Shown here piece by piece: positions 1 to 64,000 of a stretch of DNA of 64,000 nucleotides (positions within the stretch are counted from its first letter, which is position 1; every line of letters starts with the position of its first letter). Location of the stretch: contig JAOAPY010000008.1 in NCBI GenBank assembly GCA_025463135.1, forward strand, positions 124,001 through 188,000, given 5' to 3'. Source of the DNA: Acidobacteriota bacterium (GTDB taxonomy: Bacteria > Acidobacteriota > Blastocatellia > Pyrinomonadales > Pyrinomonadaceae). The notes under the pieces are model-generated. The model ran no database searches and was not told where the DNA came from. It saw nothing but the letters and a program-made list of their open reading frames with translations. Made by a program: the position numbers and the translations under genes.

Positions 1-993
1 GTCAAGCAGCTTGGCCGCATTCAACGATTCGATCAGACGTCCTTCCATCGTCTGGGCGATCGCCAGAAAATGCAGGTTGTGGCTGTAGTACATCAGCGGA
101 TAGATGCCCCGCGCGCCATTCTTTTCCATGTAGGCGCGATCGGCGGCGGCTGCGTCGCGATTGCTTTGCGCAGCATTTTCATAATCGCCGGTGCGCTCAT
201 AGATGTGCGCGGGCATGTGCACCAGGTGACCGGCGGCCGGCATTAGCTCGCCGAGTTTGGGCGCGTAAGCGAGCGCGCGTTCCGGATAAGGCGAAGCTTC
301 AATCGCGTGGATGTAGTAATGAATCGCGCCCGGATGATTGGGATTGCGGCGCAACACTGATTCCAGCACAGCGACGATCTCTTCCGTGCCCGGCGCGGGT
401 TTTCCGTCGGCGGTCCAAAGCTTCCAGGGGCGCAGGTCCATCGCACTTTCCGCATACAAGGTGGCTGCATCCAGATCGTCCGGATAATTTCGGGCGAGCT
501 CGCTCATGGCGTATTTGTAATCGGCGTCCAGCTTCTTTAGATCCGCCTGCGGATCGATTGCGTAGCGTTTGGCCAGCGCGGCGATATAGGCGCGTTCGTT
601 CTCGGAGGCGCCGGCAGCGAGGGCTTGCGCCTTTTGCACAGCCTCGCATGCCGCCTTCTCGCGTGCGGGATCTACTTCCATGTTGATGTTAGGTCCGAGC
701 GCCAATGCCTCGCCCCAGTGGGCCATGGCTAACTTTGGATCCAACTCAGCAGCCCGTTTGAAAGAACGCACGGCTTCGTCATGATTGAAGGCATACACGA
801 GCGCCAGGCCCTGATTGAACCAGCGCTGCGCTTCTACACTAGTCGTCGTCACCGGATGATGAAGCGAGCCTAGCCCGGACATCAAAGTTTGGGGCTTTTC
901 CACACTGTCCATCTTCATCGAAGAGTGTTGCGCGAACACGGATACGCCTAGGTAGAGCAGGAAGGGAAGCGTCAATAGCCGAGAAGGTAGCAT
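1..993 (-). CDS. secreted TPR-repeat protein, C-terminus beyond window
   Basis: The frame is open without a stop from the ATG at 993 to the left edge, so 331 codons are visible and the 3' end is missing. The N-terminus (MLPSRLLTLPFLLYLGVSVF then AQ) is a signal peptide. It is followed by WFNQGLALVYAFNHDEAVRS and RAAELDPKLAMAHWGEALAL, which are TPR-like helices, and then by further helical repeats (NPNHPGAIHYYIHAIE, HIYERTGDYENAAQSN). Proteins of this type are common exported TPR proteins of Acidobacteriota. The molecular role is unknown; protein-protein contacts in the periplasm are an inference. Confidence 0.85.
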   Translation of the reverse strand, partial: MLPSRLLTLPFLLYLGVSVFAQHSSMKMDSVEKPQTLMSGLGSLHHPVTTTSVEAQRWFNQGLALVYAFNHDEAVRSFKRAAELDPKLAMAHWGEALALGPNINMEVDPAREKAACEAVQKAQALAAGASENERAYIAALAKRYAIDPQADLKKLDADYKYAMSELARNYPDDLDAATLYAESAMDLRPWKLWTADGKPAPGTEEIVAVLESVLRRNPNHPGAIHYYIHAIEASPYPERALAYAPKLGELMPAAGHLVHMPAHIYERTGDYENAAQSNRDAAAADRAYMEKNGARGIYPLMYYSHNLHFLAIAQTMEGRLIESLNAAKLLD

Positions 994-1194
994 TTCAGGT
1001 TCCTCGTTCGTTGGAATCGTGCGGCGAGCGAGCTCGGAGGTAATGGAACCTTGGTTCCCATCGGCCTGTGAACTCCGATTGGTTTTTCCCAAGCCGAGTA
1101 ATCGTCAGCTTCCGCCGTCACGATATCGTCGATTCATCCTCGTTGGGTTTTTTGAACGGCTTATTCATATTGATAAGGCAAACCGAACGCAAGG

Positions 1195-1605
1195 TTAGGA
1201 ATAGTAAACAACATTCAAGTCGGGAAAATTCAAACCGACGTGATCGGAGTCATGCGTGAGAAGAGTGAGCTTATAGTGAGCCGCACTCGCCGCTATCCAG
1301 GCATCCCCGGCTTCCAGCCTTCTACCGATTCGCTTGCAGTGCGTACTAAGCCGTGCCCACGTTTTAGCTAATTCTGGATCGTAGGGGATCACCACGAACT
1401 TTTGTAGAAAGGTTTCAAGACCAGCACGCAGTGTCGTTCCCCAATTGTTCTCTTCTGCCCATGACCACAGCTCGGCAACGCTCTGAAAACTGACAGCCAG
1501 GATTTGGGCCTCCATATGTCTCTCGTACTGAAGGCGCAACGCATCATTCGTTTTCTTTGGGTGGAGCAAGCTAGCGACTGTCGTGTCGAGTAAGACCGTG
1601 CTCAT
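1195..1605 (-). CDS. PIN-domain toxin, VapC-like
   Basis: This 136-residue protein has the PIN ribonuclease layout: D7 in LLDTT, E45 in SVAELW, D101 in EAGDAWIAA and D119/D121 in LLTHDSDH. These are the acidic residues expected to bind Mg2+/Mn2+ in VapC toxins. The length is normal for the family. Its ATG overlaps the stop of the gene before it by four bases (ATGA), the usual coupling of toxin to antitoxin. By family it should be an RNase held inactive by its partner. The RNA target cannot be read from the sequence. Confidence 0.85.
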   Translation of the reverse strand: MSTVLLDTTVASLLHPKKTNDALRLQYERHMEAQILAVSFQSVAELWSWAEENNWGTTLRAGLETFLQKFVVIPYDPELAKTWARLSTHCKRIGRRLEAGDAWIAASAAHYKLTLLTHDSDHVGLNFPDLNVVYYS

Positions 1606-1823
1606 TTGGATTGCTGTTCCTCAGCGTTCAGTTCGACTCGGGCCTGTCGTTCTGAGAGAACGAAGTTCATCAAAGCATCCGGATCATCATCGGCCGGCCA
1701 CAAAGCAGCTAGTTGATCCAGATCGTCAATTGGTGTAACGCCCTGTTCGGCAATTAACCGGACCAAAGTGTCTTCGGCTTTCTGGGCTACTTCATCTTTC
1801 TCCGGCGCATCCACTTTACTCAT
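1602..1823 (-). CDS. antitoxin of PIN toxin (VapB-like position)
   Basis: This 73-residue acidic protein lies directly upstream of the PIN toxin and shares an ATGA stop/start overlap with it. I see no clear DNA-binding motif (no AbrB or ribbon-helix-helix signature). The middle holds PIDDLDQLAALWPADDDPDA and the end is charged. Its position, small size, acidity and coupling support an antitoxin role; the family is not recognised. The spacer upstream (1824-1873) separates the pair from the broken cyclase gene. Confidence 0.7.
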   Translation of the reverse strand: MSKVDAPEKDEVAQKAEDTLVRLIAEQGVTPIDDLDQLAALWPADDDPDALMNFVLSERQARVELNAEEQQSK

Positions 1824-1873
1824 GTGCTGATATCTCCTTCTTACCGATTATAGTAAGGCACTGTCCGCTGAGG

Positions 1874-2534
1874 TTAAGTATTTGACGAGTTTTGATTGAT
1901 AGATCCGAGTAACTGCGTCCGCGCGCTTTTCTGGCTTTGAACCGCTTCAATCAGAGGCTTGATATCGAGCCGCCAAAAGGATTGTTTGCCGAAGCTCTTT
2001 AAATCTCTTTTCATCGACACGAAACTTACGCCGGAATCGGGTCCTAACCTGTTCTCATAATCCGTTTTAACGGAATCACTCACCAAGATTCCTTCTTCAG
2101 GTAATGCATGCTGAACCCGTGCGGCGAAGTTCACTCTGAAGCCCATAGATGTCATTCTCCCTAATCTGAACCTCACCGGAATTGATTCCGATTCTGACGC
2201 CGATGTAATCCACTCCCGTATAGAGTGCAAATCTTAAAGAAAAATCAACCGCATCGCCAGGGGTCCGAAACGCAATCATTAGGGAATCTCCTATTACCTT
2301 TACTACATACGAATCGTAAATGGAGGCAAGGTTGCGTGCCCAAGAGAAGTGGCTGAATAGGCTCTCAATCCACTTTTTATCACCCAACCTTATTCCTATG
2401 TCGGTAGATTCGACTATGTCCGTGAAGACCAATGTTAGATCGAGATGTTGGGATCCGGCCCATTCCTCCAGAGTCGGCGGTCGTCGTTTTTCGCCCGCAT
2501 GAAATTCGCCTTTAATATGCACTGGCTCACTCAT
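1874..2534 (-). pseudogene. class III adenylate/guanylate cyclase domain protein, frameshifted
   Basis: The first frame (from ATG 2534) carries the start of a class III cyclase domain: metal-binding D39 in LVFTDIVEST and D83 in VVKVIGDSLMIAF. At ENDIYG the family continues with a VNxAAR motif, but this frame turns into LQSELRRTG and stops at 2097. The continuation (GFRVNFAARVQHALPEEGI) is in another frame, ending at 1874. Removing one G from the GGG run at 2142-2144 joins both into about 219 residues. The gene overlaps the stop of lepA by 8 bases, so it was probably its last operon member. Either a true pseudogene or a one-base sequence error. Confidence 0.85.
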
Positions 2535-4326
2535 TCACTTTCAGCACGGCCAGGAACGCTTCCTGCGGAATCTCGACGCGCCCGACTTTCTTCATGCGCT
2601 TTTTGCCTTCCTTCTGTTTCTCGAGCAGCTTGCGTTTGCGTGAGATGTCGCCGCCATAGCATTTGGCAATCACATTCTTCCCGAGCGCCTTCACAGTTTC
2701 GCGCGCGATCACTTTATTGCCGATAGCCGCCTGGATGGGTACTTCAAACAGTTGCCGCGGGATCAGTTGCTTCATCTTCTCAGTCAGCACGCGTCCCTTT
2801 GCCTGGGCCGTGTCGCGATGAAGAACCAATGAGAGCGCGTCCACCGGTTCGCCCGCCACCAGCACATCAAGCTTCACCAGGTCGCTCTCCCAATAACCGG
2901 CGAGGTTGTAATCGAGCGAAGCATAGCCGCGCGAAACCGACTTAAGACGATCGTAAAAGTCCATCACGATTTCATTCAGCGGCAATTCATAAGTCAGCAT
3001 CACGCGATTCGAAGCAATGTACTCAAAACCTTTCTGCACGCCCCGTTTCTCTTCCAGCAGCGGCAGGATGCCGCCGAGATAATCGTCCGGCGTAAGGATC
3101 ACTGCGTGAATTATTGGCTCTTCGATCTTGGTGATGCGTCCGGGGTCGGGCATCTTGGCCGGCGAATCGATTTCGCTGACGACGCCATCCGTGGTGGTCA
3201 CCACGTAGCGAACGCTGGGCGCGGTGGAAATCAACTCGAGATTGAATTCGCGTTCCAAACGCTCCTGCACGATCTCCATGTGCAACAGACCCAGGAAGCC
3301 GCAGCGAAATCCGAACCCCAGCGCAGTCGAAGACTCTGGTTCATAAAAGAACGACGCATCATTCAAGCGCAGCCGGTCCAGCGCGTCTCGCAGCTCTTCA
3401 TACTGGATCGTATCCGTCGGATAGAGTCCGGCAAAAACCATGGGCTTGATTTCCTGGAAGCCGGGAAAGGGCTCAGTGGTCGGACGAGCGGCTTCGGTAA
3501 TCGTGTCGCCAATTTGCACGTCAGCGACTTCCTTGATCGAAGCCGTCAGGAAACCCACTTCACCGACGCTCAATTCGCCGATCGGAGTTGGGCGCGGCCG
3601 ATTGACGCCCAGAGTTTCCACCTGATAGTCGCGACCGGTATTGAAGAAACGTATCTTCATGCCCGGACGAATCGCGCCGTCAATCACGCGGAACAAAACA
3701 ATCACGCCCCTGTAAGAGTCGTACCAGGAATCGAATATCAACGCTTTTAAGGGCGCGTTCGGATCACCTTTGGGCGAGGGCACGTCGCGGACGATGGCCT
3801 CGAGGACTTCGTGCACTCCGACACCAGTCTTGGCACTGGTAAAGACGGCGTTATGCGTTTCCAGGCCGATGAGGTGCTCAATCTGCTCGATCGCCTTGTC
3901 AGGTTCGGCGCCCGGCAGATCGATCTTGTTGATGACGGGGATCAACTCCAGATTATTTTCGATAGCCAGATAGGTATTGGCCAGCGTTTGCGCTTCGACT
4001 CCCTGCGAAGCGTCGACCACCAGCAAGGCTCCTTCGCAGGCAGATAATGAACGAGAGACTTCATAAGAAAAATCGACGTGGCCGGGGGTATCGATCAGGT
4101 TGAGCAGATAAAGCTGGCCGTCTTCGGCCTTGTAATCGAGCCGCACCGCGTGCGACTTGATCGTGATGCCACGTTCGCGCTCGAGGTCCATGTTGTCGAG
4201 GATTTGTTCGGACATATCGCGTCCGGTCACGGCGCCAGTGAGCTCAAGCAGGCGATCGGCAAGCGTGGATTTGCCGTGATCGATATGCGCGATGATCGAG
4301 AAATTGCGGATGCGGTCAGGATTCAT
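2527..4326 (-). CDS. lepA: elongation factor 4 (LepA)
   Basis: The 599-residue protein has the normal LepA length and order: a GTPase domain starting with AHIDHGKST (residues 13-21), DTPGHVDFS and NKIDLPGA, then EF-G-like domains, and the LepA-specific C-terminus with [20 protein letters not shown]. LepA is a ribosome-binding GTPase that acts on stalled or mistranslocated ribosomes. The ATG at 4326 gives the canonical N-terminus. The following nucleotide-cyclase gene begins inside its stop region. Nothing unusual is visible in the catalytic motifs. Confidence 0.97.
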
Positions 4327-4330
4327 GCGA

Positions 4331-4443
4331 AGTTATCAGTAGTCAGCAATCAGTTATCAGTGATCGGCAGCAAAAGTGAACGGTATTTAGACAGCGCGAC
4401 GTTGTTAAAAGACAACTGACAACTGACTACTGACAACTGACAA
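4331..4443. repeat. short A/C/T/G-rich repeat of the CAACTGACAACTGAC type
   Basis: The left part (AGTTATCAGTAGTCAGCAAT and on) and the right part (AACTGACAACTGACTACTGA and on) are near reverse complements around a spacer of unique sequence. The same words recur at 15195-15235. The repeat lies just upstream of lepA and yields LSVVSNQLSV-type peptides in non-coding frames. Confidence 0.7.
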
Positions 4444-4448
4444 CTTTC

Positions 4449-4485
4449 AAAATAACAAAACGGACGCGAAACAGCACGCGCCCGT
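4449..4485 (-). terminator. intrinsic terminator downstream of the 4509-5180 gene
   Basis: Read on the minus strand, ACGGGCGCG (4485-4477) pairs with CGCGTCCGT (4468-4460) over nine positions with one G-T, leaving an 8-base loop. A T-rich run (TTTGTTATTTT) follows. It sits 24 bases after the stop of the 4509-5180 gene and before the lepA promoter region, as expected for a Rho-independent terminator. Confidence 0.7.
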
Positions 4486-4508
4486 CTGTTTGAGATGCCG
4501 AAGCCGAG

Positions 4509-5180
4509 TTACTTAAGCACCACGGATCTCAAGATATCAGTATGCGTTTTTAGCTGGTCGGGCGTGTCATACGTAACAATGAAGAACAAAACATAGTCCT
4601 TCCTGATATGCGCGAAATATTTCTGGTTCACAATCACTCCCGAAAAGTCTGTCTTAAAGTCGATGGCGGCGAAGGGCACTCCCCCAATCTGCTCGGTGTA
4701 AACGTCTCTTTCGATGGTTATCGGTGCTTGCGAATACTGGAGCGTGTTCTTCAGCGCCAGCATGTAGCCGGCGTCCGTTTTGACACCAGTGGGAAACTTT
4801 TCCGCGCCACACAGGAACATGGAATTCAAAGGCCCGGGCGATCCGGGCGGGCGCTCAGTGACGGTCAGCAAATTCAGTGTGTTATCAACAGCTTTATTCA
4901 GTTCGTTCTTTTTGGTTGGATCGTCACTGGTTACGATCTCTTTGCCGCGGTCACTAATCTGCTTTTTGAAATTCGAATCCTGCACACTCCAGCCGGCCGG
5001 AAATGTCAGCGTCAACCCAAAGTAGTTGTTCGCATATGTCGTGCCCGAAACGCTGCCGAAGTCCGGCACCTCAGTACTCGCGGGCACCGCAGGCGGCGTT
5101 TGCGCATTGGCAGATAGCGTAACGAGCGAGAACGCCGCAACCCCCAGAAATTTTATCAACAATCTGTTCATAGCTTTCAA
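4509..5180 (-). CDS. secreted protein of unknown function
   Basis: This 223-residue protein begins with a signal peptide (LLIKFLGVAAFSLVTLSANA, cleavage before QTPP). The mature part opens with YANNYFGLTLTFPAGWSVQD, the pattern of small exported PsbP/DUF1795-like folds, and ends with YDTPDQLKTHTDILRSVVLK. The start could equally be the Met at codon 4. It lies in the same direction as the small membrane protein upstream, with a 24-base gap, so the two are probably co-transcribed. A terminator follows. No catalytic residues are recognisable. Confidence 0.75.
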   Translation of the reverse strand: MKAMNRLLIKFLGVAAFSLVTLSANAQTPPAVPASTEVPDFGSVSGTTYANNYFGLTLTFPAGWSVQDSNFKKQISDRGKEIVTSDDPTKKNELNKAVDNTLNLLTVTERPPGSPGPLNSMFLCGAEKFPTGVKTDAGYMLALKNTLQYSQAPITIERDVYTEQIGGVPFAAIDFKTDFSGVIVNQKYFAHIRKDYVLFFIVTYDTPDQLKTHTDILRSVVLK

Positions 5181-5204
5181 ACTCCCATTGAGATTCTTTT
5201 GTAA

Positions 5205-5678
5205 TCAATCCGGCAGATTTGCCTCTACATACGCTCGAGCTTTTTCCGGGGTATCGAGTGACGTAATAAATAATGTGTGGCTGGCGCCCCAGGTGATGTG
5301 GTCCTTAATAAACTGTGGGTAATCATCAGCGGGCGTTCCGTTAGCCTTGAACAATCCCAGCTTCTTGACAACTTTCTGCAGCAACTCCGCGTCCTGTGAC
5401 ATGCTTGCGGCCTGAAACAGCTTGTGCTTGTCATCGTCAGAGACGCTTGAGCCGTTTGACGAAGAATTGTCCGAGCCGCTGTTCTGGTTCTCATTGGCGT
5501 TCGAATTTGAATTTGAATTCGAGTCTACATTGATGTTGAGATTGCGACTGCGCTCAGTTATCGATGATCCCTGCTGGGACCTCCAGTAAAAAAATATGCC
5601 CAACCCTATCGCCACTACAATTAAACCCAGGCATCCAACGGCGCCGCAGCCCGCGGCGATTTTTTGATTCTTGGTCAT
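5205..5678 (-). CDS. single-pass membrane protein with Asn/Ser-rich linker
   Basis: In this 157-residue protein residues ~10-32 (GCGAVGCLGLIVVAIGLGIF) form one transmembrane helix, followed by a low-complexity linker (SNSNSNANENQNSGSD) and a soluble C-terminal part of about 85 residues (from DDDKHKLFQAASMSQD). Such Asn/Ser linkers after a membrane anchor are frequent in exported proteins of Blastocatellia. It lies in tandem with the secreted protein at 4509-5180. Function is not recognised. Confidence 0.7.
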   Translation of the reverse strand: MTKNQKIAAGCGAVGCLGLIVVAIGLGIFFYWRSQQGSSITERSRNLNINVDSNSNSNSNANENQNSGSDNSSSNGSSVSDDDKHKLFQAASMSQDAELLQKVVKKLGLFKANGTPADDYPQFIKDHITWGASHTLFITSLDTPEKARAYVEANLPD

Positions 5679-5721
5679 TACTCTCCTTCTAAAGAATTGT
5701 GTTTTGAAAAACGACTTGCAC

Positions 5722-6690
5722 TTACCGTCGCGCCTTCATCCAGCCGATACAACGTTTCAGATGAGACCGCATATTTTCTGGACTGTCATTATGAATACGT
5801 CCATGACCCGGCAAGACCCACTCGAAATCGTACTGCAGTAACTTTTCCATGGATCTGATCTGCTCGTCCCAGGAATACCAGCATACACTGCGAAAGGCAG
5901 TCAGCGTTTGGCGTTCCGGCGACCAGGCGAGGTGATCTCCGGTAAATAAATACCGCTGTTTGTAAAGCAGAACGACGTGCCCGCGTGTATGTCCCGGAGT
6001 AGGAATGGCGAGCAAATCGTGATCGAGCCGCACCTCTTTTTCTCCCTGAATGATCCATTCGATGCCGAGCCGGGCGGCCCCGTCGTCCGCGTGCATGACG
6101 CGCTGACAACCAAACTTTTCGGCAAATCTGACATGATCGGCTATGTCGTCGCTGTGGCTCAGGAACATTTTGCGCGCGCCACCCATGACGGCCATCTTCT
6201 TTACCAGTTGCGTCGCAAAGCGCGGAGAGTCTATCAGTACATTGCCACCCTCGGCCTCAGGGCGCAGAATTAAGTAGCTCCACGCGCCGAAACTCGACTC
6301 GGAGGTGTAGCCGCAAAAATAAACATTCTCGGCAATGGGCATCGGGAAACCATCGATCCCTGCGCGAAAGTCCTGCGGCTTCAAAGTACCAATTGAACCA
6401 GTCGGACAGGCGACCAGGGCCATCAAGGTGCGGCGGGTATCTGCGAGGGTCAGGGGTTGGTTAGAGACAATCGAGGCGTCACCTGCATCAGTAAAAACCT
6501 CGGGAGCGAGTTGACGACAAGCATCACAGTCGATACAGGATGAATCGACAAAGAAATCTCCCGGAACGTTTCCCGCCAGTCGCTTCTCGACGTTTGCCAT
6601 TTTTCGCAGCCAACCCTGCTGCGCATAATCGCTCAACGAGAGCTTCGGTTCAAGCAGGCCGACGAGCTTTAGCTTGTCGATCAACCGCAT
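5722..6690 (-). CDS. metallo-beta-lactamase-fold hydrolase with N-terminal 4Fe-4S domain
   Basis: Residues ~45-95 form a ferredoxin-like domain: C52, C55 and C58 in SSCIDCDACR, with a fourth Cys in LVACPTGSIG. From ~110 the protein has the metallo-beta-lactamase fold with SHSDDIADH in place of the usual HxHxDH, then TPGHTRGHVVLL, LFTGDHLAW and WVLPGHGR. The HxDDxxDH form is known in ferredoxin-fused members, so the metal site is probably intact. The Fe-S domain suggests a redox-linked hydrolase or a glyoxalase II-like role, but the substrate is unknown. It follows the response regulator in the same direction. Confidence 0.85.
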   Translation of the reverse strand: MRLIDKLKLVGLLEPKLSLSDYAQQGWLRKMANVEKRLAGNVPGDFFVDSSCIDCDACRQLAPEVFTDAGDASIVSNQPLTLADTRRTLMALVACPTGSIGTLKPQDFRAGIDGFPMPIAENVYFCGYTSESSFGAWSYLILRPEAEGGNVLIDSPRFATQLVKKMAVMGGARKMFLSHSDDIADHVRFAEKFGCQRVMHADDGAARLGIEWIIQGEKEVRLDHDLLAIPTPGHTRGHVVLLYKQRYLFTGDHLAWSPERQTLTAFRSVCWYSWDEQIRSMEKLLQYDFEWVLPGHGRIHNDSPENMRSHLKRCIGWMKARR

Positions 6691-6720
6691 TAACGCGAAC
6701 TCAACTGGAAATCACGGCGA

Positions 6721-6744
6721 CGACAAACTGAAGTTTGTCGGACA
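6721..6744. repeat. solitary hairpin related to the MITE core
   Basis: CGACAAACTGAAGTTTGTCG folds into an 8-bp stem with a TGAA loop and is followed by GACA. The same hairpin (GACAAACTTTAGTTTGTC then GGACA) is the core of the four MITE-like elements in this window. It lies between the response-regulator and metallo-hydrolase genes and may be a relic. Confidence 0.5.
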
Positions 6745-6808
6745 GGTCCCGCTTTCTAAACGGAACGGCGATGTCCTGGCTCCTGCTGGCTGCTCTCGCC
6801 TCCTGCTC

Positions 6809-8185
6809 TTACAAGTCATATTCGTTGATCAAGCGGTGCAGATACGAGCGGCTGATCCCGAGCCTTTTGGCGGCGTGGACTTTATTTCCGCCTTCGCTTT
6901 TTAGAGCGTCGCGAATCATGTTGCGCTTGAGGGCAGTGACCGATCCTTCCAGGGTTGTTTCGTCTGCAGTACTGGCGTCGGGAAGTGTTCGCAACATCTT
7001 CTCAGGTAGAAACTCCAGACCCAGCACGGGGCTGCTGCTTAGCACCACCAGTCGCTCCATCAGATTTTCCAACTCGCGCACATTTCCGGGCCATTCATAA
7101 TCCTGTAAAGCTTCGAGCAATGCCGGATCAAGGTCCGAGTTCGGCCGCCCGTGTTTGTCGGCGGCTTTGGCGGCGAAGTGCGCGGCCAGGACCGGAATAT
7201 CTTCCTGCCGCTCGCGCAACGGCGGTAACGCAAGCGGCACGACATTCAGGCGATAAAAAAGATCGCGCCGGAAATTACCCGCCTCGACCGCTTTCTCCAG
7301 ATCGCTGTTGCTCGCGGCAATCAAGCGAATGTCCACCATCAGAGTCCGGGCGCCGCCGACACGTTCAAAAGACCGCTCCTGAAGTACGCGCAGCAACTTG
7401 ACTTGAACGGGCAGTGTGAGCTCTCCGATCTCGTCGAGAAACAATGTCCCGCCGTCTGCCAACTCGAATCGACCTTTGCGCATTTGCCTGGCGTCAGTAA
7501 AGGCGCCTTTCTCGTGCCCGAAGAGTTCCGATTCGATTAGCGACTCAGGTAATGCCGCGCAACTTACCGCTACGAAGGGCGCCTGCCCGCGCGGGCTTTC
7601 TTCGTGGATGGCCAGGGCCAGCATCTCTTTTCCCGTCCCGTTCTCACCCACCAGCAGGACCGTAGCACTGGTCGGGGCCACCGCCCGGGCCTGCTTCAGG
7701 ATCTTTTCCAGCGAAGGGCTGGTTCCCACCAGATGCGAAAAACCGCGGCCCGATAATTCACTGCGCAGCCGCATGATTTCCCGCTCGAGCCGTCGCACAC
7801 GCGCTGCCTGATTCGTAAGGTGAAGTACCTCGGTGCCATCCACAGGCTTTTCCAGAAAACAGTAAGCGCCACGTTTTACAGCTTCCAGGGCCGCGTGTTT
7901 TGCGTTGCTGCCGGTGATGACAACAACAGGAACGGGAGGTCGCAGTCGCCGCGCCGCTTCGATGATGGCCAGGCCTTCAGTCAGGTCAGAAACGTGCGGA
8001 GGCAGGTGCAGATCGCTTAGAACCACCTCGACCGGTTCGTGCACCAGCAGTGCCATTGCCTCAGTCCGCGAGCTGGCCTCGATCACGCGATAGTGCTCGC
8101 TGAGCGCCCAAAAGAGCCCGCGTCGCACACTCTCGTCATCCTCAACTACCAGGACAGTTGGTTTAGTATTGGCGTGCTCGCCCAT
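6809..8185 (-). CDS. sigma-54-dependent response regulator (NtrC/PrsR-like)
   Basis: This 458-residue protein has three domains. The receiver (1-125) has acidic E15/D16/D17 and phospho-acceptor D58 in VVLSDLHL. The AAA+ domain (~145-375) has Walker A GENGTGKE and Walker [14 protein letters not shown] Fis-type HTH closes the protein ([20 protein letters not shown]). The sigma-54 contact loop reads GAFTDA rather than GAFTGA. Its kinase lies upstream on the same strand with a 144-base gap, forming a two-component pair. It should activate sigma-54 promoters when phosphorylated; targets are unknown. Confidence 0.93.
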
Positions 8186-8329
8186 AGATTGTTACCAAGA
8201 AGGCCGCTGCTACTTGTCGCCCGTCAACAATTGGTTGACAGCCAACGCCGTTCACATTTCCGGGTACATCTAAGAGTGAAGTTCTACTATCAGTAATAAG
8301 GGCATCTGATCAACGCACTGCGTCAGTGT

Positions 8330-10210
8330 TCATTTGATCTGGGCCGATGCTAGCACGACGCGGAACGTAGTGCCAGAGCCTGCTTTTGAGTCAACCTCGA
8401 TCGACCCGTTATTGGCCCTAATCACCTCGCGACAGGTGTAAAGGCCCAGGCCTACGCCGCGCACTTTGGTGGTGGAAAACGGGCGAAACAATTTATCGCG
8501 AATAAACCGCGGGCTCATTCCCGCGCCGGTATCAGAGACGCTAAAGAAAACCTTGCCCTCAGTGGCCGGCCCGCCTGTTACAGTCAGTTTGCCGGGCTTA
8601 TCAGCCATCGCCTCAATCGCGTTAAGCACAAGGTTCTCCATCACCTTCTCGACTCGTTCGCCATCAGCCAGCGCCATCAGCGCAGGGGGAAGGTTTACCT
8701 CGACTTCATGTTTGTCGCGCACGGGATCAACAATCTGGACCAGCACACGTTGCAGCAGCGGAATCAGATCCGTTGGGCGCGGCAGCTTGAATTCGCCGCT
8801 CAGCGTGTTTACCGGATTGCTGAGTCGCGAGACGATGTGTCTCAATTTATCGGTCGCATTGGTCAGCGCCTGCATCGCATCGGCCCGAAACTGAGGATTA
8901 TCAAAGTGGCGATCCATGTTGCCGACCATCAGCGATAGACCTTCGATCGCATTTTTCAAATCATGCGTTAACAGAGCAGACAATTTAGTGAAAGATTCAA
9001 ACTGGCGCGCCTCTGCTTCGCGGGCCAGCTGTTCGCGCAAACGCTCAGTAACCAGATTGACGCCGTCGGCGATCAGGCGCATGTCGTCGCTCGAGGGTGC
9101 TTCCACACGCTGATCCAAATTGCCACCCGCGATAGCCGCCACACTTTCGGTCACGCGCTCGATGCGTTGCGTTTTCCTTTGAGAGTAAGAAGTTAATAAG
9201 ACGGCTGCTCCCAATCCCAATCCGATTGCGAGTGCAATTCCCAGCCACCCAGCCCGACGGCCGCGCGCGGTCGCCAGCGAATAATTTTGCGCTATCACCA
9301 GCGACAGTCCGAGCGGCTTTAGCGGCGCGTGGGACTCGAGCCAGCGCTCACCCGTGGAGGAAATGTAAAACGTCGAACCGATCTGACCGGAAGTGATTGA
9401 GGCGGCGACAGGCGCCAAAGCGGGCATCGCTCTGCCAATGAGTTGGTGCCTGAGAGCGTCGTTGGTGTGGTAGATAACTTCACCGGACGGAGCGAGAACC
9501 AAAGCGATTTGCGAGCGGGGCGGTGTGTCGCTCGTTGGCGACAGATCTTCAACCCGCATCACTTTAGCAAGCAAGGAGTCGATTCGAAGGTCGGCCACCA
9601 GGGCTCCGCGCGCAAGATCATTCCCGCCTATCCTGACCGGCATGCTGCATCGCAGGACTTCACCAAACGTCGCCTGCGGGACAAGCGAACAGAACAGATC
9701 GTTATCAGGCGAGGTCCATGCGCGCTCGTCCACCTTGACTTGATCAGGCAGAAAGTCTTTTGTGCGGAAGGTCACGGCCGTTTCCAGTTTGCTCTTGCTT
9801 CCCGTTGGTTCGGCTAGAAACAACTCGTGCTTCAATGGATCGAAGACGGCCACACCAGCGTACATACCTTCAGCAAATGCCAGTTTGGCTACCGCGCTCC
9901 TTGCTCTGAACTCCGCGGCGGCAGGGAAGCCATCGGCGAATGACGGCGAAGCAGTCGTGCTCTGTCGTGGTTGAGCAGAAGCCACGTAATCACTGATGGC
10001 TCCTCCTGCCAACACCTTCAGTTCATGTTGACGTTCGTCGAGCAGAATTTCGAAACCGCGTCGAGTGTCGGACAGTCGGTCTTGCAAATTTGCGCGGATC
10101 AGAGAGTCGGCATTCTTCAAGCCACTCTGAAGACTCAGCAGGCTGAGAATCAGGAGCGGCGAAACGCAAAGCGCTGCAAAGGTTAGAAAGAGTTTTGGTC
10201 GGATAGACAA
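8330..10210 (-). CDS. sensor histidine kinase, PrsK-like
   Basis: This 626-residue protein has one N-terminal membrane helix (~8-28), a periplasmic sensor region of about 290 residues (Cache-like by layout), a second helix (~325-345) and HAMP, then a phospho-acceptor box (LLTHDLKNAIEGLSL) and HATPase boxes (NLVLNAIEAM, DTGAGMSPRFI, GVGLGLY). The DLKN form of the H-box resembles PrsK-type kinases. Translation appears to start at a TTG (10210), supported by a GGGAG ribosome site nine bases upstream; no ATG is near. It probably phosphorylates the regulator downstream. The signal is unknown. Confidence 0.92.
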   Translation of the reverse strand: MSIRPKLFLTFAALCVSPLLILSLLSLQSGLKNADSLIRANLQDRLSDTRRGFEILLDERQHELKVLAGGAISDYVASAQPRQSTTASPSFADGFPAAAEFRARSAVAKLAFAEGMYAGVAVFDPLKHELFLAEPTGSKSKLETAVTFRTKDFLPDQVKVDERAWTSPDNDLFCSLVPQATFGEVLRCSMPVRIGGNDLARGALVADLRIDSLLAKVMRVEDLSPTSDTPPRSQIALVLAPSGEVIYHTNDALRHQLIGRAMPALAPVAASITSGQIGSTFYISSTGERWLESHAPLKPLGLSLVIAQNYSLATARGRRAGWLGIALAIGLGLGAAVLLTSYSQRKTQRIERVTESVAAIAGGNLDQRVEAPSSDDMRLIADGVNLVTERLREQLAREAEARQFESFTKLSALLTHDLKNAIEGLSLMVGNMDRHFDNPQFRADAMQALTNATDKLRHIVSRLSNPVNTLSGEFKLPRPTDLIPLLQRVLVQIVDPVRDKHEVEVNLPPALMALADGERVEKVMENLVLNAIEAMADKPGKLTVTGGPATEGKVFFSVSDTGAGMSPRFIRDKLFRPFSTTKVRGVGLGLYTCREVIRANNGSIEVDSKAGSGTTFRVVLASAQIK

Positions 10211-10250
10211 CGAGTGTTCTCCCGAACCCGATGTGCCCAGTGAACTGATT

Positions 10251-10343
10251 TGTCAGTACCACCTGCGTAAGCGGGTGGGTCAAGCCGATGGGCGACATTT
10301 CAGCGAGACAAGAACCCACCCGCTTACGCAGGTGGTACTGACA
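10251..10343. repeat. perfect 30-bp inverted repeat
   Basis: Arms 10251-10280 and 10314-10343 are exact reverse complements (TGTCAGTACCACCTGCGTAA and its continuation), separated by 33 bases. A solitary, slightly changed arm occurs at 29191-29215, so this is a dispersed element. It separates the kinase gene from the phosphatase gene and could also act as a transcript-end hairpin. Confidence 0.9.
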
Positions 10344-10369
10344 GATGATCTCGGCGAAATGCGCACGAA

Positions 10370-11236
10370 CTATACCGGCAGGCGCCCGAACTCCGCCAGT
10401 AGCGGCGCGAGGGCACTGATGACATGTGCGTGAGCCAGGCCATTGGTAGCAACCAGACCGTTGCGGTGCTGAACCTCCGCGGAGTTGTAAGTGATGCGGT
10501 TGCCAAACAGATCGCTGAAGGAGCCGCCGGCCTCGTTGAGAATTATCTGCGGCGCGCAAGTGTCCCACTGCTTGGTGCGCGGCGACAGATGTACATAAAG
10601 ATCACATTGCTGTTCGATAATCAGTCCGACTTTAATGCCAACCGAACCACGCTGAATTTCACCCTTGACGCCAAAAGCCTTCACCACGCGATCCATTCGC
10701 GGACTGCGATGTGAACGGCTCGCAGCCAGGCGCATCTGTGACAATTCGTCTTGCTCTGAAACGCGGGCTCGAGTGGCTGCGGCATTTGGTCGTTCAATCC
10801 ATGTGCCCTGATCGCGCACCGCTCGATATAACAAATCCGTCAAGGGTTGATACACGACTCCGAGCACGGCCACGCCATCTTCTGCGAGACCGATCTGCAC
10901 GGCAAAGTCACCGTTGCCATCGATAAAACCGTTGGTCCCGTCAAGCGGATCGATCATCCACACACGATGTTTGGCCAGACGGCGTTCCGTATCAATCGAT
11001 TCCTCCGCCAGAATGCCGTCGTCAGGAAAATGACGGTGGATACCCGTGACGATCAAATCGTTCGCCAGCCGATCGGCCAGGGTTACCGGTTCGCGATCAT
11101 CCAAATCGTACTTCTGCATCACCTCGATGGGCCGATCGTAGAGATCCAGAATTGCCGCGCCCGCCACCCGCGCCAGTTCCAGGGCCACGCGAAGTTCGTG
11201 ATCATATGATAGCGGTTGTGGCATTGGTAAAGGCAT
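10370..11236 (-). CDS. inositol monophosphatase-family phosphatase (CysQ-like)
   Basis: This 288-residue protein has the family's Mg2+ site: EE in GILAEESID, then WMIDPLDGTNGFI, and WDTCAPQIILNEAGG near the C-terminus. The CAPQIILNEAGG form is closer to 3'(2'),5'-bisphosphate nucleotidase (CysQ) than to inositol monophosphatase, so PAP hydrolysis in sulfate assimilation is likely but not certain. The length is typical. It lies 29 bases after the PLP decarboxylase on the same strand; that gap holds a 7-bp hairpin (GGAGTGC/GCACTCC). Confidence 0.85.
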   Translation of the reverse strand: MPLPMPQPLSYDHELRVALELARVAGAAILDLYDRPIEVMQKYDLDDREPVTLADRLANDLIVTGIHRHFPDDGILAEESIDTERRLAKHRVWMIDPLDGTNGFIDGNGDFAVQIGLAEDGVAVLGVVYQPLTDLLYRAVRDQGTWIERPNAAATRARVSEQDELSQMRLAASRSHRSPRMDRVVKAFGVKGEIQRGSVGIKVGLIIEQQCDLYVHLSPRTKQWDTCAPQIILNEAGGSFSDLFGNRITYNSAEVQHRNGLVATNGLAHAHVISALAPLLAEFGRLPV

Positions 11237-11265
11237 GTGGAGTGCTCACGTCGGCGCACTCCAAA

Positions 11266-12789
11266 TTATCTCTCTGCTGCCTCGCGCACGATGTCCAGCA
11301 GCGCGTCCAGGTCAGCGCGGGTGGTCCGGAAATTAGTGATGCACGCGCGCAGGGCGAACTTGCCGTTTACGGTGGCATTAGAAATATATGCTTCGCCGCC
11401 GCGCTGCACCGTATTCATTATGCGCGTGTTCAACTCGTCCAACTCGGAATTGATTTGCTCGAGTTCGCTTTCCGAAGCTGAATCTAATTTCGCACGCGCC
11501 GCCCGCGGCACATAACGAAAGCAACAGATGCTCAACTCGACCGGAGCCAGCAACTCAAAATCTTCGGCCGCGGAAATTTGTTGAGCCAGGTACTGGGCCA
11601 GCGCAAGGTCCTCGCTAATCGCTTCGCTGATTTTCCGAGAGCCGTAATAACGCAGCGTCATCCAAATCTTCAAAGCACGAAAACGGCGCGAGAGTTCAAT
11701 GCCGTGGTCCCAGAAGGCAAACGATTCCTCGGGCTCTTGCTCATGCACCTTGATATAGTCCGCTTCGTTTGCCGCAAATGCAGCTCGCGCGGTCGTCTCA
11801 TCTCGAAAGAGCAAGCAGCCGGCGTCAAGCGGCGTGTACAACCATTTATGACAGTCGAGCGAAATGGAATCAGCCAGCTCGATTCCCTTGAAGAGCGGCC
11901 GCTTGCCCTGGTCCATCGCTGCCAGCGCTCCATAGGCGCCATCGATGTGAAACCATAATCCAAACTCGCGGGCGACAGCCGCTACAGCATGTAGAGCGTC
12001 AACGGCGCCTGTGTTTACGGTACCGGCGCTGGCTACGACGCAAAATGGTTTGAGATTATTGCGGGCATCATGCTCGAGGCGCGCGCGCAGGTCTCTGATG
12101 TCAATTCGGAAACGATCGTCTGAGGCGATTATCCGCACCTGATTGCGGCCCAGTCCCAGCACATCAGCCGCTTTGGGTATCGACATGTGGATTTGATCCG
12201 AAGCATAGATCGTCATTGGCGTCTGGGAATTCCAAAGACCGGTGCGTGACGCGTCCGTATCCGACCTGGCGCGCTGGGCTATTAAGATCGCCGTCAGATT
12301 GGCCAGCGACCCGCCGCTGGTAAGCAGTCCCTGCGCTTTGTCGCTGAAGCCGGTCAACGATCCCAGCCAGCGCACCACCAGACGTTCCACCTCCGTCGCC
12401 GCCGGACCTGAGCGCCACGAGGTCACATTGGCGTTAAGCGCCGAACTGATGAGATCGGCAAAGGCCCCTGGCGCGTTAGCCGGCGAGGCCACATAACCGA
12501 AGAAGCGCGGATGCCCGTTGTGGCGGCTGGCGTCAAACATGGCGCGACAGTCGTTGAGGAGTTTTTCAATCGGCTCTCCTTCGACGGGAAGCTCGGCGCC
12601 AAGACGACGCAGGGTTGTGCCGGCCGATGTTTCGGGAAAAACCGGCAGCTGGGAAATGCGCGCAAAGTAATCCAGGACCAGTGCTGTAGTTTGCGTCGCC
12701 AGCTCTTGCATCGCCGCGGGCGAGAGATCGAGAGATGATGAACGAGTGTTCAGCGCAAGGTCTTCGCGTGGTTCGTCTGCCGCTTTCAT
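11266..12789 (-). CDS. PLP-dependent aromatic L-amino-acid decarboxylase-like enzyme
   Basis: This 507-residue group II decarboxylase has the substrate-entry segment FFGYVASPANAPGAFADLIS, the VTSWRSGPAATEVERLVVRW block, HIDGAYGALAAM with the PLP-contacting Asp, and the Schiff-base Lys in SLDCHKWLYTPLDAG (about residue 310). Family members decarboxylate tyrosine, tryptophan, DOPA or glutamate. The substrate cannot be settled from sequence. Its ATG overlaps the cupin stop by four bases (ATGA), so translation is coupled to the cupin gene. Confidence 0.88.
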   Translation of the reverse strand: MKAADEPREDLALNTRSSSLDLSPAAMQELATQTTALVLDYFARISQLPVFPETSAGTTLRRLGAELPVEGEPIEKLLNDCRAMFDASRHNGHPRFFGYVASPANAPGAFADLISSALNANVTSWRSGPAATEVERLVVRWLGSLTGFSDKAQGLLTSGGSLANLTAILIAQRARSDTDASRTGLWNSQTPMTIYASDQIHMSIPKAADVLGLGRNQVRIIASDDRFRIDIRDLRARLEHDARNNLKPFCVVASAGTVNTGAVDALHAVAAVAREFGLWFHIDGAYGALAAMDQGKRPLFKGIELADSISLDCHKWLYTPLDAGCLLFRDETTARAAFAANEADYIKVHEQEPEESFAFWDHGIELSRRFRALKIWMTLRYYGSRKISEAISEDLALAQYLAQQISAAEDFELLAPVELSICCFRYVPRAARAKLDSASESELEQINSELDELNTRIMNTVQRGGEAYISNATVNGKFALRACITNFRTTRADLDALLDIVREAAER

Positions 12790-13109
12790 TTGATTCCGGG
12801 AGCTATCGAGACCAGCAGTGAAAGGCGTTCGCCGCCCATGTTCGCAACGCCGTGAGGCACTCTGCTGGGCGCAATTACGAGTGTGCCGGGGCCGGCCTCG
12901 CGTTCAATTTCACCGATCGTGAAACGGCCGCTACCTTCCAGGACAAAGTAATGTTTGTCCGCGCCCTGATGCGCATGCACAGTTTGAATTTGTCCCGGCG
13001 CCAGGCAGTTCAGTCCCACCGTGACATGCTCACCCTGCCAAAGTGTGGTCTTGAAAAACTTCTCCGGCTTGCTGCCCGCATGCTCGTGCCAATCGATGAA
13101 ATAGTTCAT
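12786..13109 (-). CDS. small single-domain cupin
   Basis: This 107-residue protein has cupin motif 1 (VHAHQGADKHYFVLEGSG) with two His, a later His and the usual Glu, and motif 2 (APSRVPHGVANMG). The start has a good ribosome site (AGAGG, five bases upstream). It is the first gene of the pair with the PLP decarboxylase. Small cupins bind a metal and may act as dioxygenase, isomerase or sensor; no specific reaction is implied. Confidence 0.85.
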   Translation of the reverse strand: MNYFIDWHEHAGSKPEKFFKTTLWQGEHVTVGLNCLAPGQIQTVHAHQGADKHYFVLEGSGRFTIGEIEREAGPGTLVIAPSRVPHGVANMGGERLSLLVSIAPGIK

Positions 13110-13237
13110 GATTCCTCTTCCGGGACCGCGCCTGGGACCGCACTCATCCTGCGTGCTTCAACCCGCGTTGTGCTCCACTCCCAATAACGTCGCGCACCTC
13201 ACGTCAAAACTATCACACCAGAGCTGCCTAAACCGAA

Positions 13238-13260
13238 GAGCGGGGACAGGGTCCCCTTCC
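13238..13260. repeat. solitary arm of the GAGCGGGGACAGGGTCCCC repeat
   Basis: The 23 bases starting GAGCGGGGACAGGGTCCCCT match one arm of the 32-bp inverted repeat at 45171-45316. The core GGGGACAGGGTCCCC is itself nearly palindromic. It lies in the space between the cupin and the divergently read aldo/keto reductase. Confidence 0.8.
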
Positions 13261-13359
13261 TGACTGTCATGTTCCAATGTCTCCTTTCTTACCATTAGTT
13301 ATCTTGCGATAGGTAATAGCTGCCGGGTATAGTCTGACACTTCCGGATCAAATTGCGAT

Positions 13360-14472
13360 ATGACTATTACCGGCCATGCCACTCTTGCGGGAACGACGCA
13401 CTATCGCGAACGCTTCAAAGATATTGCCGCGCAGAACCACTTTCGCCTGCAACAGAATCTCTGGTTGTCCTCAATCGGCATCGGCACATATCTGGGGAAC
13501 GCCGACGAAGCAACCGACGCGCGCTATCTCGAATCCGTCACGCGAGTCGTTGAGCTGGGCGCCAATGTCATTGACACCGCCGCTAATTATCGTTTCCAAA
13601 GAAGCGAGCGAGCGATTGGCAAAGCGCTGCGACAGCTAACCGCAGTCCACGGCTTTGCGCGCAATGAAATCCTTATTTGCACCAAAGGCGGCTATCTGCC
13701 TTTTGACGGTGGACCACCCACCGACGTTCGTCGTTATGTCGAAGAGACGTTTGTGAAACCAGGCATCGCCAGGTTCGAAGACATTGTCGGCGGCAGCCAC
13801 TGCATGACACCAGCTTACCTGCAAAACCAGTTGGACCAATCGCTGCGGAACATGGATCTTGCGGCAATCGATGTCTACTACATTCACAATCCGGAATCGC
13901 AACTGGGACAGGTTTCAGAAGAAGAGTTTTATGCGCGCTTGCGAGCTGCTTTTGAGTCACTCGAGAAACGGCGTGCCGAGCGGCAGTTGGAGTATTACGG
14001 CGTCGCAACCTGGAACGGCTTTCGAGTGCCGGCGGGATCGAGCGGCTACCATTCACTCGCGAAGATGGCGGCGATAGCGCGCGAGCTCGGCGGCGAGACA
14101 CACGGATTTCGTTTTGTTCAGTTGCCTTTCAATCTGGCGATGCCCGAGGCGCTAACTTTGAGTAATCAAATAGTCGATGGTCAGCATATGTCTACGCTTG
14201 AAGCAGCCGCTGCACTAGGCGTAACGGTCGTTTCCAGCGCTTCGATCTTTCAGGGCCGCGTAGCGCAGGGTTTGCCAAAAGATTTGCGAGAGTCTTTGGG
14301 TTCTTTGCCCCGCGACGCGCAGACGGCGATACAATTTGTGCGCTCAGCACCGGGGATCGCTACTGCTCTGGTGGGCATGAGCCGGCGCGAGCATGTAGAC
14401 GAGAATCTGCAACTTATGCGCGTCGAGCCGGTGCATCCGGAAGATTTCGCCAAGTTATTTTCTGAAGTGTGA
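13360..14472 (+). CDS. aldo/keto reductase
   Basis: This 370-residue TIM-barrel oxidoreductase shows the AKR tetrad: D72 and Y77 in NVIDTAANY, Lys in ICTKGGYLPF and His in DVYYIHNPES. The nucleotide-binding end shows VVSSASIFQGRVAQGL and a late AIQFVRSAPGIATALVGM. NAD(P)H-dependent reduction of a carbonyl or sugar is expected. It stands alone on the plus strand between repeat-bearing gaps. The substrate is unknown. Confidence 0.9.
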   Translation: MTITGHATLAGTTHYRERFKDIAAQNHFRLQQNLWLSSIGIGTYLGNADEATDARYLESVTRVVELGANVIDTAANYRFQRSERAIGKALRQLTAVHGFARNEILICTKGGYLPFDGGPPTDVRRYVEETFVKPGIARFEDIVGGSHCMTPAYLQNQLDQSLRNMDLAAIDVYYIHNPESQLGQVSEEEFYARLRAAFESLEKRRAERQLEYYGVATWNGFRVPAGSSGYHSLAKMAAIARELGGETHGFRFVQLPFNLAMPEALTLSNQIVDGQHMSTLEAAAALGVTVVSSASIFQGRVAQGLPKDLRESLGSLPRDAQTAIQFVRSAPGIATALVGMSRREHVDENLQLMRVEPVHPEDFAKLFSEV

Positions 14473-14518
14473 ACTTGCACTTTGCCCTTTGGGCTTGCGC
14501 ATCTCATTGAGCCGCTGA

Positions 14519-14562
14519 CCTTCGCTTTGCGACTTTGCTCCTTTACGGGAAACTTCCTTAAG
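14519..14562. repeat. CTTTGCG-type dispersed repeat, short copy
   Basis: CTTTGCGACTTTGCTCCTTT followed by ACGGGAAACTTCCTTAAGG matches the arm of the palindromic repeat at 17228-17304. It lies between the aldo/keto reductase and the DUF962 gene. Related copies are at 30284-30361 and 37178-37266. Confidence 0.65.
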
Positions 14563-14578
14563 GTGGTGGGATGACAGT

Positions 14579-14932
14579 ATGAGTGAACAACGTTTCAAAT
14601 CGTTTAAGGAATTTTGGCCGTACTATGTTACCGAGCACAGCAAGCCCGCGACGCGCGCATTACACGCAGTGGGAACCATTGGCGCGGTGGCCTGTCTCTT
14701 TGCCTGCCTCGCGACTCGCAATTGGATTTTGATCCCGCTTAGCGTCGTACCCGGTTACGGCGCGGCCTGGATTGCGCACTTCTTAATTGAAAAGAATAAG
14801 CCGGCGACTTTCAAGTATCCGCTCTGGTCGTTCATCGCCGATTACAAGATGGTCGCATTGATGATTGCCGGCAAGATGAATATGGAAGTTGATCGTGCTT
14901 TGAACGGCAAGGAGAGAGTAGCTGGTTCATAG
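14579..14932 (+). CDS. DUF962/Mpo1-like membrane protein
   Basis: This 117-residue protein opens with FKSFKEFWPYYVTEHSKPAT, the DUF962 signature, followed by two hydrophobic helices (GAVACLFACLA; ILIPLSVVPGYGAAWIAHFL) and FLIEKNKPATFKYPLWSFIA. The conserved His of EHS, LHAVG and IAHF are present. The family includes yeast Mpo1, an Fe-dependent dioxygenase of fatty-acid alpha-oxidation; that function is not shown for bacterial members. The length is normal. Confidence 0.85.
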   Translation: MSEQRFKSFKEFWPYYVTEHSKPATRALHAVGTIGAVACLFACLATRNWILIPLSVVPGYGAAWIAHFLIEKNKPATFKYPLWSFIADYKMVALMIAGKMNMEVDRALNGKERVAGS

Positions 14933-15028
14933 TACTTTGTTTCATGTACGTAATTTGCTAATGCTCGAGTGTAAGTCTTGCTGATCCATCGTTCTGGTAC
15001 TTGGTTCTTGGCCTGGCTCCAGAGGAGC

Positions 15029-15165
15029 TCAATCTTTATAGCAAGAGATCTTTTCAACGAGGAGCTCCGTAGGGGCGCAGTGTTCGGACGTTGCGCTCCT
15101 ACGGAGCTTGGAACGTACAAACCTCGCCGGCTATAAACAGTCGGCTCCTCCGGAGCGAAGGAAAA
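15029..15165. repeat. GCTCC-ACGGAGC palindromic repeat, copy 1
   Basis: AGCTCCGTAGGGGCGCA (15063-15079) pairs with TGCGCTCCTACGGAGCT (15092-15108) with one G-T, and CTATAAACAGTCGGCTCCTC follows. The second copy at 34066-34195 has the same order of parts, including CTATAAACA then CTGCTCCTACGGAGCG. It is a dispersed non-coding element. Confidence 0.75.
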
Positions 15166-15170
15166 CTAAG

Positions 15171-15235
15171 ACCAAAGACCAAAGACCAAAGACCAAAATC
15201 AACAACTAACTACTGACAACTGATCACCAACTACT
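15171..15235. repeat. ACCAAAG tandem repeat joined to an AACTGAC-type repeat
   Basis: Four near-exact 7-base units (ACCAAAG) occupy 15171-15197 and run into CTACTGACAACTGATCACCA, which resembles the 4331-4443 repeat. The last codons and stop of the MutH-family gene lie within it. Confidence 0.7.
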
Positions 15236-15918
15236 CTTGGCATCCACGCCAGCTTGTGCAGATTGAGAATATGCGCGACGAAAGTTGCCCGCGCATAAAA
15301 TGCCCGCGACGTGCTGCCGTGTCCGCGCCCTTTGGTGCGCGCCTGCACATACTTTCCCGTATCGCCGGTCAATGATTCAACTCCGCCGGCACGAATAACG
15401 CCGCGAATTGCTTCATAATCCTCTTCAACTTGTTTGTAGATGGCCGGGTTGTCGAGATCGAATTCCGCCGCTGAGTGCAGTATTGACGAAGTGTCGGCGA
15501 CGTTCTCGAAAATGCGCGCCACGACCACGACACTGCGGAGCTTGTCATAAAGGTGGCTGTCCTTGAATTTGTTACTCAGAACTTCGCCGGGTTCGATCAT
15601 CGTGATGGCCATGGACTCTTTCACTTTTACTGTGCCGTCAGCCGCGCGTCGCAACGGCACCACCTTTAATTCCCAGGTGCCGAAGTCAGGGGCTTGCAGT
15701 GAGTTTTGCGGCAAGCCAAGGTAATGCTCGATGACTTGCCCGGCCCAGCCTTTGTTCTTGCGATCATTTTTCCAGACCGTGATGCCGTAACTGTCGGCCA
15801 GCGGTCGCAGATCCTTTCCCGTAAGCAGCTTGATACGAGCCAAACCCTCGCGGCGTTCGAGTTTTTGCGTTTGAATGATGAGAGGCATGAATTGATCTTC
15901 GACGCCGAGCGTCGGCAT
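15199..15918 (-). CDS. MutH/Sau3AI-family DNA endonuclease
   Basis: This 239-residue protein aligns by eye with E. coli MutH along its length. NKGWAGQVIEHYLG matches the MutH DKGW block with its Glu (E64 here). APDFGTWELKVVPL gives D78, E83 and K85 of the DxnExK nuclease site, two residues tighter than MutH. SHLYDKLRSVVV, EEDYEAIRGVI and SRAFYARATFVAHIL also match. MutH nicks hemimethylated GATC in mismatch repair; Sau3AI relatives cut GATC. No methyltransferase lies nearby. The ATG at 15918 sits on the edge of a palindrome; the Met at 15888 fits the family's N-terminus equally well. The last residues (QLSVVSC) come from a repeat. Confidence 0.9.
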   Translation of the reverse strand: MPTLGVEDQFMPLIIQTQKLERREGLARIKLLTGKDLRPLADSYGITVWKNDRKNKGWAGQVIEHYLGLPQNSLQAPDFGTWELKVVPLRRAADGTVKVKESMAITMIEPGEVLSNKFKDSHLYDKLRSVVVVARIFENVADTSSILHSAAEFDLDNPAIYKQVEEDYEAIRGVIRAGGVESLTGDTGKYVQARTKGRGHGSTSRAFYARATFVAHILNLHKLAWMPRVVGDQLSVVSC

Positions 15919-16075
15919 GAGTTTAGCCCGGCGTTTCAACGCCGGGACGAAAGTAATGAGCTGTCCTCGTCGCGTTAGCGACGATTGAATAAAAGTATTT
16001 AAGTGTCAGTCGTCGCTACGCGACGAGAATACCTCGGTAACGTTTCCCGGCCTTGAAAGGCTGGGCTAAACTCAT
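15917..16075. repeat. large composite palindrome between divergent genes
   Basis: The outer arms (ATGAGTTTAGCCCGGCGTTT onward, and its partner ending GGGCTAAACTCAT) are imperfect reverse complements, and each arm carries its own hairpin (GGCGTTTCAACGCC; GGCCTTGAAAGGC). Inside lie CTCGTCGCGTTAGCGACGA and TCGTCGCTACGCGACGAG as a second inverted pair. It fills the space between the MutH-like and exonuclease genes. Confidence 0.85.
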
Positions 16076-16183
16076 ACCGACGCTACGCGTCGAAAGACGC
16101 GATCAGAGCGCCGTCTGTAATTTCCGCGGCGGCAGTATAGAATACCTCTCACCGAAAACGATCCGATTTTGAAAGGCCCCAGA

Positions 16184-17218
16184 ATGAAAGGCAACACTCC
16201 CATTTCCGAACTCACGTACGGCGAAGACGTTTGGCTGATCGTAGCCGTGACTTCTGTCCGTGAACGACGCACGCAGCAGGGCAAGCTATTCTGTGAAGCG
16301 CAGGCGCGCAACGCCAGCGGCTCGCTAACGTTGAAAATTTGGAGCGAGGCCCTGGAAACCTGGAAAGATCTAAAGCCGGGATTGTGGGGCATCACCGGGC
16401 GCCTGGAGGTTTATCAGGATCGCCCACAGTTTGTGCTCGCCGAATATCGGCCCATCACGCTGGAGCAGTATCGCGAGCATCAGGGCTCGGATCCGATCTT
16501 GCCGCGGGCCTACACCATGGATATTGAGACCCTCGCGTTGCCGGATTTTCGCGAACGGGTTGGGGCGCAACTTGAACGGACCATGCGGCTGGGCAACATG
16601 CGCCTCGAACAGCAGCAACGTTATCTGGAGGACATTGCCGCGGAAGAGGAGCGTTGTTATCAACTGGGCGCGCTGAGCGCCACCTCGGGCCGAGTGCTTT
16701 GCATCGCCGTGCATGTCGGTCCGATCCCCGGCCTTGAATTCGAGGGAGCGCAGTTGGGCGAAAGCGAGCACGTGTTCGGCATCGATCAGGAAGGAAACGA
16801 ACAGGATGAGAAACAGACGCTCACCGCCTTCCTGAACTTCATGAAAGGGTTCGATCCGGACGCCGACGAGATCGTCGGTCACAATCTGGTCGGGTTTGAT
16901 TTGCCTTTCATTTTTCAGCGCTGTCTGGTTCACTGCATTTCCGCGAAGCCGTTTGTCAATCTCGGTGAATACAATGTGCGCGGCGTGTTCGACACCATGC
17001 GCCAGTGGTGGTTGGGTGATAAAAGATCGCGTGTCAGTCTCGATGATATCGCCTGGGCCTTTGGCATTGAGTCCAGTAAGACCGCTGAGGTCGAAGGCAG
17101 CAAGGTGTTCGATCTTTACCAGGCGGGAAAACTTGCGGCAATCCGCGAATACAACCTCAACGACGTGCGGGTGACGCGCAAAGTTTACGAACGGATGGTG
17201 GGCTGCTTTGGAAGGTAA
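16184..17218 (+). CDS. PolB-like 3'-5' exonuclease with N-terminal OB-fold
   Basis: The 344-residue protein starts with about 95 residues of OB-fold type (ELTYGEDVWLIVAVTSVRER ... LWGITGRLEVY), as in nucleic-acid-binding domains. The rest is a DEDD exonuclease of the PolB-like group: YTMDIETLA, EIVGHNLVGFDLPFI and REYNLNDVRVT. It should degrade DNA from the 3' end with two metal ions. The ATG at 16184 has AAAGG eight bases upstream and is preferred to the TTG at 16169. It faces away from the MutH-like gene and precedes rmuC. Confidence 0.85.
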   Translation: MKGNTPISELTYGEDVWLIVAVTSVRERRTQQGKLFCEAQARNASGSLTLKIWSEALETWKDLKPGLWGITGRLEVYQDRPQFVLAEYRPITLEQYREHQGSDPILPRAYTMDIETLALPDFRERVGAQLERTMRLGNMRLEQQQRYLEDIAAEEERCYQLGALSATSGRVLCIAVHVGPIPGLEFEGAQLGESEHVFGIDQEGNEQDEKQTLTAFLNFMKGFDPDADEIVGHNLVGFDLPFIFQRCLVHCISAKPFVNLGEYNVRGVFDTMRQWWLGDKRSRVSLDDIAWAFGIESSKTAEVEGSKVFDLYQAGKLAAIREYNLNDVRVTRKVYERMVGCFGR

Positions 17219-17227
17219 GCATCCGGT

Positions 17228-17304
17228 CTTTTTGCGCCTTTGCGGGAACGGTTTTCTTAAGCATGTTATTAAGAAGTTTCCCGCAAAGTCGCAAAGGAGC
17301 AAAG
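17228..17304. repeat. CTTTGCG-type palindromic repeat, full copy
   Basis: The left arm (TTGCGCCTTTGCGGGAAC then GGTTTTCTTAA) and the right arm (TTAAGAAGTTTCCCGCAAAG then TCGCAAAGGAGCAAAG) are imperfect reverse complements around CATGTTA. It starts ten bases after the exonuclease stop and may also end that transcript. Confidence 0.75.
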
Positions 17305-17318
17305 AATTCCGACGCTGC

Positions 17319-17416
17319 GGTAGTGGGTCAGTTGCGCAGCAAATGTCCGACAAACTTTAGTTTGTCGCAGCGTTACGACAGCTAAAGCTTATCGGACCTC
17401 TAACTGACCCACTACC
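17319..17416 (+). mobile_element. MITE-like element, copy A (98 bp)
   Basis: Terminal inverted repeats GGTAGTGGGTCAGTT and AACTGACCCACTACC flank two internal hairpins (GACAAACTTTAGTTTGTC and ACAGCTAAAGCTTATCGG). Near-identical copies are at 29022, 52666 and 62229. The flanks GACGCTGC and GGCGCTGC (7 of 8 identical) look like a target-site duplication. No protein is encoded. Confidence 0.85.
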
Positions 17417-17470
17417 GGCGCTGCGACGTTGTTTCATTTCCGCAACACTCTTTGATAAACTTCATAAGTA

Positions 17471-18952
17471 ATGATTGAAAGTAACCTGATATCGATTCTA
17501 GTGCTGTTGATTGGCATTGCGGTGGGGGCCGTGTCTGTCTGGCTGGCGCTGCGGACGAAGGCCGATCAGATTTACAAAAGCGCGAAAGCCGAAGACGTGG
17601 CCCAGTTCGCTTCGTTACAGGAACGTCTCTCAGCCCGTGACCAGGAACTGCAAAAGCTGCAACAGATGTTTGATAAGGAAGTGCATGAGAGTGAAAGTCT
17701 CAGGGAGACGGGCTCGCTGCTAAAGGCCGAGCTGGTGGGCGAACGCCGCGCGGCTACCGAGCGCCGCGAATCTTTCAAGCAGGCCGCGGAAGAACTAACG
17801 GAAAAGTTCAAGGCGCTTTCGCGTGATGCCCTCAAGGACAACAACCAGTCGTTTCTCGAACTGGCTCGCTCGACGCTGGGCCAATTTCAGGAGACCGCTA
17901 AAGGCGATCTGGAACTGCGTACGCAGGCCATCGATCAGCTGGTCAAGCCCTTGAAAGAATCGCTCGAAAGGGTTGATGGCAAAATTGGCGAGATGGAAAG
18001 GGCGCGGGCCGGGGCCTACTCCGAATTGCGCGAACAAGTGAAGGCGCTGTCCTTCTCCCAGTCCCAGCTGCAGGCGGAAACGGGCAATCTGGTTAAGGCC
18101 TTGCGCGCGCCGCACGTGCGCGGGCGCTGGGGCGAGATTCAGTTGCGGCGCGTGGTTGAACTGGCGGGGATGCTTCAGTACTGCGACTTTGTAGAGCAGG
18201 AAACCGTCGCCACCGAAGACAGCCGCATCCGCCCGGATTTGATCGTGCGCTTGCCGGGAAATCGCACCATTGTTGTCGACGCCAAAGTTCCCTTCGAAGC
18301 TTTCTACGAATCAATCACGACTACCGATGAAGTGGTGCGAAGCGCGCGCTTGAAGGACCATGCGCGTCTGGTGCGCACGCATATCGGGGCCTTGAGCAAG
18401 AAATCCTATTGGGAAACTGTGCAACCTACTCCCGAGTTTGTTTTGCTGTTTTTGCCCGGCGAGAGCTTTTATAGCGCGGCCCTGGAAAACGATCCGAAGC
18501 TGATCGAAGACGGCGTAAACCAGAATGTGATCATCGCCACGCCGGCTACTTTGATTGCTTTACTCAAAGCTGTTTCCTACGGCTGGCGCCAGGAACAGAT
18601 GGCCTCCAACGCGCAGGAGGTCAGCAAGCTGGGCAAGGACCTTTACGATCGCCTGCGCACCTTCACGAATTATTTTGCAGACATCGGCCGGGGCTTGGAT
18701 CGCGCGCTCGAGTCTTATAACAAAGGCGTCGGGTCGCTGGAAGCGCGGGTGCTGGTCACGGCGCGAAAGTTCAAAGAGCGCGGGGCGATCGCGGGCGAAG
18801 AGATCGAACTGCTCGAACCGATTGATAAAGCAGCGCGACCCCTGAGTTTGGATGAAGGCGGTCTGTTTCCTGATCTGATGGCGGAAGCGGAAGAAGAAGA
18901 TGATTCGTTGCCGCTGCTGAGTTCGAAGAGCGCCCATGGCGGCGAGAAATAG
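17471..18952 (+). CDS. rmuC: DNA recombination protein RmuC
   Basis: The 493-residue protein has an N-terminal membrane helix (LISILVLLIGIAVGAVSVWL), a long coiled coil (~30-200) and the RmuC nuclease-like domain: APHVRGRWGEIQLRRVVELA, IVVDAKVPFEAFYESI, FVLLFLPGESFYSAALE, and IIATPATLIALLKAVSYGWR. RmuC limits inversions and rearrangements at short repeats, which suits this repeat-rich chromosome (inference). The length is typical. It follows the exonuclease on the same strand after two repeat elements. Confidence 0.95.
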   Translation: MIESNLISILVLLIGIAVGAVSVWLALRTKADQIYKSAKAEDVAQFASLQERLSARDQELQKLQQMFDKEVHESESLRETGSLLKAELVGERRAATERRESFKQAAEELTEKFKALSRDALKDNNQSFLELARSTLGQFQETAKGDLELRTQAIDQLVKPLKESLERVDGKIGEMERARAGAYSELREQVKALSFSQSQLQAETGNLVKALRAPHVRGRWGEIQLRRVVELAGMLQYCDFVEQETVATEDSRIRPDLIVRLPGNRTIVVDAKVPFEAFYESITTTDEVVRSARLKDHARLVRTHIGALSKKSYWETVQPTPEFVLLFLPGESFYSAALENDPKLIEDGVNQNVIIATPATLIALLKAVSYGWRQEQMASNAQEVSKLGKDLYDRLRTFTNYFADIGRGLDRALESYNKGVGSLEARVLVTARKFKERGAIAGEEIELLEPIDKAARPLSLDEGGLFPDLMAEAEEEDDSLPLLSSKSAHGGEK

Positions 18953-18961
18953 CGAAGGAGT

Positions 18962-19051
18962 CATCAGCAGATTACGCAGCCGGAAAAGCGAGCTCACGCA
19001 AGCTGAGATCTTTGACCGCTTTTCGTATTTCTGAGTTTGTGAAATCTGTGG
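18962..19051. repeat. AATCTGCG-type repeat, degenerate copy
   Basis: ATCAGCAGATTACGCAG at the left and GTGAAATCTGTGGAT at the right are the two ends of the repeat seen intact at 28144-28250. It lies between rmuC and the AddB-like gene. The longest frame of that gene (from TTG 19012) starts inside this repeat, so the real start is probably further on. Confidence 0.65.
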
Positions 19052-19062
19052 ATACCGTTATT

Positions 19063-22000
19063 GTGTCAAAGGAAATCTGGTTAGGTCCGCTGCTCGGCAA
19101 CAATCGCGCGCGCTTGATCGAGCGTTGCGCCGAACTTGTCTCACAAAACAAGGCAAGCAGTTTCCTCTACCTCGCTGCCTCGCACCCACTGCTGGAAATC
19201 GTTACCCAGGGAATTCTCGACGGCGACAGGAACCGCGGCGTCTGGGGCGAACTGCCCGTTTATCTGTTCAGAGGCTTTGTTCGACACCTGATCTCGACTG
19301 CTGTCGATGAAGCCGGGAACGGCATGACGGCAAGAATGCCCATCGATCATGAAGAGCTTCCGCTCAAGCGAAGTTTGATATCGCAGTTGCTGCTGCGACT
19401 GAAGGGCCAGGGAAAACTGACGGCCATCGCTCCGTTAGCGCATCGCGATGGCTGCGTCAATACGATTGCCGGCTTGATTGGCGAGATTCAGCGGGCGGGA
19501 AAAACCCCCGAGGAATTCGCGCAGGTTGTCGCGAATCGCGTACGGGATTTTTACGAGGGAACTGCCGGCGCCCAACATAAACCGCGGCCAAGCCAGTCTC
19601 CATTGGCGAATGGCGAACACTCACGGATGCTCCCTGCGCAGATCGATTTCGATCAGGACCTCGCTCTTATCTATGCCACCTATTTCAATCTGTTGGAACA
19701 GAACCATCTATCGGAAGACGATGCCGATGGTTTGCGCGCTCTGCAAATACTTCGGGACACTGTTGTCGGAAAAGTAATTCTGCCGCGGCTGGAGAATGTA
19801 CAGCTGCTTGTGCTCGATGGGTTTTTCGACTTTACACCCGCCCAGGGCGAGATGCTCAAGCTCTTGATTCCGCAAATTCCGCAAGTCGTCGTGAACCTGA
19901 ACAAGGACGATCGCAACCCTGAAATATTTGCTCCCTTCAACTCGACCATTGACCAGCTGTCTTCCGCAGCTGACTTTGATATCAAACACAGTCCCGTAAA
20001 TCTGACCACGCAGGGTGCGCTCTCAGTTCTGCGGGAGAATCTTTTTAATCCCGCACTCGCAAAACTGGAGCTCTCCCACGATTCTGAATCAGAAGACGCG
20101 CGTCACGGGCAGTCTGAGATTCGTTATTTCGATTGCACGGATCGAGAAACAGAGCTCAGAGTGATTGCGAAAGAGATAAAACGGTTGGTGCTGCTCGAAG
20201 ACTATCATCTTTCGGATATCGCCCTGGTGGTGCGTGAGCGCACGTCGTATGCGGAAACGATCACGCGCGTCATGCGTGAAGAGGGTTTGCCGTGCAGCCT
20301 TGACCGCCGCATCACCGTCGATGAGATTCCGGCGACGCGAGCTGCCCTGAAATTGTTGGGGGTACTTAACGACCTGGCGCTCGACGAAGCGAGCGTTTTG
20401 AAGATGCCGCAGCTCGCTGATCAGATCAAGTCGGGCTATTTTCGCCTCACTCAGGAAGCGCTTGACGCACTCGCCGCGGAGTTTGAAGAAAAGTTTAGCG
20501 ACCTGCTTCGTGAAGGCGAGCTTGATGGGGTCGACCGCAATGTGGAACGCGCAGAACGCCGCCGCCGTGGATTCGGCATCGGGCGCTGGGATGCCGACAC
20601 GTTGGAAAACGTCATTGCTTATGTGGGCGCGGATCTGCGTCTGGCTGACTGGCTGGATCGCTGCCGAAAGTTGATCGATCAATTACCGAGCGCCGAGGCG
20701 ACAAAAGAATTACTGAACATCGATGCCGCAGAACCAGGCGGCGACGACGACGAAGCGCAGATGGAAGATGCGGAAACGGTTCAGCCGGAAGACAAGCACG
20801 TCGAGAAAAAGCGCCGGCCGCAGCGCGATATTCATCCCGCGGTGATTGCGTGGTCGACCCTGGTGATTAAACGGTTCGCCGCGCAGCTGCAAGCCGTTCC
20901 GCGCCAGGGTGCACCTGTCGAGTTGCGCGCCGCGATAATGAAGCTGCTGGATCAGTTTCAATTTCGCCGCGAAGTGACCAGCGTCAGCCTGACGGAAGAT
21001 AAAGAGCTGCCGCGCGCGGTCCTGGACCTGCACGCCCTTGAAGGGTTGCGTCGCGCTTTCCTGACGGCCATCAAGAGTCTTCATCTCACGCAGCCGGCGG
21101 CGACCGCAGAGCCCCGTTTGGCATCGCTCACCAGCGTCATTGAAGAGGTACGTCGTTGTCTGAGTTCGCAAACAGTGATAGTCGGCAGCGCCGAGCGGGG
21201 CGGTTTACGTGTGCTCGAAGCGACGGACGTGCGCGGTCTGCGGTTTCGTGCGGTGTTTATCGCGGGCCTGATCGAAGGTGGTTTTCCGTTGAGCGCTTCG
21301 CGCGATTGGATTTATCCGCATGAAGAACGTGAGCGGCTGAAACACTACGGCCTGACGCTGGAAGATATTTCTCCCAACAGCTTATTGAAGGAAGAGCATT
21401 ATTTTTACCAGACCGCCTGTCGCGCCCTCGAGCGCTTGTACCTCACCCGACCGCTCATGCTTGAAGGCGACGCGGAAACAGTTGCTTCTTACTACATCGA
21501 TGAGGTGCGGCGGGCGATTGCTCCCGCGAAACTTGTCAAAGAAGACGTGGTTCGTCCCGACTACGATGGTGTGAAACTTCGCCAGGCATCGTCCGCAAAT
21601 GAGGCGGCCATTAGTCTCGTGCGCCAGGAACAGCATCACCTCAATAAAGTCGAGCGCGAGGGATTGCTGCCTCATCCGCAAGTCAGCGCGTTGTTATCAT
21701 TGGCGCGAAACGATCGACTATTAAGCGAGTCGGCGTTGGTCCGCATCGGCATTGAACGAGAGCGTTCGGGACAGAATTTTGGTCCCTACGATGGGCAGAT
21801 TACGGATCCTGATCTGCTGACCTTGATCAGGAAAAGATTTGGACCTGATTTCGTTCACAGCGCCAGCGGCCTGGGCGCCTTTGGCAATTGTGCTTATCGA
21901 TTTTTTGCGCAGCGAGTTCTGAAACTCGAACCCCGCGGCGAGGCGGCTTTGGACCTCCAGGCCCTGGACGCAGGCAAACTACTGCACGACATTCTGCGAC

Positions 22001-22845
22001 GCTTTTTTGAACAGTATCGAGGAGAGCGACTGGATCCAGCCCGGCGCGCCGAGCTGAGCAGCGAATTGTTGAAAATAGCTGATGACGTTTTCGATCTCCA
22101 TCAACAAGTGGTGCCGCCCCTCAATAAACAGGTATGGAAACTTGATCGCGAGATTCGCAAAATCATTCTCGAACAGGTGCTGCTTTATGAATTGGATCTT
22201 CAGGAGAAAACTGCCGGCGCCGCAGTCACGCCGGCGCGCTTCGAGCTCGCCTTTGGCGGCATGAAGTCGGCGGCAAGAGATCCGGCGTCGACTGAAGAGC
22301 CGCTCCGGCTGGTTCGCTCGACTTTTGTGGGCGAAGAAACGATGAAGATTAGCGGCCAGATAGATCGGGTGGATATAGCCGCGGATAAAACGCTGGTTGC
22401 TTACGACTACAAACTCTCAAAGGGAGCGCGCAAAGAAGACATCTACGAAGGACGTACCTTGCAAATTCCGATCTACCTGGAAGCCCTCGAGCAGCTTTTT
22501 TTCCCGGGTGATCCGATCGCGGGCGGTGGCTACTACACTTTGCGCGGCGGCTCCGAGCGCCGCAACACAGGCGTGTATCGCAAAGACTTCAATGATGACT
22601 ATCTTGCGCTGCAGGCAAAGAACTCGATTTTCTCTGAATACGAGTGGCAACAGTTTCGCGCCGCAGTGACGGCGCGGATTTGGGAATTTCTTGATCGCAT
22701 GCGCAACGGACGGTTCACCGTGGAACCCTCGGAAGGCTATAAGACCTGTAAGTTTTGCGACTACGCGGCGGTCTGCCGTTATGAGAAGTATCGCATCGAT
22801 CGAAAGAAGCGAAGCGAACGAAAGGACACAACCAAAGATGAGTAA
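19063..22845 (+). CDS. AddB-like PD-(D/E)XK exonuclease with Fe-S cluster
   Basis: This ~1260-residue protein has an inactive-helicase-like N-terminal half (WLGPLLGNNRARLIERCAEL; VLRVRGLRF-like core ATDVRGLRFRAVFIAGLIEG) and a C-terminal RecB-type nuclease: GQIDRVDIAADKTLVAYDYK with the D..D.K site. Four cysteines for a 4Fe-4S cluster are visible, one in FGNCAYRFF and three in YKTCKFCDYAAVCRYE. It would act with the AddA-like protein in double-strand end resection. An open TTG frame starts at 19012 inside a repeat; GTG 19063, just before SKEIWLGP, is preferred but not proven. Its stop overlaps the TIR gene. Confidence 0.85.
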   Translation: MSKEIWLGPLLGNNRARLIERCAELVSQNKASSFLYLAASHPLLEIVTQGILDGDRNRGVWGELPVYLFRGFVRHLISTAVDEAGNGMTARMPIDHEELPLKRSLISQLLLRLKGQGKLTAIAPLAHRDGCVNTIAGLIGEIQRAGKTPEEFAQVVANRVRDFYEGTAGAQHKPRPSQSPLANGEHSRMLPAQIDFDQDLALIYATYFNLLEQNHLSEDDADGLRALQILRDTVVGKVILPRLENVQLLVLDGFFDFTPAQGEMLKLLIPQIPQVVVNLNKDDRNPEIFAPFNSTIDQLSSAADFDIKHSPVNLTTQGALSVLRENLFNPALAKLELSHDSESEDARHGQSEIRYFDCTDRETELRVIAKEIKRLVLLEDYHLSDIALVVRERTSYAETITRVMREEGLPCSLDRRITVDEIPATRAALKLLGVLNDLALDEASVLKMPQLADQIKSGYFRLTQEALDALAAEFEEKFSDLLREGELDGVDRNVERAERRRRGFGIGRWDADTLENVIAYVGADLRLADWLDRCRKLIDQLPSAEATKELLNIDAAEPGGDDDEAQMEDAETVQPEDKHVEKKRRPQRDIHPAVIAWSTLVIKRFAAQLQAVPRQGAPVELRAAIMKLLDQFQFRREVTSVSLTEDKELPRAVLDLHALEGLRRAFLTAIKSLHLTQPAATAEPRLASLTSVIEEVRRCLSSQTVIVGSAERGGLRVLEATDVRGLRFRAVFIAGLIEGGFPLSASRDWIYPHEERERLKHYGLTLEDISPNSLLKEEHYFYQTACRALERLYLTRPLMLEGDAETVASYYIDEVRRAIAPAKLVKEDVVRPDYDGVKLRQASSANEAAISLVRQEQHHLNKVEREGLLPHPQVSALLSLARNDRLLSESALVRIGIERERSGQNFGPYDGQITDPDLLTLIRKRFGPDFVHSASGLGAFGNCAYRFFAQRVLKLEPRGEAALDLQALDAGKLLHDILRRFFEQYRGERLDPARRAELSSELLKIADDVFDLHQQVVPPLNKQVWKLDREIRKIILEQVLLYELDLQEKTAGAAVTPARFELAFGGMKSAARDPASTEEPLRLVRSTFVGEETMKISGQIDRVDIAADKTLVAYDYKLSKGARKEDIYEGRTLQIPIYLEALEQLFFPGDPIAGGGYYTLRGGSERRNTGVYRKDFNDDYLALQAKNSIFSEYEWQQFRAAVTARIWEFLDRMRNGRFTVEPSEGYKTCKFCDYAAVCRYEKYRIDRKKRSERKDTTKDE

Positions 22846-23680
22846 TCAGGAAATAACGAAGCCCGAGTTATTCATCAGTCACGCAACCACGGATGGAGAG
22901 TTTGCCAACGCCGTGAAGCAAGAGATTGAGAAGGTATTCGCCAACGGGGTGGACGTGTTTTGCACAAGCTCGCCAGGCACAATTCAGGTTGGTGCAGATT
23001 GGTTACAGGAACTTGAGACCAAATTGGCAGCCGCACAAGCCATAATTGTGATTGTCACTCCAGTTTCGATTGAAAAATCTTGGTTATGGTTTGAACTGGG
23101 AGCCACTTGGTCGAAAGCCCGGGCTGGAACTTGCAAAATTTATCCCTTGTGTGCTCCTGAGGTTGAGATGGGCGCACTGCCATCGCCTTTAGATAGACTT
23201 CAGGCTCTGTCAATGGGGGAAACGGCTAACCTAAGACTGCTCTTTAAAGCACTGATTACTCTGTTTGGTTTTGGCAAAATATCGTCATTCAAGGCTACCA
23301 ACATTACCAAGCGAATTCCCAAGTACAAGAACGTAAAGATCAAAGACGTCGATCTAAATGACAAACGGCTCTACTCCGGGCGATATTCCAGTTATAGCGA
23401 TGAAGAGCTGAAGGAGCTAATCGATACGGCATTCCTGTTTCCAGACAATCAGAGCTACAAGAAGTATGGTGAAAGGCTTCTTCAAGGGCGAGAGGATCTA
23501 ATTCGCAATGGCAAGCTTCTTCACTTTAAAAAGATCGATGGCGATTTGGATTTACCGCCGGGTACCGCTAAACGACTACTAACCACCGTCGCGCAACGTT
23601 ATAACTTAGTGCCTCAGTATCAGGAGGAAAATGTCATAAGATTCACGACCAAGAACAGCGTTCAGAATTTCGATCATTGA
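22838..23680 (+). CDS. TIR-domain protein, putative NAD-consuming defence effector
   Basis: In this 280-residue protein residues 9-~130 form a TIR domain: PELFISHATTDGEFANAVKQ, VFCTSSPGTIQVGADWLQEL, AIIVIVTPVSIEKSWLWFEL. The spacing W82-xxx-E86 matches the catalytic Trp/Glu arrangement of NAD-cleaving TIRs, so E86 is the likely catalytic residue. The C-terminal ~150 residues (SYSDEELKELIDTAFLFPDN and on) are unrecognised and may sense or regulate. The ATG lies 8 bases before the end of the AddB-like frame. The gene is visibly more A/T-rich than its neighbours, suggesting transfer. NADase activity is inferred only. Confidence 0.85.
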   Translation: MSNQEITKPELFISHATTDGEFANAVKQEIEKVFANGVDVFCTSSPGTIQVGADWLQELETKLAAAQAIIVIVTPVSIEKSWLWFELGATWSKARAGTCKIYPLCAPEVEMGALPSPLDRLQALSMGETANLRLLFKALITLFGFGKISSFKATNITKRIPKYKNVKIKDVDLNDKRLYSGRYSSYSDEELKELIDTAFLFPDNQSYKKYGERLLQGREDLIRNGKLLHFKKIDGDLDLPPGTAKRLLTTVAQRYNLVPQYQEENVIRFTTKNSVQNFDH

Positions 23681-23705
23681 TTTTCCTCCTTCCGGTGCGC
23701 ATGTA

Positions 23706-23945
23706 ATGAACGAGGATTTTGAAATTATCGGCCGCATTGAACAGATCGAGACGATCGCTGTTGGCGCGGGAATTAGGGAGATTCGTCGGCTGCATAAGGC
23801 ATTTGGACGGGGACGTTGGCGGAAGCTGAAAGGAAAGGCGACCGTAAGGCTTGAGGATGGTACAATTCATTTCGTCGAACTGCATTGGTACGAGGCTCAC
23901 GGCATTGGCCGCAAGAAGCTAAAGATCAAGAGTTATCTCGATTAG
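23706..23945 (+). CDS. small basic uncharacterised protein
   Basis: This 79-residue protein contains GIREIRRLHKAFGRGRWRKL, then KGKATVRLEDGTIHFVELHW, YEAHGIGRKKLKIK. The N-terminal half is helical and basic, the C-terminal half beta-rich with conserved-looking W and H positions. I recall similar small proteins in diverse bacteria, often next to a relative of the gene that follows, but know of no function. It starts 25 bases after the TIR stop and ends four bases before the next gene. A toxin-antitoxin or defence accessory role is a guess. Confidence 0.7.
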   Translation: MNEDFEIIGRIEQIETIAVGAGIREIRRLHKAFGRGRWRKLKGKATVRLEDGTIHFVELHWYEAHGIGRKKLKIKSYLD

Positions 23946-23949
23946 AACT

Positions 23950-24207
23950 ATGTCGCGTCACAAGAATCCAAATCGCTACGCCCTCTGCATAGATAACGGT
24001 GGGTATCCCGAATCGCTTGAAGTCCGCAAAGTTTATGTTGTTCTGCCCGACGAACGGGCTGCAGCCAACAATTACATCCGCGTGATAGACGAAACCAAGG
24101 AAGACTATTTGTACCCTGCTAAATACTTCGTAATGATCGATGTCCCGGAACAAGCCGCCGAGGCAATGTTGGGACATGAATCTTCTCCACACCCTGGTGC
24201 CCGCTGA
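23950..24207 (+). CDS. small uncharacterised protein, partner of the preceding gene
   Basis: This 85-residue protein contains RYALCIDNGGYPESLEVRKV, YVVLPDERAAANNYIRVIDE and EDYLYPAKYFVMIDVPEQAA. The beta-rich pattern resembles small SH3-like folds. It begins four bases after the stop of the 23706 gene and ends 14 bases before the AddA-like gene, so all three insert genes are read in one operon. No catalytic motif is seen. Function unknown. Confidence 0.7.
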   Translation: MSRHKNPNRYALCIDNGGYPESLEVRKVYVVLPDERAAANNYIRVIDETKEDYLYPAKYFVMIDVPEQAAEAMLGHESSPHPGAR

Positions 24208-24221
24208 AAAACGGAACGACC

Positions 24222-27200
24222 TTGAACGCCTCTCCGCACGAAAAGATACTAAAACCTGAACAGGCGGCCGCCGCATACACTATCGACCGCCACATCTCGG
24301 TGACGGCCGGGCCCGGCTCCGGCAAGACCACCGTGCTCGTTGAGCGCTATCTTCACATTCTTCGTGAAAGTAAAAATCTTAATATCGATCAGATAGTCGC
24401 GATTACTTTCACCAATCGCGCCGCGAACGAGATGCGCGAACGTCTGAGAAAACATTTGGACCGGATACTGGCCGAGTCCGCGGGCGACGAGCGCCGCCGT
24501 TGGATGCGATACAAGCGCACGCTCGACGGCGCCGTGATCAACACGATCCATGGTTTCTGCGCCCTGCTGTTGCGTGAGTTTCCGGTCGAAGCGCGCATCG
24601 ATCCACAATTTCTGCTCCTTGATGCGCACGATGCCGCCATCATGCTGGAAGCCGCGGTGGAAGAGGCGCTGACAGAGTTTATTAGTTCCGGAAGGAAATC
24701 AATCTCGCAGCTGGCGCTTGGTTTTGGACGCAGCAGACTTGCGGAAGCGCTGGTCCAGCTTTACTGGAACGTCCGCGGTCAGGGATTGAAGCTCGACGAG
24801 TTGAAACAGCGCACTCTCCGTAGCCACTCCACGCCTGAGGCCTACATTCAGGCGTTGTCTGAGCTCGACAAAATTATGAGCGAGTTTATTGGTTTTGGTC
24901 GCCTGACTCCGGCTGCTGAAGCCAAGCGCCTTCATGCGAGATCAAAATGGCCGGCGTTGCGAGAATTAATCGAAACTAGTCCGGCATCGCTTGCAGATTA
25001 CTGCAACTCGATCGAAGGCTTCCGCAGCGCCGCGCGCCCATCAAAGAACTCCGCGCTCGGAAGCTTAATTGAAAGAATGGACATACAGCTGTGGGGCGAG
25101 AAGAAGGGACTACTCGGTGTGGTGCCACAGATCTGTTTTGACTTGCAGGCCAAGGATTATGCGTTGGAGGTGATTGACGTACTGAAGGAAGTTGAGCGGC
25201 GCTATCGCGAAAAAAAGCAGAGCCTGGCCGCGCTCGACTTTGACGATTTACAACTCCGGGCCCTGGAACTGCTGGAGCAACCCGCTGTGTTAACGCGGGC
25301 CACCGAACGATATCGGTTCTTTCTTGTTGACGAGTTCCAGGATACCAACAGTGTGCAGCGCGAGTTAATGCACCGGCTAACGCTTGGCTCGGGGGCGGCG
25401 CGCGCAAACCTTTTTATTGTTGGCGATCGCAAGCAATCGATTTACGGCTTTCGCGGCGCGGACGTTGATGTCTTTCAGCAAACTACGCAGACGCTCAAAA
25501 CGGCCGGCGGCCTGGAACAGCCGCTGCATCTTAACTTTCGCAGCCAGCCGGGGCTGATTCATTTTATCAATTACCTTTTCCAGCGGCTGTTTCAGCGCGA
25601 CGAAGAGGCGAGGTTGGACCAGTTGCCTGAGCTGGGCTTTGTCGACTTTGAAGCCAGTCGGGAACAGCGCGCGCAGGAGGACGCTTCACCACTTGTTGAA
25701 CTCCTAATCGACACCAAGTCTCCGGCCGATGACGATCCGAAAGCACAAAAGACACAAGCCGAGCGCGACGCGAAGCAAGTGGCACAACGGATTCTTGCGC
25801 TAACTGAAAACGACGGCGACCGCGGTGTTGAGTTTCGTGATATCGCCCTGCTGTTCCGTGCCATGACGGACGTGCCTGCATACGAAGCCGTTTTGCGCAA
25901 TGCCAATATTCCTTTTCAAACCGTTCAGGGTAAAGGCTTCTACCAGCGTGAAGAGATTTCCGATCTGATCCAACTACTGCGCTTTTTGGATAACAAGAGT
26001 GATGAACTGGCGCTGGCTGCCGTGCTTCGTTCACCACTTGGCGGCATCTCCGATAATGCACTGCTGGCCCTGCGCTGCGCGCCGTTGCTCAATGAAGCAG
26101 ATGGCGGGAACGAGTTAAGCCACTTCACCCAACCGCGCAAACTTTTCTACGCGCTGCGCCGTCATCGGGAGATTGCCTATATCAGCGCGGCGGAACATGT
26201 CGAAGTCGATCGCGCCGGAGATTTCTTGCGTAAGTTGATCGAGCGGCGCAATCACTATCCAATCGCCGAGCTGCTGCGTTTCGCCGTTGACGAGTCAGAG
26301 TACCTGACCGTGATCGCCGCGAACTTCGACGGCGCGCGAAGACTCGCCAATGTGAGGAAACTGTTTACGCTGGCCGAACGCTTTGAACATGCAGGCGCCC
26401 ATCTAGTTCGCGACTTCGTGCGCTATGTCGAAGAGTTTGAAGCCATCGGCAGCCGCGAAGGCGAAGGCCAGATCGATGACTCAGCGAATGCCGTCCGCTT
26501 GATGACGATTCATCAGGCGAAAGGCCTGGAGTTCAAGGTGGTCGTCATTCCCAACCTGCATCATCGATCACTGAAGCCTCAGGAACACTGGTACGCGTTG
26601 GATCGACACCGCGGGTTGACGGTCAAGATCCCCGATGGGCGAGGCAAGCAGGTGGCAGGTTGCACGTTGGAAAGCTTTCGCGAGCGGAATCGTCAACGCG
26701 AACATTTTGAAAGCGTGCGGCTTCTGTATGTAGCGGCCACCCGCGCCAAGGATCGGCTCATCCTTGCGGGCGTTACGGACGCGCTCGCAAAGCTCGATGG
26801 CTCTGCCGACAACTGGCTGAAGCTTATCTGGCAAAAACTCGAGCTCGAGGTTTCACGGAGCGGCCCGGTCAATCTCAATGCGGACACACAACTGGAAGTC
26901 ATGCTGAATCTTGCCGACGAATCTCTGCCGCACGCCGCACCAGGTATTTCGGCGTCGGTTCACCCGATTTCCGCCACGGTCGATTCCAGTGACGAGCAGA
27001 GAACGGAAGAGGTCATGTCGTTGGGTAGTGCTTTTCCGCTTCTGCGACCTGTTGCTCCGGAACAGGGACTCCAGGCCACGAGGTTGCAGGGTTTCAGTGT
27101 GACGCAGCTAATCAACTATCAGCGCTGTCCGCGGCAATATTATTTCGATCGGGTGTTGCACGCGCCGTCGGCCGAAGCCATTGCCACCTGGAACGATGCC

Positions 27201-28139
27201 GAAGCGCCCGAGCCGCCCGCCAACCTCACGGCTACGTTGAAGGGTGCTGTGATTCACCGATTTTGCGAAACCTACAGATCGGGAGACGATCCGAGTGAGT
27301 GTTTGCGACAAAGCTTCCAGCACGTGACCGCTGCGCGTCAGGCAGAGCTGGCTGAGCGTTGGCTGGAGATCGATATCGAGAAGGTAATTAAAGATCTGTT
27401 GCCCCTGGCTAATAACTATCTCACGAGTGCTGTCTTTCATCGCGTCGAAGGCGCGCGGCGCCTATCTTCGAGCGCACCAGGATTGATGCCGGGAAATGAG
27501 ATAGGACTGTGGAGTGAGCTGCCGTTTCGCGTGCGAAGGCCCCTGGGTATTCTCACCGGCGCGATCGACAAACTGTTGATAAGCAGAACCGGCGATAATA
27601 AGGGCTTTGATGTTGAGATTATTGACTTCAAGACCAATCGACTATTGGGAAGGCAGGCGTCTCGTGCGTTCAGCAGCGAAAGCACGTCAGAACAGGAAAG
27701 AGCTCGAGCAGTCTCCTCGCCAACCAGGGGCGCGGGCGCAATTCAGCAAATCGCTTTTGATTTCTCAGCGCCGGCGACTCCGACTAGAGTCGCAAGCGCA
27801 TCTGAATCGATTGACACGGCCATTGAGCGGCTTGCTTTCGATTACCAACTGCAAATGCAGGCTTACGCGTTGGCGGTGCGCGAATTAATTCCATCACTCA
27901 CCAGTGGGTCCCATCAAATAAGAGTGACGCTGCACTTTCTCGAGCCCAACGTTGAGTTTCATCTATCTGAGGATCTGTTGAACAGGACCGCCTGCGAGCG
28001 CGCCATTGACGAAGCGATGCGAGCGATTGCTGCTGCACGCGAGCCCGAACAGTTTCCGGTTCATCCTGCTATTCATTGCCGCATGTGCAACTTTCTCGAT
28101 CTCTGCTCGGCCGGCCGCACGTGGCTTCGGAAAACCTGA
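24222..28139 (+). CDS. AddA-like UvrD helicase-nuclease with Fe-S motif
   Basis: The 1305-residue protein has a full UvrD/RecB motor: Walker A TAGPGSGKTTVL (~28-39), ITFTNRAANEMRERL, FLVDEFQDTNSVQRELM, LNFRSQPGLI, MTIHQAKGLEFKVVV and LLYVAATRAKDRL. A C-terminal RecB nuclease follows (GAIDKLL, VEIIDFKTNRL, QMQAYALAV), with CPRQYYF and CRMCNFLDLC giving four cysteines for an Fe-S cluster. B. subtilis AddA lacks that cluster, so the subunit plan differs. TTG 24222 is the only start before Walker A in this frame after the stop at 24177. It should process DNA ends with the AddB-like protein. Confidence 0.9.
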   Translation: MNASPHEKILKPEQAAAAYTIDRHISVTAGPGSGKTTVLVERYLHILRESKNLNIDQIVAITFTNRAANEMRERLRKHLDRILAESAGDERRRWMRYKRTLDGAVINTIHGFCALLLREFPVEARIDPQFLLLDAHDAAIMLEAAVEEALTEFISSGRKSISQLALGFGRSRLAEALVQLYWNVRGQGLKLDELKQRTLRSHSTPEAYIQALSELDKIMSEFIGFGRLTPAAEAKRLHARSKWPALRELIETSPASLADYCNSIEGFRSAARPSKNSALGSLIERMDIQLWGEKKGLLGVVPQICFDLQAKDYALEVIDVLKEVERRYREKKQSLAALDFDDLQLRALELLEQPAVLTRATERYRFFLVDEFQDTNSVQRELMHRLTLGSGAARANLFIVGDRKQSIYGFRGADVDVFQQTTQTLKTAGGLEQPLHLNFRSQPGLIHFINYLFQRLFQRDEEARLDQLPELGFVDFEASREQRAQEDASPLVELLIDTKSPADDDPKAQKTQAERDAKQVAQRILALTENDGDRGVEFRDIALLFRAMTDVPAYEAVLRNANIPFQTVQGKGFYQREEISDLIQLLRFLDNKSDELALAAVLRSPLGGISDNALLALRCAPLLNEADGGNELSHFTQPRKLFYALRRHREIAYISAAEHVEVDRAGDFLRKLIERRNHYPIAELLRFAVDESEYLTVIAANFDGARRLANVRKLFTLAERFEHAGAHLVRDFVRYVEEFEAIGSREGEGQIDDSANAVRLMTIHQAKGLEFKVVVIPNLHHRSLKPQEHWYALDRHRGLTVKIPDGRGKQVAGCTLESFRERNRQREHFESVRLLYVAATRAKDRLILAGVTDALAKLDGSADNWLKLIWQKLELEVSRSGPVNLNADTQLEVMLNLADESLPHAAPGISASVHPISATVDSSDEQRTEEVMSLGSAFPLLRPVAPEQGLQATRLQGFSVTQLINYQRCPRQYYFDRVLHAPSAEAIATWNDAEAPEPPANLTATLKGAVIHRFCETYRSGDDPSECLRQSFQHVTAARQAELAERWLEIDIEKVIKDLLPLANNYLTSAVFHRVEGARRLSSSAPGLMPGNEIGLWSELPFRVRRPLGILTGAIDKLLISRTGDNKGFDVEIIDFKTNRLLGRQASRAFSSESTSEQERARAVSSPTRGAGAIQQIAFDFSAPATPTRVASASESIDTAIERLAFDYQLQMQAYALAVRELIPSLTSGSHQIRVTLHFLEPNVEFHLSEDLLNRTACERAIDEAMRAIAAAREPEQFPVHPAIHCRMCNFLDLCSAGRTWLRKT

Positions 28140-28143
28140 AAGG

Positions 28144-28250
28144 AACATCCACAGATTACGCAGATTACACCGATTAAAGAAGGCACTTACCAGAATCGAT
28201 CTCCGCCGCTCTTTCTGAATCAGTGAAATCTGCGTAATCTGCGGATGTTT
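28144..28250. repeat. AATCTGCG-type palindromic repeat, full copy
   Basis: AACATCCACAGATTACGCAG, followed by ATTACACCGATT, is an imperfect reverse complement of AATCAGTGAAATCTGCGTAA followed by TCTGCGGATGTTT. It starts five bases after the AddA-like stop. Other copies are at 42156-42241 and, degenerate, 18962-19051. Confidence 0.8.
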
Positions 28251-28316
28251 CAAACTCACTTAAAGCAATCTTAGTCAGATCTGCTTGTCACGGTTTCCGG
28301 CTCCCGGTTTACAGGC

Positions 28317-28937
28317 TTAATGTACCAGCTTGGTTGAGAACAACACGCCGTAGATCGCGTCCTGATGTCTCGGATAATCTTTCCCGTCAGTGGAAATGAT
28401 GATGTTTACCTGCTGGACCTGCCCCGCGTATTTGCGAAAAGTGATCCACTGCGTGCGTCTGAAGCCGTCAGGTTTTTCCGGGTTGGACTCTCGGAACTGC
28501 ACGCCCTTAACGCCGTCGATTTCCAACCAACGCAATTCGTCCAGCTCGCCGTTTTTCATGCGGGTCTTTTGACCGTCATAAGTCGCTTTCAAACTCACAT
28601 CGGTTGGAAAATTCTCACCCATGGTAGATATGGAGACGATCAAGTTGGCCGCGTCAAAGCCGCCTGGCGAACGGGCGGCAAAACTGTCGCGGTCATCGGT
28701 CACCTTGGTCCACTTTGGCGGCAGGGTCCATGACATTCCCTGCTGGTCCCATTTGACGGTTTGCCCGCCGGCGAGTGCGGCTGTTTGGGCGGCGGTTGGG
28801 ACCGCCTTCTCGGCGGTAACGCTGTCGGCTGAAGAGCCGGTGCCCGCTCCCAGGGGGCTGTTTGAGTTTTTCGACTTCATTAGATTGCACAATGAAAGGG
28901 TCAGACCAAGTAACAGCAGCGCGGGAATTAGTTTCAT
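28317..28937 (-). CDS. exported protein of unknown function
   Basis: This 206-residue protein begins with MKLIPALLLLGLTLSLCNLM, a signal sequence whose LSLC could be a weak lipobox (Leu at -1 is unusual). An Asn/Ser-rich linker follows, then a beta-rich domain (VKWDQQGMSWTLPPKWTKVT; LRWLEIDGVKGVQFRESNP; TFRKYAGQVQQVNIIISTDG) similar in feel to the secreted protein at 4509-5180. A TTG start at 28952 is possible, but the ATG at 28937 gives a proper signal peptide. It converges with the AddA-like gene across a repeat. Function unknown. Confidence 0.75.
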   Translation of the reverse strand: MKLIPALLLLGLTLSLCNLMKSKNSNSPLGAGTGSSADSVTAEKAVPTAAQTAALAGGQTVKWDQQGMSWTLPPKWTKVTDDRDSFAARSPGGFDAANLIVSISTMGENFPTDVSLKATYDGQKTRMKNGELDELRWLEIDGVKGVQFRESNPEKPDGFRRTQWITFRKYAGQVQQVNIIISTDGKDYPRHQDAIYGVLFSTKLVH

Positions 28938-29021
28938 GTTGTCGACTCGCAAAGGAAGGCTGAAAGAACTGAATGCTTCTATGCCAGAACGAGGTGGTAA
29001 GTCAATGGTATTGAGTGATGA

Positions 29022-29120
29022 GGTAGTGGGTCAGTTTCGCGGCAAATGTCCGACAAACTTTAGTTTGTCGCGGCGTTACGACAAGCTAAAGCTCATCGGA
29101 CATCAAACTGACCCACTACC
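29022..29120 (+). mobile_element. MITE-like element, copy B (99 bp)
   Basis: This is the best-preserved copy: 16-bp perfect terminal repeats (GGTAGTGGGTCAGTTT / AAACTGACCCACTACC) and hairpin GACAAACTTTAGTTTGTC. The flanks GAGTGATGA and TAGTGAAAA share six of nine bases. It lies in the same orientation as copies A and C. Confidence 0.85.
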
Positions 29121-29190
29121 TAGTGAAAATAATATCCGCCCTTCTCATTCATCGTTTCCACGATTCGTTATTTCCCAAATCACACAATTC

Positions 29191-29215
29191 CCCCGCTAAC
29201 GCAGGTGGTACTGAC
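29191..29215. repeat. solitary arm of the 10251-10343 inverted repeat
   Basis: CCCCGCTAACGCAGGTGGTA then CTGAC matches the right arm of the 30-bp palindrome at 10314-10343 except for small changes at the 5' end. No opposing arm is present within 100 bases. Confidence 0.7.
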
Positions 29216-29308
29216 AAGACCACGCGTGTTATGCTACCGCTACCCCGTTTAAGTAAACCACCCCTTAAGTCAATCGTCAGCGCTGCGGCGCTTTCACTGG
29301 AGACTCAT

Positions 29309-30229
29309 ATGCGGAGCACTACGCCCAAACCAGTAACACTCATTTATTTCATCATCGGCCTCGGCCTCGTTGCCTGGTTCAGCGGTTGCGGAACGCCGGC
29401 CACCAATACCAATGCGAATGTGAGCATTGCGAACACTAACTCGACACCCGCGAACGTGAATGCCGCCGCGCCGGCAACACTTTCGGGTATTAGCGCGCGC
29501 GAGCCGGATAAGTATCGCGCCACACTGGTGCTCAGTGCCGAAACGGAAGGCGGAGACAAAGCCATTGGCATTCCCACTCTCTCGGCGGCGATCGCTCGCA
29601 ATGGAGAGGCGCGTCGCGTCGCGTTCAAGCTGCCCGACGGCTCGGATCTGATCTACATCGACAGTGGCGACCATCATTATGTCGTGCTGCCGGGTCGCAA
29701 GCAGTACGCTGAACTGACCCAGGAGGCTGTGGGTTTTCAGATTCATAAATTAATGACGCCGGGGCAAATCGTCAGTCACCTGGAACAGCTCAAAGGCGTC
29801 GAGCGCGTCGGTGAAGAGCAGTTCAATGGACGCACCGCAATCAAGTACAGCTATAACTCGTCAGTAAAAACCGATACCCAGGCGGGCGATGTAAAGAACC
29901 AGGGCTTTGTATATGTTGACAAGGATACCGGCCTGCCTTTGCGATCCGAATTGCATGCGGAAGCCGCCAGCGCCGTGAAAGGTGTGAAGGCAGCGAAGAT
30001 TGTCGCCGAAATGAAAGACATCAACACCGATGTTGACGCAGCGATGTTTGAAGTTCCGCCGGGTCTCAGCAAGATTCCGCCCGAACAGATTCGCGGACAG
30101 ATAGATGCCATCACGAACACCGCGACTACGTTGATCAAGGCGTTGCTGGCAAATATGAACACGGCGCCCGCGCCTGCCTCGTCGCCAGCAACGGCCACGG
30201 CGTCGCCGTCTGCGTCAGTGAAGCAGTGA
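29309..30229 (+). CDS. lipoprotein, LolA/LppX-like fold suspected
   Basis: From the ATG at 29309 (GGAG eight bases upstream) the 306-residue protein has a lipoprotein signal: LVAWFSGCGTP with Cys after FSG. An Asn/Thr-rich linker (TNTNANVSIANTNSTPANVN) follows, then a beta-rich domain with FKLPDGSDLIYIDSGDHHYV, NGRTAIKYSYNS, FVYVDKDTGLPLRSELHA and MFEVPPGLSKI, the pattern of outer-membrane carrier domains of the LolA/LppX type (inference). The tail is Ala/Ser/Pro-rich. The frame extends upstream to 29123 through repeat DNA, which is not part of the gene. Confidence 0.8.
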   Translation: MRSTTPKPVTLIYFIIGLGLVAWFSGCGTPATNTNANVSIANTNSTPANVNAAAPATLSGISAREPDKYRATLVLSAETEGGDKAIGIPTLSAAIARNGEARRVAFKLPDGSDLIYIDSGDHHYVVLPGRKQYAELTQEAVGFQIHKLMTPGQIVSHLEQLKGVERVGEEQFNGRTAIKYSYNSSVKTDTQAGDVKNQGFVYVDKDTGLPLRSELHAEAASAVKGVKAAKIVAEMKDINTDVDAAMFEVPPGLSKIPPEQIRGQIDAITNTATTLIKALLANMNTAPAPASSPATATASPSASVKQ

Positions 30230-30283
30230 GGCGAAAGAGAATTCCACAAGGCGCCCACGGGTCGAGCCGAAGATGCGAGCCTT

Positions 30284-30361
30284 TTCTTTGCGTGCTGCGC
30301 GTCTTTGCGGGAGGACCTCATGGGCGACCTGGAATATCCCGCAAAGCCGCAAAACTCGCAA
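30284..30361. repeat. CTTTGCG-type palindromic repeat
   Basis: TTTGCGTGCTGCGCGTCTTT GCGGGA at the left and TCCCGCAAAGCCGCAAAACT CGCAAAGG at the right are imperfect reverse complements. The repeat lies between two exported-protein genes. Confidence 0.75.
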
Positions 30362-30453
30362 AGGAATCTTGATGGTTCGAGGCATAGTCTCGCTAACATC
30401 GTGGAGATGGCTGGCAGTCGAGACGTTGGCATTCATTCAAAAAAGGTAGCACG

Positions 30454-31194
30454 ATGAAACATGTAATCCTTTTGGTAGTGGGGATCCTTCTGGGCGGCGT
30501 CGGCGCCATCTATTTTCTCGGCACGCCGCGGGCCCATATGTTGCCGGGGACAGCAGTCCAGGCGCCGGCTCCCGGCGGCGACGCGCCGGGAACGATTGTC
30601 ATGGCCCTGGACGACAAGTTCTTTGATCAAGTGCTTGGCAGCATTTTTCGCGATCTGTCCTCGCCGTCTTTCAAACTCTCGCGGAATGATGACCGGACGA
30701 GTGATTCACCGATGCGTCCGGCAGTGTTTCAAACTGGCTGCACAAATTCCATCACCCTCCTGTCTGAAACCGACAATGTAAAAACGCGCGTGCAATTTGC
30801 CGGCGGCCGTATAACTTTGCCCCTCGCGTTCAGCGGCAGCTACAACGCGCTGGGCAACTGCATGCAATTCAAGGGCTGGGCCCAGACCAGCATTCAACTG
30901 TCATTCGATCAGTCGAAGCAAACTCTTTACGGCCAACTAAATGTTGAAGGAGTAAATCTGGAAGGCGTGGCGCCGGTAGCCAACAGTTTTGTCACTGTCT
31001 TTGTGCAGAACGCCATCAACCAGCGCGTCAATCCGCTCGAGCTGCTGCGCGCGCCGCAACTGGTGCCGGTGATTCCCGTAAAGGCCAGCGGCGGTGTATT
31101 GAAGGCCGAAGTGAAAGACGTGCGCGCGGAAGTCCTGGAAGGCTCGCTGCGTTTACACATCACCTACGAATTCAAGGGCGAACGCACCGGGTGA
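30454..31194 (+). CDS. membrane-anchored protein of unknown function
   Basis: This 246-residue protein has an N-terminal helix (ILLVVGILLGGVGAIYFLG) that anchors it or serves as an uncleaved signal. A beta-rich extracytoplasmic region follows (CTNSITLLSETDNVKTRVQF; GGRITLPLAFSGSYNALGNC; LYGQLNVEGVNLEGVAPVAN; LRLHITYEFKGER). Two cysteines ~45 residues apart may form a disulfide. The pattern is like LPS-assembly or lipid-binding beta domains, but no family is recognised. AAAGG upstream of the ATG supports the start. Confidence 0.75.
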   Translation: MKHVILLVVGILLGGVGAIYFLGTPRAHMLPGTAVQAPAPGGDAPGTIVMALDDKFFDQVLGSIFRDLSSPSFKLSRNDDRTSDSPMRPAVFQTGCTNSITLLSETDNVKTRVQFAGGRITLPLAFSGSYNALGNCMQFKGWAQTSIQLSFDQSKQTLYGQLNVEGVNLEGVAPVANSFVTVFVQNAINQRVNPLELLRAPQLVPVIPVKASGGVLKAEVKDVRAEVLEGSLRLHITYEFKGERTG

Positions 31195-31227
31195 TCCCAA
31201 CACATCCCAGCGAAAAGGTTGATCGCC

Positions 31228-31373
31228 CTTTCATTCTCACCCGGTTTCAACCGGGTGACCGTATCAACATAAATTGATCTAACCGTTTCTCCCCGGCAAG
31301 GAAAACCGTTGAAACGGTTTAAGTACTCATCTCTGCCTGCAGTCGCCCCGTTTAAACCGGGCGAGAATGAGAG
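31228..31373. repeat. CCGGTTTCAACCGG hairpin cluster
   Basis: Three small palindromes follow one another: CACCCGGTTTCAACCGGGTG, AAACCGTTGAAACGGTTT and CCCGTTTAAACCGGGCG. They fill the space between the converging 30454 gene and uvrC and may end transcription from either side. Confidence 0.7.
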
Positions 31374-31392
31374 GGATGCCGGGATCTGAAAT

Positions 31393-33258
31393 TCAAGTTT
31401 GTGCGCCGCCCGCGTCGGCCAGGGCGCGTTGGCGGGCAAAGTGGTCCACGATCTCTTCGGCGGTTTTACGGCCAACGAAAGGCGCCAGCTCGACTACACT
31501 GGCCCGCGCAATTCGCTGAATCGAGCCCAGGTTTCTCAACAACCTGTTCTTGCGCTTGTCACCAACTCCGGGGATGGCGGTCAACTCAGAAGTGAAGTCG
31601 CGCAACTCGCGCCGCTTGCGATGATAGGTAACCGCGTAACGATGCGTCTCGTCACGAATCATCTGCAGCAGGCGCAGGATTAGCGAGTGCGAGTCGAGAT
31701 AGACGGGTTCGTCTTCTCGCCCTTTGACCAGCAGGTGCGAGACTTCGTTGTGACGATGCGGCGGCTTGACCACACCAACCATCGGTATGGCTTCCAGATC
31801 AAGCTCGCGCATGGCATTCGCCGCGGCGCTCAACTGACCTTTGCCGCCGTCAATCATGATTAAGTCAGGCAGCGGCTGGCCTTCATCAAGCACCCGCCGA
31901 TAGCGACGAAACACCGCCTCGCGCATCGAAGCCACGTCATTCGAACCTTCGACCGTGCGGATGCGGAACTTGCGATACTGCTGGCGGTTCATCTTGCCGT
32001 TTTCACAGACGACCATGCCCGCGACGTTCTCAGCGCCCTGAATGTTCGACACATCGAACGATTCGATGCGCGCAGGAAAATGCGGCAGCTCGAGCGTCTC
32101 CTGCAACTCTTCCAGCACCAATTTCATGTCCGGCTTCAGCACGCGAAAACGTTGTTCGAAAGCCAGCTTCGCGTTCTTCTCAACCAGATCTATCAGGTCA
32201 CGCTTTTCACCGCGTTGCGGATCGATGATGCGCACGCGCCGTCCCTTTCGCGTGCTCAGGGCTTTTTCCAGCAGGTCGCGATCGTCAAAGTCGACAGGGA
32301 CATAAATTTCCCTGGGCACGTAATCCGAGGAGTAGTACTGGGCCAGGACCTCGCTGAGAAACGGCGCCGGATTGAAATCATCGGGCGGCAGATCTTCCCA
32401 GAAGAATTCCCGCCGTCCCACGATTTGTCCTTCGCGCAGAGTGAAAAGCTGAAGTGCCAGGCGCTGGCCTTCGCGATAGTAACCAAAGATGTCCACGTCG
32501 CGTTCGGGCGAGCTGGCCATCTTCTGTTGCTCAGAAAGTTTGACAACCGTCTTACGCAAATCGCGATACTTCGCCGCCAATTCATAATGCGTTTCTTCCG
32601 AAGCCTGCGCCATGCGCCCCGCCAACGTATCGGCCAGCTCGGTATTCCTGCCTTCCAAAAGCAAACGCACATCGCGCACGGCCTCCTGGTACTGCTCGGG
32701 TGTGCACAGTCCTTTAACGCATGGTCCCAGACAGCGCTTGATGTGATATTCAAGACAGGGACGCGGCGCCTTGCCGTCAATTTCAATGTCGCAGGTGCGC
32801 AGTTGAAACGTGCGATTAATCAGATCAATAGTCTTGCGCGCCAGGCTTGCCGGCAGGAATGGTCCGAAGTAGAGAGCACCGTCGCGTTGAATGCGCCGGG
32901 TAATTACGACTTTCGGAAACGGCTCGTTGACCGTCAGTTTCAGATGCGGATAGGACTTGTCGTCTTTGAGTTTGTAATTGAAGCGTGGCTGATGCTGTTT
33001 GACCAGCGTGGCTTCCAGAATCAAGGCCTCGACTTCGTTGTCGGTAACGATGAATTCCACGTCGGCGATCTGTTTGACCAGTTCGACGGTCTTGATATCG
33101 TAGCCAAAACGAACCGGGCCGCCCGCCTGGAAATATTGCCGCACGCGGCTGCGCAGACTCTTAGCCTTGCCGATGTAAAGAATTTTGCCGGCGGCATCTT
33201 TGTGCAGATAAACGCCCGGCGAGGCGGGGATTTCTTTGAGCTTTTGTTCTAGTGTCAT
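31393..33258 (-). CDS. uvrC: excinuclease ABC subunit C (UvrC)
   Basis: The 621-residue protein has all UvrC parts in order: GIY-YIG nuclease (PASPGVYLHKDAAGKILYIG, residues ~11-30), the cysteine cluster CLEYHIKRCLGPCVKGLC, the UVR coil (YELAAKYRDLRKTV), the RNase H-like 5' nuclease domain (IESFDVSNIQGAENVAGMVV; PDLIMIDGGKGQLSAA) and two C-terminal helix-hairpin-helix motifs (IPGVGDKRKNRLLRNLGSI). It makes both incisions in nucleotide excision repair with UvrAB. The length is normal; it stands alone on the minus strand. Confidence 0.97.
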   Translation of the reverse strand: MTLEQKLKEIPASPGVYLHKDAAGKILYIGKAKSLRSRVRQYFQAGGPVRFGYDIKTVELVKQIADVEFIVTDNEVEALILEATLVKQHQPRFNYKLKDDKSYPHLKLTVNEPFPKVVITRRIQRDGALYFGPFLPASLARKTIDLINRTFQLRTCDIEIDGKAPRPCLEYHIKRCLGPCVKGLCTPEQYQEAVRDVRLLLEGRNTELADTLAGRMAQASEETHYELAAKYRDLRKTVVKLSEQQKMASSPERDVDIFGYYREGQRLALQLFTLREGQIVGRREFFWEDLPPDDFNPAPFLSEVLAQYYSSDYVPREIYVPVDFDDRDLLEKALSTRKGRRVRIIDPQRGEKRDLIDLVEKNAKLAFEQRFRVLKPDMKLVLEELQETLELPHFPARIESFDVSNIQGAENVAGMVVCENGKMNRQQYRKFRIRTVEGSNDVASMREAVFRRYRRVLDEGQPLPDLIMIDGGKGQLSAAANAMRELDLEAIPMVGVVKPPHRHNEVSHLLVKGREDEPVYLDSHSLILRLLQMIRDETHRYAVTYHRKRRELRDFTSELTAIPGVGDKRKNRLLRNLGSIQRIARASVVELAPFVGRKTAEEIVDHFARQRALADAGGAQT

Positions 33259-33372
33259 CGATACTTGCTTTGATTTTACCGCAATACTGGAGAACCGTCA
33301 GTCTGCGACTAAGTTATCAATAAAACCGAGTAAATTGGATCCTCTGCCTGACCGGTCTCAAAAGGAGGGCTG

Positions 33373-34020
33373 ATGTTCAAATCAGTTATTAAGAAATTCG
33401 ATAAGTACTTGGACATGTTGGAGGTCGAAAATCCGAATGGCTTTAATGAGGATTTGTGGACGGAGGTCAGGAAGCGCCTACAACAGCTGGAGTGGCTTTT
33501 TGAAAGCATTTCCGGAAAGCATACAAAATGCCTGGAGCTAAGTTGGCGAGAAAATCGGCGCATCGATCGTTTGCGGAAGGAACATCACGTAACTTCCGGC
33601 TCTATTACGCTATTGAAGACACGCGATAGCCGCAAAATTGATCGGTTGTTATTTGAAATGGAGACCTTAACGGAAAGCTTCTACTATTTGGCTCACAGAA
33701 TGAGAGTGATACTTAGGCACGCTTCAAAGCCGCTACCAGGTCTCCACAACTTCGAGTGTGTGGGAGCAAGAAATGCAAGGAACAAACTACTCGAGCACGT
33801 GGAAAAGGACGATAGCAAGATCTTTGGTCAGAGCTTTGGCGTCGGCGGAGATCAAGGCCCAACCTTGAAAGTAGAGAGACAAAGTGGGGAGGAGAACAGA
33901 TTTCCAGACGCGGGGCTTCCCGCGAACGCGACAGAGATTCGAGACAACCTTGAAAGATTGCTTGATGCCGTATTGAGTAAACCGAAATCTACACCATCGC
34001 GTCGAAAATCTTCCTCTTAA
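33373..34020 (+). CDS. uncharacterised protein with HEPN-like R-x5-H motif
   Basis: This 215-residue mostly helical, charged protein has no recognised family. The middle contains GARNARNKLLEHVEK, with RNKLLEH fitting the R-N-x4-H motif of HEPN ribonuclease domains, and then FGVGGDQGPTLKVERQ. The tail is Ser/Lys-rich. A strong ribosome site (GGAGGG, six bases before ATG) supports expression. The gene is more A/T-rich than uvrC beside it, which suggests acquisition. HEPN assignment is a motif-level inference. Confidence 0.65.
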   Translation: MFKSVIKKFDKYLDMLEVENPNGFNEDLWTEVRKRLQQLEWLFESISGKHTKCLELSWRENRRIDRLRKEHHVTSGSITLLKTRDSRKIDRLLFEMETLTESFYYLAHRMRVILRHASKPLPGLHNFECVGARNARNKLLEHVEKDDSKIFGQSFGVGGDQGPTLKVERQSGEENRFPDAGLPANATEIRDNLERLLDAVLSKPKSTPSRRKSSS

Positions 34021-34065
34021 AGGTCACTCTTTAAGTCATCGCCCAGTCTCTTAGGTCAAAAGTAA

Positions 34066-34195
34066 GGGCGCTTCAGCTTGGGAGCGACATGCTCATCGCA
34101 GGCTCACAAAGCTTCGGCAGATGCCGCTCCTGCGGAGCTGGGTCTTCTACTCTGCTGGGTTGCCTATAAACATTCTGCTCCTACGGAGCGCAGAG
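34066..34195. repeat. GCTCC-ACGGAGC palindromic repeat, copy 2
   Basis: It contains GCCGCTCCTGCGGAGCTGG and, after GCCTATAAACATT, CTGCTCCTACGGAGCGCAG, in the same order as copy 1 at 15029-15165. It lies downstream of the HEPN-like gene and of the converging M48 peptidase gene. Confidence 0.7.
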
Positions 34196-34216
34196 ACCAT
34201 GCACGAACGTCTCGCT

Positions 34217-37066
34217 CTAACGGCGCAAAGACTGAGAACTCACTACTGCCGCGGCTGCGGCTCTTCGCAAATCGCTCACGTCCAGCAAATAGATCGTCTG
34301 ACTGGCGGTTAGAATAAACAGGCGCTTCCCATCGGCGGAAAACTTTGCCAGCGATATCGGGCTGGTAAAAACAAACTCGTCGAGCTTGGCCACCGTCGCA
34401 AGATCATAGACCACCACTTTGCCGGGCTCGTTTTCAACGGCCAGCAGTCCGGTGGACCTGGCTACGGTTGCACTGCTGCCGAACATGTGGCCTTTCTGCT
34501 CTCCAGTGGAAAGGGAATAGATCAATATGCGATTGCGGCTGTCTGAAATCACGATCCAATCGCCGCCGGCATTGACACTGGAAATGCGAAACGATCCCTT
34601 ACCAGTTTCGATTAACAACTTTCCTTTGGCTTCGCCACTTTTGGCATCGAGCACCTGCAGGAAATAATCGCCCTCCTTTTCCTTCAAAGCAGAAAGCCGT
34701 GCGGTCAGCTGCGGATCATTTTTGATCTCGGCCTTAGCCGCGTTTGCCGAGACCGCCCAGACCAGGACCATGGTTTCTTCGGCGGCATTGATCCAGACGT
34801 CCGGCGCTTCTTTGGGAAAGCTGCGCGACCAAAGTGTTTGACCCGAGGAAATGTCTCGGACCTCTTCGGTGACGTTTTCTCGCAGCGAGCCCTGCTTCTT
34901 ATTCGGCGTCGTTACCAGCAGAAAGCGTCCGAATTGAACTGCGTGGTCGTCTTCGATCTTTTTTTGTTCCAGCACCTCCTGGGTGTTGAGATCCATCTTC
35001 GCGATGCTGCGATCGACCGCTTCCTCTTTCGGAAAATCTGCGTAGAACACACCTTCATCAGAAAGGTATGAACCACGAAAGCCGCGAAATAGATGTTGGC
35101 GTCCCCCAACCAGGTCCCAGACTGCGCCGCGTCTGCGTTCCGAAACTGCCAGCCAGCGCAGGTTCGGTGAAACCGTCATCGAGCGCAGTCGGCCCAGGGG
35201 ATTCTGGGGCAGGATCACTTTGGCCAAGCGGTTGCCGCTTCCCAATTGGTATAGGCCCAGTTCACTGTTCTTTTGCTCTCCCACAAAGACGTCATCATAA
35301 ATATCTACGGCCGACTGCTTGTTGGCCATGAAGATCTTCCTGGTCGTCAGGTCCATGACACCCACTGGATAATTTTTGATGGGACGAATCAGCAAATAGT
35401 CACCATGGCTTGCGGGCGTCAGGTGGCCGCGACCGACGGACAACTCGTTGAGCACTGCTCCGCCCGGAAAGCCGACGATTCCGGATTTCTTAACATCGCT
35501 CGAATCGGTTCCGATAAGTTTGTCCGAGCCAATGAATGCAAACGGGTTCGTAAGCAGCTTCTTGATCGAGCCAGGTAATGACAGTGCCGTCCTGGTGCTT
35601 AGATCAACACTGACCGCGGCATCACGTTGACCGGCTACGAAATAGTGGCCGTCCTGTGAAAAGGCCATATTGACGATTTCGTAACTGTCCTCATCTCCCA
35701 GGGCTGCCCTGATGGCCATCATGAAGAACTCGAAAAAATTCGGAACGTAAAAAGATTTCTTCTGAAAGAACTGGTCGCCTGAGGCCACGTCGTACAAGGC
35801 GAGATTGAACTCGCTATCGAGACAAGCAAGCGTGTTGCCTTCGGGCGAGAGCGCAGTTTGTAGACAGCCTCCCCGAATGACGAGTTCATGAGTCGTTTTC
35901 AATTGTGCTTCAGCGACGTCCCACATTTCGATGCGGAGTCCGCGGTTATAAGAAACAATCATGCGAGAGTCAGGCGTGAACACGGCGGGATAGGCTTCGG
36001 GGGCGTCAATGCGAAACAGCGGAGCAAAGGGCGTGCGGGTTAGGACGTTGATGCCGGAATCATCCTGGGCCAGCAGGTACTTGCCGTCAGGGCTGAAGCG
36101 CAAATGATTTACGTCGCCACGCAGTGGCGGTGCCAGGGACCTTTTCGAAAGGACCGCGTGCAGATTTTCCTTACGACCCAAACCCGTATAGTTGATGACC
36201 GTGGCTTGCCACTTTTGAAACTCCTCAGCATTCGCGTTGGGTGGCGTGACGCACTCGGGGGGCAGCGATGAAATTGTTTTCAAAGCATCGCGCAGCCGGC
36301 GAGTTTCCGGTTTGGTGGAACCAAAAAGATCAGAGAACCAGCCGCCGGTCTTGCCTTTGGTTTCCGCAAAGCGATCCCAGAAGCTCGAAAATGCGTGCGG
36401 GTCATAGCCCGCCGCGGCCATCGTGTAAATTGCCACCTGGTCGGCAGCCAGTTGTTCCTTGTCTTCTTCGCTGCGTCCAAAGGCCTTTGGCTTGCGCGCG
36501 GTGTTTTCCACCAGTTGGTTATATTTATTAAAGATGTCAGTGCGATCTCCAACCTGCGTGACGCCCAACACTTCCTTGAGCAGTCGCGTCATATCGCCGG
36601 CGGTTTGGCGCGTTACCAAGTGGCCGATTTCGTGGGCCAGCACACCCGCCAGTTCATCTTCGCTGCGGACGAAAGCGACGAGCTTGCGTGAGACGTAAAC
36701 GTGACCACCGGGCAGCGTAAACGCGTTGGCTTCGGGTTGATCGTAGAGCAGGAACTGAAAACGAAGCGCGGTTGGCGGCAGTTGTTTCAGGAGTTTTGCG
36801 CCTACTTCCTGCAACCGCGCGTTCAGCGCCTCGTCATAGATCATGCGAAAATTCCTTTGCAAGTGTTCCGATACCGCATCGCCCAGATCGTTTTCCTGTT
36901 CGGGCGAAAAAATGTTGGGCGTGTTGGCACTGTTGGGAAGCGCCGGGGGTTGGCAACGACTTTGTCCGTTGGTTGGCGCAGCAACCGAGAAACAAAGCCA
37001 CAAGATGAGACAGCGCGAAAGATGCCGGTGAAGGGATGCGAGTGTCATGAGTGTTTGCGATGCCAT
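34217..37066 (-). CDS. M48-type metalloprotease fused to a propeller-like repeat region
   Basis: In this 949-residue protein a signal sequence (LILWLCFSVAAPTNGQ) is followed by an M48 peptidase (to ~310): VYVSRKLVAFVRSEDELAGV, then LAHEIGHLVTRQ with the HExxH zinc site, and SEEDKEQLAADQVAIYTMAA with the third ligand region. From ~370 the remaining ~570 residues are WD40/YVTN-like blades (LRFSPDGKYLLAQDDSGINV; VFTPDSRMIVSYNRGLRIEM; AKFSADGKRLFILTASQTIY). BepA-like M48 proteins act in periplasmic quality control; the propeller fusion is unusual. The frame is open to 37294, but that part is repeat DNA, so the Met at 37066 is used. Confidence 0.85.
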   Translation of the reverse strand: MASQTLMTLASLHRHLSRCLILWLCFSVAAPTNGQSRCQPPALPNSANTPNIFSPEQENDLGDAVSEHLQRNFRMIYDEALNARLQEVGAKLLKQLPPTALRFQFLLYDQPEANAFTLPGGHVYVSRKLVAFVRSEDELAGVLAHEIGHLVTRQTAGDMTRLLKEVLGVTQVGDRTDIFNKYNQLVENTARKPKAFGRSEEDKEQLAADQVAIYTMAAAGYDPHAFSSFWDRFAETKGKTGGWFSDLFGSTKPETRRLRDALKTISSLPPECVTPPNANAEEFQKWQATVINYTGLGRKENLHAVLSKRSLAPPLRGDVNHLRFSPDGKYLLAQDDSGINVLTRTPFAPLFRIDAPEAYPAVFTPDSRMIVSYNRGLRIEMWDVAEAQLKTTHELVIRGGCLQTALSPEGNTLACLDSEFNLALYDVASGDQFFQKKSFYVPNFFEFFMMAIRAALGDEDSYEIVNMAFSQDGHYFVAGQRDAAVSVDLSTRTALSLPGSIKKLLTNPFAFIGSDKLIGTDSSDVKKSGIVGFPGGAVLNELSVGRGHLTPASHGDYLLIRPIKNYPVGVMDLTTRKIFMANKQSAVDIYDDVFVGEQKNSELGLYQLGSGNRLAKVILPQNPLGRLRSMTVSPNLRWLAVSERRRGAVWDLVGGRQHLFRGFRGSYLSDEGVFYADFPKEEAVDRSIAKMDLNTQEVLEQKKIEDDHAVQFGRFLLVTTPNKKQGSLRENVTEEVRDISSGQTLWSRSFPKEAPDVWINAAEETMVLVWAVSANAAKAEIKNDPQLTARLSALKEKEGDYFLQVLDAKSGEAKGKLLIETGKGSFRISSVNAGGDWIVISDSRNRILIYSLSTGEQKGHMFGSSATVARSTGLLAVENEPGKVVVYDLATVAKLDEFVFTSPISLAKFSADGKRLFILTASQTIYLLDVSDLRRAAAAAVVSSQSLRR

Positions 37067-37177
37067 AAGAAAGCTTTTCAAAATATTCGGTCGGGTTGGG
37101 GCAGTGAAGACTGGGATTCTGCTCCGAGATCGCGTCATCTTAATCAGTATCGCGTGGGCTGTAAACGAGTTTGTGCC

Positions 37178-37266
37178 GATCACTTTGCGTCTTTGCGCCT
37201 TAGCGGGAGATCCTTTCACCGACGGCAACCTAAATTTCGCGCGGAGTCGCACAGACGCAAAGCTCT
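37178..37266. repeat. CTTTGCG-type palindromic repeat
   Basis: CACTTTGCGTCTTTGCGCCT TAGCGGGAGA and, at the far end, TTTCGCGCGGAGTCGCACAG ACGCAAAGC form imperfect inverted arms. The repeat is the source of a false N-terminal extension of the M48 peptidase frame. Confidence 0.7.
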
Positions 37267-37346
37267 GAGGTTCGCATTGCTTTTCTACGCGCAATGAAGT
37301 ATTCGCTTATCGTTGTTCATCGACAACTGAAACAGAGATACATCAC

Positions 37347-38288
37347 GTGAGATTTCCCTTCACACCGTCAAAGAACCTGCCGTTTGACGCAGTGGGCTTT
37401 GGCCTGAATGCTGTCGACCATCTGATCGTCGTGCCCGAGTACCCGGCTTTCGACGTGAAGATGCGCCTGCTGGAACATGAGCAGGGCGCCGGCGGGCAAA
37501 CTGCGAGTGCGATGGTGGCGCTGCAACGTTTGGGCTTGAGGACTTCCTATGCCGGACGATTTGGATCCGACGCCGAAGGAAAGTTCGGACTCGCTGCCAT
37601 TAAAGCCGAAGGCGTCGATCTGGAGTTCGCCGAGGTAATCGCCGACGCGCGTAATCAAATAGCCTTCATCGTCATCGATGCCCGCAGCGGCGAGCGGACG
37701 ATCATTTGGGATCGCGACGATCGCCTCGCCTACCACGCCGCAGAGGCGCCCATTGCCCTGGCTGCCCGCGGTAGCGTGCTGCATTTGGACGCACATGATC
37801 CCCCGGCCTGCGCGCGCATGGCCCAGGCGGCCCGCGCCGCCGGTGGAATTATTTCCGCGGACATCGACAACATCTATGACGGCCTGCCGGCGCTGCTGCC
37901 CCTAATCGACATACTGATCGTTTCCAAAGACTTTCCGCATCGATTGACAGGTATCAGTGATGAACGAACGTCGCTGGTTGAGCTAAAGGCGCGTTATGGC
38001 TGCGCTATTGTTGGTATGACGCTCGGCAAGCGCGGGGCAATTCTTTACTGTGAAGATCAATTCCTGGAGTCGCCGGCCTTTGCCGTACCCGGCGGCTGTC
38101 GCGACACAACCGGCGCCGGCGATGCGTTTCATGCCGGCTTCATTTACGGTTTGTTGCGCGGTGACGACATCGCGACCAGCTTGCGCCTGGCGAATGCCAC
38201 CGCAGCGTTGAAGTGTCGTTCGCTCGGGGCGCGTAGTTCTTTGCCAACCGAAAATGAATTGAATGAATTCCTGAAATCGGTTCCATAG
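37347..38288 (+). CDS. PfkB-family carbohydrate kinase
   Basis: This 313-residue ribokinase-fold protein has FGLNAVDHLIVVPEYPAFD near the start, the GAGGQTASAMVALQRLGL glycine segment, and the PfkB signature CRDTTGAGDAFHAGFIYGLL with the catalytic Asp in GAGD. It phosphorylates a sugar or nucleoside with ATP; the substrate is open. The start is a GTG at 37347. It is followed 41 bases later by a flavin reductase gene on the same strand. Confidence 0.88.
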   Translation: MRFPFTPSKNLPFDAVGFGLNAVDHLIVVPEYPAFDVKMRLLEHEQGAGGQTASAMVALQRLGLRTSYAGRFGSDAEGKFGLAAIKAEGVDLEFAEVIADARNQIAFIVIDARSGERTIIWDRDDRLAYHAAEAPIALAARGSVLHLDAHDPPACARMAQAARAAGGIISADIDNIYDGLPALLPLIDILIVSKDFPHRLTGISDERTSLVELKARYGCAIVGMTLGKRGAILYCEDQFLESPAFAVPGGCRDTTGAGDAFHAGFIYGLLRGDDIATSLRLANATAALKCRSLGARSSLPTENELNEFLKSVP

Positions 38289-38329
38289 TGGAATAATAAA
38301 TTAAGGGTTGCCACGAAGGAGAAATTATC

Positions 38330-38917
38330 TTGGACAAACTACTGCTTCCGGTCCTCTTAGGCACCAATCGAAGAAAGCGTAACAGCGTGAACCCGGCGAA
38401 GTGGTTGGTGAGCGAGATGGAGAAGCGTCCCGAGATTGAAACCAGACTATTCGATGCTTGCGATTTCGTCTTTCCCCAGGATGACTATGGTCAGGGGATT
38501 AAGGACCAGTTCCCCGAGTGGCGCGACACGATTATCAAAGCGGATGGGTTGGTAATAGTTGCCCCGGAATACAATCATGGCTACTCGGGTGCCTTAAAAG
38601 CCGTGCTTGATTTACTTCTGAAAGAATACATTCACAAAGCGGTTGCCTTCGTCGGCGTGTCGGCCGGCCCCTGGGGCGGCACGCGCGTGATCGAGGCCAT
38701 GGTCCCAATGGTCCGCGAACTGGGCCTGGCGGTTACCTTTTCGGATCTCAACTTTGCGAAAGTGCAAAAGACCTTTGACGCCGAAGGAAGACTTTTGGAT
38801 CCAGCCTTCGAGCAGCGGGCCAAAGATTTTTTGGACGAGTTGGTTTGGATGGCTACCGTGTTGAAATGGGGACGCGAAAACGTGTCGTCAAAACATCATC
38901 CTAATCAAACTGGTTAA
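38330..38917 (+). CDS. NADPH-dependent FMN reductase
   Basis: This 195-residue flavodoxin-like protein has PVLLGTNRRKRNSVNPAKWL near the N-terminus (phosphate-binding loop), LVIVAPEYNHGYSGALKAVL (the family's PEYNxxxPGxLK variant) and GVSAGPWGGTRVIEAM. It transfers electrons from NAD(P)H to FMN or a quinone. Translation seems to begin at TTG 38330, with a strong AAGGAG nine bases upstream and no ATG close by. Its stop overlaps the converging dienelactone hydrolase by four bases. Confidence 0.9.
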   Translation: MDKLLLPVLLGTNRRKRNSVNPAKWLVSEMEKRPEIETRLFDACDFVFPQDDYGQGIKDQFPEWRDTIIKADGLVIVAPEYNHGYSGALKAVLDLLLKEYIHKAVAFVGVSAGPWGGTRVIEAMVPMVRELGLAVTFSDLNFAKVQKTFDAEGRLLDPAFEQRAKDFLDELVWMATVLKWGRENVSSKHHPNQTG

Positions 38918-39585
38918 TGCAACAGGTGCTTTCTAAAGTGAGTGAGTACGCGCCGCCACGCATCAGCCGCCGCGTCGGCGTTGTAGGCTTCGGGGCGCGT
39001 GTCGTTGAAGAAGGCGTGGTCTGCGTCATAGCTGACGACTTCGATGGGTAAGTCATGTTTGCTTGCTGACTCTTTTAATCCGTTGACCTTCTCGGGTGTG
39101 ATCCAGTTGTCGCGATTACCGGCAATGAACAGCGTCGGCACTTTCAATTTGGCCAGCACTTCTTCTTCCGGAATATCACCATAAAAGGGCGCTGCCGCAG
39201 AGACGTCGTCCAGCTCGCAGGCCGCACGCAATGCAAACGTCCCGCCCATGCAATAGCCAGTGATGCCGAATTTAGAGACGTTGTAAGTCGCCTTCGTAGC
39301 GTCGATTGCCTTGCCGATGGTTTCCATGCCGTCTTCGATAGCCAGTGCCTGCATCCAAGCGGACGCTTCCGCGGCGTCTTTGGCAACGCGGCCTCGGTAC
39401 AGATCGGGAGCCACGCATAGGTAGCCCTCGTTCGCATAACGACCGGCGAGATCGCGAATGTGATCGTTGATGCCCCACCATTCCTGAATTAGAACGATAG
39501 CGGCGGAGATTTCCTGTCGCGGCCGCACGACGTAAGCTGTGGTGGCTCCAAACGACGTGGTCAAATTCAAGGTCTCAACGTTCAT
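38914..39585 (-). CDS. dienelactone hydrolase family protein
   Basis: This 223-residue alpha/beta hydrolase has the Cys nucleophile in GITGYCMGGTFAL, Asp in IAGNRDNW and His in SYDADHAFFNDTRPEAY. EWWGINDHIRDLAGRYANEG and VAPDLYRGR are typical of the family. It hydrolyses dienelactone or related esters. Its 3' end overlaps the flavin reductase gene tail to tail by four bases. No pathway neighbours for chloroaromatic degradation are present. Confidence 0.92.
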   Translation of the reverse strand: MNVETLNLTTSFGATTAYVVRPRQEISAAIVLIQEWWGINDHIRDLAGRYANEGYLCVAPDLYRGRVAKDAAEASAWMQALAIEDGMETIGKAIDATKATYNVSKFGITGYCMGGTFALRAACELDDVSAAAPFYGDIPEEEVLAKLKVPTLFIAGNRDNWITPEKVNGLKESASKHDLPIEVVSYDADHAFFNDTRPEAYNADAAADAWRRVLTHFRKHLLH

Positions 39586-39635
39586 ATCGTTCCCCCGTTA
39601 CTCGAAATGTTTGAAACAGCTGGATTATAAAGCGA

Positions 39636-39968
39636 ATGGAGATGCTGCGCATTGCTCGTCGCGTGCTCGGGGGATTGGATGTGCAGTTGTTCGAAGAAGG
39701 AATGGACTTGCTGCAACGGCAGAAACATTACACAGAGGCCCTCAGAAATTTTGAGACCGTTAGCGAAATCGATCCGGATCGGCCGGGCGCGTTTTATTAC
39801 ATGGCTTCCACATATGCGCTGAACGGCGATAAGAAAAAATCTTTGCAGGCACTACAGACGGCCATTCAGAAGGGGTTTACGGATCTTTCGGCGGTGACGA
39901 CGAACAACGCTTTTGACTCGCTGCGCAACGAGCCGCTTTACCTGGAGCTTATCCAGAGTCTGAAGTAG
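39636..39968 (+). CDS. small TPR-repeat protein
   Basis: This 110-residue protein has tandem helices LFEEGMDLLQRQKHYTEALR, DPDRPGAFYYMASTYALNGD and KKSLQALQTAIQKGFTDLS, then the frequent ending AFDSLRNEPLYLELIQSLK. No signal peptide is seen, so it is probably cytoplasmic. It is divergent from the dienelactone hydrolase with a 50-base gap. It probably mediates protein contacts; partners are unknown. Confidence 0.75.
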   Translation: MEMLRIARRVLGGLDVQLFEEGMDLLQRQKHYTEALRNFETVSEIDPDRPGAFYYMASTYALNGDKKKSLQALQTAIQKGFTDLSAVTTNNAFDSLRNEPLYLELIQSLK

Positions 39969-40190
39969 CAGATCCTTTAGAAAGATCTGACAACCAAGCA
40001 ATAACTCATGGGTGACTCGGTCTTAGTCCCTTCGGGTCTGGAGACGCTGAGAACCAAACCGTCTTCTAAACGCGACGCCTCTCAAGTTCTCGGGACCGCC
40101 CGTTCAGTTTGTGGGTTCCACCTGCGCGCTGTGATATAACTCCTCCGCTCTCCAGCAATAATTATTTGTCGGTTATAGCAAAGGAAGATC

Positions 40191-41876
40191 ATGAAAATCC
40201 TGCTAGCTTCGCTGGGCATTCTGCTGCTCAGCCTTTTGTCAGCCACGCCCAGAACTGAATCTGCTGATCTGGTTCTCAAGAACGGCAACATCTACACAGT
40301 TAACGACAAGCAGGCCCGCGCCGAAGCTGTAGCGGTCAAAGGCGACCGCATTGTCTTTGTCGGCTCGAATGCCGCAGCGCAGCGGTACGTCGGCACAAAC
40401 ACGCGCGTTGTCGATCTGCACGGCCAGACGGTTGTGCCCGGACTGACCGACGCCCACCATCATCTGTCCGGCGTCGGCTTTCGCGAGATGACTTTGAATC
40501 TCGAAGGCGTCACCAGCCTCGAAGACTTTCTCGCTAAAGTCAAAGCGCGTGTCGATCGCGCTAAACCAGGTGAGTGGGTGACGGGGCGTGGGTGGATTGA
40601 AACCTTTTGGCAGCCACCAGTTTTCCCCACCCGTTGGGATCTCGACAAAATCGCGCCCAACAACCCGGTAATCCTGGGGCGCGCCGATGGTCATGGCACG
40701 GTGGTGAACAGCGCTGCGTTAAAGATTGCGGGTGTCGGCAAGGACACACCGAATCCTTTTGGTGGCGAGATATCGAAAGACAAACAGTCCGGCGAACCCA
40801 ATGGCATGTTGCTGGACGCAGCGCAAAATCTGGTGGGCCGACATCTGCCGCCGACCTCGGCGGCCGACGCTGAGCAGGCAGTAATTCTGGGAGTGAAGCG
40901 CGACGTCGAACTCGGTTGGTGTCAGGTCCAGGATCCGGGCGGCAGTTATGATGAAGTTGAAATCTTCAAAAAGCTGTACAGCGAAGGAAAGATCAAACTG
41001 CGCATCTACAAAGCGCTTTCCGGGCCGGGAAAGGAAGCGCAGCGGCTGTTACGCGAGGGTCCTATTGTCGGCGCTTATGCCAATCACCTCACGGTACGCT
41101 CGATCAAACTTTATGCAGATGGATCGCTGGGTTCGCGCAGTGCGGCGTTGCTGAAGCCATATTCAGATGCTCCGGACACTTCCGGTTTCCTGACAATCAA
41201 GGAAGGAGTTCTGGTGCCTTTGCTGGTTGAGGCACTGCGGAAAGGCATTCAAATCGAAACTCACGCTATCGGCGATCACGCTAACCGATTCATTCTCGAT
41301 GCCTATGAGAGAGCGTTCAAACTGGTGCCGCCGGCGCAAAGGAAAGTGCGCGAGCCGCGTTGGCGCGACGAACACTCGCAGATTATTAACCCGGCCGACA
41401 TTCCGCGTTTCGCAGCGCTCGGGATCATTCCCTCAATGCAGCCTTCGCACGCGATTGGCGATCTGCATTTCGCTCCCAGCCGCTTGGGAATCGAGCGACT
41501 CGCCGGTGCCTATGCCTGGCAGAGTTTACTCAAGGCCGGCTCGATCATTCCGGGTGGCTCGGACGCGCCTGTGGAGCGCGGCGAGCCGATGATCGAATTC
41601 TATGCCGCCGTCGCGCGCAAAGATATGAAAGGCTTTTCCGGTGAGGGCTGGCACCCGGAAGAGGCTGTAACGCGCGAACAGGCATTGAAGATGTTTACCA
41701 AATGGGCTGCGTATGCTGCGTTTGAAGAGAAGCTGCGGGGAACAATAGAAGTCGGAAAGCTGGCAGACTTTACCGTGCTCTCGGCCGACATCATGAAAAT
41801 CCCCGAGCCGGAGATTTTGAAGACACACTGCGTGATGACGATCATCGGCGGAGAGATGGCATACGAAGGGAAATAA
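40191..41876 (+). CDS. exported amidohydrolase, YtcJ-like
   Basis: In this 561-residue protein a signal peptide (ILLASLGILLLSLLSATPR) precedes an amidohydrolase of the YtcJ group: VVPGLTDAHHHLSGVGFREM with the metal HxH, GRGWIETFWQPPVFPTRWDL, IETHAIGDHANRFILDAYER, RDEHSQIINPADIPRFAALG, and PGGSDAPVERGEP with the late Asp. It hydrolyses an amide or related bond in the periplasm; the substrate is unknown. AAAGGAAG upstream of the ATG supports the start. It stands alone. Confidence 0.9.
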   Translation: MKILLASLGILLLSLLSATPRTESADLVLKNGNIYTVNDKQARAEAVAVKGDRIVFVGSNAAAQRYVGTNTRVVDLHGQTVVPGLTDAHHHLSGVGFREMTLNLEGVTSLEDFLAKVKARVDRAKPGEWVTGRGWIETFWQPPVFPTRWDLDKIAPNNPVILGRADGHGTVVNSAALKIAGVGKDTPNPFGGEISKDKQSGEPNGMLLDAAQNLVGRHLPPTSAADAEQAVILGVKRDVELGWCQVQDPGGSYDEVEIFKKLYSEGKIKLRIYKALSGPGKEAQRLLREGPIVGAYANHLTVRSIKLYADGSLGSRSAALLKPYSDAPDTSGFLTIKEGVLVPLLVEALRKGIQIETHAIGDHANRFILDAYERAFKLVPPAQRKVREPRWRDEHSQIINPADIPRFAALGIIPSMQPSHAIGDLHFAPSRLGIERLAGAYAWQSLLKAGSIIPGGSDAPVERGEPMIEFYAAVARKDMKGFSGEGWHPEEAVTREQALKMFTKWAAYAAFEEKLRGTIEVGKLADFTVLSADIMKIPEPEILKTHCVMTIIGGEMAYEGK

Positions 41877-41959
41877 TACCGACAGGATATACGAGTAAAC
41901 AGGATCGTAACTCCGACAACTATGATTGGAACTTTTCCTATCGCCTTATCTTAATAATT

Positions 41960-42145
41960 TTGTCGCTCCCTTCCACAAGTAGTGTCTACGAGGACAAATC
42001 ATCAATGACCAGTGCGAGCGCATTCGTTCATGAAGAGTTTCAGGGGATCCGCATTACACCCAACGTCTACACGACACTGGGAGAGTTAGATCGTTTTTGT
42101 GAGCAGATGGAGTTGATCGCGCGCAAGGTACTGCCTGCAGTATAG
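41960..42145 (+). pseudogene. C-terminal remnant of a class V aminotransferase-like gene
   Basis: The ~40 residues FVHEEFQGIRITPNVYTTLG ELDRFCEQMELIARKVLPAV look like the end of class V (cysteine desulfurase/isopenicillin-epimerase-like) aminotransferases, where a GIRVTP-VYTT block precedes a final helix. Nothing upstream encodes the PLP domain, and the frame opens only at a TTG. I read it as a deletion remnant. It could be an unrelated small protein, but the motif is distinctive. Confidence 0.55.
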
Positions 42146-42155
42146 TCAGGAAGGC

Positions 42156-42241
42156 CATCCGCAGATTTCGCAGATTACGCAGAATGCTTAAGACAAAATC
42201 AAAACTTTGATTCGGCTTTCTTAATCTGCAATCTGTGGATG
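42156..42241. repeat. AATCTGCG-type palindromic repeat
   Basis: CATCCGCAGATTTCGCAGAT TA and TAATCTGCAATCTGTGGATG are imperfect inverted arms around an A/T-rich spacer. It lies 49 bases before the methyltransferase start. Confidence 0.8.
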
Positions 42242-42289
42242 AAATTGGCATAAAGTAATTCAATAATCTTTCATGAAGGAGCACTAATC

Positions 42290-43309
42290 ATGTCCAGTCC
42301 GGCAATTCAACAACCCACGCCGCAACTCTTTTTTCAAACCCTCAATGCTTATCAGCGCACTGAAGCCTTGAAAGCGGCGATTGAGTTGGAAGTCTTTACC
42401 GCTATCGCTGAAGACAAGGCCACTGTGGCCGAAATGGCGCGCCGGTGTGGAGCGTCCGAACGCGGCTTGCGCATCCTGTGCGACTACTTGTGCATGATGG
42501 GCTTCCTTAACAAAGATGGAGTCCGTTACAGCCTAACTCAGGATTCGGCGATCTTTCTCGACCGGCATTCGCCTGCTTATCTCGGTGGCATAACCGAGTT
42601 CCTGCTCTCTCCGGAACTAACCGCCGGGTTTAACGATCTGGCGGCAGCAGTGAGAAAAGGCGGCACGGTAATTCCCGACGACGGTACCGTAGGCCCAGAG
42701 AACCCTATCTGGGTTAAGTTCGCGCGTGCGATGGGGGCGATGATGTCAATGCCGGCACAGCTCATCGCGCAAATGGTCGATGAAAAGACCGATCGAAAAC
42801 TGAGGATTCTGGATCTCGCCGCCGGCCACGGCTTGTTTGGACTCGCCTTTGCCGCGAGAAATCCCCACGTGGAAATTGTGGCCGTCGACTGGCCCAACGT
42901 TTTGGAAGTAGCCAAAGAGAACGCCCAACGCGCCGGAGTCAGCGACCGCTACAGCACGCTGGCCGGCAGCGCATTCGAAGTTGACTTCGGCACTGGCTAT
43001 GACGTGGTGCTGCTGACCAATTTCCTGCATCACTTTGATCCTCCCACCTGCGAAACCTTGTTGCGCAAGGTCCATGCGGCACTGGCTGATGGTGGGCGCG
43101 CCGTTACGTTGGAGTTTGTGCCGAATGACGATCGTATCTCGCCACCGGAAGCAGCCGGTTTCAGTTTGATGATGCTGGGAAGCACACCAAGTGGAGACGC
43201 CTACACCTTTGCGGAACTGGATCGCATGGCCGCGAACGCGGGGTTTTCCCACAGTGAGATTCATCCGCTGCCGCCGACGATCCAACAAGTTGTCGTGTCG
43301 GAGAAGTAG
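42290..43309 (+). CDS. O-methyltransferase-type SAM methyltransferase with dimerisation domain
   Basis: In this 339-residue protein residues ~10-100 form the winged-helix dimerisation domain ([40 protein letters not shown]). The SAM-binding domain follows: [20 protein letters not shown] (motif I), [19 protein letters not shown], and [20 protein letters not shown]. The architecture is that of plant-type/acetylserotonin O-methyltransferases and of carotenoid and antibiotic methyltransferases. GAAGGAG upstream of the ATG supports the start. The substrate is unknown. Confidence 0.88.
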
Positions 43310-43329
43310 CCAGCAGGCGATGTTGAATA

Positions 43330-43349
43330 CCCCCAGCAGGAGCTGGGGG
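43330..43349. repeat. AATACCCCC hairpin after a stop codon
   Basis: CCCCCAGC and GCTGGGGG form an 8-bp stem with an AGGA loop, 20 bases after the methyltransferase stop. No T-run follows, so Rho-independent termination is uncertain. A related hairpin lies at 59436-59452, also just after a stop. Confidence 0.65.
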
Positions 43350-43622
43350 AAGATTCAGATCTCGCCTGACACCACGGCTCGCCATTGTTTCGTGAATACC
43401 CCCTGCGGATCGCCCAACAGTCGACCCATCGTGGTTACGCGATGCGCTTACTTCCTCCGGTCTTCCGCTACCGGGCAGAGCAGCCGGTTGCTTTGACTGC
43501 AGCCCATGCGAATTTTGACCTAAACCATCATCTCGTTTTCGCTGCGCATCACCGGATCGGAGTATTTGATTCGACATTGGGGCAAAGACTTACCGCTTAC
43601 CGGTGGTGGCGTCAAAGTACAA

Positions 43623-43679
43623 CAGGCTGCCAGCCTCTTGCGTTGATTGGCATTGGCCGATCCGCGGGCTGGCAGCCTG
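43623..43679. repeat. 13-bp inverted repeat CAGGCTGCCAGCC
   Basis: CAGGCTGCCAGCC (43623-43635) and GGCTGGCAGCCTG (43667-43679) are exact reverse complements, 31 bases apart. The element lies ~85 bases upstream of the amidohydrolase start. Confidence 0.8.
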
Positions 43680-43762
43680 CACTACATTTGTTGGCGCTCT
43701 TAGGTATTCTCATCTAGAATGCGCTGCGATTGCTTCCTTAACAAACCAACCCGAGGGACACC

Positions 43763-45109
43763 GTGAAAATCTACAAACTAATTTCAGTTCTCATAATGAA
43801 CGCATGTCTCAGCCTCACTGCGTTTCCGCAGCAACCCGCCGGCGGAGTCCGCCCGGCGCCACCCGAAGGAAAAGGTGTAGTCGTGCTGCGAGCGGCCCGA
43901 TTGATTGATGGTACGGGTGCGCCCGCAATCAACAACGCTGTGGTCGTCGTCAACGACAACAAGATTACCGCGGTTGGCCCGGCGGGTTCAGTCACCGTGC
44001 CCACGAATGCACGCGTAATCGATCTCGGTGATGTGACTCTGCTGCCGGGTTTCATCGACGCGCACACTCATCTGGTTGGACGCGTGCTGGGAGATCCCGA
44101 GGGCGATATGGCCGCGGTTAGAGATTACGAATCGTTCGCCGCGATTCTGAGTGTAGCTAACGCGCGTGAGACTCTAATGGCCGGCTTCACCAGCGTGCGC
44201 AATGTCGGCGCTGCCGGACGATTCGATGACATCGCTTTGCGCAAGGCGATCAACGAAGGCTGGGTACCCGGGCCGCGTATGGAAACCGCGGGGCACGCGA
44301 TTGGCATCACCGGCGGACACTGTGACGCAAACGGCTTTCGACCCGGACTGCTGCAACAGAGCGTCATGGATGGAGTGGCCGATGGACCAGAACAGATCCG
44401 CGCCGCAGTCCGCGCTCAAATCAAATACGGCGCCGACGTAATCAAGACCTGCGCCACCGGCGGCGTCCTTTCCGAAGGCGACGCGGTGGGCGCCACGCAG
44501 TACAGTTTCGAAGAGTTAAAGGCGCTGGTCGATGAAGCGAATAAACTCGATCGCAAAGTAGCCGCGCACGCGCACGGCGCCGAAGGAATCAAACTGGCCG
44601 TGCGCGCCGGCGTCGCTTCGATCGAACACGGATCTTTTCTCGATGAAGATGCCGTGGCGTTGATGAAGGCCCACGGCACTTTTCTGGTGCCGACGCTCTC
44701 TGCGGGCGAAGCGGTTGAGAGGGCGGCGAAGAACGGCGTGCTCAAGGGACTGCGTGCTGAAAAGGCCCTGGCCGCGGGCGCGGCGATGCGTCACGCCATC
44801 AAGCTCGCGGTCGCCAACAAGATTCAGATTGCCCTGGGTACCGACGCCGGTGTTATCCAGCATGGCACGAACGCGCACGAGTTTGTCTTGATGGTTGAGT
44901 GGGGTGGGATGAGTAATATGGATGCAATCAACGCGGGCACACTCAACGGGGCAAAGTTGCTTGGCTGGGACAATCACCTGGGCTCGCTGAGCGCCGGCAA
45001 GTGGGCTGACATTGTGGCGGTCAGCGGCGACCCCCTGAAGGATATTCACAACATGCAGCAGGTTACCTTTGTGATGAAGAACGGTGTTGTTTACAAACAA
45101 GCGCACTGA
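43763..45109 (+). CDS. exported amidohydrolase (Xaa-Pro dipeptidase/imidazolonepropionase-like)
   Basis: This 448-residue protein starts at GTG 43763 (GAGGG six bases upstream). The signal peptide ends near LTAFPQQP. Metal-site motifs are LPGFIDAHTHLVG, the carbamylated-Lys segment YGADVIKTCATGGV, VAAHAHGAEGIKLAVRAGVA, SIEHGSFLDEDAV and IALGTDAGVIQHGTNAHEF. The C-terminal beta-sandwich has GSLSAGKWADIVAVSGDPL. Relatives hydrolyse dipeptides or related amides, and several are periplasmic. It may be part of exported peptide use together with the M13, M28 and M48 peptidases here (inference). Confidence 0.92.
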   Translation: MKIYKLISVLIMNACLSLTAFPQQPAGGVRPAPPEGKGVVVLRAARLIDGTGAPAINNAVVVVNDNKITAVGPAGSVTVPTNARVIDLGDVTLLPGFIDAHTHLVGRVLGDPEGDMAAVRDYESFAAILSVANARETLMAGFTSVRNVGAAGRFDDIALRKAINEGWVPGPRMETAGHAIGITGGHCDANGFRPGLLQQSVMDGVADGPEQIRAAVRAQIKYGADVIKTCATGGVLSEGDAVGATQYSFEELKALVDEANKLDRKVAAHAHGAEGIKLAVRAGVASIEHGSFLDEDAVALMKAHGTFLVPTLSAGEAVERAAKNGVLKGLRAEKALAAGAAMRHAIKLAVANKIQIALGTDAGVIQHGTNAHEFVLMVEWGGMSNMDAINAGTLNGAKLLGWDNHLGSLSAGKWADIVAVSGDPLKDIHNMQQVTFVMKNGVVYKQAH

Positions 45110-45431
45110 CTAAATCGCATAATCAAGTCATGACGCGCCCGTTTTCGATGGCAAGAGTTTGGTGAGTATAGGACAGTTGGGAAGGGGACCCTGTCCCCGC
45201 TCCAAGGTGGGGTATAGTCATGCGGAATCTATGACAGTTACTCCACCAAAACTTTTGTTTTGACGGCTGGACGTCATGCAACTTGAGCGGGGACAGGGTC
45301 CCCTTCCCAACTGTCCGAGTCTCACTTGAATTCTGCTCATGAAAATGAGTTTTACACGGCCGTTAAAACAGGAAGACAACTAAATGAGTTTGGCTGCTTC
45401 TTATGAGTGATTTGCTCAATCAATTCGGACC
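45110..45431. other. 322-base intergenic region with inverted repeat
   Basis: The 32-bp inverted repeat (45171-45316) takes up nearly half. The rest, including the ~115 bases before the dehydratase ATG, shows no gene or clear regulatory motif. Confidence 0.6.
45171..45316. repeat. perfect 32-bp inverted repeat
   Basis: Arms 45171-45202 (GGACAGTTGGGAAGGGGACC and on) and 45285-45316 are exact reverse complements, spaced by 82 bases. Each arm holds the near-palindrome GGGGACCCTGTCCCC. A solitary arm is at 13238-13260. Confidence 0.9.
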
Positions 45432-46406
45432 ATGACTTTAGCGAATAAAGCACCACTGCCTGGTCTGCCCTCTCTCGCCCAAATCCATAACGCGCGCAAA
45501 GTGATCGCGGGCTCGGCAATTCGCACGCCGCTGGTCCGCTTAAACGTACATGACGCTGCGGCGGAGATCTATCTCAAGCTGGAGAACCTGCAGCCGATAG
45601 GCTCATTCAAAATCCGTGGGGCGACAAATGCCATCGATCGTCTTGACAAGGGGACCCTGGCCCGCGGAGTGCTGACCGCGTCGGCCGGTAATATGGCGCA
45701 GGGTGTCGCGTGGCGAGCGCGTGAACTCGGCGTTAACTGCACCGTCATCGCTCCTGAGAGCGCTCCGGAAACGAAGATCAAAGCCATCGAACGACTCGGA
45801 GGAAAAGTAATTAAAGTCTCCTTCGATCAATGGTGGCGGGCCTTTGAAGAGCGTGCCTTTCCCGGTGTCGAGGGCACGTTCATTCATGCGTTTGACGATC
45901 TGAATGTGATGGCCGGCAATGGAACGATCGCGCTGGAAATCCTCGAGGACCTGCCGGACGTGGATGCAGTTGTCATTCCGTGGGGAGGCGGGGGATTGAC
46001 ATGCGGCGTTGCTACCGCGCTGCGTGTTTTGCGACCACAGTGCAAAATCTTTGCGGCCGAAGTAGCAACGGCGGCCCCTCTGGCCCCTTCACTGGCGGCC
46101 GGAACGCCGCAGGTGATCGATTACAAGGCCTCATTTGTAGACGGCATCGGCGGCAAAAGTGTTTTTCCGCGGATGCTCGAACGCGCGCAGCAGTTGATTG
46201 ACGGCTCGCTGGTTTCAGAGTTGAAAGCAGTAAAGAACGCTTTGCGGTTAATGGCTGAACGCAATCGCGTGATCGCCGAAGGCGCGGGTGCTTGTCCCGT
46301 TGCCGCCGCCCTGGACGGACAAGCGGGCGCGGGAAAAGTGGTGTGTGTTGTGTCGGGCGGGAATATTGATTTCGCGAAACTCTGCGCGATACTTACGGCA
46401 GTGTGA
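45432..46406 (+). CDS. threonine/serine dehydratase-family PLP enzyme
   Basis: This 324-residue fold-type II PLP enzyme has the Schiff-base Lys in QPIGSFKIRGATNAID, SAGNMAQGVAWRARELGVNC, the phosphate-binding loop IPWGGGGLTCGVATAL, and VVSGGNIDF near the end with the typical GGN. There is no C-terminal ACT domain, as in catabolic threonine dehydratase or serine racemase. It would deaminate threonine/serine to the 2-oxo acid. It stands alone after a repeat-bearing gap. Confidence 0.9.
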   Translation: MTLANKAPLPGLPSLAQIHNARKVIAGSAIRTPLVRLNVHDAAAEIYLKLENLQPIGSFKIRGATNAIDRLDKGTLARGVLTASAGNMAQGVAWRARELGVNCTVIAPESAPETKIKAIERLGGKVIKVSFDQWWRAFEERAFPGVEGTFIHAFDDLNVMAGNGTIALEILEDLPDVDAVVIPWGGGGLTCGVATALRVLRPQCKIFAAEVATAAPLAPSLAAGTPQVIDYKASFVDGIGGKSVFPRMLERAQQLIDGSLVSELKAVKNALRLMAERNRVIAEGAGACPVAAALDGQAGAGKVVCVVSGGNIDFAKLCAILTAV

Positions 46407-46493
46407 TTTGATAGACCAATTCCAATTCTTGAGAACTCTCTCTTGCGAATATGCACAGGCGTACATACACAATGACGGCAATATGAAGAGACT

Positions 46494-46724
46494 GTGAAAA
46501 AGCAATACGACTTCAGCAAAGGCAAGCGAGGAGTTGTCGTTGCCCCAGCGAAGGCCAAGACGCGGATCACAATCCGCCTGGACCAAGAGATTCTGGATTG
46601 GTTTCGTGGCGAAGTGCACAATGCTGGAGGGGGCAACTATCAAACGCTAATCAATAAGGCATTGCGTGAGTATGTCAGCCAACAACGCGAATCCATTGAA
46701 GAAGAAGTGAAGCGGATCGCTTGA
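46494..46724 (+). CDS. BrnA-like antitoxin, no adjacent BrnT
   Basis: This 76-residue protein starts at GTG 46494. YDFSKGKRGVVVAP is the BrnA N-terminal signature, followed by ribbon-helix-helix TRITIRLDQEILDWFRGEV and GNYQTLINKALREYVSQQ. BrnA normally neutralises and, with BrnT, represses. Here the 87 bases before it carry no BrnT gene, and the next gene is a divergent-family PIN toxin on the other strand. It may be an orphan antitoxin or a free regulator. Confidence 0.8.
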   Translation: MKKQYDFSKGKRGVVVAPAKAKTRITIRLDQEILDWFRGEVHNAGGGNYQTLINKALREYVSQQRESIEEEVKRIA

Positions 46725-46775
46725 TAGCGGCAATAGGCGGCAATCTTAAATGCCACGCTTCCGTTCGTTGTACCG

Positions 46776-47201
46776 TTAAGAAGGTATCACGAGGAATGGA
46801 TTCACTACCTGGACTCCGTCGTAGTCCTGTCCGTGGCTCAGGTCTTCGCTGTAGAGAACATCGCAGCCGAGCCGTCGTGCCGCGGCAATGATGGCTGCAT
46901 CCCAATAGGAAAGCCGGTACCGAACCCTGATCTCAATGGCGTTTAGAACCAACTCTCGATCGATTGGCAAAACAGGGAACGGGCTTAACCGTTCCAGAAT
47001 CTTCAGCGCTTCGTCATGCGTGATGGTCAGCCGCTCTTTACGCACCGCCGCATAGTAAAACTCCTGCATTACTTGCGCCGAGAAACCAATATCAGCTTGC
47101 GCCAGCACTTGCCGAGCGACAGCCTTCTTGCCCAGGTCCTCAGGGGATCCTGATGCAGCGTAGAGCAAGACGTTAGTGTCGATGAAGTATTGGGCGGTCA
47201 T
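46776..47201 (-). CDS. PIN-domain toxin, VapC-like
   Basis: In this 141-residue protein the PIN acidic residues are D8 in YFIDTNVLLYAA, E47 in VMQEFYYA, D101 in RLSYWDAAII and E119/D120 in LYSEDLSHG. The length is normal for VapC. Its 5' end overlaps the antitoxin gene by 29 bases. It is predicted to cleave RNA when released. It is not closely similar to the PIN toxin at 1195-1605. Confidence 0.88.
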   Translation of the reverse strand: MTAQYFIDTNVLLYAASGSPEDLGKKAVARQVLAQADIGFSAQVMQEFYYAAVRKERLTITHDEALKILERLSPFPVLPIDRELVLNAIEIRVRYRLSYWDAAIIAAARRLGCDVLYSEDLSHGQDYDGVQVVNPFLVIPS

Positions 47202-47421
47202 GGAGTTCTTGACGATTGAGAGGGCCGACAGGTTCGGTGTTGCGTCCTTTGTCCAGAGCTGAGAAGAGGTTATTGATGTCGTCAGAGTTAGGCTGAGCCT
47301 CGTTGGTCACCGACTCGACTAACTCTTCAACCAGGACGCTTAGCGAGATCTTTCGGGCGTTTGCAATGCCTTCGGCGCGCCGATAAGTGTCATCATCAAT
47401 TTTTACAATTATCTCTTTCAT
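47173..47421 (-). CDS. antitoxin of the adjacent PIN toxin
   Basis: This 82-residue protein starts with MKEIIVKIDDDTYRRAEGIA NARKISLSVLVEELVESV, a ribbon-helix-helix-type antitoxin N-terminus. The C-terminal part (~50-82) would wrap the toxin. The ATG at 47421 is preferred to a longer frame from 47445. A 29-base overlap with the toxin gene links translation. It should repress the pair's own promoter, as is usual for the family. Confidence 0.8.
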   Translation of the reverse strand: MKEIIVKIDDDTYRRAEGIANARKISLSVLVEELVESVTNEAQPNSDDINNLFSALDKGRNTEPVGPLNRQELHDRPILHRH

Positions 47422-47983
47422 GGTTTCGGTTCCATCTTTAATCAATCGTCGGTCCGGCCGCTATCGCGTAGAGGAAGACAGTTCGGTTGTATCGGTTGAC
47501 ATGATTACCTCCAGGGGCATTCTACCACGCGGGGCCAAGCCTGCTCTTACGCTAAGAAATGTGTCTTCGGATCCATTTTCCAGTTGCCACTAACCCGCCC
47601 GCTTTGGCTAAGGTACGTCTCAGCAGTAGTCGATTTCACCTACATTGTAATGCTGCAATGTACGGGAAATCCACCACAGAGTTCTTAGCCGCAAAGATAC
47701 CGCCTGTTCATTGAAAAACTCGAGGAGCGCGGGTAAGCTTCATCCCTGAGTTTCAAACGAAGTCATCGCAGAGCTTCCCGGTCTTACTTTTGAGGAACGT
47801 CAGATTCTGCTTCGCCGAGTGCTCGAACTCGATGATCCGCCTCTCTCGGCAGCCGATGAGGAGTTGGTTGCGGCGCGCTTGGCTTGGCATCACGCCGATC
47901 CGATTTCCTCTCTGCCGTTGGATGAACTCAAGGGTCGCTTGCGGTCTCGATCGAAATCATGAGATGGGAAGTCGTGTTCCCCC
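47422..47983. other. 562-base region without an intact gene
   Basis: The stretch 47446-47745 shows no supported gene. A short coding-like tail (RYRLFIEKLEERG, ending at 47735) may be a remnant. The decayed antitoxin/toxin module at 47750-47980 follows. Confidence 0.55.
47750..47980 (+). pseudogene. decayed toxin-antitoxin addiction module
   Basis: Frame 47750-47962 reads VIAELPGLTFEERQILLRRV, LELDDPPLSAADEELVAAR, HHADPISSLPLDELKGRL and a basic end. This resembles small addiction-module antitoxins, but there is no start codon after the in-frame stop at 47747. Its TGA overlaps an ATG (47959) that would start MRWEVVF, like a RelE/ParE-type partner, but that frame soon becomes unrelated and stops. 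I read it as an antitoxin without a start joined to a toxin cut after ~7 codons. Confidence 0.6.
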
Positions 47984-48538
47984 TTAGAGTTTTCGTCCAG
48001 AAGCAGACTCTTTGATCAATTTTTCCAGGCGTTTCAATCTCGTCTCTTCCTGTTTGGCGCTGACGACCCACCAGCTCATCTGCTTGCGGTAGCCGGCGGG
48101 TTGCGATTCGAAAAATTTCCACGCCGCTTTGTTCTTCTTTAGTCGGCTGAGATAGGGCTCGGGTAGCTCGGCGCTCCGCTGTTCGTAGGAGTAGATGCCG
48201 GACTTGTTCTCGCGTCGCGCTGCGAACGCGGCCAGACCGGCGGGTTGCATCAGGTCCTGCTCGATCAATTCCTGCGCGAGCTTGATGTTCACCGAACTCC
48301 AGATGCTGGTCCGTTTTCGGGGAGTGAACCGGATAGTGTAACTGTCTTGGTCGACGCTTCTGCGAATGCCGTCGATCCAACCAAAGCAGAGTGCCTGGGC
48401 TACGGACTCAGGCCAGGTGATGCTCAGTTTCCCTGAATCTTTTTTGTAAAAGCCGACCTGCAACTCTGTTTCGGTTTTGTGGTGTTTCGCAAACCACTTG
48501 CGCAGATCCGCCGGCGTGGGGAAGTAAGTGATCTTCAT
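47984..48538 (-). CDS. YdeI/OmpD-associated (bacteriocin-protection) family protein
   Basis: This 184-residue protein shows the family features: FPTPADLRKWFAKHHKTETE at the N-terminus, LSITWPESVAQALCFGWIDG with the conserved CFGWIDG, FTPRKRTSIWSSVNIKLAQE, and a final LKKNKAAWKFFESQPAGYRK helix pair. The family is widespread and named from an E. coli stress-linked protein; the biochemical role is not settled. The ATG at 48538 is chosen over a TTG at 48571 because it begins at the family N-terminus. Confidence 0.88.
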   Translation of the reverse strand: MKITYFPTPADLRKWFAKHHKTETELQVGFYKKDSGKLSITWPESVAQALCFGWIDGIRRSVDQDSYTIRFTPRKRTSIWSSVNIKLAQELIEQDLMQPAGLAAFAARRENKSGIYSYEQRSAELPEPYLSRLKKNKAAWKFFESQPAGYRKQMSWWVVSAKQEETRLKRLEKLIKESASGRKL

Positions 48539-48577
48539 AGCGAGTGAATTCCAACCTACGTTAGGAGCCAATAACGC

Positions 48578-50110
48578 TCAAGCAAGTCCTTCTTCCTCCG
48601 CACTTCCAATCGCATCCACTTCACTCCAGATCAGGACGTGCTTAGTCTCCTTCAGCAACAATGAACCGACTACGAACGTCAGACCCGCGACGATGATCGG
48701 ATAGTACAAGCCGGCATAGATGTTTCCCGTTTGCGCGATGACCGCGAGGCCAATCAACGGCAGCAAGCCGCCGAAGACACCATTGCCGATATGATAAGGC
48801 AGTGAGAGCGACGTGTATCTGATCTTCGCCGGAAAGGCCTCGACGAGGTAAGCGGCGATTGGTCCATAGACCATCGTCACAAAAATAACCTGGATGAAAA
48901 CCAGAAGGATTAGTTTCCACGCAATCGCGTTACTGAGAAACGCGCTGAAGTCTGTATAGCTCAGAACCTCGGCTGCTGGTTTCAGCGCGCCATTTACCAT
49001 TGTCTGCGGCGTAAGGCTGATCGCACCGGTGATCGAATTTCGCTGCGACACAGCAGTAACGACTCCCGAACCGGCGGCCATCTGCATAGCCCGATAGATC
49101 GGAAGGTAAGAAAGCGTGGCCAGTAAACATCCCAGCATCATGATCCACTTGCGCCCGATCCGGTCCGAAAGCGCGCCGAAGAGTACAAAGAACGGCATAC
49201 CCAGCAACAGCGCGATGGCCACAATGTAGTTCGCCGATCGGCCATTCACCCTCAAGATCGTTTGCAGGTAAAACAACGCATAGAATTGTCCGGTGTACCA
49301 AACGACGCCCTGACCCGCAGTGGCGCCGAACAGCGAAATCAACACGCGCTTTAGATTCACCCATTGCGTGAAGGCTTCCTTGAGCGGCTGGGCCGAAGAC
49401 ATGCCGGCGCTCTTGAGCTGTCGAAAAATCGGAGACTCTTTCATGCGCAATCTGATGTATAGCGAGATACCGACGAGGAAGATCGAGATGATGAATGGGA
49501 TGCGCCAGCCCCAGGCGCTGAAGGTTTCTCTGCTCATCGCGTTCTGCACGAAGAGGACCACGACCAGCGAGACGAACAGACCCAGCGTCGCAGTAATCTG
49601 GATGAAGCTGGTATAGAAGCCGCGTCTCTGATCAGGTACATGTTCCGCCACGTAAACGGCGGCGCCGCCGTATTCTCCACCCAGCGCCAGTCCCTGCAGT
49701 ATGCGGATCAGCAAAAGTATTATCGGGGCCGCCAGCCCGATAGTGGCGTAAGTCGGCAGGAAACCAATCGACGCGGTGGCTCCACCCATAATGAGTAGCG
49801 TGACCAGAAAGGCGTATTTGCGTCCGACCAAATCGCCAATGCGCCCAAAGAAAAGCGCGCCGAACGGACGGACCACAAAACCCACGGCGAAAGTGGAAAG
49901 ATAGGCGATTAGCGCCAGCGTGTTATTGCCGCTCGGATAGAAGAGCGGCGAAATTACTATGGCCAGGCTGCCGAAGATGTAAAAGTCGTACCACTCGATC
50001 ATCGTGCCGACAGCCGAAGCGGCGATCACCTGCCAGATCTGGTAACCGTGAACCGCGTCCGCCCCGGCACGGCCCGCGGCGCTGGTGGGGGCCGAATGTT
50101 TTTCCTTCAA
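48578..50110 (-). CDS. MFS transporter, metabolite:H+ symporter (MHS) type
   Basis: This ~510-residue protein has twelve predicted membrane helices. The MHS signature is clear: IEWYDFYIFGSLAIVISPLF in helix 1, GRIGDLVGRKYAFLVTLLIM in loop 2-3, and LALGGEYGGAAVYVAEHVP in helix 5. ShiA/ProP/KgtP relatives carry organic acids or osmolytes with H+. The substrate is unknown. The TTG at 50110 (GGGAG eight bases upstream) is the likely start; the frame extends to another TTG at 50131. An extra loop of ~50 residues (VTAVSQRNSITGAISLTPQT) between later helices is longer than usual. Confidence 0.9.
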   Translation of the reverse strand: MKEKHSAPTSAAGRAGADAVHGYQIWQVIAASAVGTMIEWYDFYIFGSLAIVISPLFYPSGNNTLALIAYLSTFAVGFVVRPFGALFFGRIGDLVGRKYAFLVTLLIMGGATASIGFLPTYATIGLAAPIILLLIRILQGLALGGEYGGAAVYVAEHVPDQRRGFYTSFIQITATLGLFVSLVVVLFVQNAMSRETFSAWGWRIPFIISIFLVGISLYIRLRMKESPIFRQLKSAGMSSAQPLKEAFTQWVNLKRVLISLFGATAGQGVVWYTGQFYALFYLQTILRVNGRSANYIVAIALLLGMPFFVLFGALSDRIGRKWIMMLGCLLATLSYLPIYRAMQMAAGSGVVTAVSQRNSITGAISLTPQTMVNGALKPAAEVLSYTDFSAFLSNAIAWKLILLVFIQVIFVTMVYGPIAAYLVEAFPAKIRYTSLSLPYHIGNGVFGGLLPLIGLAVIAQTGNIYAGLYYPIIVAGLTFVVGSLLLKETKHVLIWSEVDAIGSAEEEGLA

Positions 50111-50168
50111 TATGGCACTCCCTTTTTGCAACAGAACCGGATCCCTTTATCGGCGACGGCCAGTCATT

Positions 50169-51134
50169 TCATACAAAACTACCCAGCGTCTCAGCACATA
50201 AGATCGATTGCTCCCAACCCTCGCCAGAGTCTTCAAGACACCACCAGGCAGACAGCACTGCCTGCGCGAAAGCCCAGGCTGCCATTCTGTCTCGATCAAA
50301 ACCCAGGACTTCGCCGAGGATCTTGAATCTTCGTTCAACCGCGGCAACAGCTGTTGCCGGCGAGCCAAAGAGTTCAATCGGATTACGCATGAAAGCTCCC
50401 ACCTCATAACACGGTTCGCCTACGACCCCTTTAGGATCAATGGCCAGCCAGCGCTGCCGATCTGAACGGAGGATGTTCTCATGGTGAAGATCTCCATGCA
50501 GGACAACATTAGCCGATGAAGACTCCAGGAGCTGGGTCGATAAATCTTCGGCCCTTGAAACAAGACTTTCCGGCAGTGGACCGGTGCCGCCGGCGAACTT
50601 CTCTCGCAAGCGACCAAAACCCGAGAACCACTTTGCGGTACTCGGGAAAGAATGATTAATGGGAGCAGGCAGGCAGAGCGATCGCATGATCTCGGCCGCG
50701 ATCTCAGTCGCAACTGAATCATCAGTTTCGCTGGTTAGCGGAACGCCCGGAAGTATTCGCTCAATCAGCAGCACTCCCTTCTCGGGCTGCGCGTCAATCA
50801 GCCGCGCCATTCCTTTTCCGTCATAGAGGCGAAGAGCGGCAATCTCAGTATGCAATTCCTGATTTTCCGGGATGCCGATCTTAAGAACTATCTGCGTACC
50901 GCCAGCCAGCCTTCCGGGCACTACATAGTTGAAGCTGAGATTGTCAAAGGGATCAAACAGCTCAAGGTTCCATCGGGCTATGCTTTCAGCTTCAATCTGC
51001 GGCAGGTCGCGCAAAAGGCTCTCACCGGCGGCGCCGAAGGTGGAACGCACCGTCTCAACGAACTTATTCGGCAAGGCGTTTTGAACTCTCGACATTGGAT
51101 TTTCGCGCTCCGGGAACGCGGGCTTGCCAGTCAT
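50169..51134 (-). CDS. aminoglycoside/hydroxyurea phosphotransferase-family kinase
   Basis: This 321-residue protein-kinase-like fold matches the APH(6)/hydroxyurea kinase family: VLKIGIPENQELHTEIAALR (nucleotide-binding Lys region), GVLLIERILPGVPL, the catalytic loop NVVLHGDLHHENILRSD and the metal Asp in WLAIDPKGVVGEPCYEVGAF. Members phosphorylate streptomycin or hydroxyurea; chromosomal homologues often have other roles. The ATG at 51134 abuts the M28 peptidase stop; the Met at codon 14 (51095) is also possible. Resistance is not shown by sequence alone. Confidence 0.88.
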   Translation of the reverse strand: MTGKPAFPERENPMSRVQNALPNKFVETVRSTFGAAGESLLRDLPQIEAESIARWNLELFDPFDNLSFNYVVPGRLAGGTQIVLKIGIPENQELHTEIAALRLYDGKGMARLIDAQPEKGVLLIERILPGVPLTSETDDSVATEIAAEIMRSLCLPAPINHSFPSTAKWFSGFGRLREKFAGGTGPLPESLVSRAEDLSTQLLESSSANVVLHGDLHHENILRSDRQRWLAIDPKGVVGEPCYEVGAFMRNPIELFGSPATAVAAVERRFKILGEVLGFDRDRMAAWAFAQAVLSAWWCLEDSGEGWEQSILCAETLGSFV

Positions 51135-52586
51135 TCACCGCGTGGGCGCTTTCCCTGGTTCCCAGGCCGGACGAAAGGACGAATTGGCCAACCATTTGAC
51201 CGGCGCAATCATTGAATTGATCGAGTGGGTCATGAATGCGAAGTCGATCTTTGAAGCTTCGTCGCTTGGCCGATGATAGTCCGTATGCAAACCAAAGCTG
51301 GAGACTGTGTGTGCTATGACGCCGCGCAATGCCAGCGTGTAGTTATCAGAGCGCTGAAAAAAATTCTGTTCCGGATGGGGATCGGCAACCAGCAGTGCAC
51401 CTCGCCTGACCAGCTCCGCGCCAAGGTTCGAACGATCAAAGCCCGTCAACCAAAGTGTGTTGGCAGAAACCTTCGCATCCGGTCGTCCCAGCATTTCAAA
51501 ATTAAGATCGGCAACTATATGGTCAAGTGGTACCGGGGAGTGGGCCACAAAATATTGCGCGCCCCAGCCGCCGCGCTCTTCACTGCCAAAAGCCACGAAG
51601 TAGATTGTTCGTTTCGGCTTTGGTCCAAGGCCGAGGGCCCGCGCGAGTTCCAGCACGCTTACACAGCCCGAAGCATCGTCATCCGCGCCGTTATAGATCG
51701 CATCACCAGCGGTCTCTTCAGCAACGCCAAGGTGATCGAGATGGGCGCTGAGAAAGATTGCTTCCTTTGCCGCCTCCGGATCGGAACCGCGAATCATTCC
51801 CACTGCATTCCAAGTGGCAGCTGCGCCATCGTCTTGCGTTGCTGCGCCGAATTCAATTCTGGTGCCGGCCGGGAGCGTTGAAATTTCGTCAAACGCCTGC
51901 TGCCGCAAATTCAGAACGGCGAACGCATCAGAAGCAGAGCCGGCGTTGCCCTGGACGCGAGGTGGTAATTCCGGAAGGCGGGCCTTTCCCGATTCGCGCA
52001 GTTGTTTGTTCGCTTCTGTCTCGAGGAATATGAGCGCTGCTGCCCGGGCCAGGCGCGCACGCCTGGTGACGTCCTGCCGCTTCTGCCGGTCCGCATTTGC
52101 GGGCAAGCGCACGACGGCGAACGCGCCTTTTGCGGGAGTGTCGTCGGCATCAATAACCTGTAGATCACCGTTCACTTGCGGCCCGCGCATGACTGAAACC
52201 AACAGATCGCGGCCATACTCCCAGCGGCGGGCCTGACTGCCAACCATGGCGACCAACATTGGCCTCTCTTGGAATTTAAGGACCTGCAAAGGCACGCGTT
52301 GCACGAAACCCGGCGCACCTGAAGCGTCGGGCTCGCCCGCGGGTTCGAGCCCAAACTGGCGAAACTGCGACCCGATGTACTCCGCTGCAATTCGTTCGTA
52401 GCCGGTGGCGCTGCCGCGACCCTGCATCGCATCGCTCGCCAGGAAATTCATTTCCGCGCGAATGTTTCGTTCGAGAATTGTGAGATCGGTACGGGCGCTT
52501 TGCTGCGCCAGGCCAAAGTGACTTTGAATGACGATGAAGAGAACCAGTGCAATTGCACGTGAAGTGTACGGGCGAACTGAATTCAT
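51135..52586 (-). CDS. secreted M28 family metallopeptidase
   Basis: In this 483-residue protein a signal peptide (ALVLFIVIQSHFGLA) is followed by an inserted PA-like region and the M28 zinc site: LSAHLDHLGV (His, Asp), YNGADDDASGC (bridging Asp), FGSEERGGWG (Glu pair) and SFGLHTDYHRPSDEAS (late His). It is an exported di-zinc aminopeptidase. Its frame runs on to 52700, but that part is translated from MITE copy C. The ATG at 52586 with GGGAG five bases upstream is the real start. It is read together with the phosphotransferase gene. Confidence 0.92.
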   Translation of the reverse strand: MNSVRPYTSRAIALVLFIVIQSHFGLAQQSARTDLTILERNIRAEMNFLASDAMQGRGSATGYERIAAEYIGSQFRQFGLEPAGEPDASGAPGFVQRVPLQVLKFQERPMLVAMVGSQARRWEYGRDLLVSVMRGPQVNGDLQVIDADDTPAKGAFAVVRLPANADRQKRQDVTRRARLARAAALIFLETEANKQLRESGKARLPELPPRVQGNAGSASDAFAVLNLRQQAFDEISTLPAGTRIEFGAATQDDGAAATWNAVGMIRGSDPEAAKEAIFLSAHLDHLGVAEETAGDAIYNGADDDASGCVSVLELARALGLGPKPKRTIYFVAFGSEERGGWGAQYFVAHSPVPLDHIVADLNFEMLGRPDAKVSANTLWLTGFDRSNLGAELVRRGALLVADPHPEQNFFQRSDNYTLALRGVIAHTVSSFGLHTDYHRPSDEASKIDFAFMTHSINSMIAPVKWLANSSFRPAWEPGKAPTR

Positions 52587-52665
52587 CATTACTCCCTGCA
52601 AGTGATTTGGCTGGACTACGTGGCGGCGATTGTAACATTCAAGCAAAGCCGCATCCTGAATTCCC

Positions 52666-52764
52666 GGTAGTGGGTCAGTTTCGCGGCAAATGTCCGACAA
52701 ACTTGAGTTTGTCGCCGCGTTACGACAAGCTAAAGCTCATCGGACATCAAACTGACGCACTACC
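52666..52764 (+). mobile_element. MITE-like element, copy C (99 bp)
   Basis: The termini are GGTAGTGGGTCAGTTT and AAACTGACGCACTACC (one change). The internal hairpin is GACAAACTTGAGTTTGTC. The flanks TGAATTCCC and TTAACTCCC share seven of nine bases. It lies 80 bases upstream of the M28 peptidase start and supplies its false N-terminal extension. Confidence 0.85.
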
Positions 52765-52804
52765 TTAACTCCCGCTGCTATTGCTAAGCTTTTCCCGGGC
52801 GTTT

Positions 52805-52868
52805 AGAGTACCGCCTTTTTAGGCGGGTTTTTTAAGCGGGGTGAAAACCCGACTGAAGTTGGTACTCT
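52805..52868. repeat. AGAGTACC palindrome with terminator-like hairpin
   Basis: The outer arms AGAGTACC and GGTACTCT enclose CCGCC-TTTTTA-GGCGG followed by GTTTTTT, which on the plus strand has the form of an intrinsic terminator. It lies ~155 bases before the sigma-factor start, so it could be an insulator, an attenuator or just a repeat. Confidence 0.65.
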
Positions 52869-53023
52869 GAACTTCCTGTTCGGCGACATTTATGTGAGCT
52901 TCTGGAAGATTTCTGAAACCTTTAGCGGTGTTGAGTCACTAACCCACTGAGACAATGATGAAAAGGCTGGCAGTCGACGAGTTAAGCATTGAAGGTCGGC
53001 CCGGTGCACGCGCGGGAGTTCTG

Positions 53024-53590
53024 ATGAATAGTTCAGCAGACCTGATTGCGCGAGCATGCCAGGGCGACCAGGAAGCCTTTCGTCTGATCTTTGAGAGGTA
53101 TTCACGCCCTGTAATTAGTTTCCTCTTCGATCTGGTAAGCAATCGCGAACTGGCGGAAGAACTTACCCAGGAAACTTTTGTGCGCGCCTATCGAAATCTG
53201 GCCACCATGCGCGCGGAGACAAAGCTTTCGACCTGGCTCTTCGGTATCGCACGCAATGTCGCGCGCGAGGCATTGCGCGCCCGAATGCGCGACAACCATC
53301 AGGTCGATCTTGAGGACAAGGCAGTGCTTGATCTGAGCGACAGCCGGCCGGTTCCGGTGGAGCGGCTGCTGGGCAAGGAATTGAATGAAGTGATCCAGCG
53401 CTCGCTGGCAGCACTCGACGAAGATAAGAGGACGGTATTTACCTTGAGGGTGTTTCAGCAATGCAGTTACGAGGAGATTGCCGAAATCACCGGGTTCTCG
53501 ATCGCGAAGTTGAAAACGGATTTACACCGGGCCCGATCAGAAATGCGACGCAGAATCAGCCCGTACGCAGGAGCCTCGTGGGGGAGTTAG
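53024..53590 (+). CDS. ECF RNA polymerase sigma factor
   Basis: This 188-residue protein has region 2 at ~1-75 (SADLIARACQGDQEAFRLIF; ELAEELTQETFVRAYRNLAT; KLSTWLFGIARNVAREALRA), a linker, and region 4 (LAALDEDKRTVFTLRVFQQC; SYEEIAEITGFSIAKLKTDL). It binds core polymerase and an alternative promoter. The frame opens at 52955, but the ATG at 53024 has GGGAG five bases upstream and gives the usual ECF N-terminus. The anti-sigma gene starts three bases after its stop. Confidence 0.93.
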   Translation: MNSSADLIARACQGDQEAFRLIFERYSRPVISFLFDLVSNRELAEELTQETFVRAYRNLATMRAETKLSTWLFGIARNVAREALRARMRDNHQVDLEDKAVLDLSDSRPVPVERLLGKELNEVIQRSLAALDEDKRTVFTLRVFQQCSYEEIAEITGFSIAKLKTDLHRARSEMRRRISPYAGASWGS

Positions 53591-53593
53591 CCG

Positions 53594-54553
53594 ATGAAGT
53601 GTGAAGTTTGCATAAAACTGTTGGAAGAATATATCGACGGCGAATTATCAGGACCGGAGGCTGAGTCACTCAGCGCGCATTTGATTACCTGCACCGCATG
53701 CGCTCAGGAATTTGAGGCACTCACTTCAGAGCAGGAGATGTATTCGCGTTATGACCGGACGCTCGCTATCGCGCCTTCGATGTGGGGCGACATGTGGGGC
53801 GACATAGCGTCGCGTACTACGAAGACAAGCAGGGTAATTGATTCCGGATTGCGCTTCCGCTTACGTGAATGGTTTGTGCTTCCTTCATTCGCCTGGTCCT
53901 TTGCCGGAGCAATGGCGATTTTGATATTCGCGGTCCTGATGGGAGTTGTTTACCTGCGGCCAAACAGGCAACCGGCACAGCAGGTTACGACTGCCGGTGC
54001 TGCCAGAACGGTGGTCACAGCGCCACGGGATGGCGCCGCACAGAAAGCGCCGGCGCCCGTTTCCAAGCCGCAGGAGTTGGTTGCTGAAAGGCTTGCGACT
54101 GAATCGCAATCAAAGATTAAGGCGGCTGCAGTCTCGAAAACTCTGCGAACCTCGCGGACGTCGCAGTCGAGGAAATCAACATTGGCAGATCAGTCGGATG
54201 TGCTCTTTTCCAACGCGGCTTTTAGCGCCGTCGAAGATCGAGACACGCAACGGCACATTGAGCAGGCCCAGAACCTTCTTCGTTCAATAAGAAACATCGA
54301 AGTCTCTGACAATGACGAGATCGACGTTTCCTTTGAGAAAGCTCTTTCCCGCCGCTTGCTCGATGAGAACGTGGTCCTGCGGCGTGACGCTGAGATGAGT
54401 GGAAACTTTCCCACCAAGATGTTGCTCAGCGATCTGGAACCGTTCCTGATCGATATTGCCAATCTTCCTGGCAAGGCAGCGCCCGAAGACTTGCGCGTAC
54501 TAAAAGAACGCGTGCTGAAAACCGAGATCGTCGCGGCACTACAGGGTTATTGA
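53594..54553 (+). CDS. zinc-binding anti-sigma factor, membrane-anchored
   Basis: In this 319-residue protein the N-terminal ZAS domain has C3, C6, H29, C33 and C36 (KCEVCIKLLEEYIDGELSG; HLITCTACAQEF). One membrane helix (~95-117, WSFAGAMAILIFAVLMGVVY) separates it from an extracytoplasmic part with an Ala/Pro-rich linker and a helical C-terminus (QRHIEQAQNLLRSIRNIEVS; LSDLEPFLIDIANLPGKAAP). It should hold the adjacent ECF sigma factor at the membrane until a signal or redox change releases it. The long outer domain may be the sensor. Confidence 0.9.
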   Translation: MKCEVCIKLLEEYIDGELSGPEAESLSAHLITCTACAQEFEALTSEQEMYSRYDRTLAIAPSMWGDMWGDIASRTTKTSRVIDSGLRFRLREWFVLPSFAWSFAGAMAILIFAVLMGVVYLRPNRQPAQQVTTAGAARTVVTAPRDGAAQKAPAPVSKPQELVAERLATESQSKIKAAAVSKTLRTSRTSQSRKSTLADQSDVLFSNAAFSAVEDRDTQRHIEQAQNLLRSIRNIEVSDNDEIDVSFEKALSRRLLDENVVLRRDAEMSGNFPTKMLLSDLEPFLIDIANLPGKAAPEDLRVLKERVLKTEIVAALQGY

Positions 54554-54590
54554 TCCCGAACGATCGCTACATCAATTCATGAGGCAAATT

Positions 54591-56129
54591 ATGTCGAACA
54601 AATACACAATCAAATATGACGGCGCCGATTTGCGGACAACTCTGTGCAAATTTTTCCTCATGGCGTTGGCCCTGCTGTCGCTGGTGCTCGCAACGGGGTT
54701 CGCGGATCAGGTTAAAGGTCAGCGCCCTTCTTCTTCGCGCAACGCGCTCAATCGCCTGGCGCAACAGGGAAGCAAAGACGCTGCGAGCGTCGTGTTTCAG
54801 GGTGGACGCGATCTGATCAGCGACCAGCAGTGGGCGAAGGCTGAAGAGAAATTTCGCGAGTACACGTCCAGCTATCCCAAAGAAAAGAATGTTGATGCCG
54901 CACTTTATTGGATGGCCTATTCCGAAATGCAACTCTCTCGATATGAACAGGCAAGATCCACGCTCAAGCGGCTCCTGGAAGAGTATGAAGCGAGCAGTTG
55001 GAAAAGTGATGCGCGAACCTTACTGGCGCAAATCCCCGACGGGTTTGCCACTGTCTATGGTTCCGGATCCGGTTCCGGCTCGGGAATTGGTTCCGGCAGC
55101 GGTGTAGGAATTGGCGTCGGCACCCCGAGGGCGGCTCAGGAGCCCGGCGAAGTCTATGTCGTGCATGGCACGGCGCCCGTTACTGTGCGGGTTCCTGTTA
55201 CTGCTCGCGCCTGGGCGTTTAGAGGTGATGATGACGGCGAGCGCCCGGCGGCGGATGACGATCCCTGTGAGTTCAAGATAGTAGTGCTCCAAGCTTTGTT
55301 CCAAAGCGATGTTCAGCGGGGAATCTCCGCGGCCACCGAATGGCTCAATGCCGGATCTACGCAGACAACTCGCTGTAAGGGAGCCGCCCTGACATTGTTG
55401 GCTCGTAATGGCGGTAAGGCAGTTACGCCGATAATTCTTGGCGTGGCCCAACGCGAACCGGATCTGAAGCTGCGGGCCCTGGCAATTTCCGCGCTCGGCT
55501 TCACCAGTGACGATACGGTAATCGATCCGTTGCGGGACTTTGCGCTTAACTCTCGGGAAAACAGCGTCGTCGAAGCCGCGCTTTACTCTTTGGGCCAACA
55601 CTCCGGACCACGGGCGGTGATCGTGCTCGGTGAAATCGCGATGAGTAGCAGACCGGTGAGCTTGAGAAAGGTTGCCATCGCCAGCATTGCCAGCCGGCCG
55701 GGCGAACCTGCGGTGGATACACTTCTCAAGATTTACGATGCCGACCAGACGCTGGAAATTCGCAAAGCCACTATCGCCGGGTTCGGCCATCGTCGCAGTG
55801 AGCGCGCCGGGAATAAGTTGGTCGAGATTGCCCATGGCGCCGACAACATCGAACTGCGCAAGGCGGCCATTAGCGGCATTGTTACTCGCAGCGGAGAGAA
55901 ATCACTCGATAGTCTCCTCAGCCTCTATGACAGCGAAAAATCCGAGGAGTTAAAGGACCGCATTATCAACGCGATCGGATCTTTGAATGATACTCGCGTC
56001 ACGCGGAAACTTATCGAGATTGCCAAAAATCCACAGTCACCGATTGAGCGGCGTAAGCGTGCAATCGGCTGGCTCAGCCGCAGCAAGGATCCCGAGGTTA
56101 CAAAGTTCCTCGAAGACTTACTGAAATAA
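54591..56129 (+). CDS. exported TPR/HEAT-repeat protein
   Basis: This 512-residue protein has an N-terminal signal/membrane segment (FFLMALALLSLVLATGFA), a YbgF-like TPR pair (WAKAEEKFREYTSSYPKEKN; YSEMQLSRYEQARSTLKRLL), a flexible linker (GSGSGSGSGIGSGSGVGIGV), then about six HEAT repeats (LRALAISALGFTSDDTVIDP; RKVAIASIASRPGEPAVDTL; ELRKAAISGIVTRSGEKSLD). The ATG at 54591 has GAGG seven bases upstream; an ATG at 54579 is also in frame. It follows the anti-sigma gene and probably belongs to its operon. It is likely a periplasmic protein-interaction scaffold. Confidence 0.85.
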   Translation: MSNKYTIKYDGADLRTTLCKFFLMALALLSLVLATGFADQVKGQRPSSSRNALNRLAQQGSKDAASVVFQGGRDLISDQQWAKAEEKFREYTSSYPKEKNVDAALYWMAYSEMQLSRYEQARSTLKRLLEEYEASSWKSDARTLLAQIPDGFATVYGSGSGSGSGIGSGSGVGIGVGTPRAAQEPGEVYVVHGTAPVTVRVPVTARAWAFRGDDDGERPAADDDPCEFKIVVLQALFQSDVQRGISAATEWLNAGSTQTTRCKGAALTLLARNGGKAVTPIILGVAQREPDLKLRALAISALGFTSDDTVIDPLRDFALNSRENSVVEAALYSLGQHSGPRAVIVLGEIAMSSRPVSLRKVAIASIASRPGEPAVDTLLKIYDADQTLEIRKATIAGFGHRRSERAGNKLVEIAHGADNIELRKAAISGIVTRSGEKSLDSLLSLYDSEKSEELKDRIINAIGSLNDTRVTRKLIEIAKNPQSPIERRKRAIGWLSRSKDPEVTKFLEDLLK

Positions 56130-56345
56130 CCACGGAACATCGTCAGCGTCAGATGCGGTTGGGGAGAGCTGGATTCATACCCGACTCGGGGGAGTGTGTG
56201 TCTTAATTTCGAAGCAGGAAGGGTCGCGGGTGAGGCCTTTGGCGTTCAAGATACTGCTCATGAGGTTAAGGCACTCGTGTTCAGGTGACCACTGAGTCAA
56301 GTATACGGTGGCCCAAATTAGCGCAATACAAAGCGAGGTGAAACC

Positions 56346-57497
56346 GTGAGCCATCGAGCAACAATAATCTTCGCGACTGCCATCCTACTCTTTTGCTTCA
56401 GGAGCAGCAGCGGCCTGACCAGGAGTTTCATACCGGTTGCAGGCGCTACTCTTAAGGCGAAGATTGAAAGCGCCACCGCCGCCGGCCGGACGAATGCGCC
56501 GGGCGGCAGATTCTGGGTCGGATATCAGTTTGAAGCGCGACCCGGAGTCGCTATTGATTATGAAGTTGTCGACGACCACGGTGGCCTCTACATCTCGATG
56601 GATGGTCCATCGCTGTCGTTCGATTCACAGTACGAGACGCGTGAGTTGGGTTTTTTCCTGCTGTTTGAAAACCTGCGCGATCTCTTTACGCGGGCCGAAG
56701 TCTACAATCTAAAACGCACGCATGAATTCAGCGGTTATCCGGTCTATTGGGCGGGCCGCATTGGTAATGAAGAGAGCCTCAACTACTTAAAATCAGTAAT
56801 CGATGCGCCGCCACTGGAGGTCAATCCTCTCGCCGACCGCGCCGCCTTTGCGATTGCCCTGCATGATGACGGGCAGGTCGAATCCATACTCATTAATTTG
56901 ATTCGCCGGCCGCTTACGGAGCCGATGCGTTCACGGGCCATTTATTGGTTGGGTTACGCTCCGGAGAGCCAGGCTAAAAACAATTTTCTTGCCGACATCG
57001 TGCGCGATGCCGCGGAGTGGACCGAAGCTCGCCAGCAGGCGATGGCCGCGCTTGGTCTGAGCCGTGCAGCCACCACCTTGGCGCTGCTTCAGAACTTGTA
57101 CGAAACGATGACCTCGCGCGAGTTGAAACGGCGTGCGCTCGCGGGCATTTCCCGAAACGACAACCGCGACGCGGCGGCCACTTATCTTATTCACGTCGCG
57201 GACAGTGAAAAAGAAACCGAGCTGCGCAAGAGCGCGATTGCCGGTTTGGGTCGCATAGCCGGCGAGAAAAGTCTGGGAGCGTTGACCAACACACTCGACT
57301 CGGATCCAGATACCGAAATCCAAAAGCAGGCAGTAATGGCTATTAGTCGTCGGGCGCGGGACGAAGCGATTCCCATTCTCATACGTACCGCGCGGAGCCA
57401 TCCGAAAATGCCGGTGCGCAAGCAGGCGATTCAAATGCTGGGACAGACCGGTGATGAACGCGCGGTGGCGCTCTTCAAGGAGTTGTTGAGCAAGTAA
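56346..57497 (+). CDS. exported HEAT-repeat protein
   Basis: This 383-residue protein starts at GTG 56346 (GAGG nine bases upstream). A signal peptide (IIFATAILLFCFRSSSG) is followed by ~80 residues of beta-type sequence, then HEAT repeats to the end (REALAGISRNDN-type core RRALAGISRNDNRDAAATYL; ELRKSAIAGLGRIAGEKSLG; VRKQAIQMLGQTGDERAVAL). The repeats closely resemble those of the preceding gene, which suggests duplication. Both would be read after the sigma/anti-sigma pair, although a 216-base gap may carry a separate promoter. Confidence 0.85.
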   Translation: MSHRATIIFATAILLFCFRSSSGLTRSFIPVAGATLKAKIESATAAGRTNAPGGRFWVGYQFEARPGVAIDYEVVDDHGGLYISMDGPSLSFDSQYETRELGFFLLFENLRDLFTRAEVYNLKRTHEFSGYPVYWAGRIGNEESLNYLKSVIDAPPLEVNPLADRAAFAIALHDDGQVESILINLIRRPLTEPMRSRAIYWLGYAPESQAKNNFLADIVRDAAEWTEARQQAMAALGLSRAATTLALLQNLYETMTSRELKRRALAGISRNDNRDAAATYLIHVADSEKETELRKSAIAGLGRIAGEKSLGALTNTLDSDPDTEIQKQAVMAISRRARDEAIPILIRTARSHPKMPVRKQAIQMLGQTGDERAVALFKELLSK

Positions 57498-57612
57498 ATG
57501 CGAATTTCTGATGGAACTGTTTGAACCAAACGGACCGCTACGGCGTTAAAGGCAAAGAGCGACAGAGCAAAATAAGGGAACGGTCCAACTCCCCGGACTG
57601 AAATATGAACAA

Positions 57613-57647
57613 GGGCCTCGCTGCTACTTGCGATAGCACCGAGGCCC
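57613..57647. repeat. long GC-rich hairpin
   Basis: GGGCCTCG-C-TGCTA and TAGCA-C-CGAGGCCC form an 8-bp and a 5-bp stem around a C-C mismatch, with loop CTTGCGA. No T-run follows on either strand. It may be a structured RNA, a protein site or a repeat; no second copy was seen here. Confidence 0.55.
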
Positions 57648-57865
57648 GTAGGACAACACAGGTTCAGCTGCCTGGTTAGGCGCGCGGAAGATGCATCATC
57701 GACAACCCGCATCTTAGCGCAATGGTGGCCGTGCCTCAACCGCCCGAACTATCGGATTGGACGTCAACATTGGCGCTATTGTTCTCGAGTCAGCTGCTTA
57801 ACGACTGGCCGCCTTTGAGCACGAGAAGAGAGCGCCTTGTCTTCTTTGGATCAAAATGCCGGGGT

Positions 57866-57958
57866 TAGGGGGGTTGGGTGTAGAAGTGAAAAGACTTCCG
57901 CCGCTACTAAGTTGATAACCATCGCGTTTCTTGCGCTGACCTACACCCGACCCCCTAC
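57866..57958. repeat. GGGTGTAG/CTACACCC inverted repeat
   Basis: The arms TAGGGGGGTTGGGTGTAG (57866-57883) and CTACACCCGACCCCCTA (57941-57957) pair with one mismatch and one length difference, 57 bases apart. The right arm ends 21 bases before the TPR gene start. Confidence 0.65.
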
Positions 57959-57978
57959 ACCCTATAAAAGGGGGCCAC

Positions 57979-58932
57979 ATGTTTGAGCGAATCTGCTTCT
58001 TTCTCGTGATCTTTTTAATGCTTGCTTCTGTGTTCGTCCAGGCACAAACACCCGAGGCGGCGATCAGCCATTACGAGCACGGTACCCGAAAATTCAAGAA
58101 CGGTGATCTCAACGCAGCGATTCAGGAGTTCACCAGGGCCATCGAAATAAGTTCTCGGCCGGGCTTTGAGCGGCCGCAACGCCCGGCGGTAACCGGCGTT
58201 AACGGCTTTGCCAACATTGCCGCGGAAGCTGACGGAATAACAGCAATCGATCCCTTCACGGCCGGCGCTTTTACAAGTCGCGGCCTGGCTCGTTATCAGA
58301 AGGGCGATATCGCGGGGGCCATCGGCGATTGGGACCGGGCCATTCGGATAAGCCCGGGACGAGTGGAAGCCTATTTGAATCGGGGCGTAGCGCGGTATGC
58401 GACTGGCGATGCCGACGGCGCCATCGCTGATTGGGATCGCGCCCTGCAGATCAATCCGCGCCTGGCCGCCGCCTATTGTAATCGGGGCGCGGTACGGCAA
58501 AAGCAGGGCGACCTCGAGGGTGCGCTGGCCGATCTGAACGCCGCTCTCGCCCTCGATTCGCACGACGCGTCAACTTACTGTAACCGCGGCTTTGTCTGGC
58601 TCGTCAAACGAAATCTCGATCGAGCGCTGGGCGATTTCGCAAAAGCTGTGGAGCTCAATCCTGGTATGGCCAGCGCTTACCAGGGACGTGGGCTGGTGCG
58701 GATGGCTAAGGGTGATCTCGATCCCGCGATCGCCGATTTCACGAGGGCGCTGCAGATCAGCCCAAAGTTTTCTGATTCATACATGAACCGCGGTCTGGCG
58801 CTGCTGGTCCAGGGGAAGGATGCGGAGGCTGAAAAGGACTTCACGAGCTGTCGGGCACTGAATCCCAGTCTCGAAAAGGAACTTGAAGGGCGAATAAGTC
58901 TGGCGAAGCAAATCCGGGGAGCGAAACGCTGA
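57979..58932 (+). CDS. exported TPR-repeat protein
   Basis: In this 317-residue protein a signal peptide (ICFFLVIFLMLASVFVQAQ) precedes about seven TPR units in near-perfect register: SHYEHGTRKFKNGDLNAAIQ, RGLARYQKGDIAGAIGDWDR, RGVARYATGDADGAIADWDR, RGAVRQKQGDLEGALADLNA, and so on to the end. The middle units are unusually alike, suggesting recent internal duplication. It lies after the two HEAT genes and before the HTH gene on the same strand. It is likely a periplasmic scaffold; partners are unknown. Confidence 0.85.
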   Translation: MFERICFFLVIFLMLASVFVQAQTPEAAISHYEHGTRKFKNGDLNAAIQEFTRAIEISSRPGFERPQRPAVTGVNGFANIAAEADGITAIDPFTAGAFTSRGLARYQKGDIAGAIGDWDRAIRISPGRVEAYLNRGVARYATGDADGAIADWDRALQINPRLAAAYCNRGAVRQKQGDLEGALADLNAALALDSHDASTYCNRGFVWLVKRNLDRALGDFAKAVELNPGMASAYQGRGLVRMAKGDLDPAIADFTRALQISPKFSDSYMNRGLALLVQGKDAEAEKDFTSCRALNPSLEKELEGRISLAKQIRGAKR

Positions 58933-59003
58933 AGCGGGAGATACGACTTGAATATTGATCAACTCCCCGGACGCAAAATTACTTCATGATCCAGGAGGAC
59001 AGT

Positions 59004-59396
59004 ATGAGCAAGGCAAGAAACTGGAATGCAGACGGGCAGGCGCCGTTGACGATCGGCGGACACGCATCAACTCTACTGCGCGAGGCGGCGCTGGAACATC
59101 GGCTCAAAGCGCTGAAAGAAGGCGCGCTCAATTTCTTATCGGAAGTTGAGTCGTTGGGTAATGCGCAAACGTCTCGCGCGGACCACAAGCTGAAACTGCA
59201 TGATGAAGTGCGGCAATTCGAGATCGATCTTATCCGCATCGCGCTGGACAGGACGCAAGGGAGCCAGACTCGCGCGGCGCGGTTGCTGGGTGTAAAGCTG
59301 ACGACACTGAATACTAAGATCAAACGGTATAAGATTGAATTTGCCGGACAGAAGACCGAGCGCGAGAGCATCAGGGATCGCCAGAATGCGGCGTGA
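59004..59396 (+). CDS. Fis-type helix-turn-helix protein
   Basis: This 130-residue protein has a C-terminal Fis-family HTH: FEIDLIRIALDRTQGSQTRA ARLLGVKLTTLNTKIKRYKI. The N-terminal ~60 residues are helical and unrecognised (STLLREAALEHRLKALKEGA). It has no AAA+ domain, so it is a stand-alone DNA-binding protein like the output domain of sigma-54 activators. The ATG at 59004 has AGGAGG eight bases upstream and is preferred to the ATG at 58986. It closes the plus-strand run that begins with the sigma factor. Confidence 0.85.
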   Translation: MSKARNWNADGQAPLTIGGHASTLLREAALEHRLKALKEGALNFLSEVESLGNAQTSRADHKLKLHDEVRQFEIDLIRIALDRTQGSQTRAARLLGVKLTTLNTKIKRYKIEFAGQKTERESIRDRQNAA

Positions 59397-59435
59397 GCGG
59401 AGGTTGTTCTTGCCGGACGTGTTGTCACTCAATAC

Positions 59436-59452
59436 CCCCGACGGGATCGGGG
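59436..59452. repeat. AATACCCCC hairpin after a stop codon
   Basis: CCCCGA and TCGGGG pair around CGGGA, 40 bases after the Fis-type gene stop, preceded by AATAC as in the hairpin at 43330-43349. It lies between converging genes and may mark their transcript ends. Confidence 0.6.
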
Positions 59453-59506
59453 ATATTTGCAACAGGTAGCCCGAGGACCAACAAAGAAAACGGTGTGGCG
59501 CTGACT

Positions 59507-60964
59507 CTATTTATTCTCGGGGGCGCCGGTCATGCCCTTCATCGGCATCTGCAATCGACCATCAGCGCCGCTGGTCAGAGCGAGAAACTTTGGATCCGCG
59601 CGCAGGGAATCAAAGACCGCATCGACGCGTGCTTCCATCATCTCTTTTGAGCGCACGGATTGATTGCGTTCGTACTGGTAGAAGTGACGGCGGAGCAGCG
59701 ACAAAGCTTTTTCGCGCTGGCCTGCCTGCGCGTATATTCCGGCAAGGTTGTACGAAGCGGGTAGCAGATTAATATTCGCGCGGGCGATCTTCAGGGCCTG
59801 GTCCTTTTCACCACCGGCAGCCATGAACACGGCCGCAAAAACCAGGTTGTAAGGATCTTTCGGATCGAGAGCCAGGGCCTGCTTCGTATACGCGTTGCCT
59901 TTCGCCGGGTCACCTTCAGAATTCCAATATACCGCCAGGTTGCGATAAGCGAGCGCCAGCGGAAACTCAGCAATCGACTGCTCCATCAATGCTAATCCTT
60001 TTTTGAATTCGCCTTCATGAATCGTGATCTTTCCCAGGCCATGCAGAGCGACGGCTCGCGAAAGCGGATCGGCCTGCATGTTCAAAATGGAATCAAAGGT
60101 CGTTCGCGCCCGGTTCCAATCGCCGATGTGGTGGCGATAGAGTTCACCCAGGTAACGCATGGGAGTCGGGTCGGCGGGATCCATGCGGACCGCCGCCAGG
60201 TAAAGTTTCTCGGCAGTCAGATAACGCGCGCCGATTTCCGCCCGCAGGCCCCGCACCATGGTCTGTTCGATCAACGCGCTCTTCTGGTGGTCGAAAACTG
60301 GAGCGTTTTCGGGAATGCTGCCGACGTCATTTACGCCCAGCTTCTTCAGTTCCCTGGCGGCGTCCTTTGCTTTCTTCGGAAACATGCACTTCTCGACCGC
60401 GACGGATTGAAAGAGTTTAATGGCCGCGGCACTATCACCGGCCTTCGCTTTTTCTTTGCCCTCTTTCAATTCCGCGTCGATTGCGGTCTCGCGTTGTTTG
60501 AATTCACTCTCAACCAGCTTTTCGACCTGCTCGGCTTTGAGAAAGTTGTTCTTACCCTCGGCCTTGTTGATGACCGCGCCGTCCGGCCTGGCCAGCACAG
60601 CCACCGGCGGCTTCGCATCCCCCAAAACTTTCTGGACGTCGGGCACGCGATAGTCTGCCACCTTCATCGAAACACACTGCGCGGCGTATAAAGAAAGCGG
60701 GCGCGAAGTTAGCAGGCTGGATTTTTTTAACTCATCCTGCGTGGCCGGAAACCAATAGAGAACCAGTCCCTGGGCAGCAGCGTCTTTGGCGGTCCAATTT
60801 TTCCACGGGACGTAATAGACCTCGGGCTTCGCGCCCCCACCGCCGCCGCCGGACATGCCACCAACACCGCCGCCGCCTCCTCCACCACATGTGGCCCAGG
60901 TTGATTGCACGGAAAAGAGAACCAATAAGAGAACGGCGCAGAGGCGAGTAGTTGATGTTTTCAT
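59507..60964 (-). CDS. exported glycine-rich TPR protein
   Basis: This 485-residue protein has a signal peptide (LCAVLLLVLFSVQSTWA), a glycine run (TCGGGGGGGVGGMSGGGGGG) and a ~110-residue domain (YYVPWKNWTAKDAAAQGLVL; PVAVLARPDGAVINKAEGKN) that recalls thioredoxin-like folds without a CxxC. TPR repeats follow (RYLTAEKLYLAAVRMDPADP; ALAYRNLAVYWNSEGDPAKG; YNLAGIYAQAGQREKALSLL). The frame continues to 61144, but the ATG at 60964 starts the signal peptide. Function is unknown. Confidence 0.8.
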   Translation of the reverse strand: MKTSTTRLCAVLLLVLFSVQSTWATCGGGGGGGVGGMSGGGGGGAKPEVYYVPWKNWTAKDAAAQGLVLYWFPATQDELKKSSLLTSRPLSLYAAQCVSMKVADYRVPDVQKVLGDAKPPVAVLARPDGAVINKAEGKNNFLKAEQVEKLVESEFKQRETAIDAELKEGKEKAKAGDSAAAIKLFQSVAVEKCMFPKKAKDAARELKKLGVNDVGSIPENAPVFDHQKSALIEQTMVRGLRAEIGARYLTAEKLYLAAVRMDPADPTPMRYLGELYRHHIGDWNRARTTFDSILNMQADPLSRAVALHGLGKITIHEGEFKKGLALMEQSIAEFPLALAYRNLAVYWNSEGDPAKGNAYTKQALALDPKDPYNLVFAAVFMAAGGEKDQALKIARANINLLPASYNLAGIYAQAGQREKALSLLRRHFYQYERNQSVRSKEMMEARVDAVFDSLRADPKFLALTSGADGRLQMPMKGMTGAPENK

Positions 60965-61162
60965 GGTGCAAAGGTGTAGCAAAGGAGCGTGCCCGCTACA
61001 AGGGGTTTCGAAGTGTTGACAACAGTTTAGTCTGTGCCGATGGAAAGTTCCCGATGTCATTCTCACCAGAATGATAGGTTGCTCCCACCTTAGTGTTGAG
61101 AACTCAGGGCGGGGTTGCCCACACTCCCAGGCTTCCCAGCGCAAGAAGGAAATTCGACCCGG

Positions 61163-62113
61163 TTACATCTTCGCCGCCTTAAAGCCGGCCACCCGTTTTT
61201 CGAACGGCCCTGTGTCCTTCTTTTCTTCTTTGCCCTTGGCAATGGCCAGGTCGGCTGTCTTGAATGCTTCTTCCTTGCGCCCGGCATTGAACAGGATGAT
61301 CGCCTTGTTTCGCAGATTGTCGTAAGTCTCCTGGATCTTGATCGACTTATCGATCCAGGCCACGGCGTCATCCCATTTGCCATCACCCGCATAGGCCCCG
61401 GCTACCTGCATGGGAATATTCCAGTCAGTGGGGTTAGCGGCGATCGCCGCATCCACTTTGCCGTGCCATAACGCCTCAACGTTCGGCACTTCAACAGTGA
61501 AGGGGACGCGCACTTTCTCCCAACGCAGGACCACTTGCGCGGTATTCGGGCTCACCACCGGGATGCTGTACTCCAACCATTCCTGGTTCTCAGCCACCCA
61601 CTCCGGCTTGACCTTGATGCGCAGCGTATCCTTCGACGCGTCATAATTGAAGCTGCCCCACTGGTTCGCATCATTGTTAAAAACGAGCGTCCACTCTTCT
61701 TTAGTGGGAATTGTATGCAGGCTGTACTTACCCGCTGCCAGCTTCTGGCCATTGACTAAGACATCATCGGTAATTTCGAATCTGGTGGCTTCGTTCGCTC
61801 CGGCGCGCCAGACGTGGCCCCAGGGAACGATAGGAGCGCCCTTGGGCCGCGTAGTTTGGTTGTCGAGCGTAGCTTCGCCTTTAGTCTCAGCCTGTGAAGG
61901 AAGAGGCTCACCCCAAATCACCCGGCCTTTAACACCAGGCCGATGATAGGTGACGGTAACATCCGTGACGCCGACTGTTTGCATCACGCTCGCCTTTTGG
62001 CTCGGACGCGGAAAGCGCATCTGGACAGCCTGCGCCGAAGCGTACTGGGCCGCACCGGCGACCAGCAACAAGAATGCGAAACCGCAAGTGTAGAAATGTT
62101 TTCGGGAAATCAT
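61163..62113 (-). CDS. DUF2911 family secreted protein
   Basis: In this 316-residue protein a signal peptide (FAFLLLVAGAAQYASAQA) is followed by the DUF2911 core: VTVTYHRPGVKGRVIWGEPL, VPWGHVWRAGANEATRFEIT, LAAGKYSLHTIPTKEEWTLV and FNYDASKDTLRIKVKP. The C-terminal ~90 residues are TPR-like (AYAGDGKWDDAVAWIDKSIK; AIILFNAGRKEEAFKTADLA). A GAGGAG ribosome site nine bases upstream of the ATG supports the start. DUF2911 proteins are common secreted proteins in Bacteroidota and Acidobacteriota with no known function. Confidence 0.92.
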   Translation of the reverse strand: MISRKHFYTCGFAFLLLVAGAAQYASAQAVQMRFPRPSQKASVMQTVGVTDVTVTYHRPGVKGRVIWGEPLPSQAETKGEATLDNQTTRPKGAPIVPWGHVWRAGANEATRFEITDDVLVNGQKLAAGKYSLHTIPTKEEWTLVFNNDANQWGSFNYDASKDTLRIKVKPEWVAENQEWLEYSIPVVSPNTAQVVLRWEKVRVPFTVEVPNVEALWHGKVDAAIAANPTDWNIPMQVAGAYAGDGKWDDAVAWIDKSIKIQETYDNLRNKAIILFNAGRKEEAFKTADLAIAKGKEEKKDTGPFEKRVAGFKAAKM

Positions 62114-62228
62114 GGTGTGTCTCCTCTATGATGATTGACACCGCATTATCGATCTGATCGGTACTTAACGCCAACAATGCGGGAGCAGCTTAGTATCTGA
62201 TTGGGGAGCAAAAGTTTTCGCCTGTCTG

Positions 62229-62327
62229 GGTAGTGGGTCAGTTTGTTGTCCGATAAGCTTTAGCTTGTCGTAACGCTGCGACAAACTAAAGTTTGTCGGA
62301 CATTTGCCGCGAAACTGACCCACTCCC
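62229..62327 (-). mobile_element. MITE-like element, copy D (99 bp), reversed
   Basis: It has the same terminal repeats (GGTAGTGGGTCAGTTT; AAACTGACCCACTCCC) but lies in the opposite orientation to copies A-C, with CGATAAGCTTTAGCTTGTCG first and GACAAACTAAAGTTTGTC second. The flanks GCCTGTCTG and GACTGTCTG share eight of nine bases, the clearest target-site duplication of the family. Confidence 0.85.
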
Positions 62328-62345
62328 GACTGTCTGTATCACCTT

Positions 62346-62424
62346 GCGATTGCGGAATTTGAGACTTCGGATTCCTGATCGCTTTAGTTCAATCAGCAGT
62401 CTGAATTCGAAAATCCCAAATCGC
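62346..62424. repeat. imperfect inverted repeat
   Basis: GCGATTGCGGAATTTGAGAC T (62346-62366) and AGTCTGAATTCGAAAATCCC AAATCGC (62398-62424) are imperfect reverse complements with a length difference. It lies downstream of the M13 peptidase gene. Confidence 0.55.
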
Positions 62425-62440
62425 GGGTCGCAAGCGCGCT

Positions 62441-64000
62441 TTACCAGATTTGGCAACGGTCCTTCTGGACACGCACCATCGCATCGCTTGCTTTGCATTG
62501 AAACGCTTCTGCGAACTGCGTCATGTTCGACAGCGGTCCATTCACGCGAAACTTGTTCAGCGGATGCGGATCAGTGGCGGCGATTAGCCGCGCCAGCTCC
62601 GGGCGCATATTGGTGGCCCAGCCGCGCGCATAGCCAAGAAAGAAACGCTGTTCGGGCGTGAAGCCGTCGATCACTACTCGCGGTTTGCCTACCTGTGATT
62701 TCTGGAAGGCAGCGTAGGCGACAACCAGACCGCCGAGGTCGGCAATGGATTCGCCCACCACCAGCTTGCCGTTCATGTTCAGACCCTTTTCAACTTCAAA
62801 GCTGCTGAACTGATCGATGACGCACTGGGCACGCTCTTTAAAGGACTTGAGATCGTCGTCGGTCCACCAGTTGGCGAGATTGCCGGTCGCATCGAACTGT
62901 CGCCCCTGATCGTCAAAACCGTGCGTCATTTCATGTCCAATCACAGCACCGATGCCGCCATAGTTAAAGGCATCGTCCGCGGCGGCGTCGAAGAATGGCG
63001 GCTGCAAAATGCCCGCCGGGAAAACGATCTCGTTGATCTGTGGGTTGTAGTAAGCATTCAGGGTTGGAGGCGACATGCCCCACTCCATCCTGTCAACCGG
63101 CTGGCCAATCTTATCGAGGTCGCGACGGTTCTCGTAAGCATTGACGCGAATGCGATTGCCGACAAAGGACGAGCGGTCTACTTGCAGCGAAGAATAGTCG
63201 CGCCACTTGTCGGGGTAGCCGATCTTATTCAGGAAGGCATCGAGTTTGACAGTAGCCTGCTTACGTGTGGGTTCACTCATCCAACTCAAAGTTGAGATGT
63301 CGCTCTTCAAAGCGGCCTCGAGGTTGCGCACCATTTCGAGAGCGCGTGCTTTGGCTGCCGGCGGAAACGCGGTCTTCACATAAACTTCGCCGAGCGCCTC
63401 ACCCAGCGCTCCGTCGGTGCCGGAAACGCAACGCTTCCAGCGGGGCAGGTTTTCCTTTCTGCCCTGCAGGACCTTTCCTTTGAAGTTGAAATCTTCATCA
63501 ACAAATTTCGACGACAGGGCGGCCGCACTGGCGTTGATCAGATGCCACCGCAGATACGTCTGCCAATCAGACAGTGGCGTTGTGGTTAACCACTGCCCCA
63601 TTCCCGTGAAGAAATTCGGCGTGGCCACGTTGACATCGGTTTTCTGTTTCAGGCCGACGTTTTGAAAGTAGTTCGGCCAATCGAAACCAGGAGCAACGTC
63701 CTTCATCTGGACCATCGTCATGCGATGATAAAGCTTTTCCGGATCGCGCAACTCAACGCGGGTCAGTGAAGCTTCAGCGAATTTGGTTTCCACGGCCAGG
63801 ATGGTCTGGGCGTTAGCGGCAGCTTTGGCAGGATCGTCACCCATCAACTCGAGCATTTTCGCGACGTGCTTAACGTATTCGTCGCGAACCTTTGCTTTGT
63901 CAGCGGCCAGGTAGTAGTCGCGATCGGGGAGTCCGAGTCCGCCCTGACTCACACTTTCGGTAACTTCAGCGCTGTTCTTGAAATCCTGGGTCGCGCCCGA
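62441..64000 (-). CDS. M13 family metallopeptidase, N-terminus beyond window
   Basis: The frame is open from 64000 to the stop at 62441, so 519 residues of the C-terminal part are visible. SQGGLGLPDRDYYL begins the recognisable segment. The neprilysin/PepO zinc site is VIGHEMTHGFDDQGRQFDAT (HExxH), the third ligand and Asp are in VVGESIADLGGLVVAY, substrate-binding NAYYNPQINEIVFPAGIL is present, and the protein ends with the family's CQIW. It is a zinc endopeptidase of oligopeptides, usually exported or membrane-anchored. The missing start lies to the right. Confidence 0.95.
   Translation of the reverse strand, partial: SGATQDFKNSAEVTESVSQGGLGLPDRDYYLAADKAKVRDEYVKHVAKMLELMGDDPAKAAANAQTILAVETKFAEASLTRVELRDPEKLYHRMTMVQMKDVAPGFDWPNYFQNVGLKQKTDVNVATPNFFTGMGQWLTTTPLSDWQTYLRWHLINASAAALSSKFVDEDFNFKGKVLQGRKENLPRWKRCVSGTDGALGEALGEVYVKTAFPPAAKARALEMVRNLEAALKSDISTLSWMSEPTRKQATVKLDAFLNKIGYPDKWRDYSSLQVDRSSFVGNRIRVNAYENRRDLDKIGQPVDRMEWGMSPPTLNAYYNPQINEIVFPAGILQPPFFDAAADDAFNYGGIGAVIGHEMTHGFDDQGRQFDATGNLANWWTDDDLKSFKERAQCVIDQFSSFEVEKGLNMNGKLVVGESIADLGGLVVAYAAFQKSQVGKPRVVIDGFTPEQRFFLGYARGWATNMRPELARLIAATDPHPLNKFRVNGPLSNMTQFAEAFQCKASDAMVRVQKDRCQIW

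Follow-up and report, generated by a model that had tools for sequence, protein, structure and literature searches.

The window, the whole stretch of 64,000 nucleotides analysed here, comes from a soil acidobacterium (Pyrinomonadaceae, Acidobacteriota; genome of 6.48 Mb in 56 contigs, with one MutH-family match) and encodes a single-domain endonuclease of MutH/Sau3AI fold with intact catalytic residues, no linked methyltransferase (MTase) and a place in the tree that derives it from MTase-linked restriction enzymes. The gene is under purifying selection in a genome that also encodes an orphan Dam-type MTase and a MutL with its endonuclease motifs intact. We give an even chance to the explanation that the nuclease has left a GATC restriction-modification system and is now a kept chromosomal gene, one half of a split system for restriction of incoming DNA in which Dam provides protection in trans. 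The fold and the broad family are already known; as far as the literature searched shows, what is new is the solitary Dam-associated acidobacterial clade, of which our searches found no description, its descent from the linked family and a catalytic Asn/Asp contrast between the two forms.

The gene occupies an intact ORF of 239 aa on the minus strand (15199-15918), or of 229 aa if translation begins at Met11 (15199-15888). Because the close relatives in the family alignment all begin at or near Met11, and because the first ten codons fall within an arm of an inverted repeat, the true start is probably Met11 (window position 15888). The repeat is imperfect (50 nt, 88%; 15898-15947 and 16045-16094) and adjoins the 5' end of the ORF, reaching into it. 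The features of the locus are as follows.

15199..15888, minus strand: endonuclease gene of the MutH/Sau3AI family at its probable true length (229 aa), counted from Met11 of the longest ATG ORF (15199-15918)
15889..15918, minus strand: ten extra upstream codons, probably untranslated (starts of relatives; within an arm of the inverted repeat)
15727..15729, minus strand: codon of catalytic Glu64, aligned with the MutH and Sau3AI Glu and present in all readable rows
15685..15687, minus strand: codon of catalytic Asp78, from the alignment; Asn in 65 of 68 readable MTase-linked relatives
15664..15672, minus strand: codons of Glu83-x-Lys85, from the alignment with MutH
14579..14932, plus strand: Mpo1-like (DUF962) gene, one flank of the site that is syntenic in genera g1 and g10
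16184..17218, plus strand: gene with OB-fold and PolB-type 3'-5' exonuclease, the other flank of the syntenic site
17471..18952, plus strand: RmuC-type gene (named from sequence reading) after the exonuclease gene, context only

The original prediction had recognized MutH-family blocks in this protein, and profile and structure comparisons bear it out. The Pfam MutH model (PF02976) matched at 44.2 bits against a cut-off of 23, and the only significant PDB sequence matches were E. coli MutH (1.7e-9), H. influenzae MutH and Sau3AI. An AlphaFold model (mean pLDDT 75, pTM 0.73) gave Z 15.2 over 203 residues against E. coli MutH (2azo_B), Z 13.9 against the N-terminal and about 11 against the C-terminal domain of Sau3AI, and only about 6 against BcnI/MvaI, the next-nearest fold. 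Scores fell below the equivalog cut-offs of both NCBIfam MutH models (70.7 bits versus 243; 55.4 versus 229.9) and of NCBIfam Sau3AI (NF040973; 69.1 versus 300), and the MvaI/BcnI model (PF15515) matched at 30.5 bits (cut-off 25) over residues 49-90 only. The protein has one domain and lacks the Sau3AI layout of two tandem MutH-like domains.

The Glu, Asp, Glu-x-Lys active site was likewise read correctly, as E64, D78, E83 and K85 align with the MutH catalytic residues, and the predicted C-terminal RAFY (R205-A-F-Y) is invariant in the close family. Alignment also confirmed that the Asp-to-Glu spacing is two residues shorter (D-x4-E-x-K versus D-x6-E-x-K in E. coli MutH and Sau3AI), but this spacing is common to the whole MTase-linked family and not peculiar to the window gene. 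Our scan pattern for relatives required the x4 spacing, so that its constancy across the family is partly ascertained; the pattern let through either D or N at the Asp78 position, and the Asn/Asp contrast was therefore not forced by the scan.

The scan covered one genome per species in 84,980 species and returned at least 196 relatives, of which the best 80 were fetched. These best 80 span many phyla, the closest being MAGs labelled Blastocatellia and Pyrinomonadaceae (Acidobacteriota). An adenine MTase gene stands beside or close to the nuclease gene in 69 of the 80 loci, nearly always upstream, and is mostly of the DpnA-like N6/N4 type and otherwise of the Dam-like D12 type; the 11 MTase-free loci comprise eight of Pyrinomonadaceae type and three from Verrucomicrobia. 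The second MTase of LlaDCHI, a DpnII-related system on pSRQ700 with GATC specificity (PMC4190342), shares about 56% identity with the DpnA-like MTase. In the tree, the window protein and nine solitary Pyrinomonadaceae proteins (10 species) form one clade with support 100/100, which lies within a 98/96 clade that also holds MTase-linked enzymes from G006, Ca. Contendobacter and Ardenticatenales; a 96/92 branch separates the window's family from MutH and Sau3AI. The phylogeny of MutH versus Sau3AI, which had been proposed as a check, thus places the window protein in neither; no grouping with gammaproteobacterial MutH was found in the tree, the protein being nested in the MTase-linked restriction family, and the suggestion of a solitary nicking or restriction enzyme was right as one option. 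Since the solitary clade nests among MTase-linked enzymes, the solitary form is a descendant of an MTase-linked restriction enzyme. Position 78 is Asp in 13 of 13 solitary sequences, against Asn in most readable linked ones, and because the solitary clade sits within Asn-bearing enzymes, the simplest history would place an Asn-to-Asp change on the stem of the solitary Pyrinomonadaceae clade.

Several observations concern the linked family itself. Among loci L163-L242, the MTase-linked enzymes with Asn at the canonical PD-(D/E)XK aspartate carry it in PNFGSWELK, and at least two such genomes strongly avoid GATC. In Cyanobacteria (L173-L174, L176, L181-L188, L190, L193, L196, L198) a MutH-like nuclease gene directly follows a DpnA-like MTase gene, which is at odds with the statement that MutH is confined to gammaproteobacteria (PMC4390886) and is possibly relevant to HIP1 (GCGATCGC). 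A search of a plasmid collection gave only a distant MutH/Sau3AI relative, and 'MutH/Sau3AI family endonuclease' is already in use as a name on a plasmid record.

No MTase gene was found among the genes neighbouring the window nuclease or the other solitary Pyrinomonadaceae nucleases. Two D12-class adenine MTases are, however, encoded elsewhere in the genome, on other contigs. The better one (contig C42, 268 aa; DpnM 110 bits, E. coli Dam 85 bits) retains the EcoDam motifs KWAGGK, NGLCRFN, GEFNVPFG and DPPY, from which GATC specificity is predicted only. The notion of an organism without Dam was rejected with this homologue, found where the original prediction had advised looking for dam; its description of an enzyme without a methyltransferase partner stands for the adjoining genes but not for the genome, and the enzyme is partnerless only locally because a Dam-type MTase is encoded on another contig. 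A restriction partner beside Dam was also rejected as a candidate: the next gene on C42 encodes an amidohydrolase, and among the other Dam orthologues whose flanks were read, none had a recognizable restriction enzyme nearby, so that these also look orphan. The second, divergent D12 MTase gene (L038:9419-10360) overlaps a 448-aa gene (10321-11667) without a Pfam match, and the cluster around it may be a defence island.

Across 60 genomes of the family, a Dam orthologue was present in 7 of the 9 that carry the solitary gene and in 5 of the 51 that lack it (Fisher p 6e-5). A phylogenetically controlled co-occurrence test had only two independent pairs and no power, and the association reflects the history of a single clade and does not count as independent evidence. 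In G033, which has an intact MutH-like gene, neither a Dam orthologue nor a DpnA-like MTase was detectable at 97% completeness. An unlinked DpnA-like MTase occurs in two of the three Verrucomicrobia genomes with the solitary form, a similar arrangement in another phylum.

Site avoidance, expected as support for GATC restriction-modification, was not seen in the window's own genome, where the observed/expected ratio (O/E) of GATC under a second-order Markov model was 0.99 (462 kb); it was 0.83-1.03 in the other solitary genomes. By contrast, in two linked Pyrinomonadaceae the ratio fell to 0.03 (G005, Dam-like linked) and 0.21 (G006, DpnA-like linked). Family members with neither gene had a median of 0.60 over a wide range, which implies that GATC avoidance is common for other reasons and that a low ratio by itself says little. 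The idea that solitary genomes avoid GATC was rejected, the site being if anything commoner there (median 0.96 versus 0.60 with neither gene, p 0.067). Among the fetched loci, GATC was lower in linked than in solitary ones (median 0.74 versus 0.93, p 0.004, uncorrected for relatedness). GATC was also almost absent in two genomes of the family, G007 (L269; 0 against 46 expected) and G045 (L296; 9 against 61), in both of which a MutH-like gene was undetected and other GATC systems probably act. At L034:7733-10538 and L035:8775-11400, two other Pyrinomonadaceae encode full-length Sau3AI-like enzymes with a cytosine MTase-like gene alongside, and GATC is over-represented in both (O/E 1.14 and 1.20).

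Genera g1 and g10 share the site of the MutH-like gene, between the Mpo1-like and PolB-type exonuclease genes; the gene is cleanly absent from this site in G047 and G054 (both g10), and the RmuC-type gene adjoins the exonuclease gene also in genomes without a MutH-like gene there. In genus g3 the gene lies at another site, where a subtilase-type protease gene comes closely after it, either overlapping it or separated from it by at most about 90 nt. These g3 subtilase (S8) genes (L026:10339-11718, L028:4074-5435 and orthologues in L027, L029 and L167) encode CxxC motifs near the N-terminus. The MutL tree groups g1, g3 and g10 (98/96), and the distribution of the solitary gene is consistent with one gain and two losses. 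Four close pairs gave dN/dS of 0.05-0.08 by YN00, dS being saturated in most pairs. The copy in G052 is frameshifted or split; the other solitary copies keep all catalytic residues, except that a few have a conservative change from E to D at position 83. Elsewhere in the window (22691-23680), a protein that is TIR-like by eye (FISHATTDGEFA...) is encoded between AddB-like and AddA-like genes.

The mismatch-repair genes mutS and mutL, for which a search had likewise been proposed, are both present. MutS is complete, and the 669-aa MutL contains DQHVAHERVLFD, ACHAAI and CPHGRP; its retained DQHVAHE, ACHAAI and CPHGRP correspond to an endonuclease motif of the D(Q/M)HA(X)2E(X)4E type, from which it departs by two conservative substitutions that are usual for the family. 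These motifs occur in 30 of 30 Pyrinomonadaceae MutL genes read, with or without a MutH-like gene, the middle motif being unrecognized in one, and an altered MutL in species with the MutH-like gene was thereby rejected. In MutH-using species MutL is without the endonuclease motif (PMC8744996), and a MutL of that kind was not found here. Because MutL keeps this motif, MutH is not needed here for nicking in repair, though it may have a supporting role; with scores far below the equivalog cut-offs as well, the name 'MutH' in the mismatch-repair sense is doubtful, and the strand-choice role first suggested for the protein is weakened.

The reading as one half of a split restriction system is supported by the fold and active site, the nesting in the tree, the MTase linkage, the LlaDCHI-like MTase, the near-absence of GATC in two linked Pyrinomonadaceae, the orphan Dam, the endonuclease motifs of MutL and the low dN/dS. 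We infer that the protein, a small PD-(D/E)XK endonuclease, goes back to a nuclease that belonged to a GATC-specific type II restriction-modification system in which the adenine MTase gene preceded the nuclease gene, that an ancestor of the Pyrinomonadaceae subclade lost the linked MTase and exchanged the active-site Asn for Asp, and that vertical inheritance under purifying selection followed. The enzyme would recognize GATC via the MutH-type fold and hydrolyse DNA in a metal-dependent manner with E64, D78, E83 and K85, cleaving or nicking GATC that lacks adenine methylation and being blocked by that methylation. Host sites would be protected in trans by the orphan Dam-type MTase, making foreign unmethylated DNA the presumed target and the enzyme something other than a mismatch-repair nickase. 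Against this reading, the solitary genomes do not avoid GATC (O/E 0.83-1.03), although many linked loci do not either, and avoidance is unnecessary in a fully methylated genome. An unregulated restriction enzyme would be lethal in G033, which is without a detectable methylase, and restriction genes are not usually passed on vertically and stably at one fixed site, as this gene is in g1 and g10.

These same points suit a nuclease that does the work of E. coli MutH: MutS/MutL would recruit it to nick the unmethylated strand of hemimethylated GATC, the new strand being singled out for mismatch repair by a mark that the orphan Dam provides. Methyl-directed repair would then have a second origin, outside gammaproteobacteria. 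We regard this reading as a minority possibility with a real chance of being right, and it stays in play mainly because the gene is inherited vertically, because GATC is not avoided and because of G033, where an intact gene in the absence of a detectable Dam is easier to explain as a latent enzyme that MutL activates than as a freely acting restriction enzyme. The MutH fold, purifying selection, the Dam orthologue in 7 of 9 genomes versus 5 of 51 and the N-to-D change at the origin of the solitary clade also agree with it. It is opposed by the endonuclease motifs in MutL of every readable genome with the gene, unlike MutH-bearing species (PMC8744996), by the position outside the MutH clade, by the gene's absence from the close Dam-bearing relatives G047 and G054, and by a Dam association that comes down to two independent pairs. 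That Acidobacteriota domesticated a GATC restriction nuclease, regained its catalytic Asp and use it with Dam to nick hemimethylated GATC while MutL retains an endonuclease of its own, two strand-choice mechanisms then existing side by side, is unlikely. On balance, restriction in trans seems somewhat likelier than methyl-directed repair, both roles being predicted.

A solitary GATC nuclease with another task and an unrelated Dam, be it a regulated recombination or replication nickase, an unrecognized defence module or a methylation-dependent enzyme, strikes us as improbable. Dam is not strictly coupled to the gene, being absent in G033 and alone in five genomes, and the subtilase-type gene that closely follows in g3 means that the partner may differ between lineages; yet adenine MTases go together with the wider family, and a cutter of methylated GATC would destroy its Dam-bearing host. 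The frameshifted or split copy in G052 and the clean absences in G047 and G054 might suggest that the gene is what is left of a restriction system, decaying and no longer functional, which the low dN/dS and the otherwise intact catalytic residues render very improbable.

Compared with known systems, the window protein resembles MutH of E. coli and H. influenzae (NF003458, TIGR02248, PF02976) in its fold, its Glu-Asp-Glu-x-Lys residues and its single domain of about 230 aa, and MutH systems share with it the lack of an adjacent MTase and a Dam elsewhere in the genome. It differs in having 21-24% identity, the D-x4-E-x-K in place of the D-x6-E-x-K spacing, a different clade and a host MutL with its own endonuclease motifs. 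A common view holds that E. coli MutH and Dam go back to a restriction system, the steps being lost. Sau3AI (NF040973), whose family is tied to GATC, is similar in the fold of its N-terminal domain and its catalytic residues but has two domains rather than one (about 475-500 versus 239 aa), a longer Asp-Glu spacing and, unlike the window gene, a linked 5mC MTase. MvaI/BcnI (PF15515) share the D-x4-E-x-K spacing, but the match covers just 42 residues, the structural match is far weaker and these enzymes have different target sequences.

The direct relatives are instead the MTase-linked MutH-like enzymes (among them those of G005, G006, Microcoleus and Poribacteria), which have the same motif spacing and a conserved H-G-S-T-S-R-A-F-Y segment, those of G005 and G006 being 57-62% identical to the window protein; an adenine MTase gene stands next to theirs, and most of them carry Asn at the Asp78 position, whereas the window clade is unlinked and carries Asp. 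The closest relatives thus belong to a large MTase-linked restriction family of many phyla and not to gammaproteobacterial MutH, and a 'MutH' annotation outside gammaproteobacteria should not be taken as methyl-directed mismatch repair. Pyrinomonadaceae hold two states, linked pairs with GATC almost removed and an unlinked nuclease plus orphan Dam with GATC kept, and because both occur in one family, the change of architecture and the Asn-to-Asp change are testable in close relatives.
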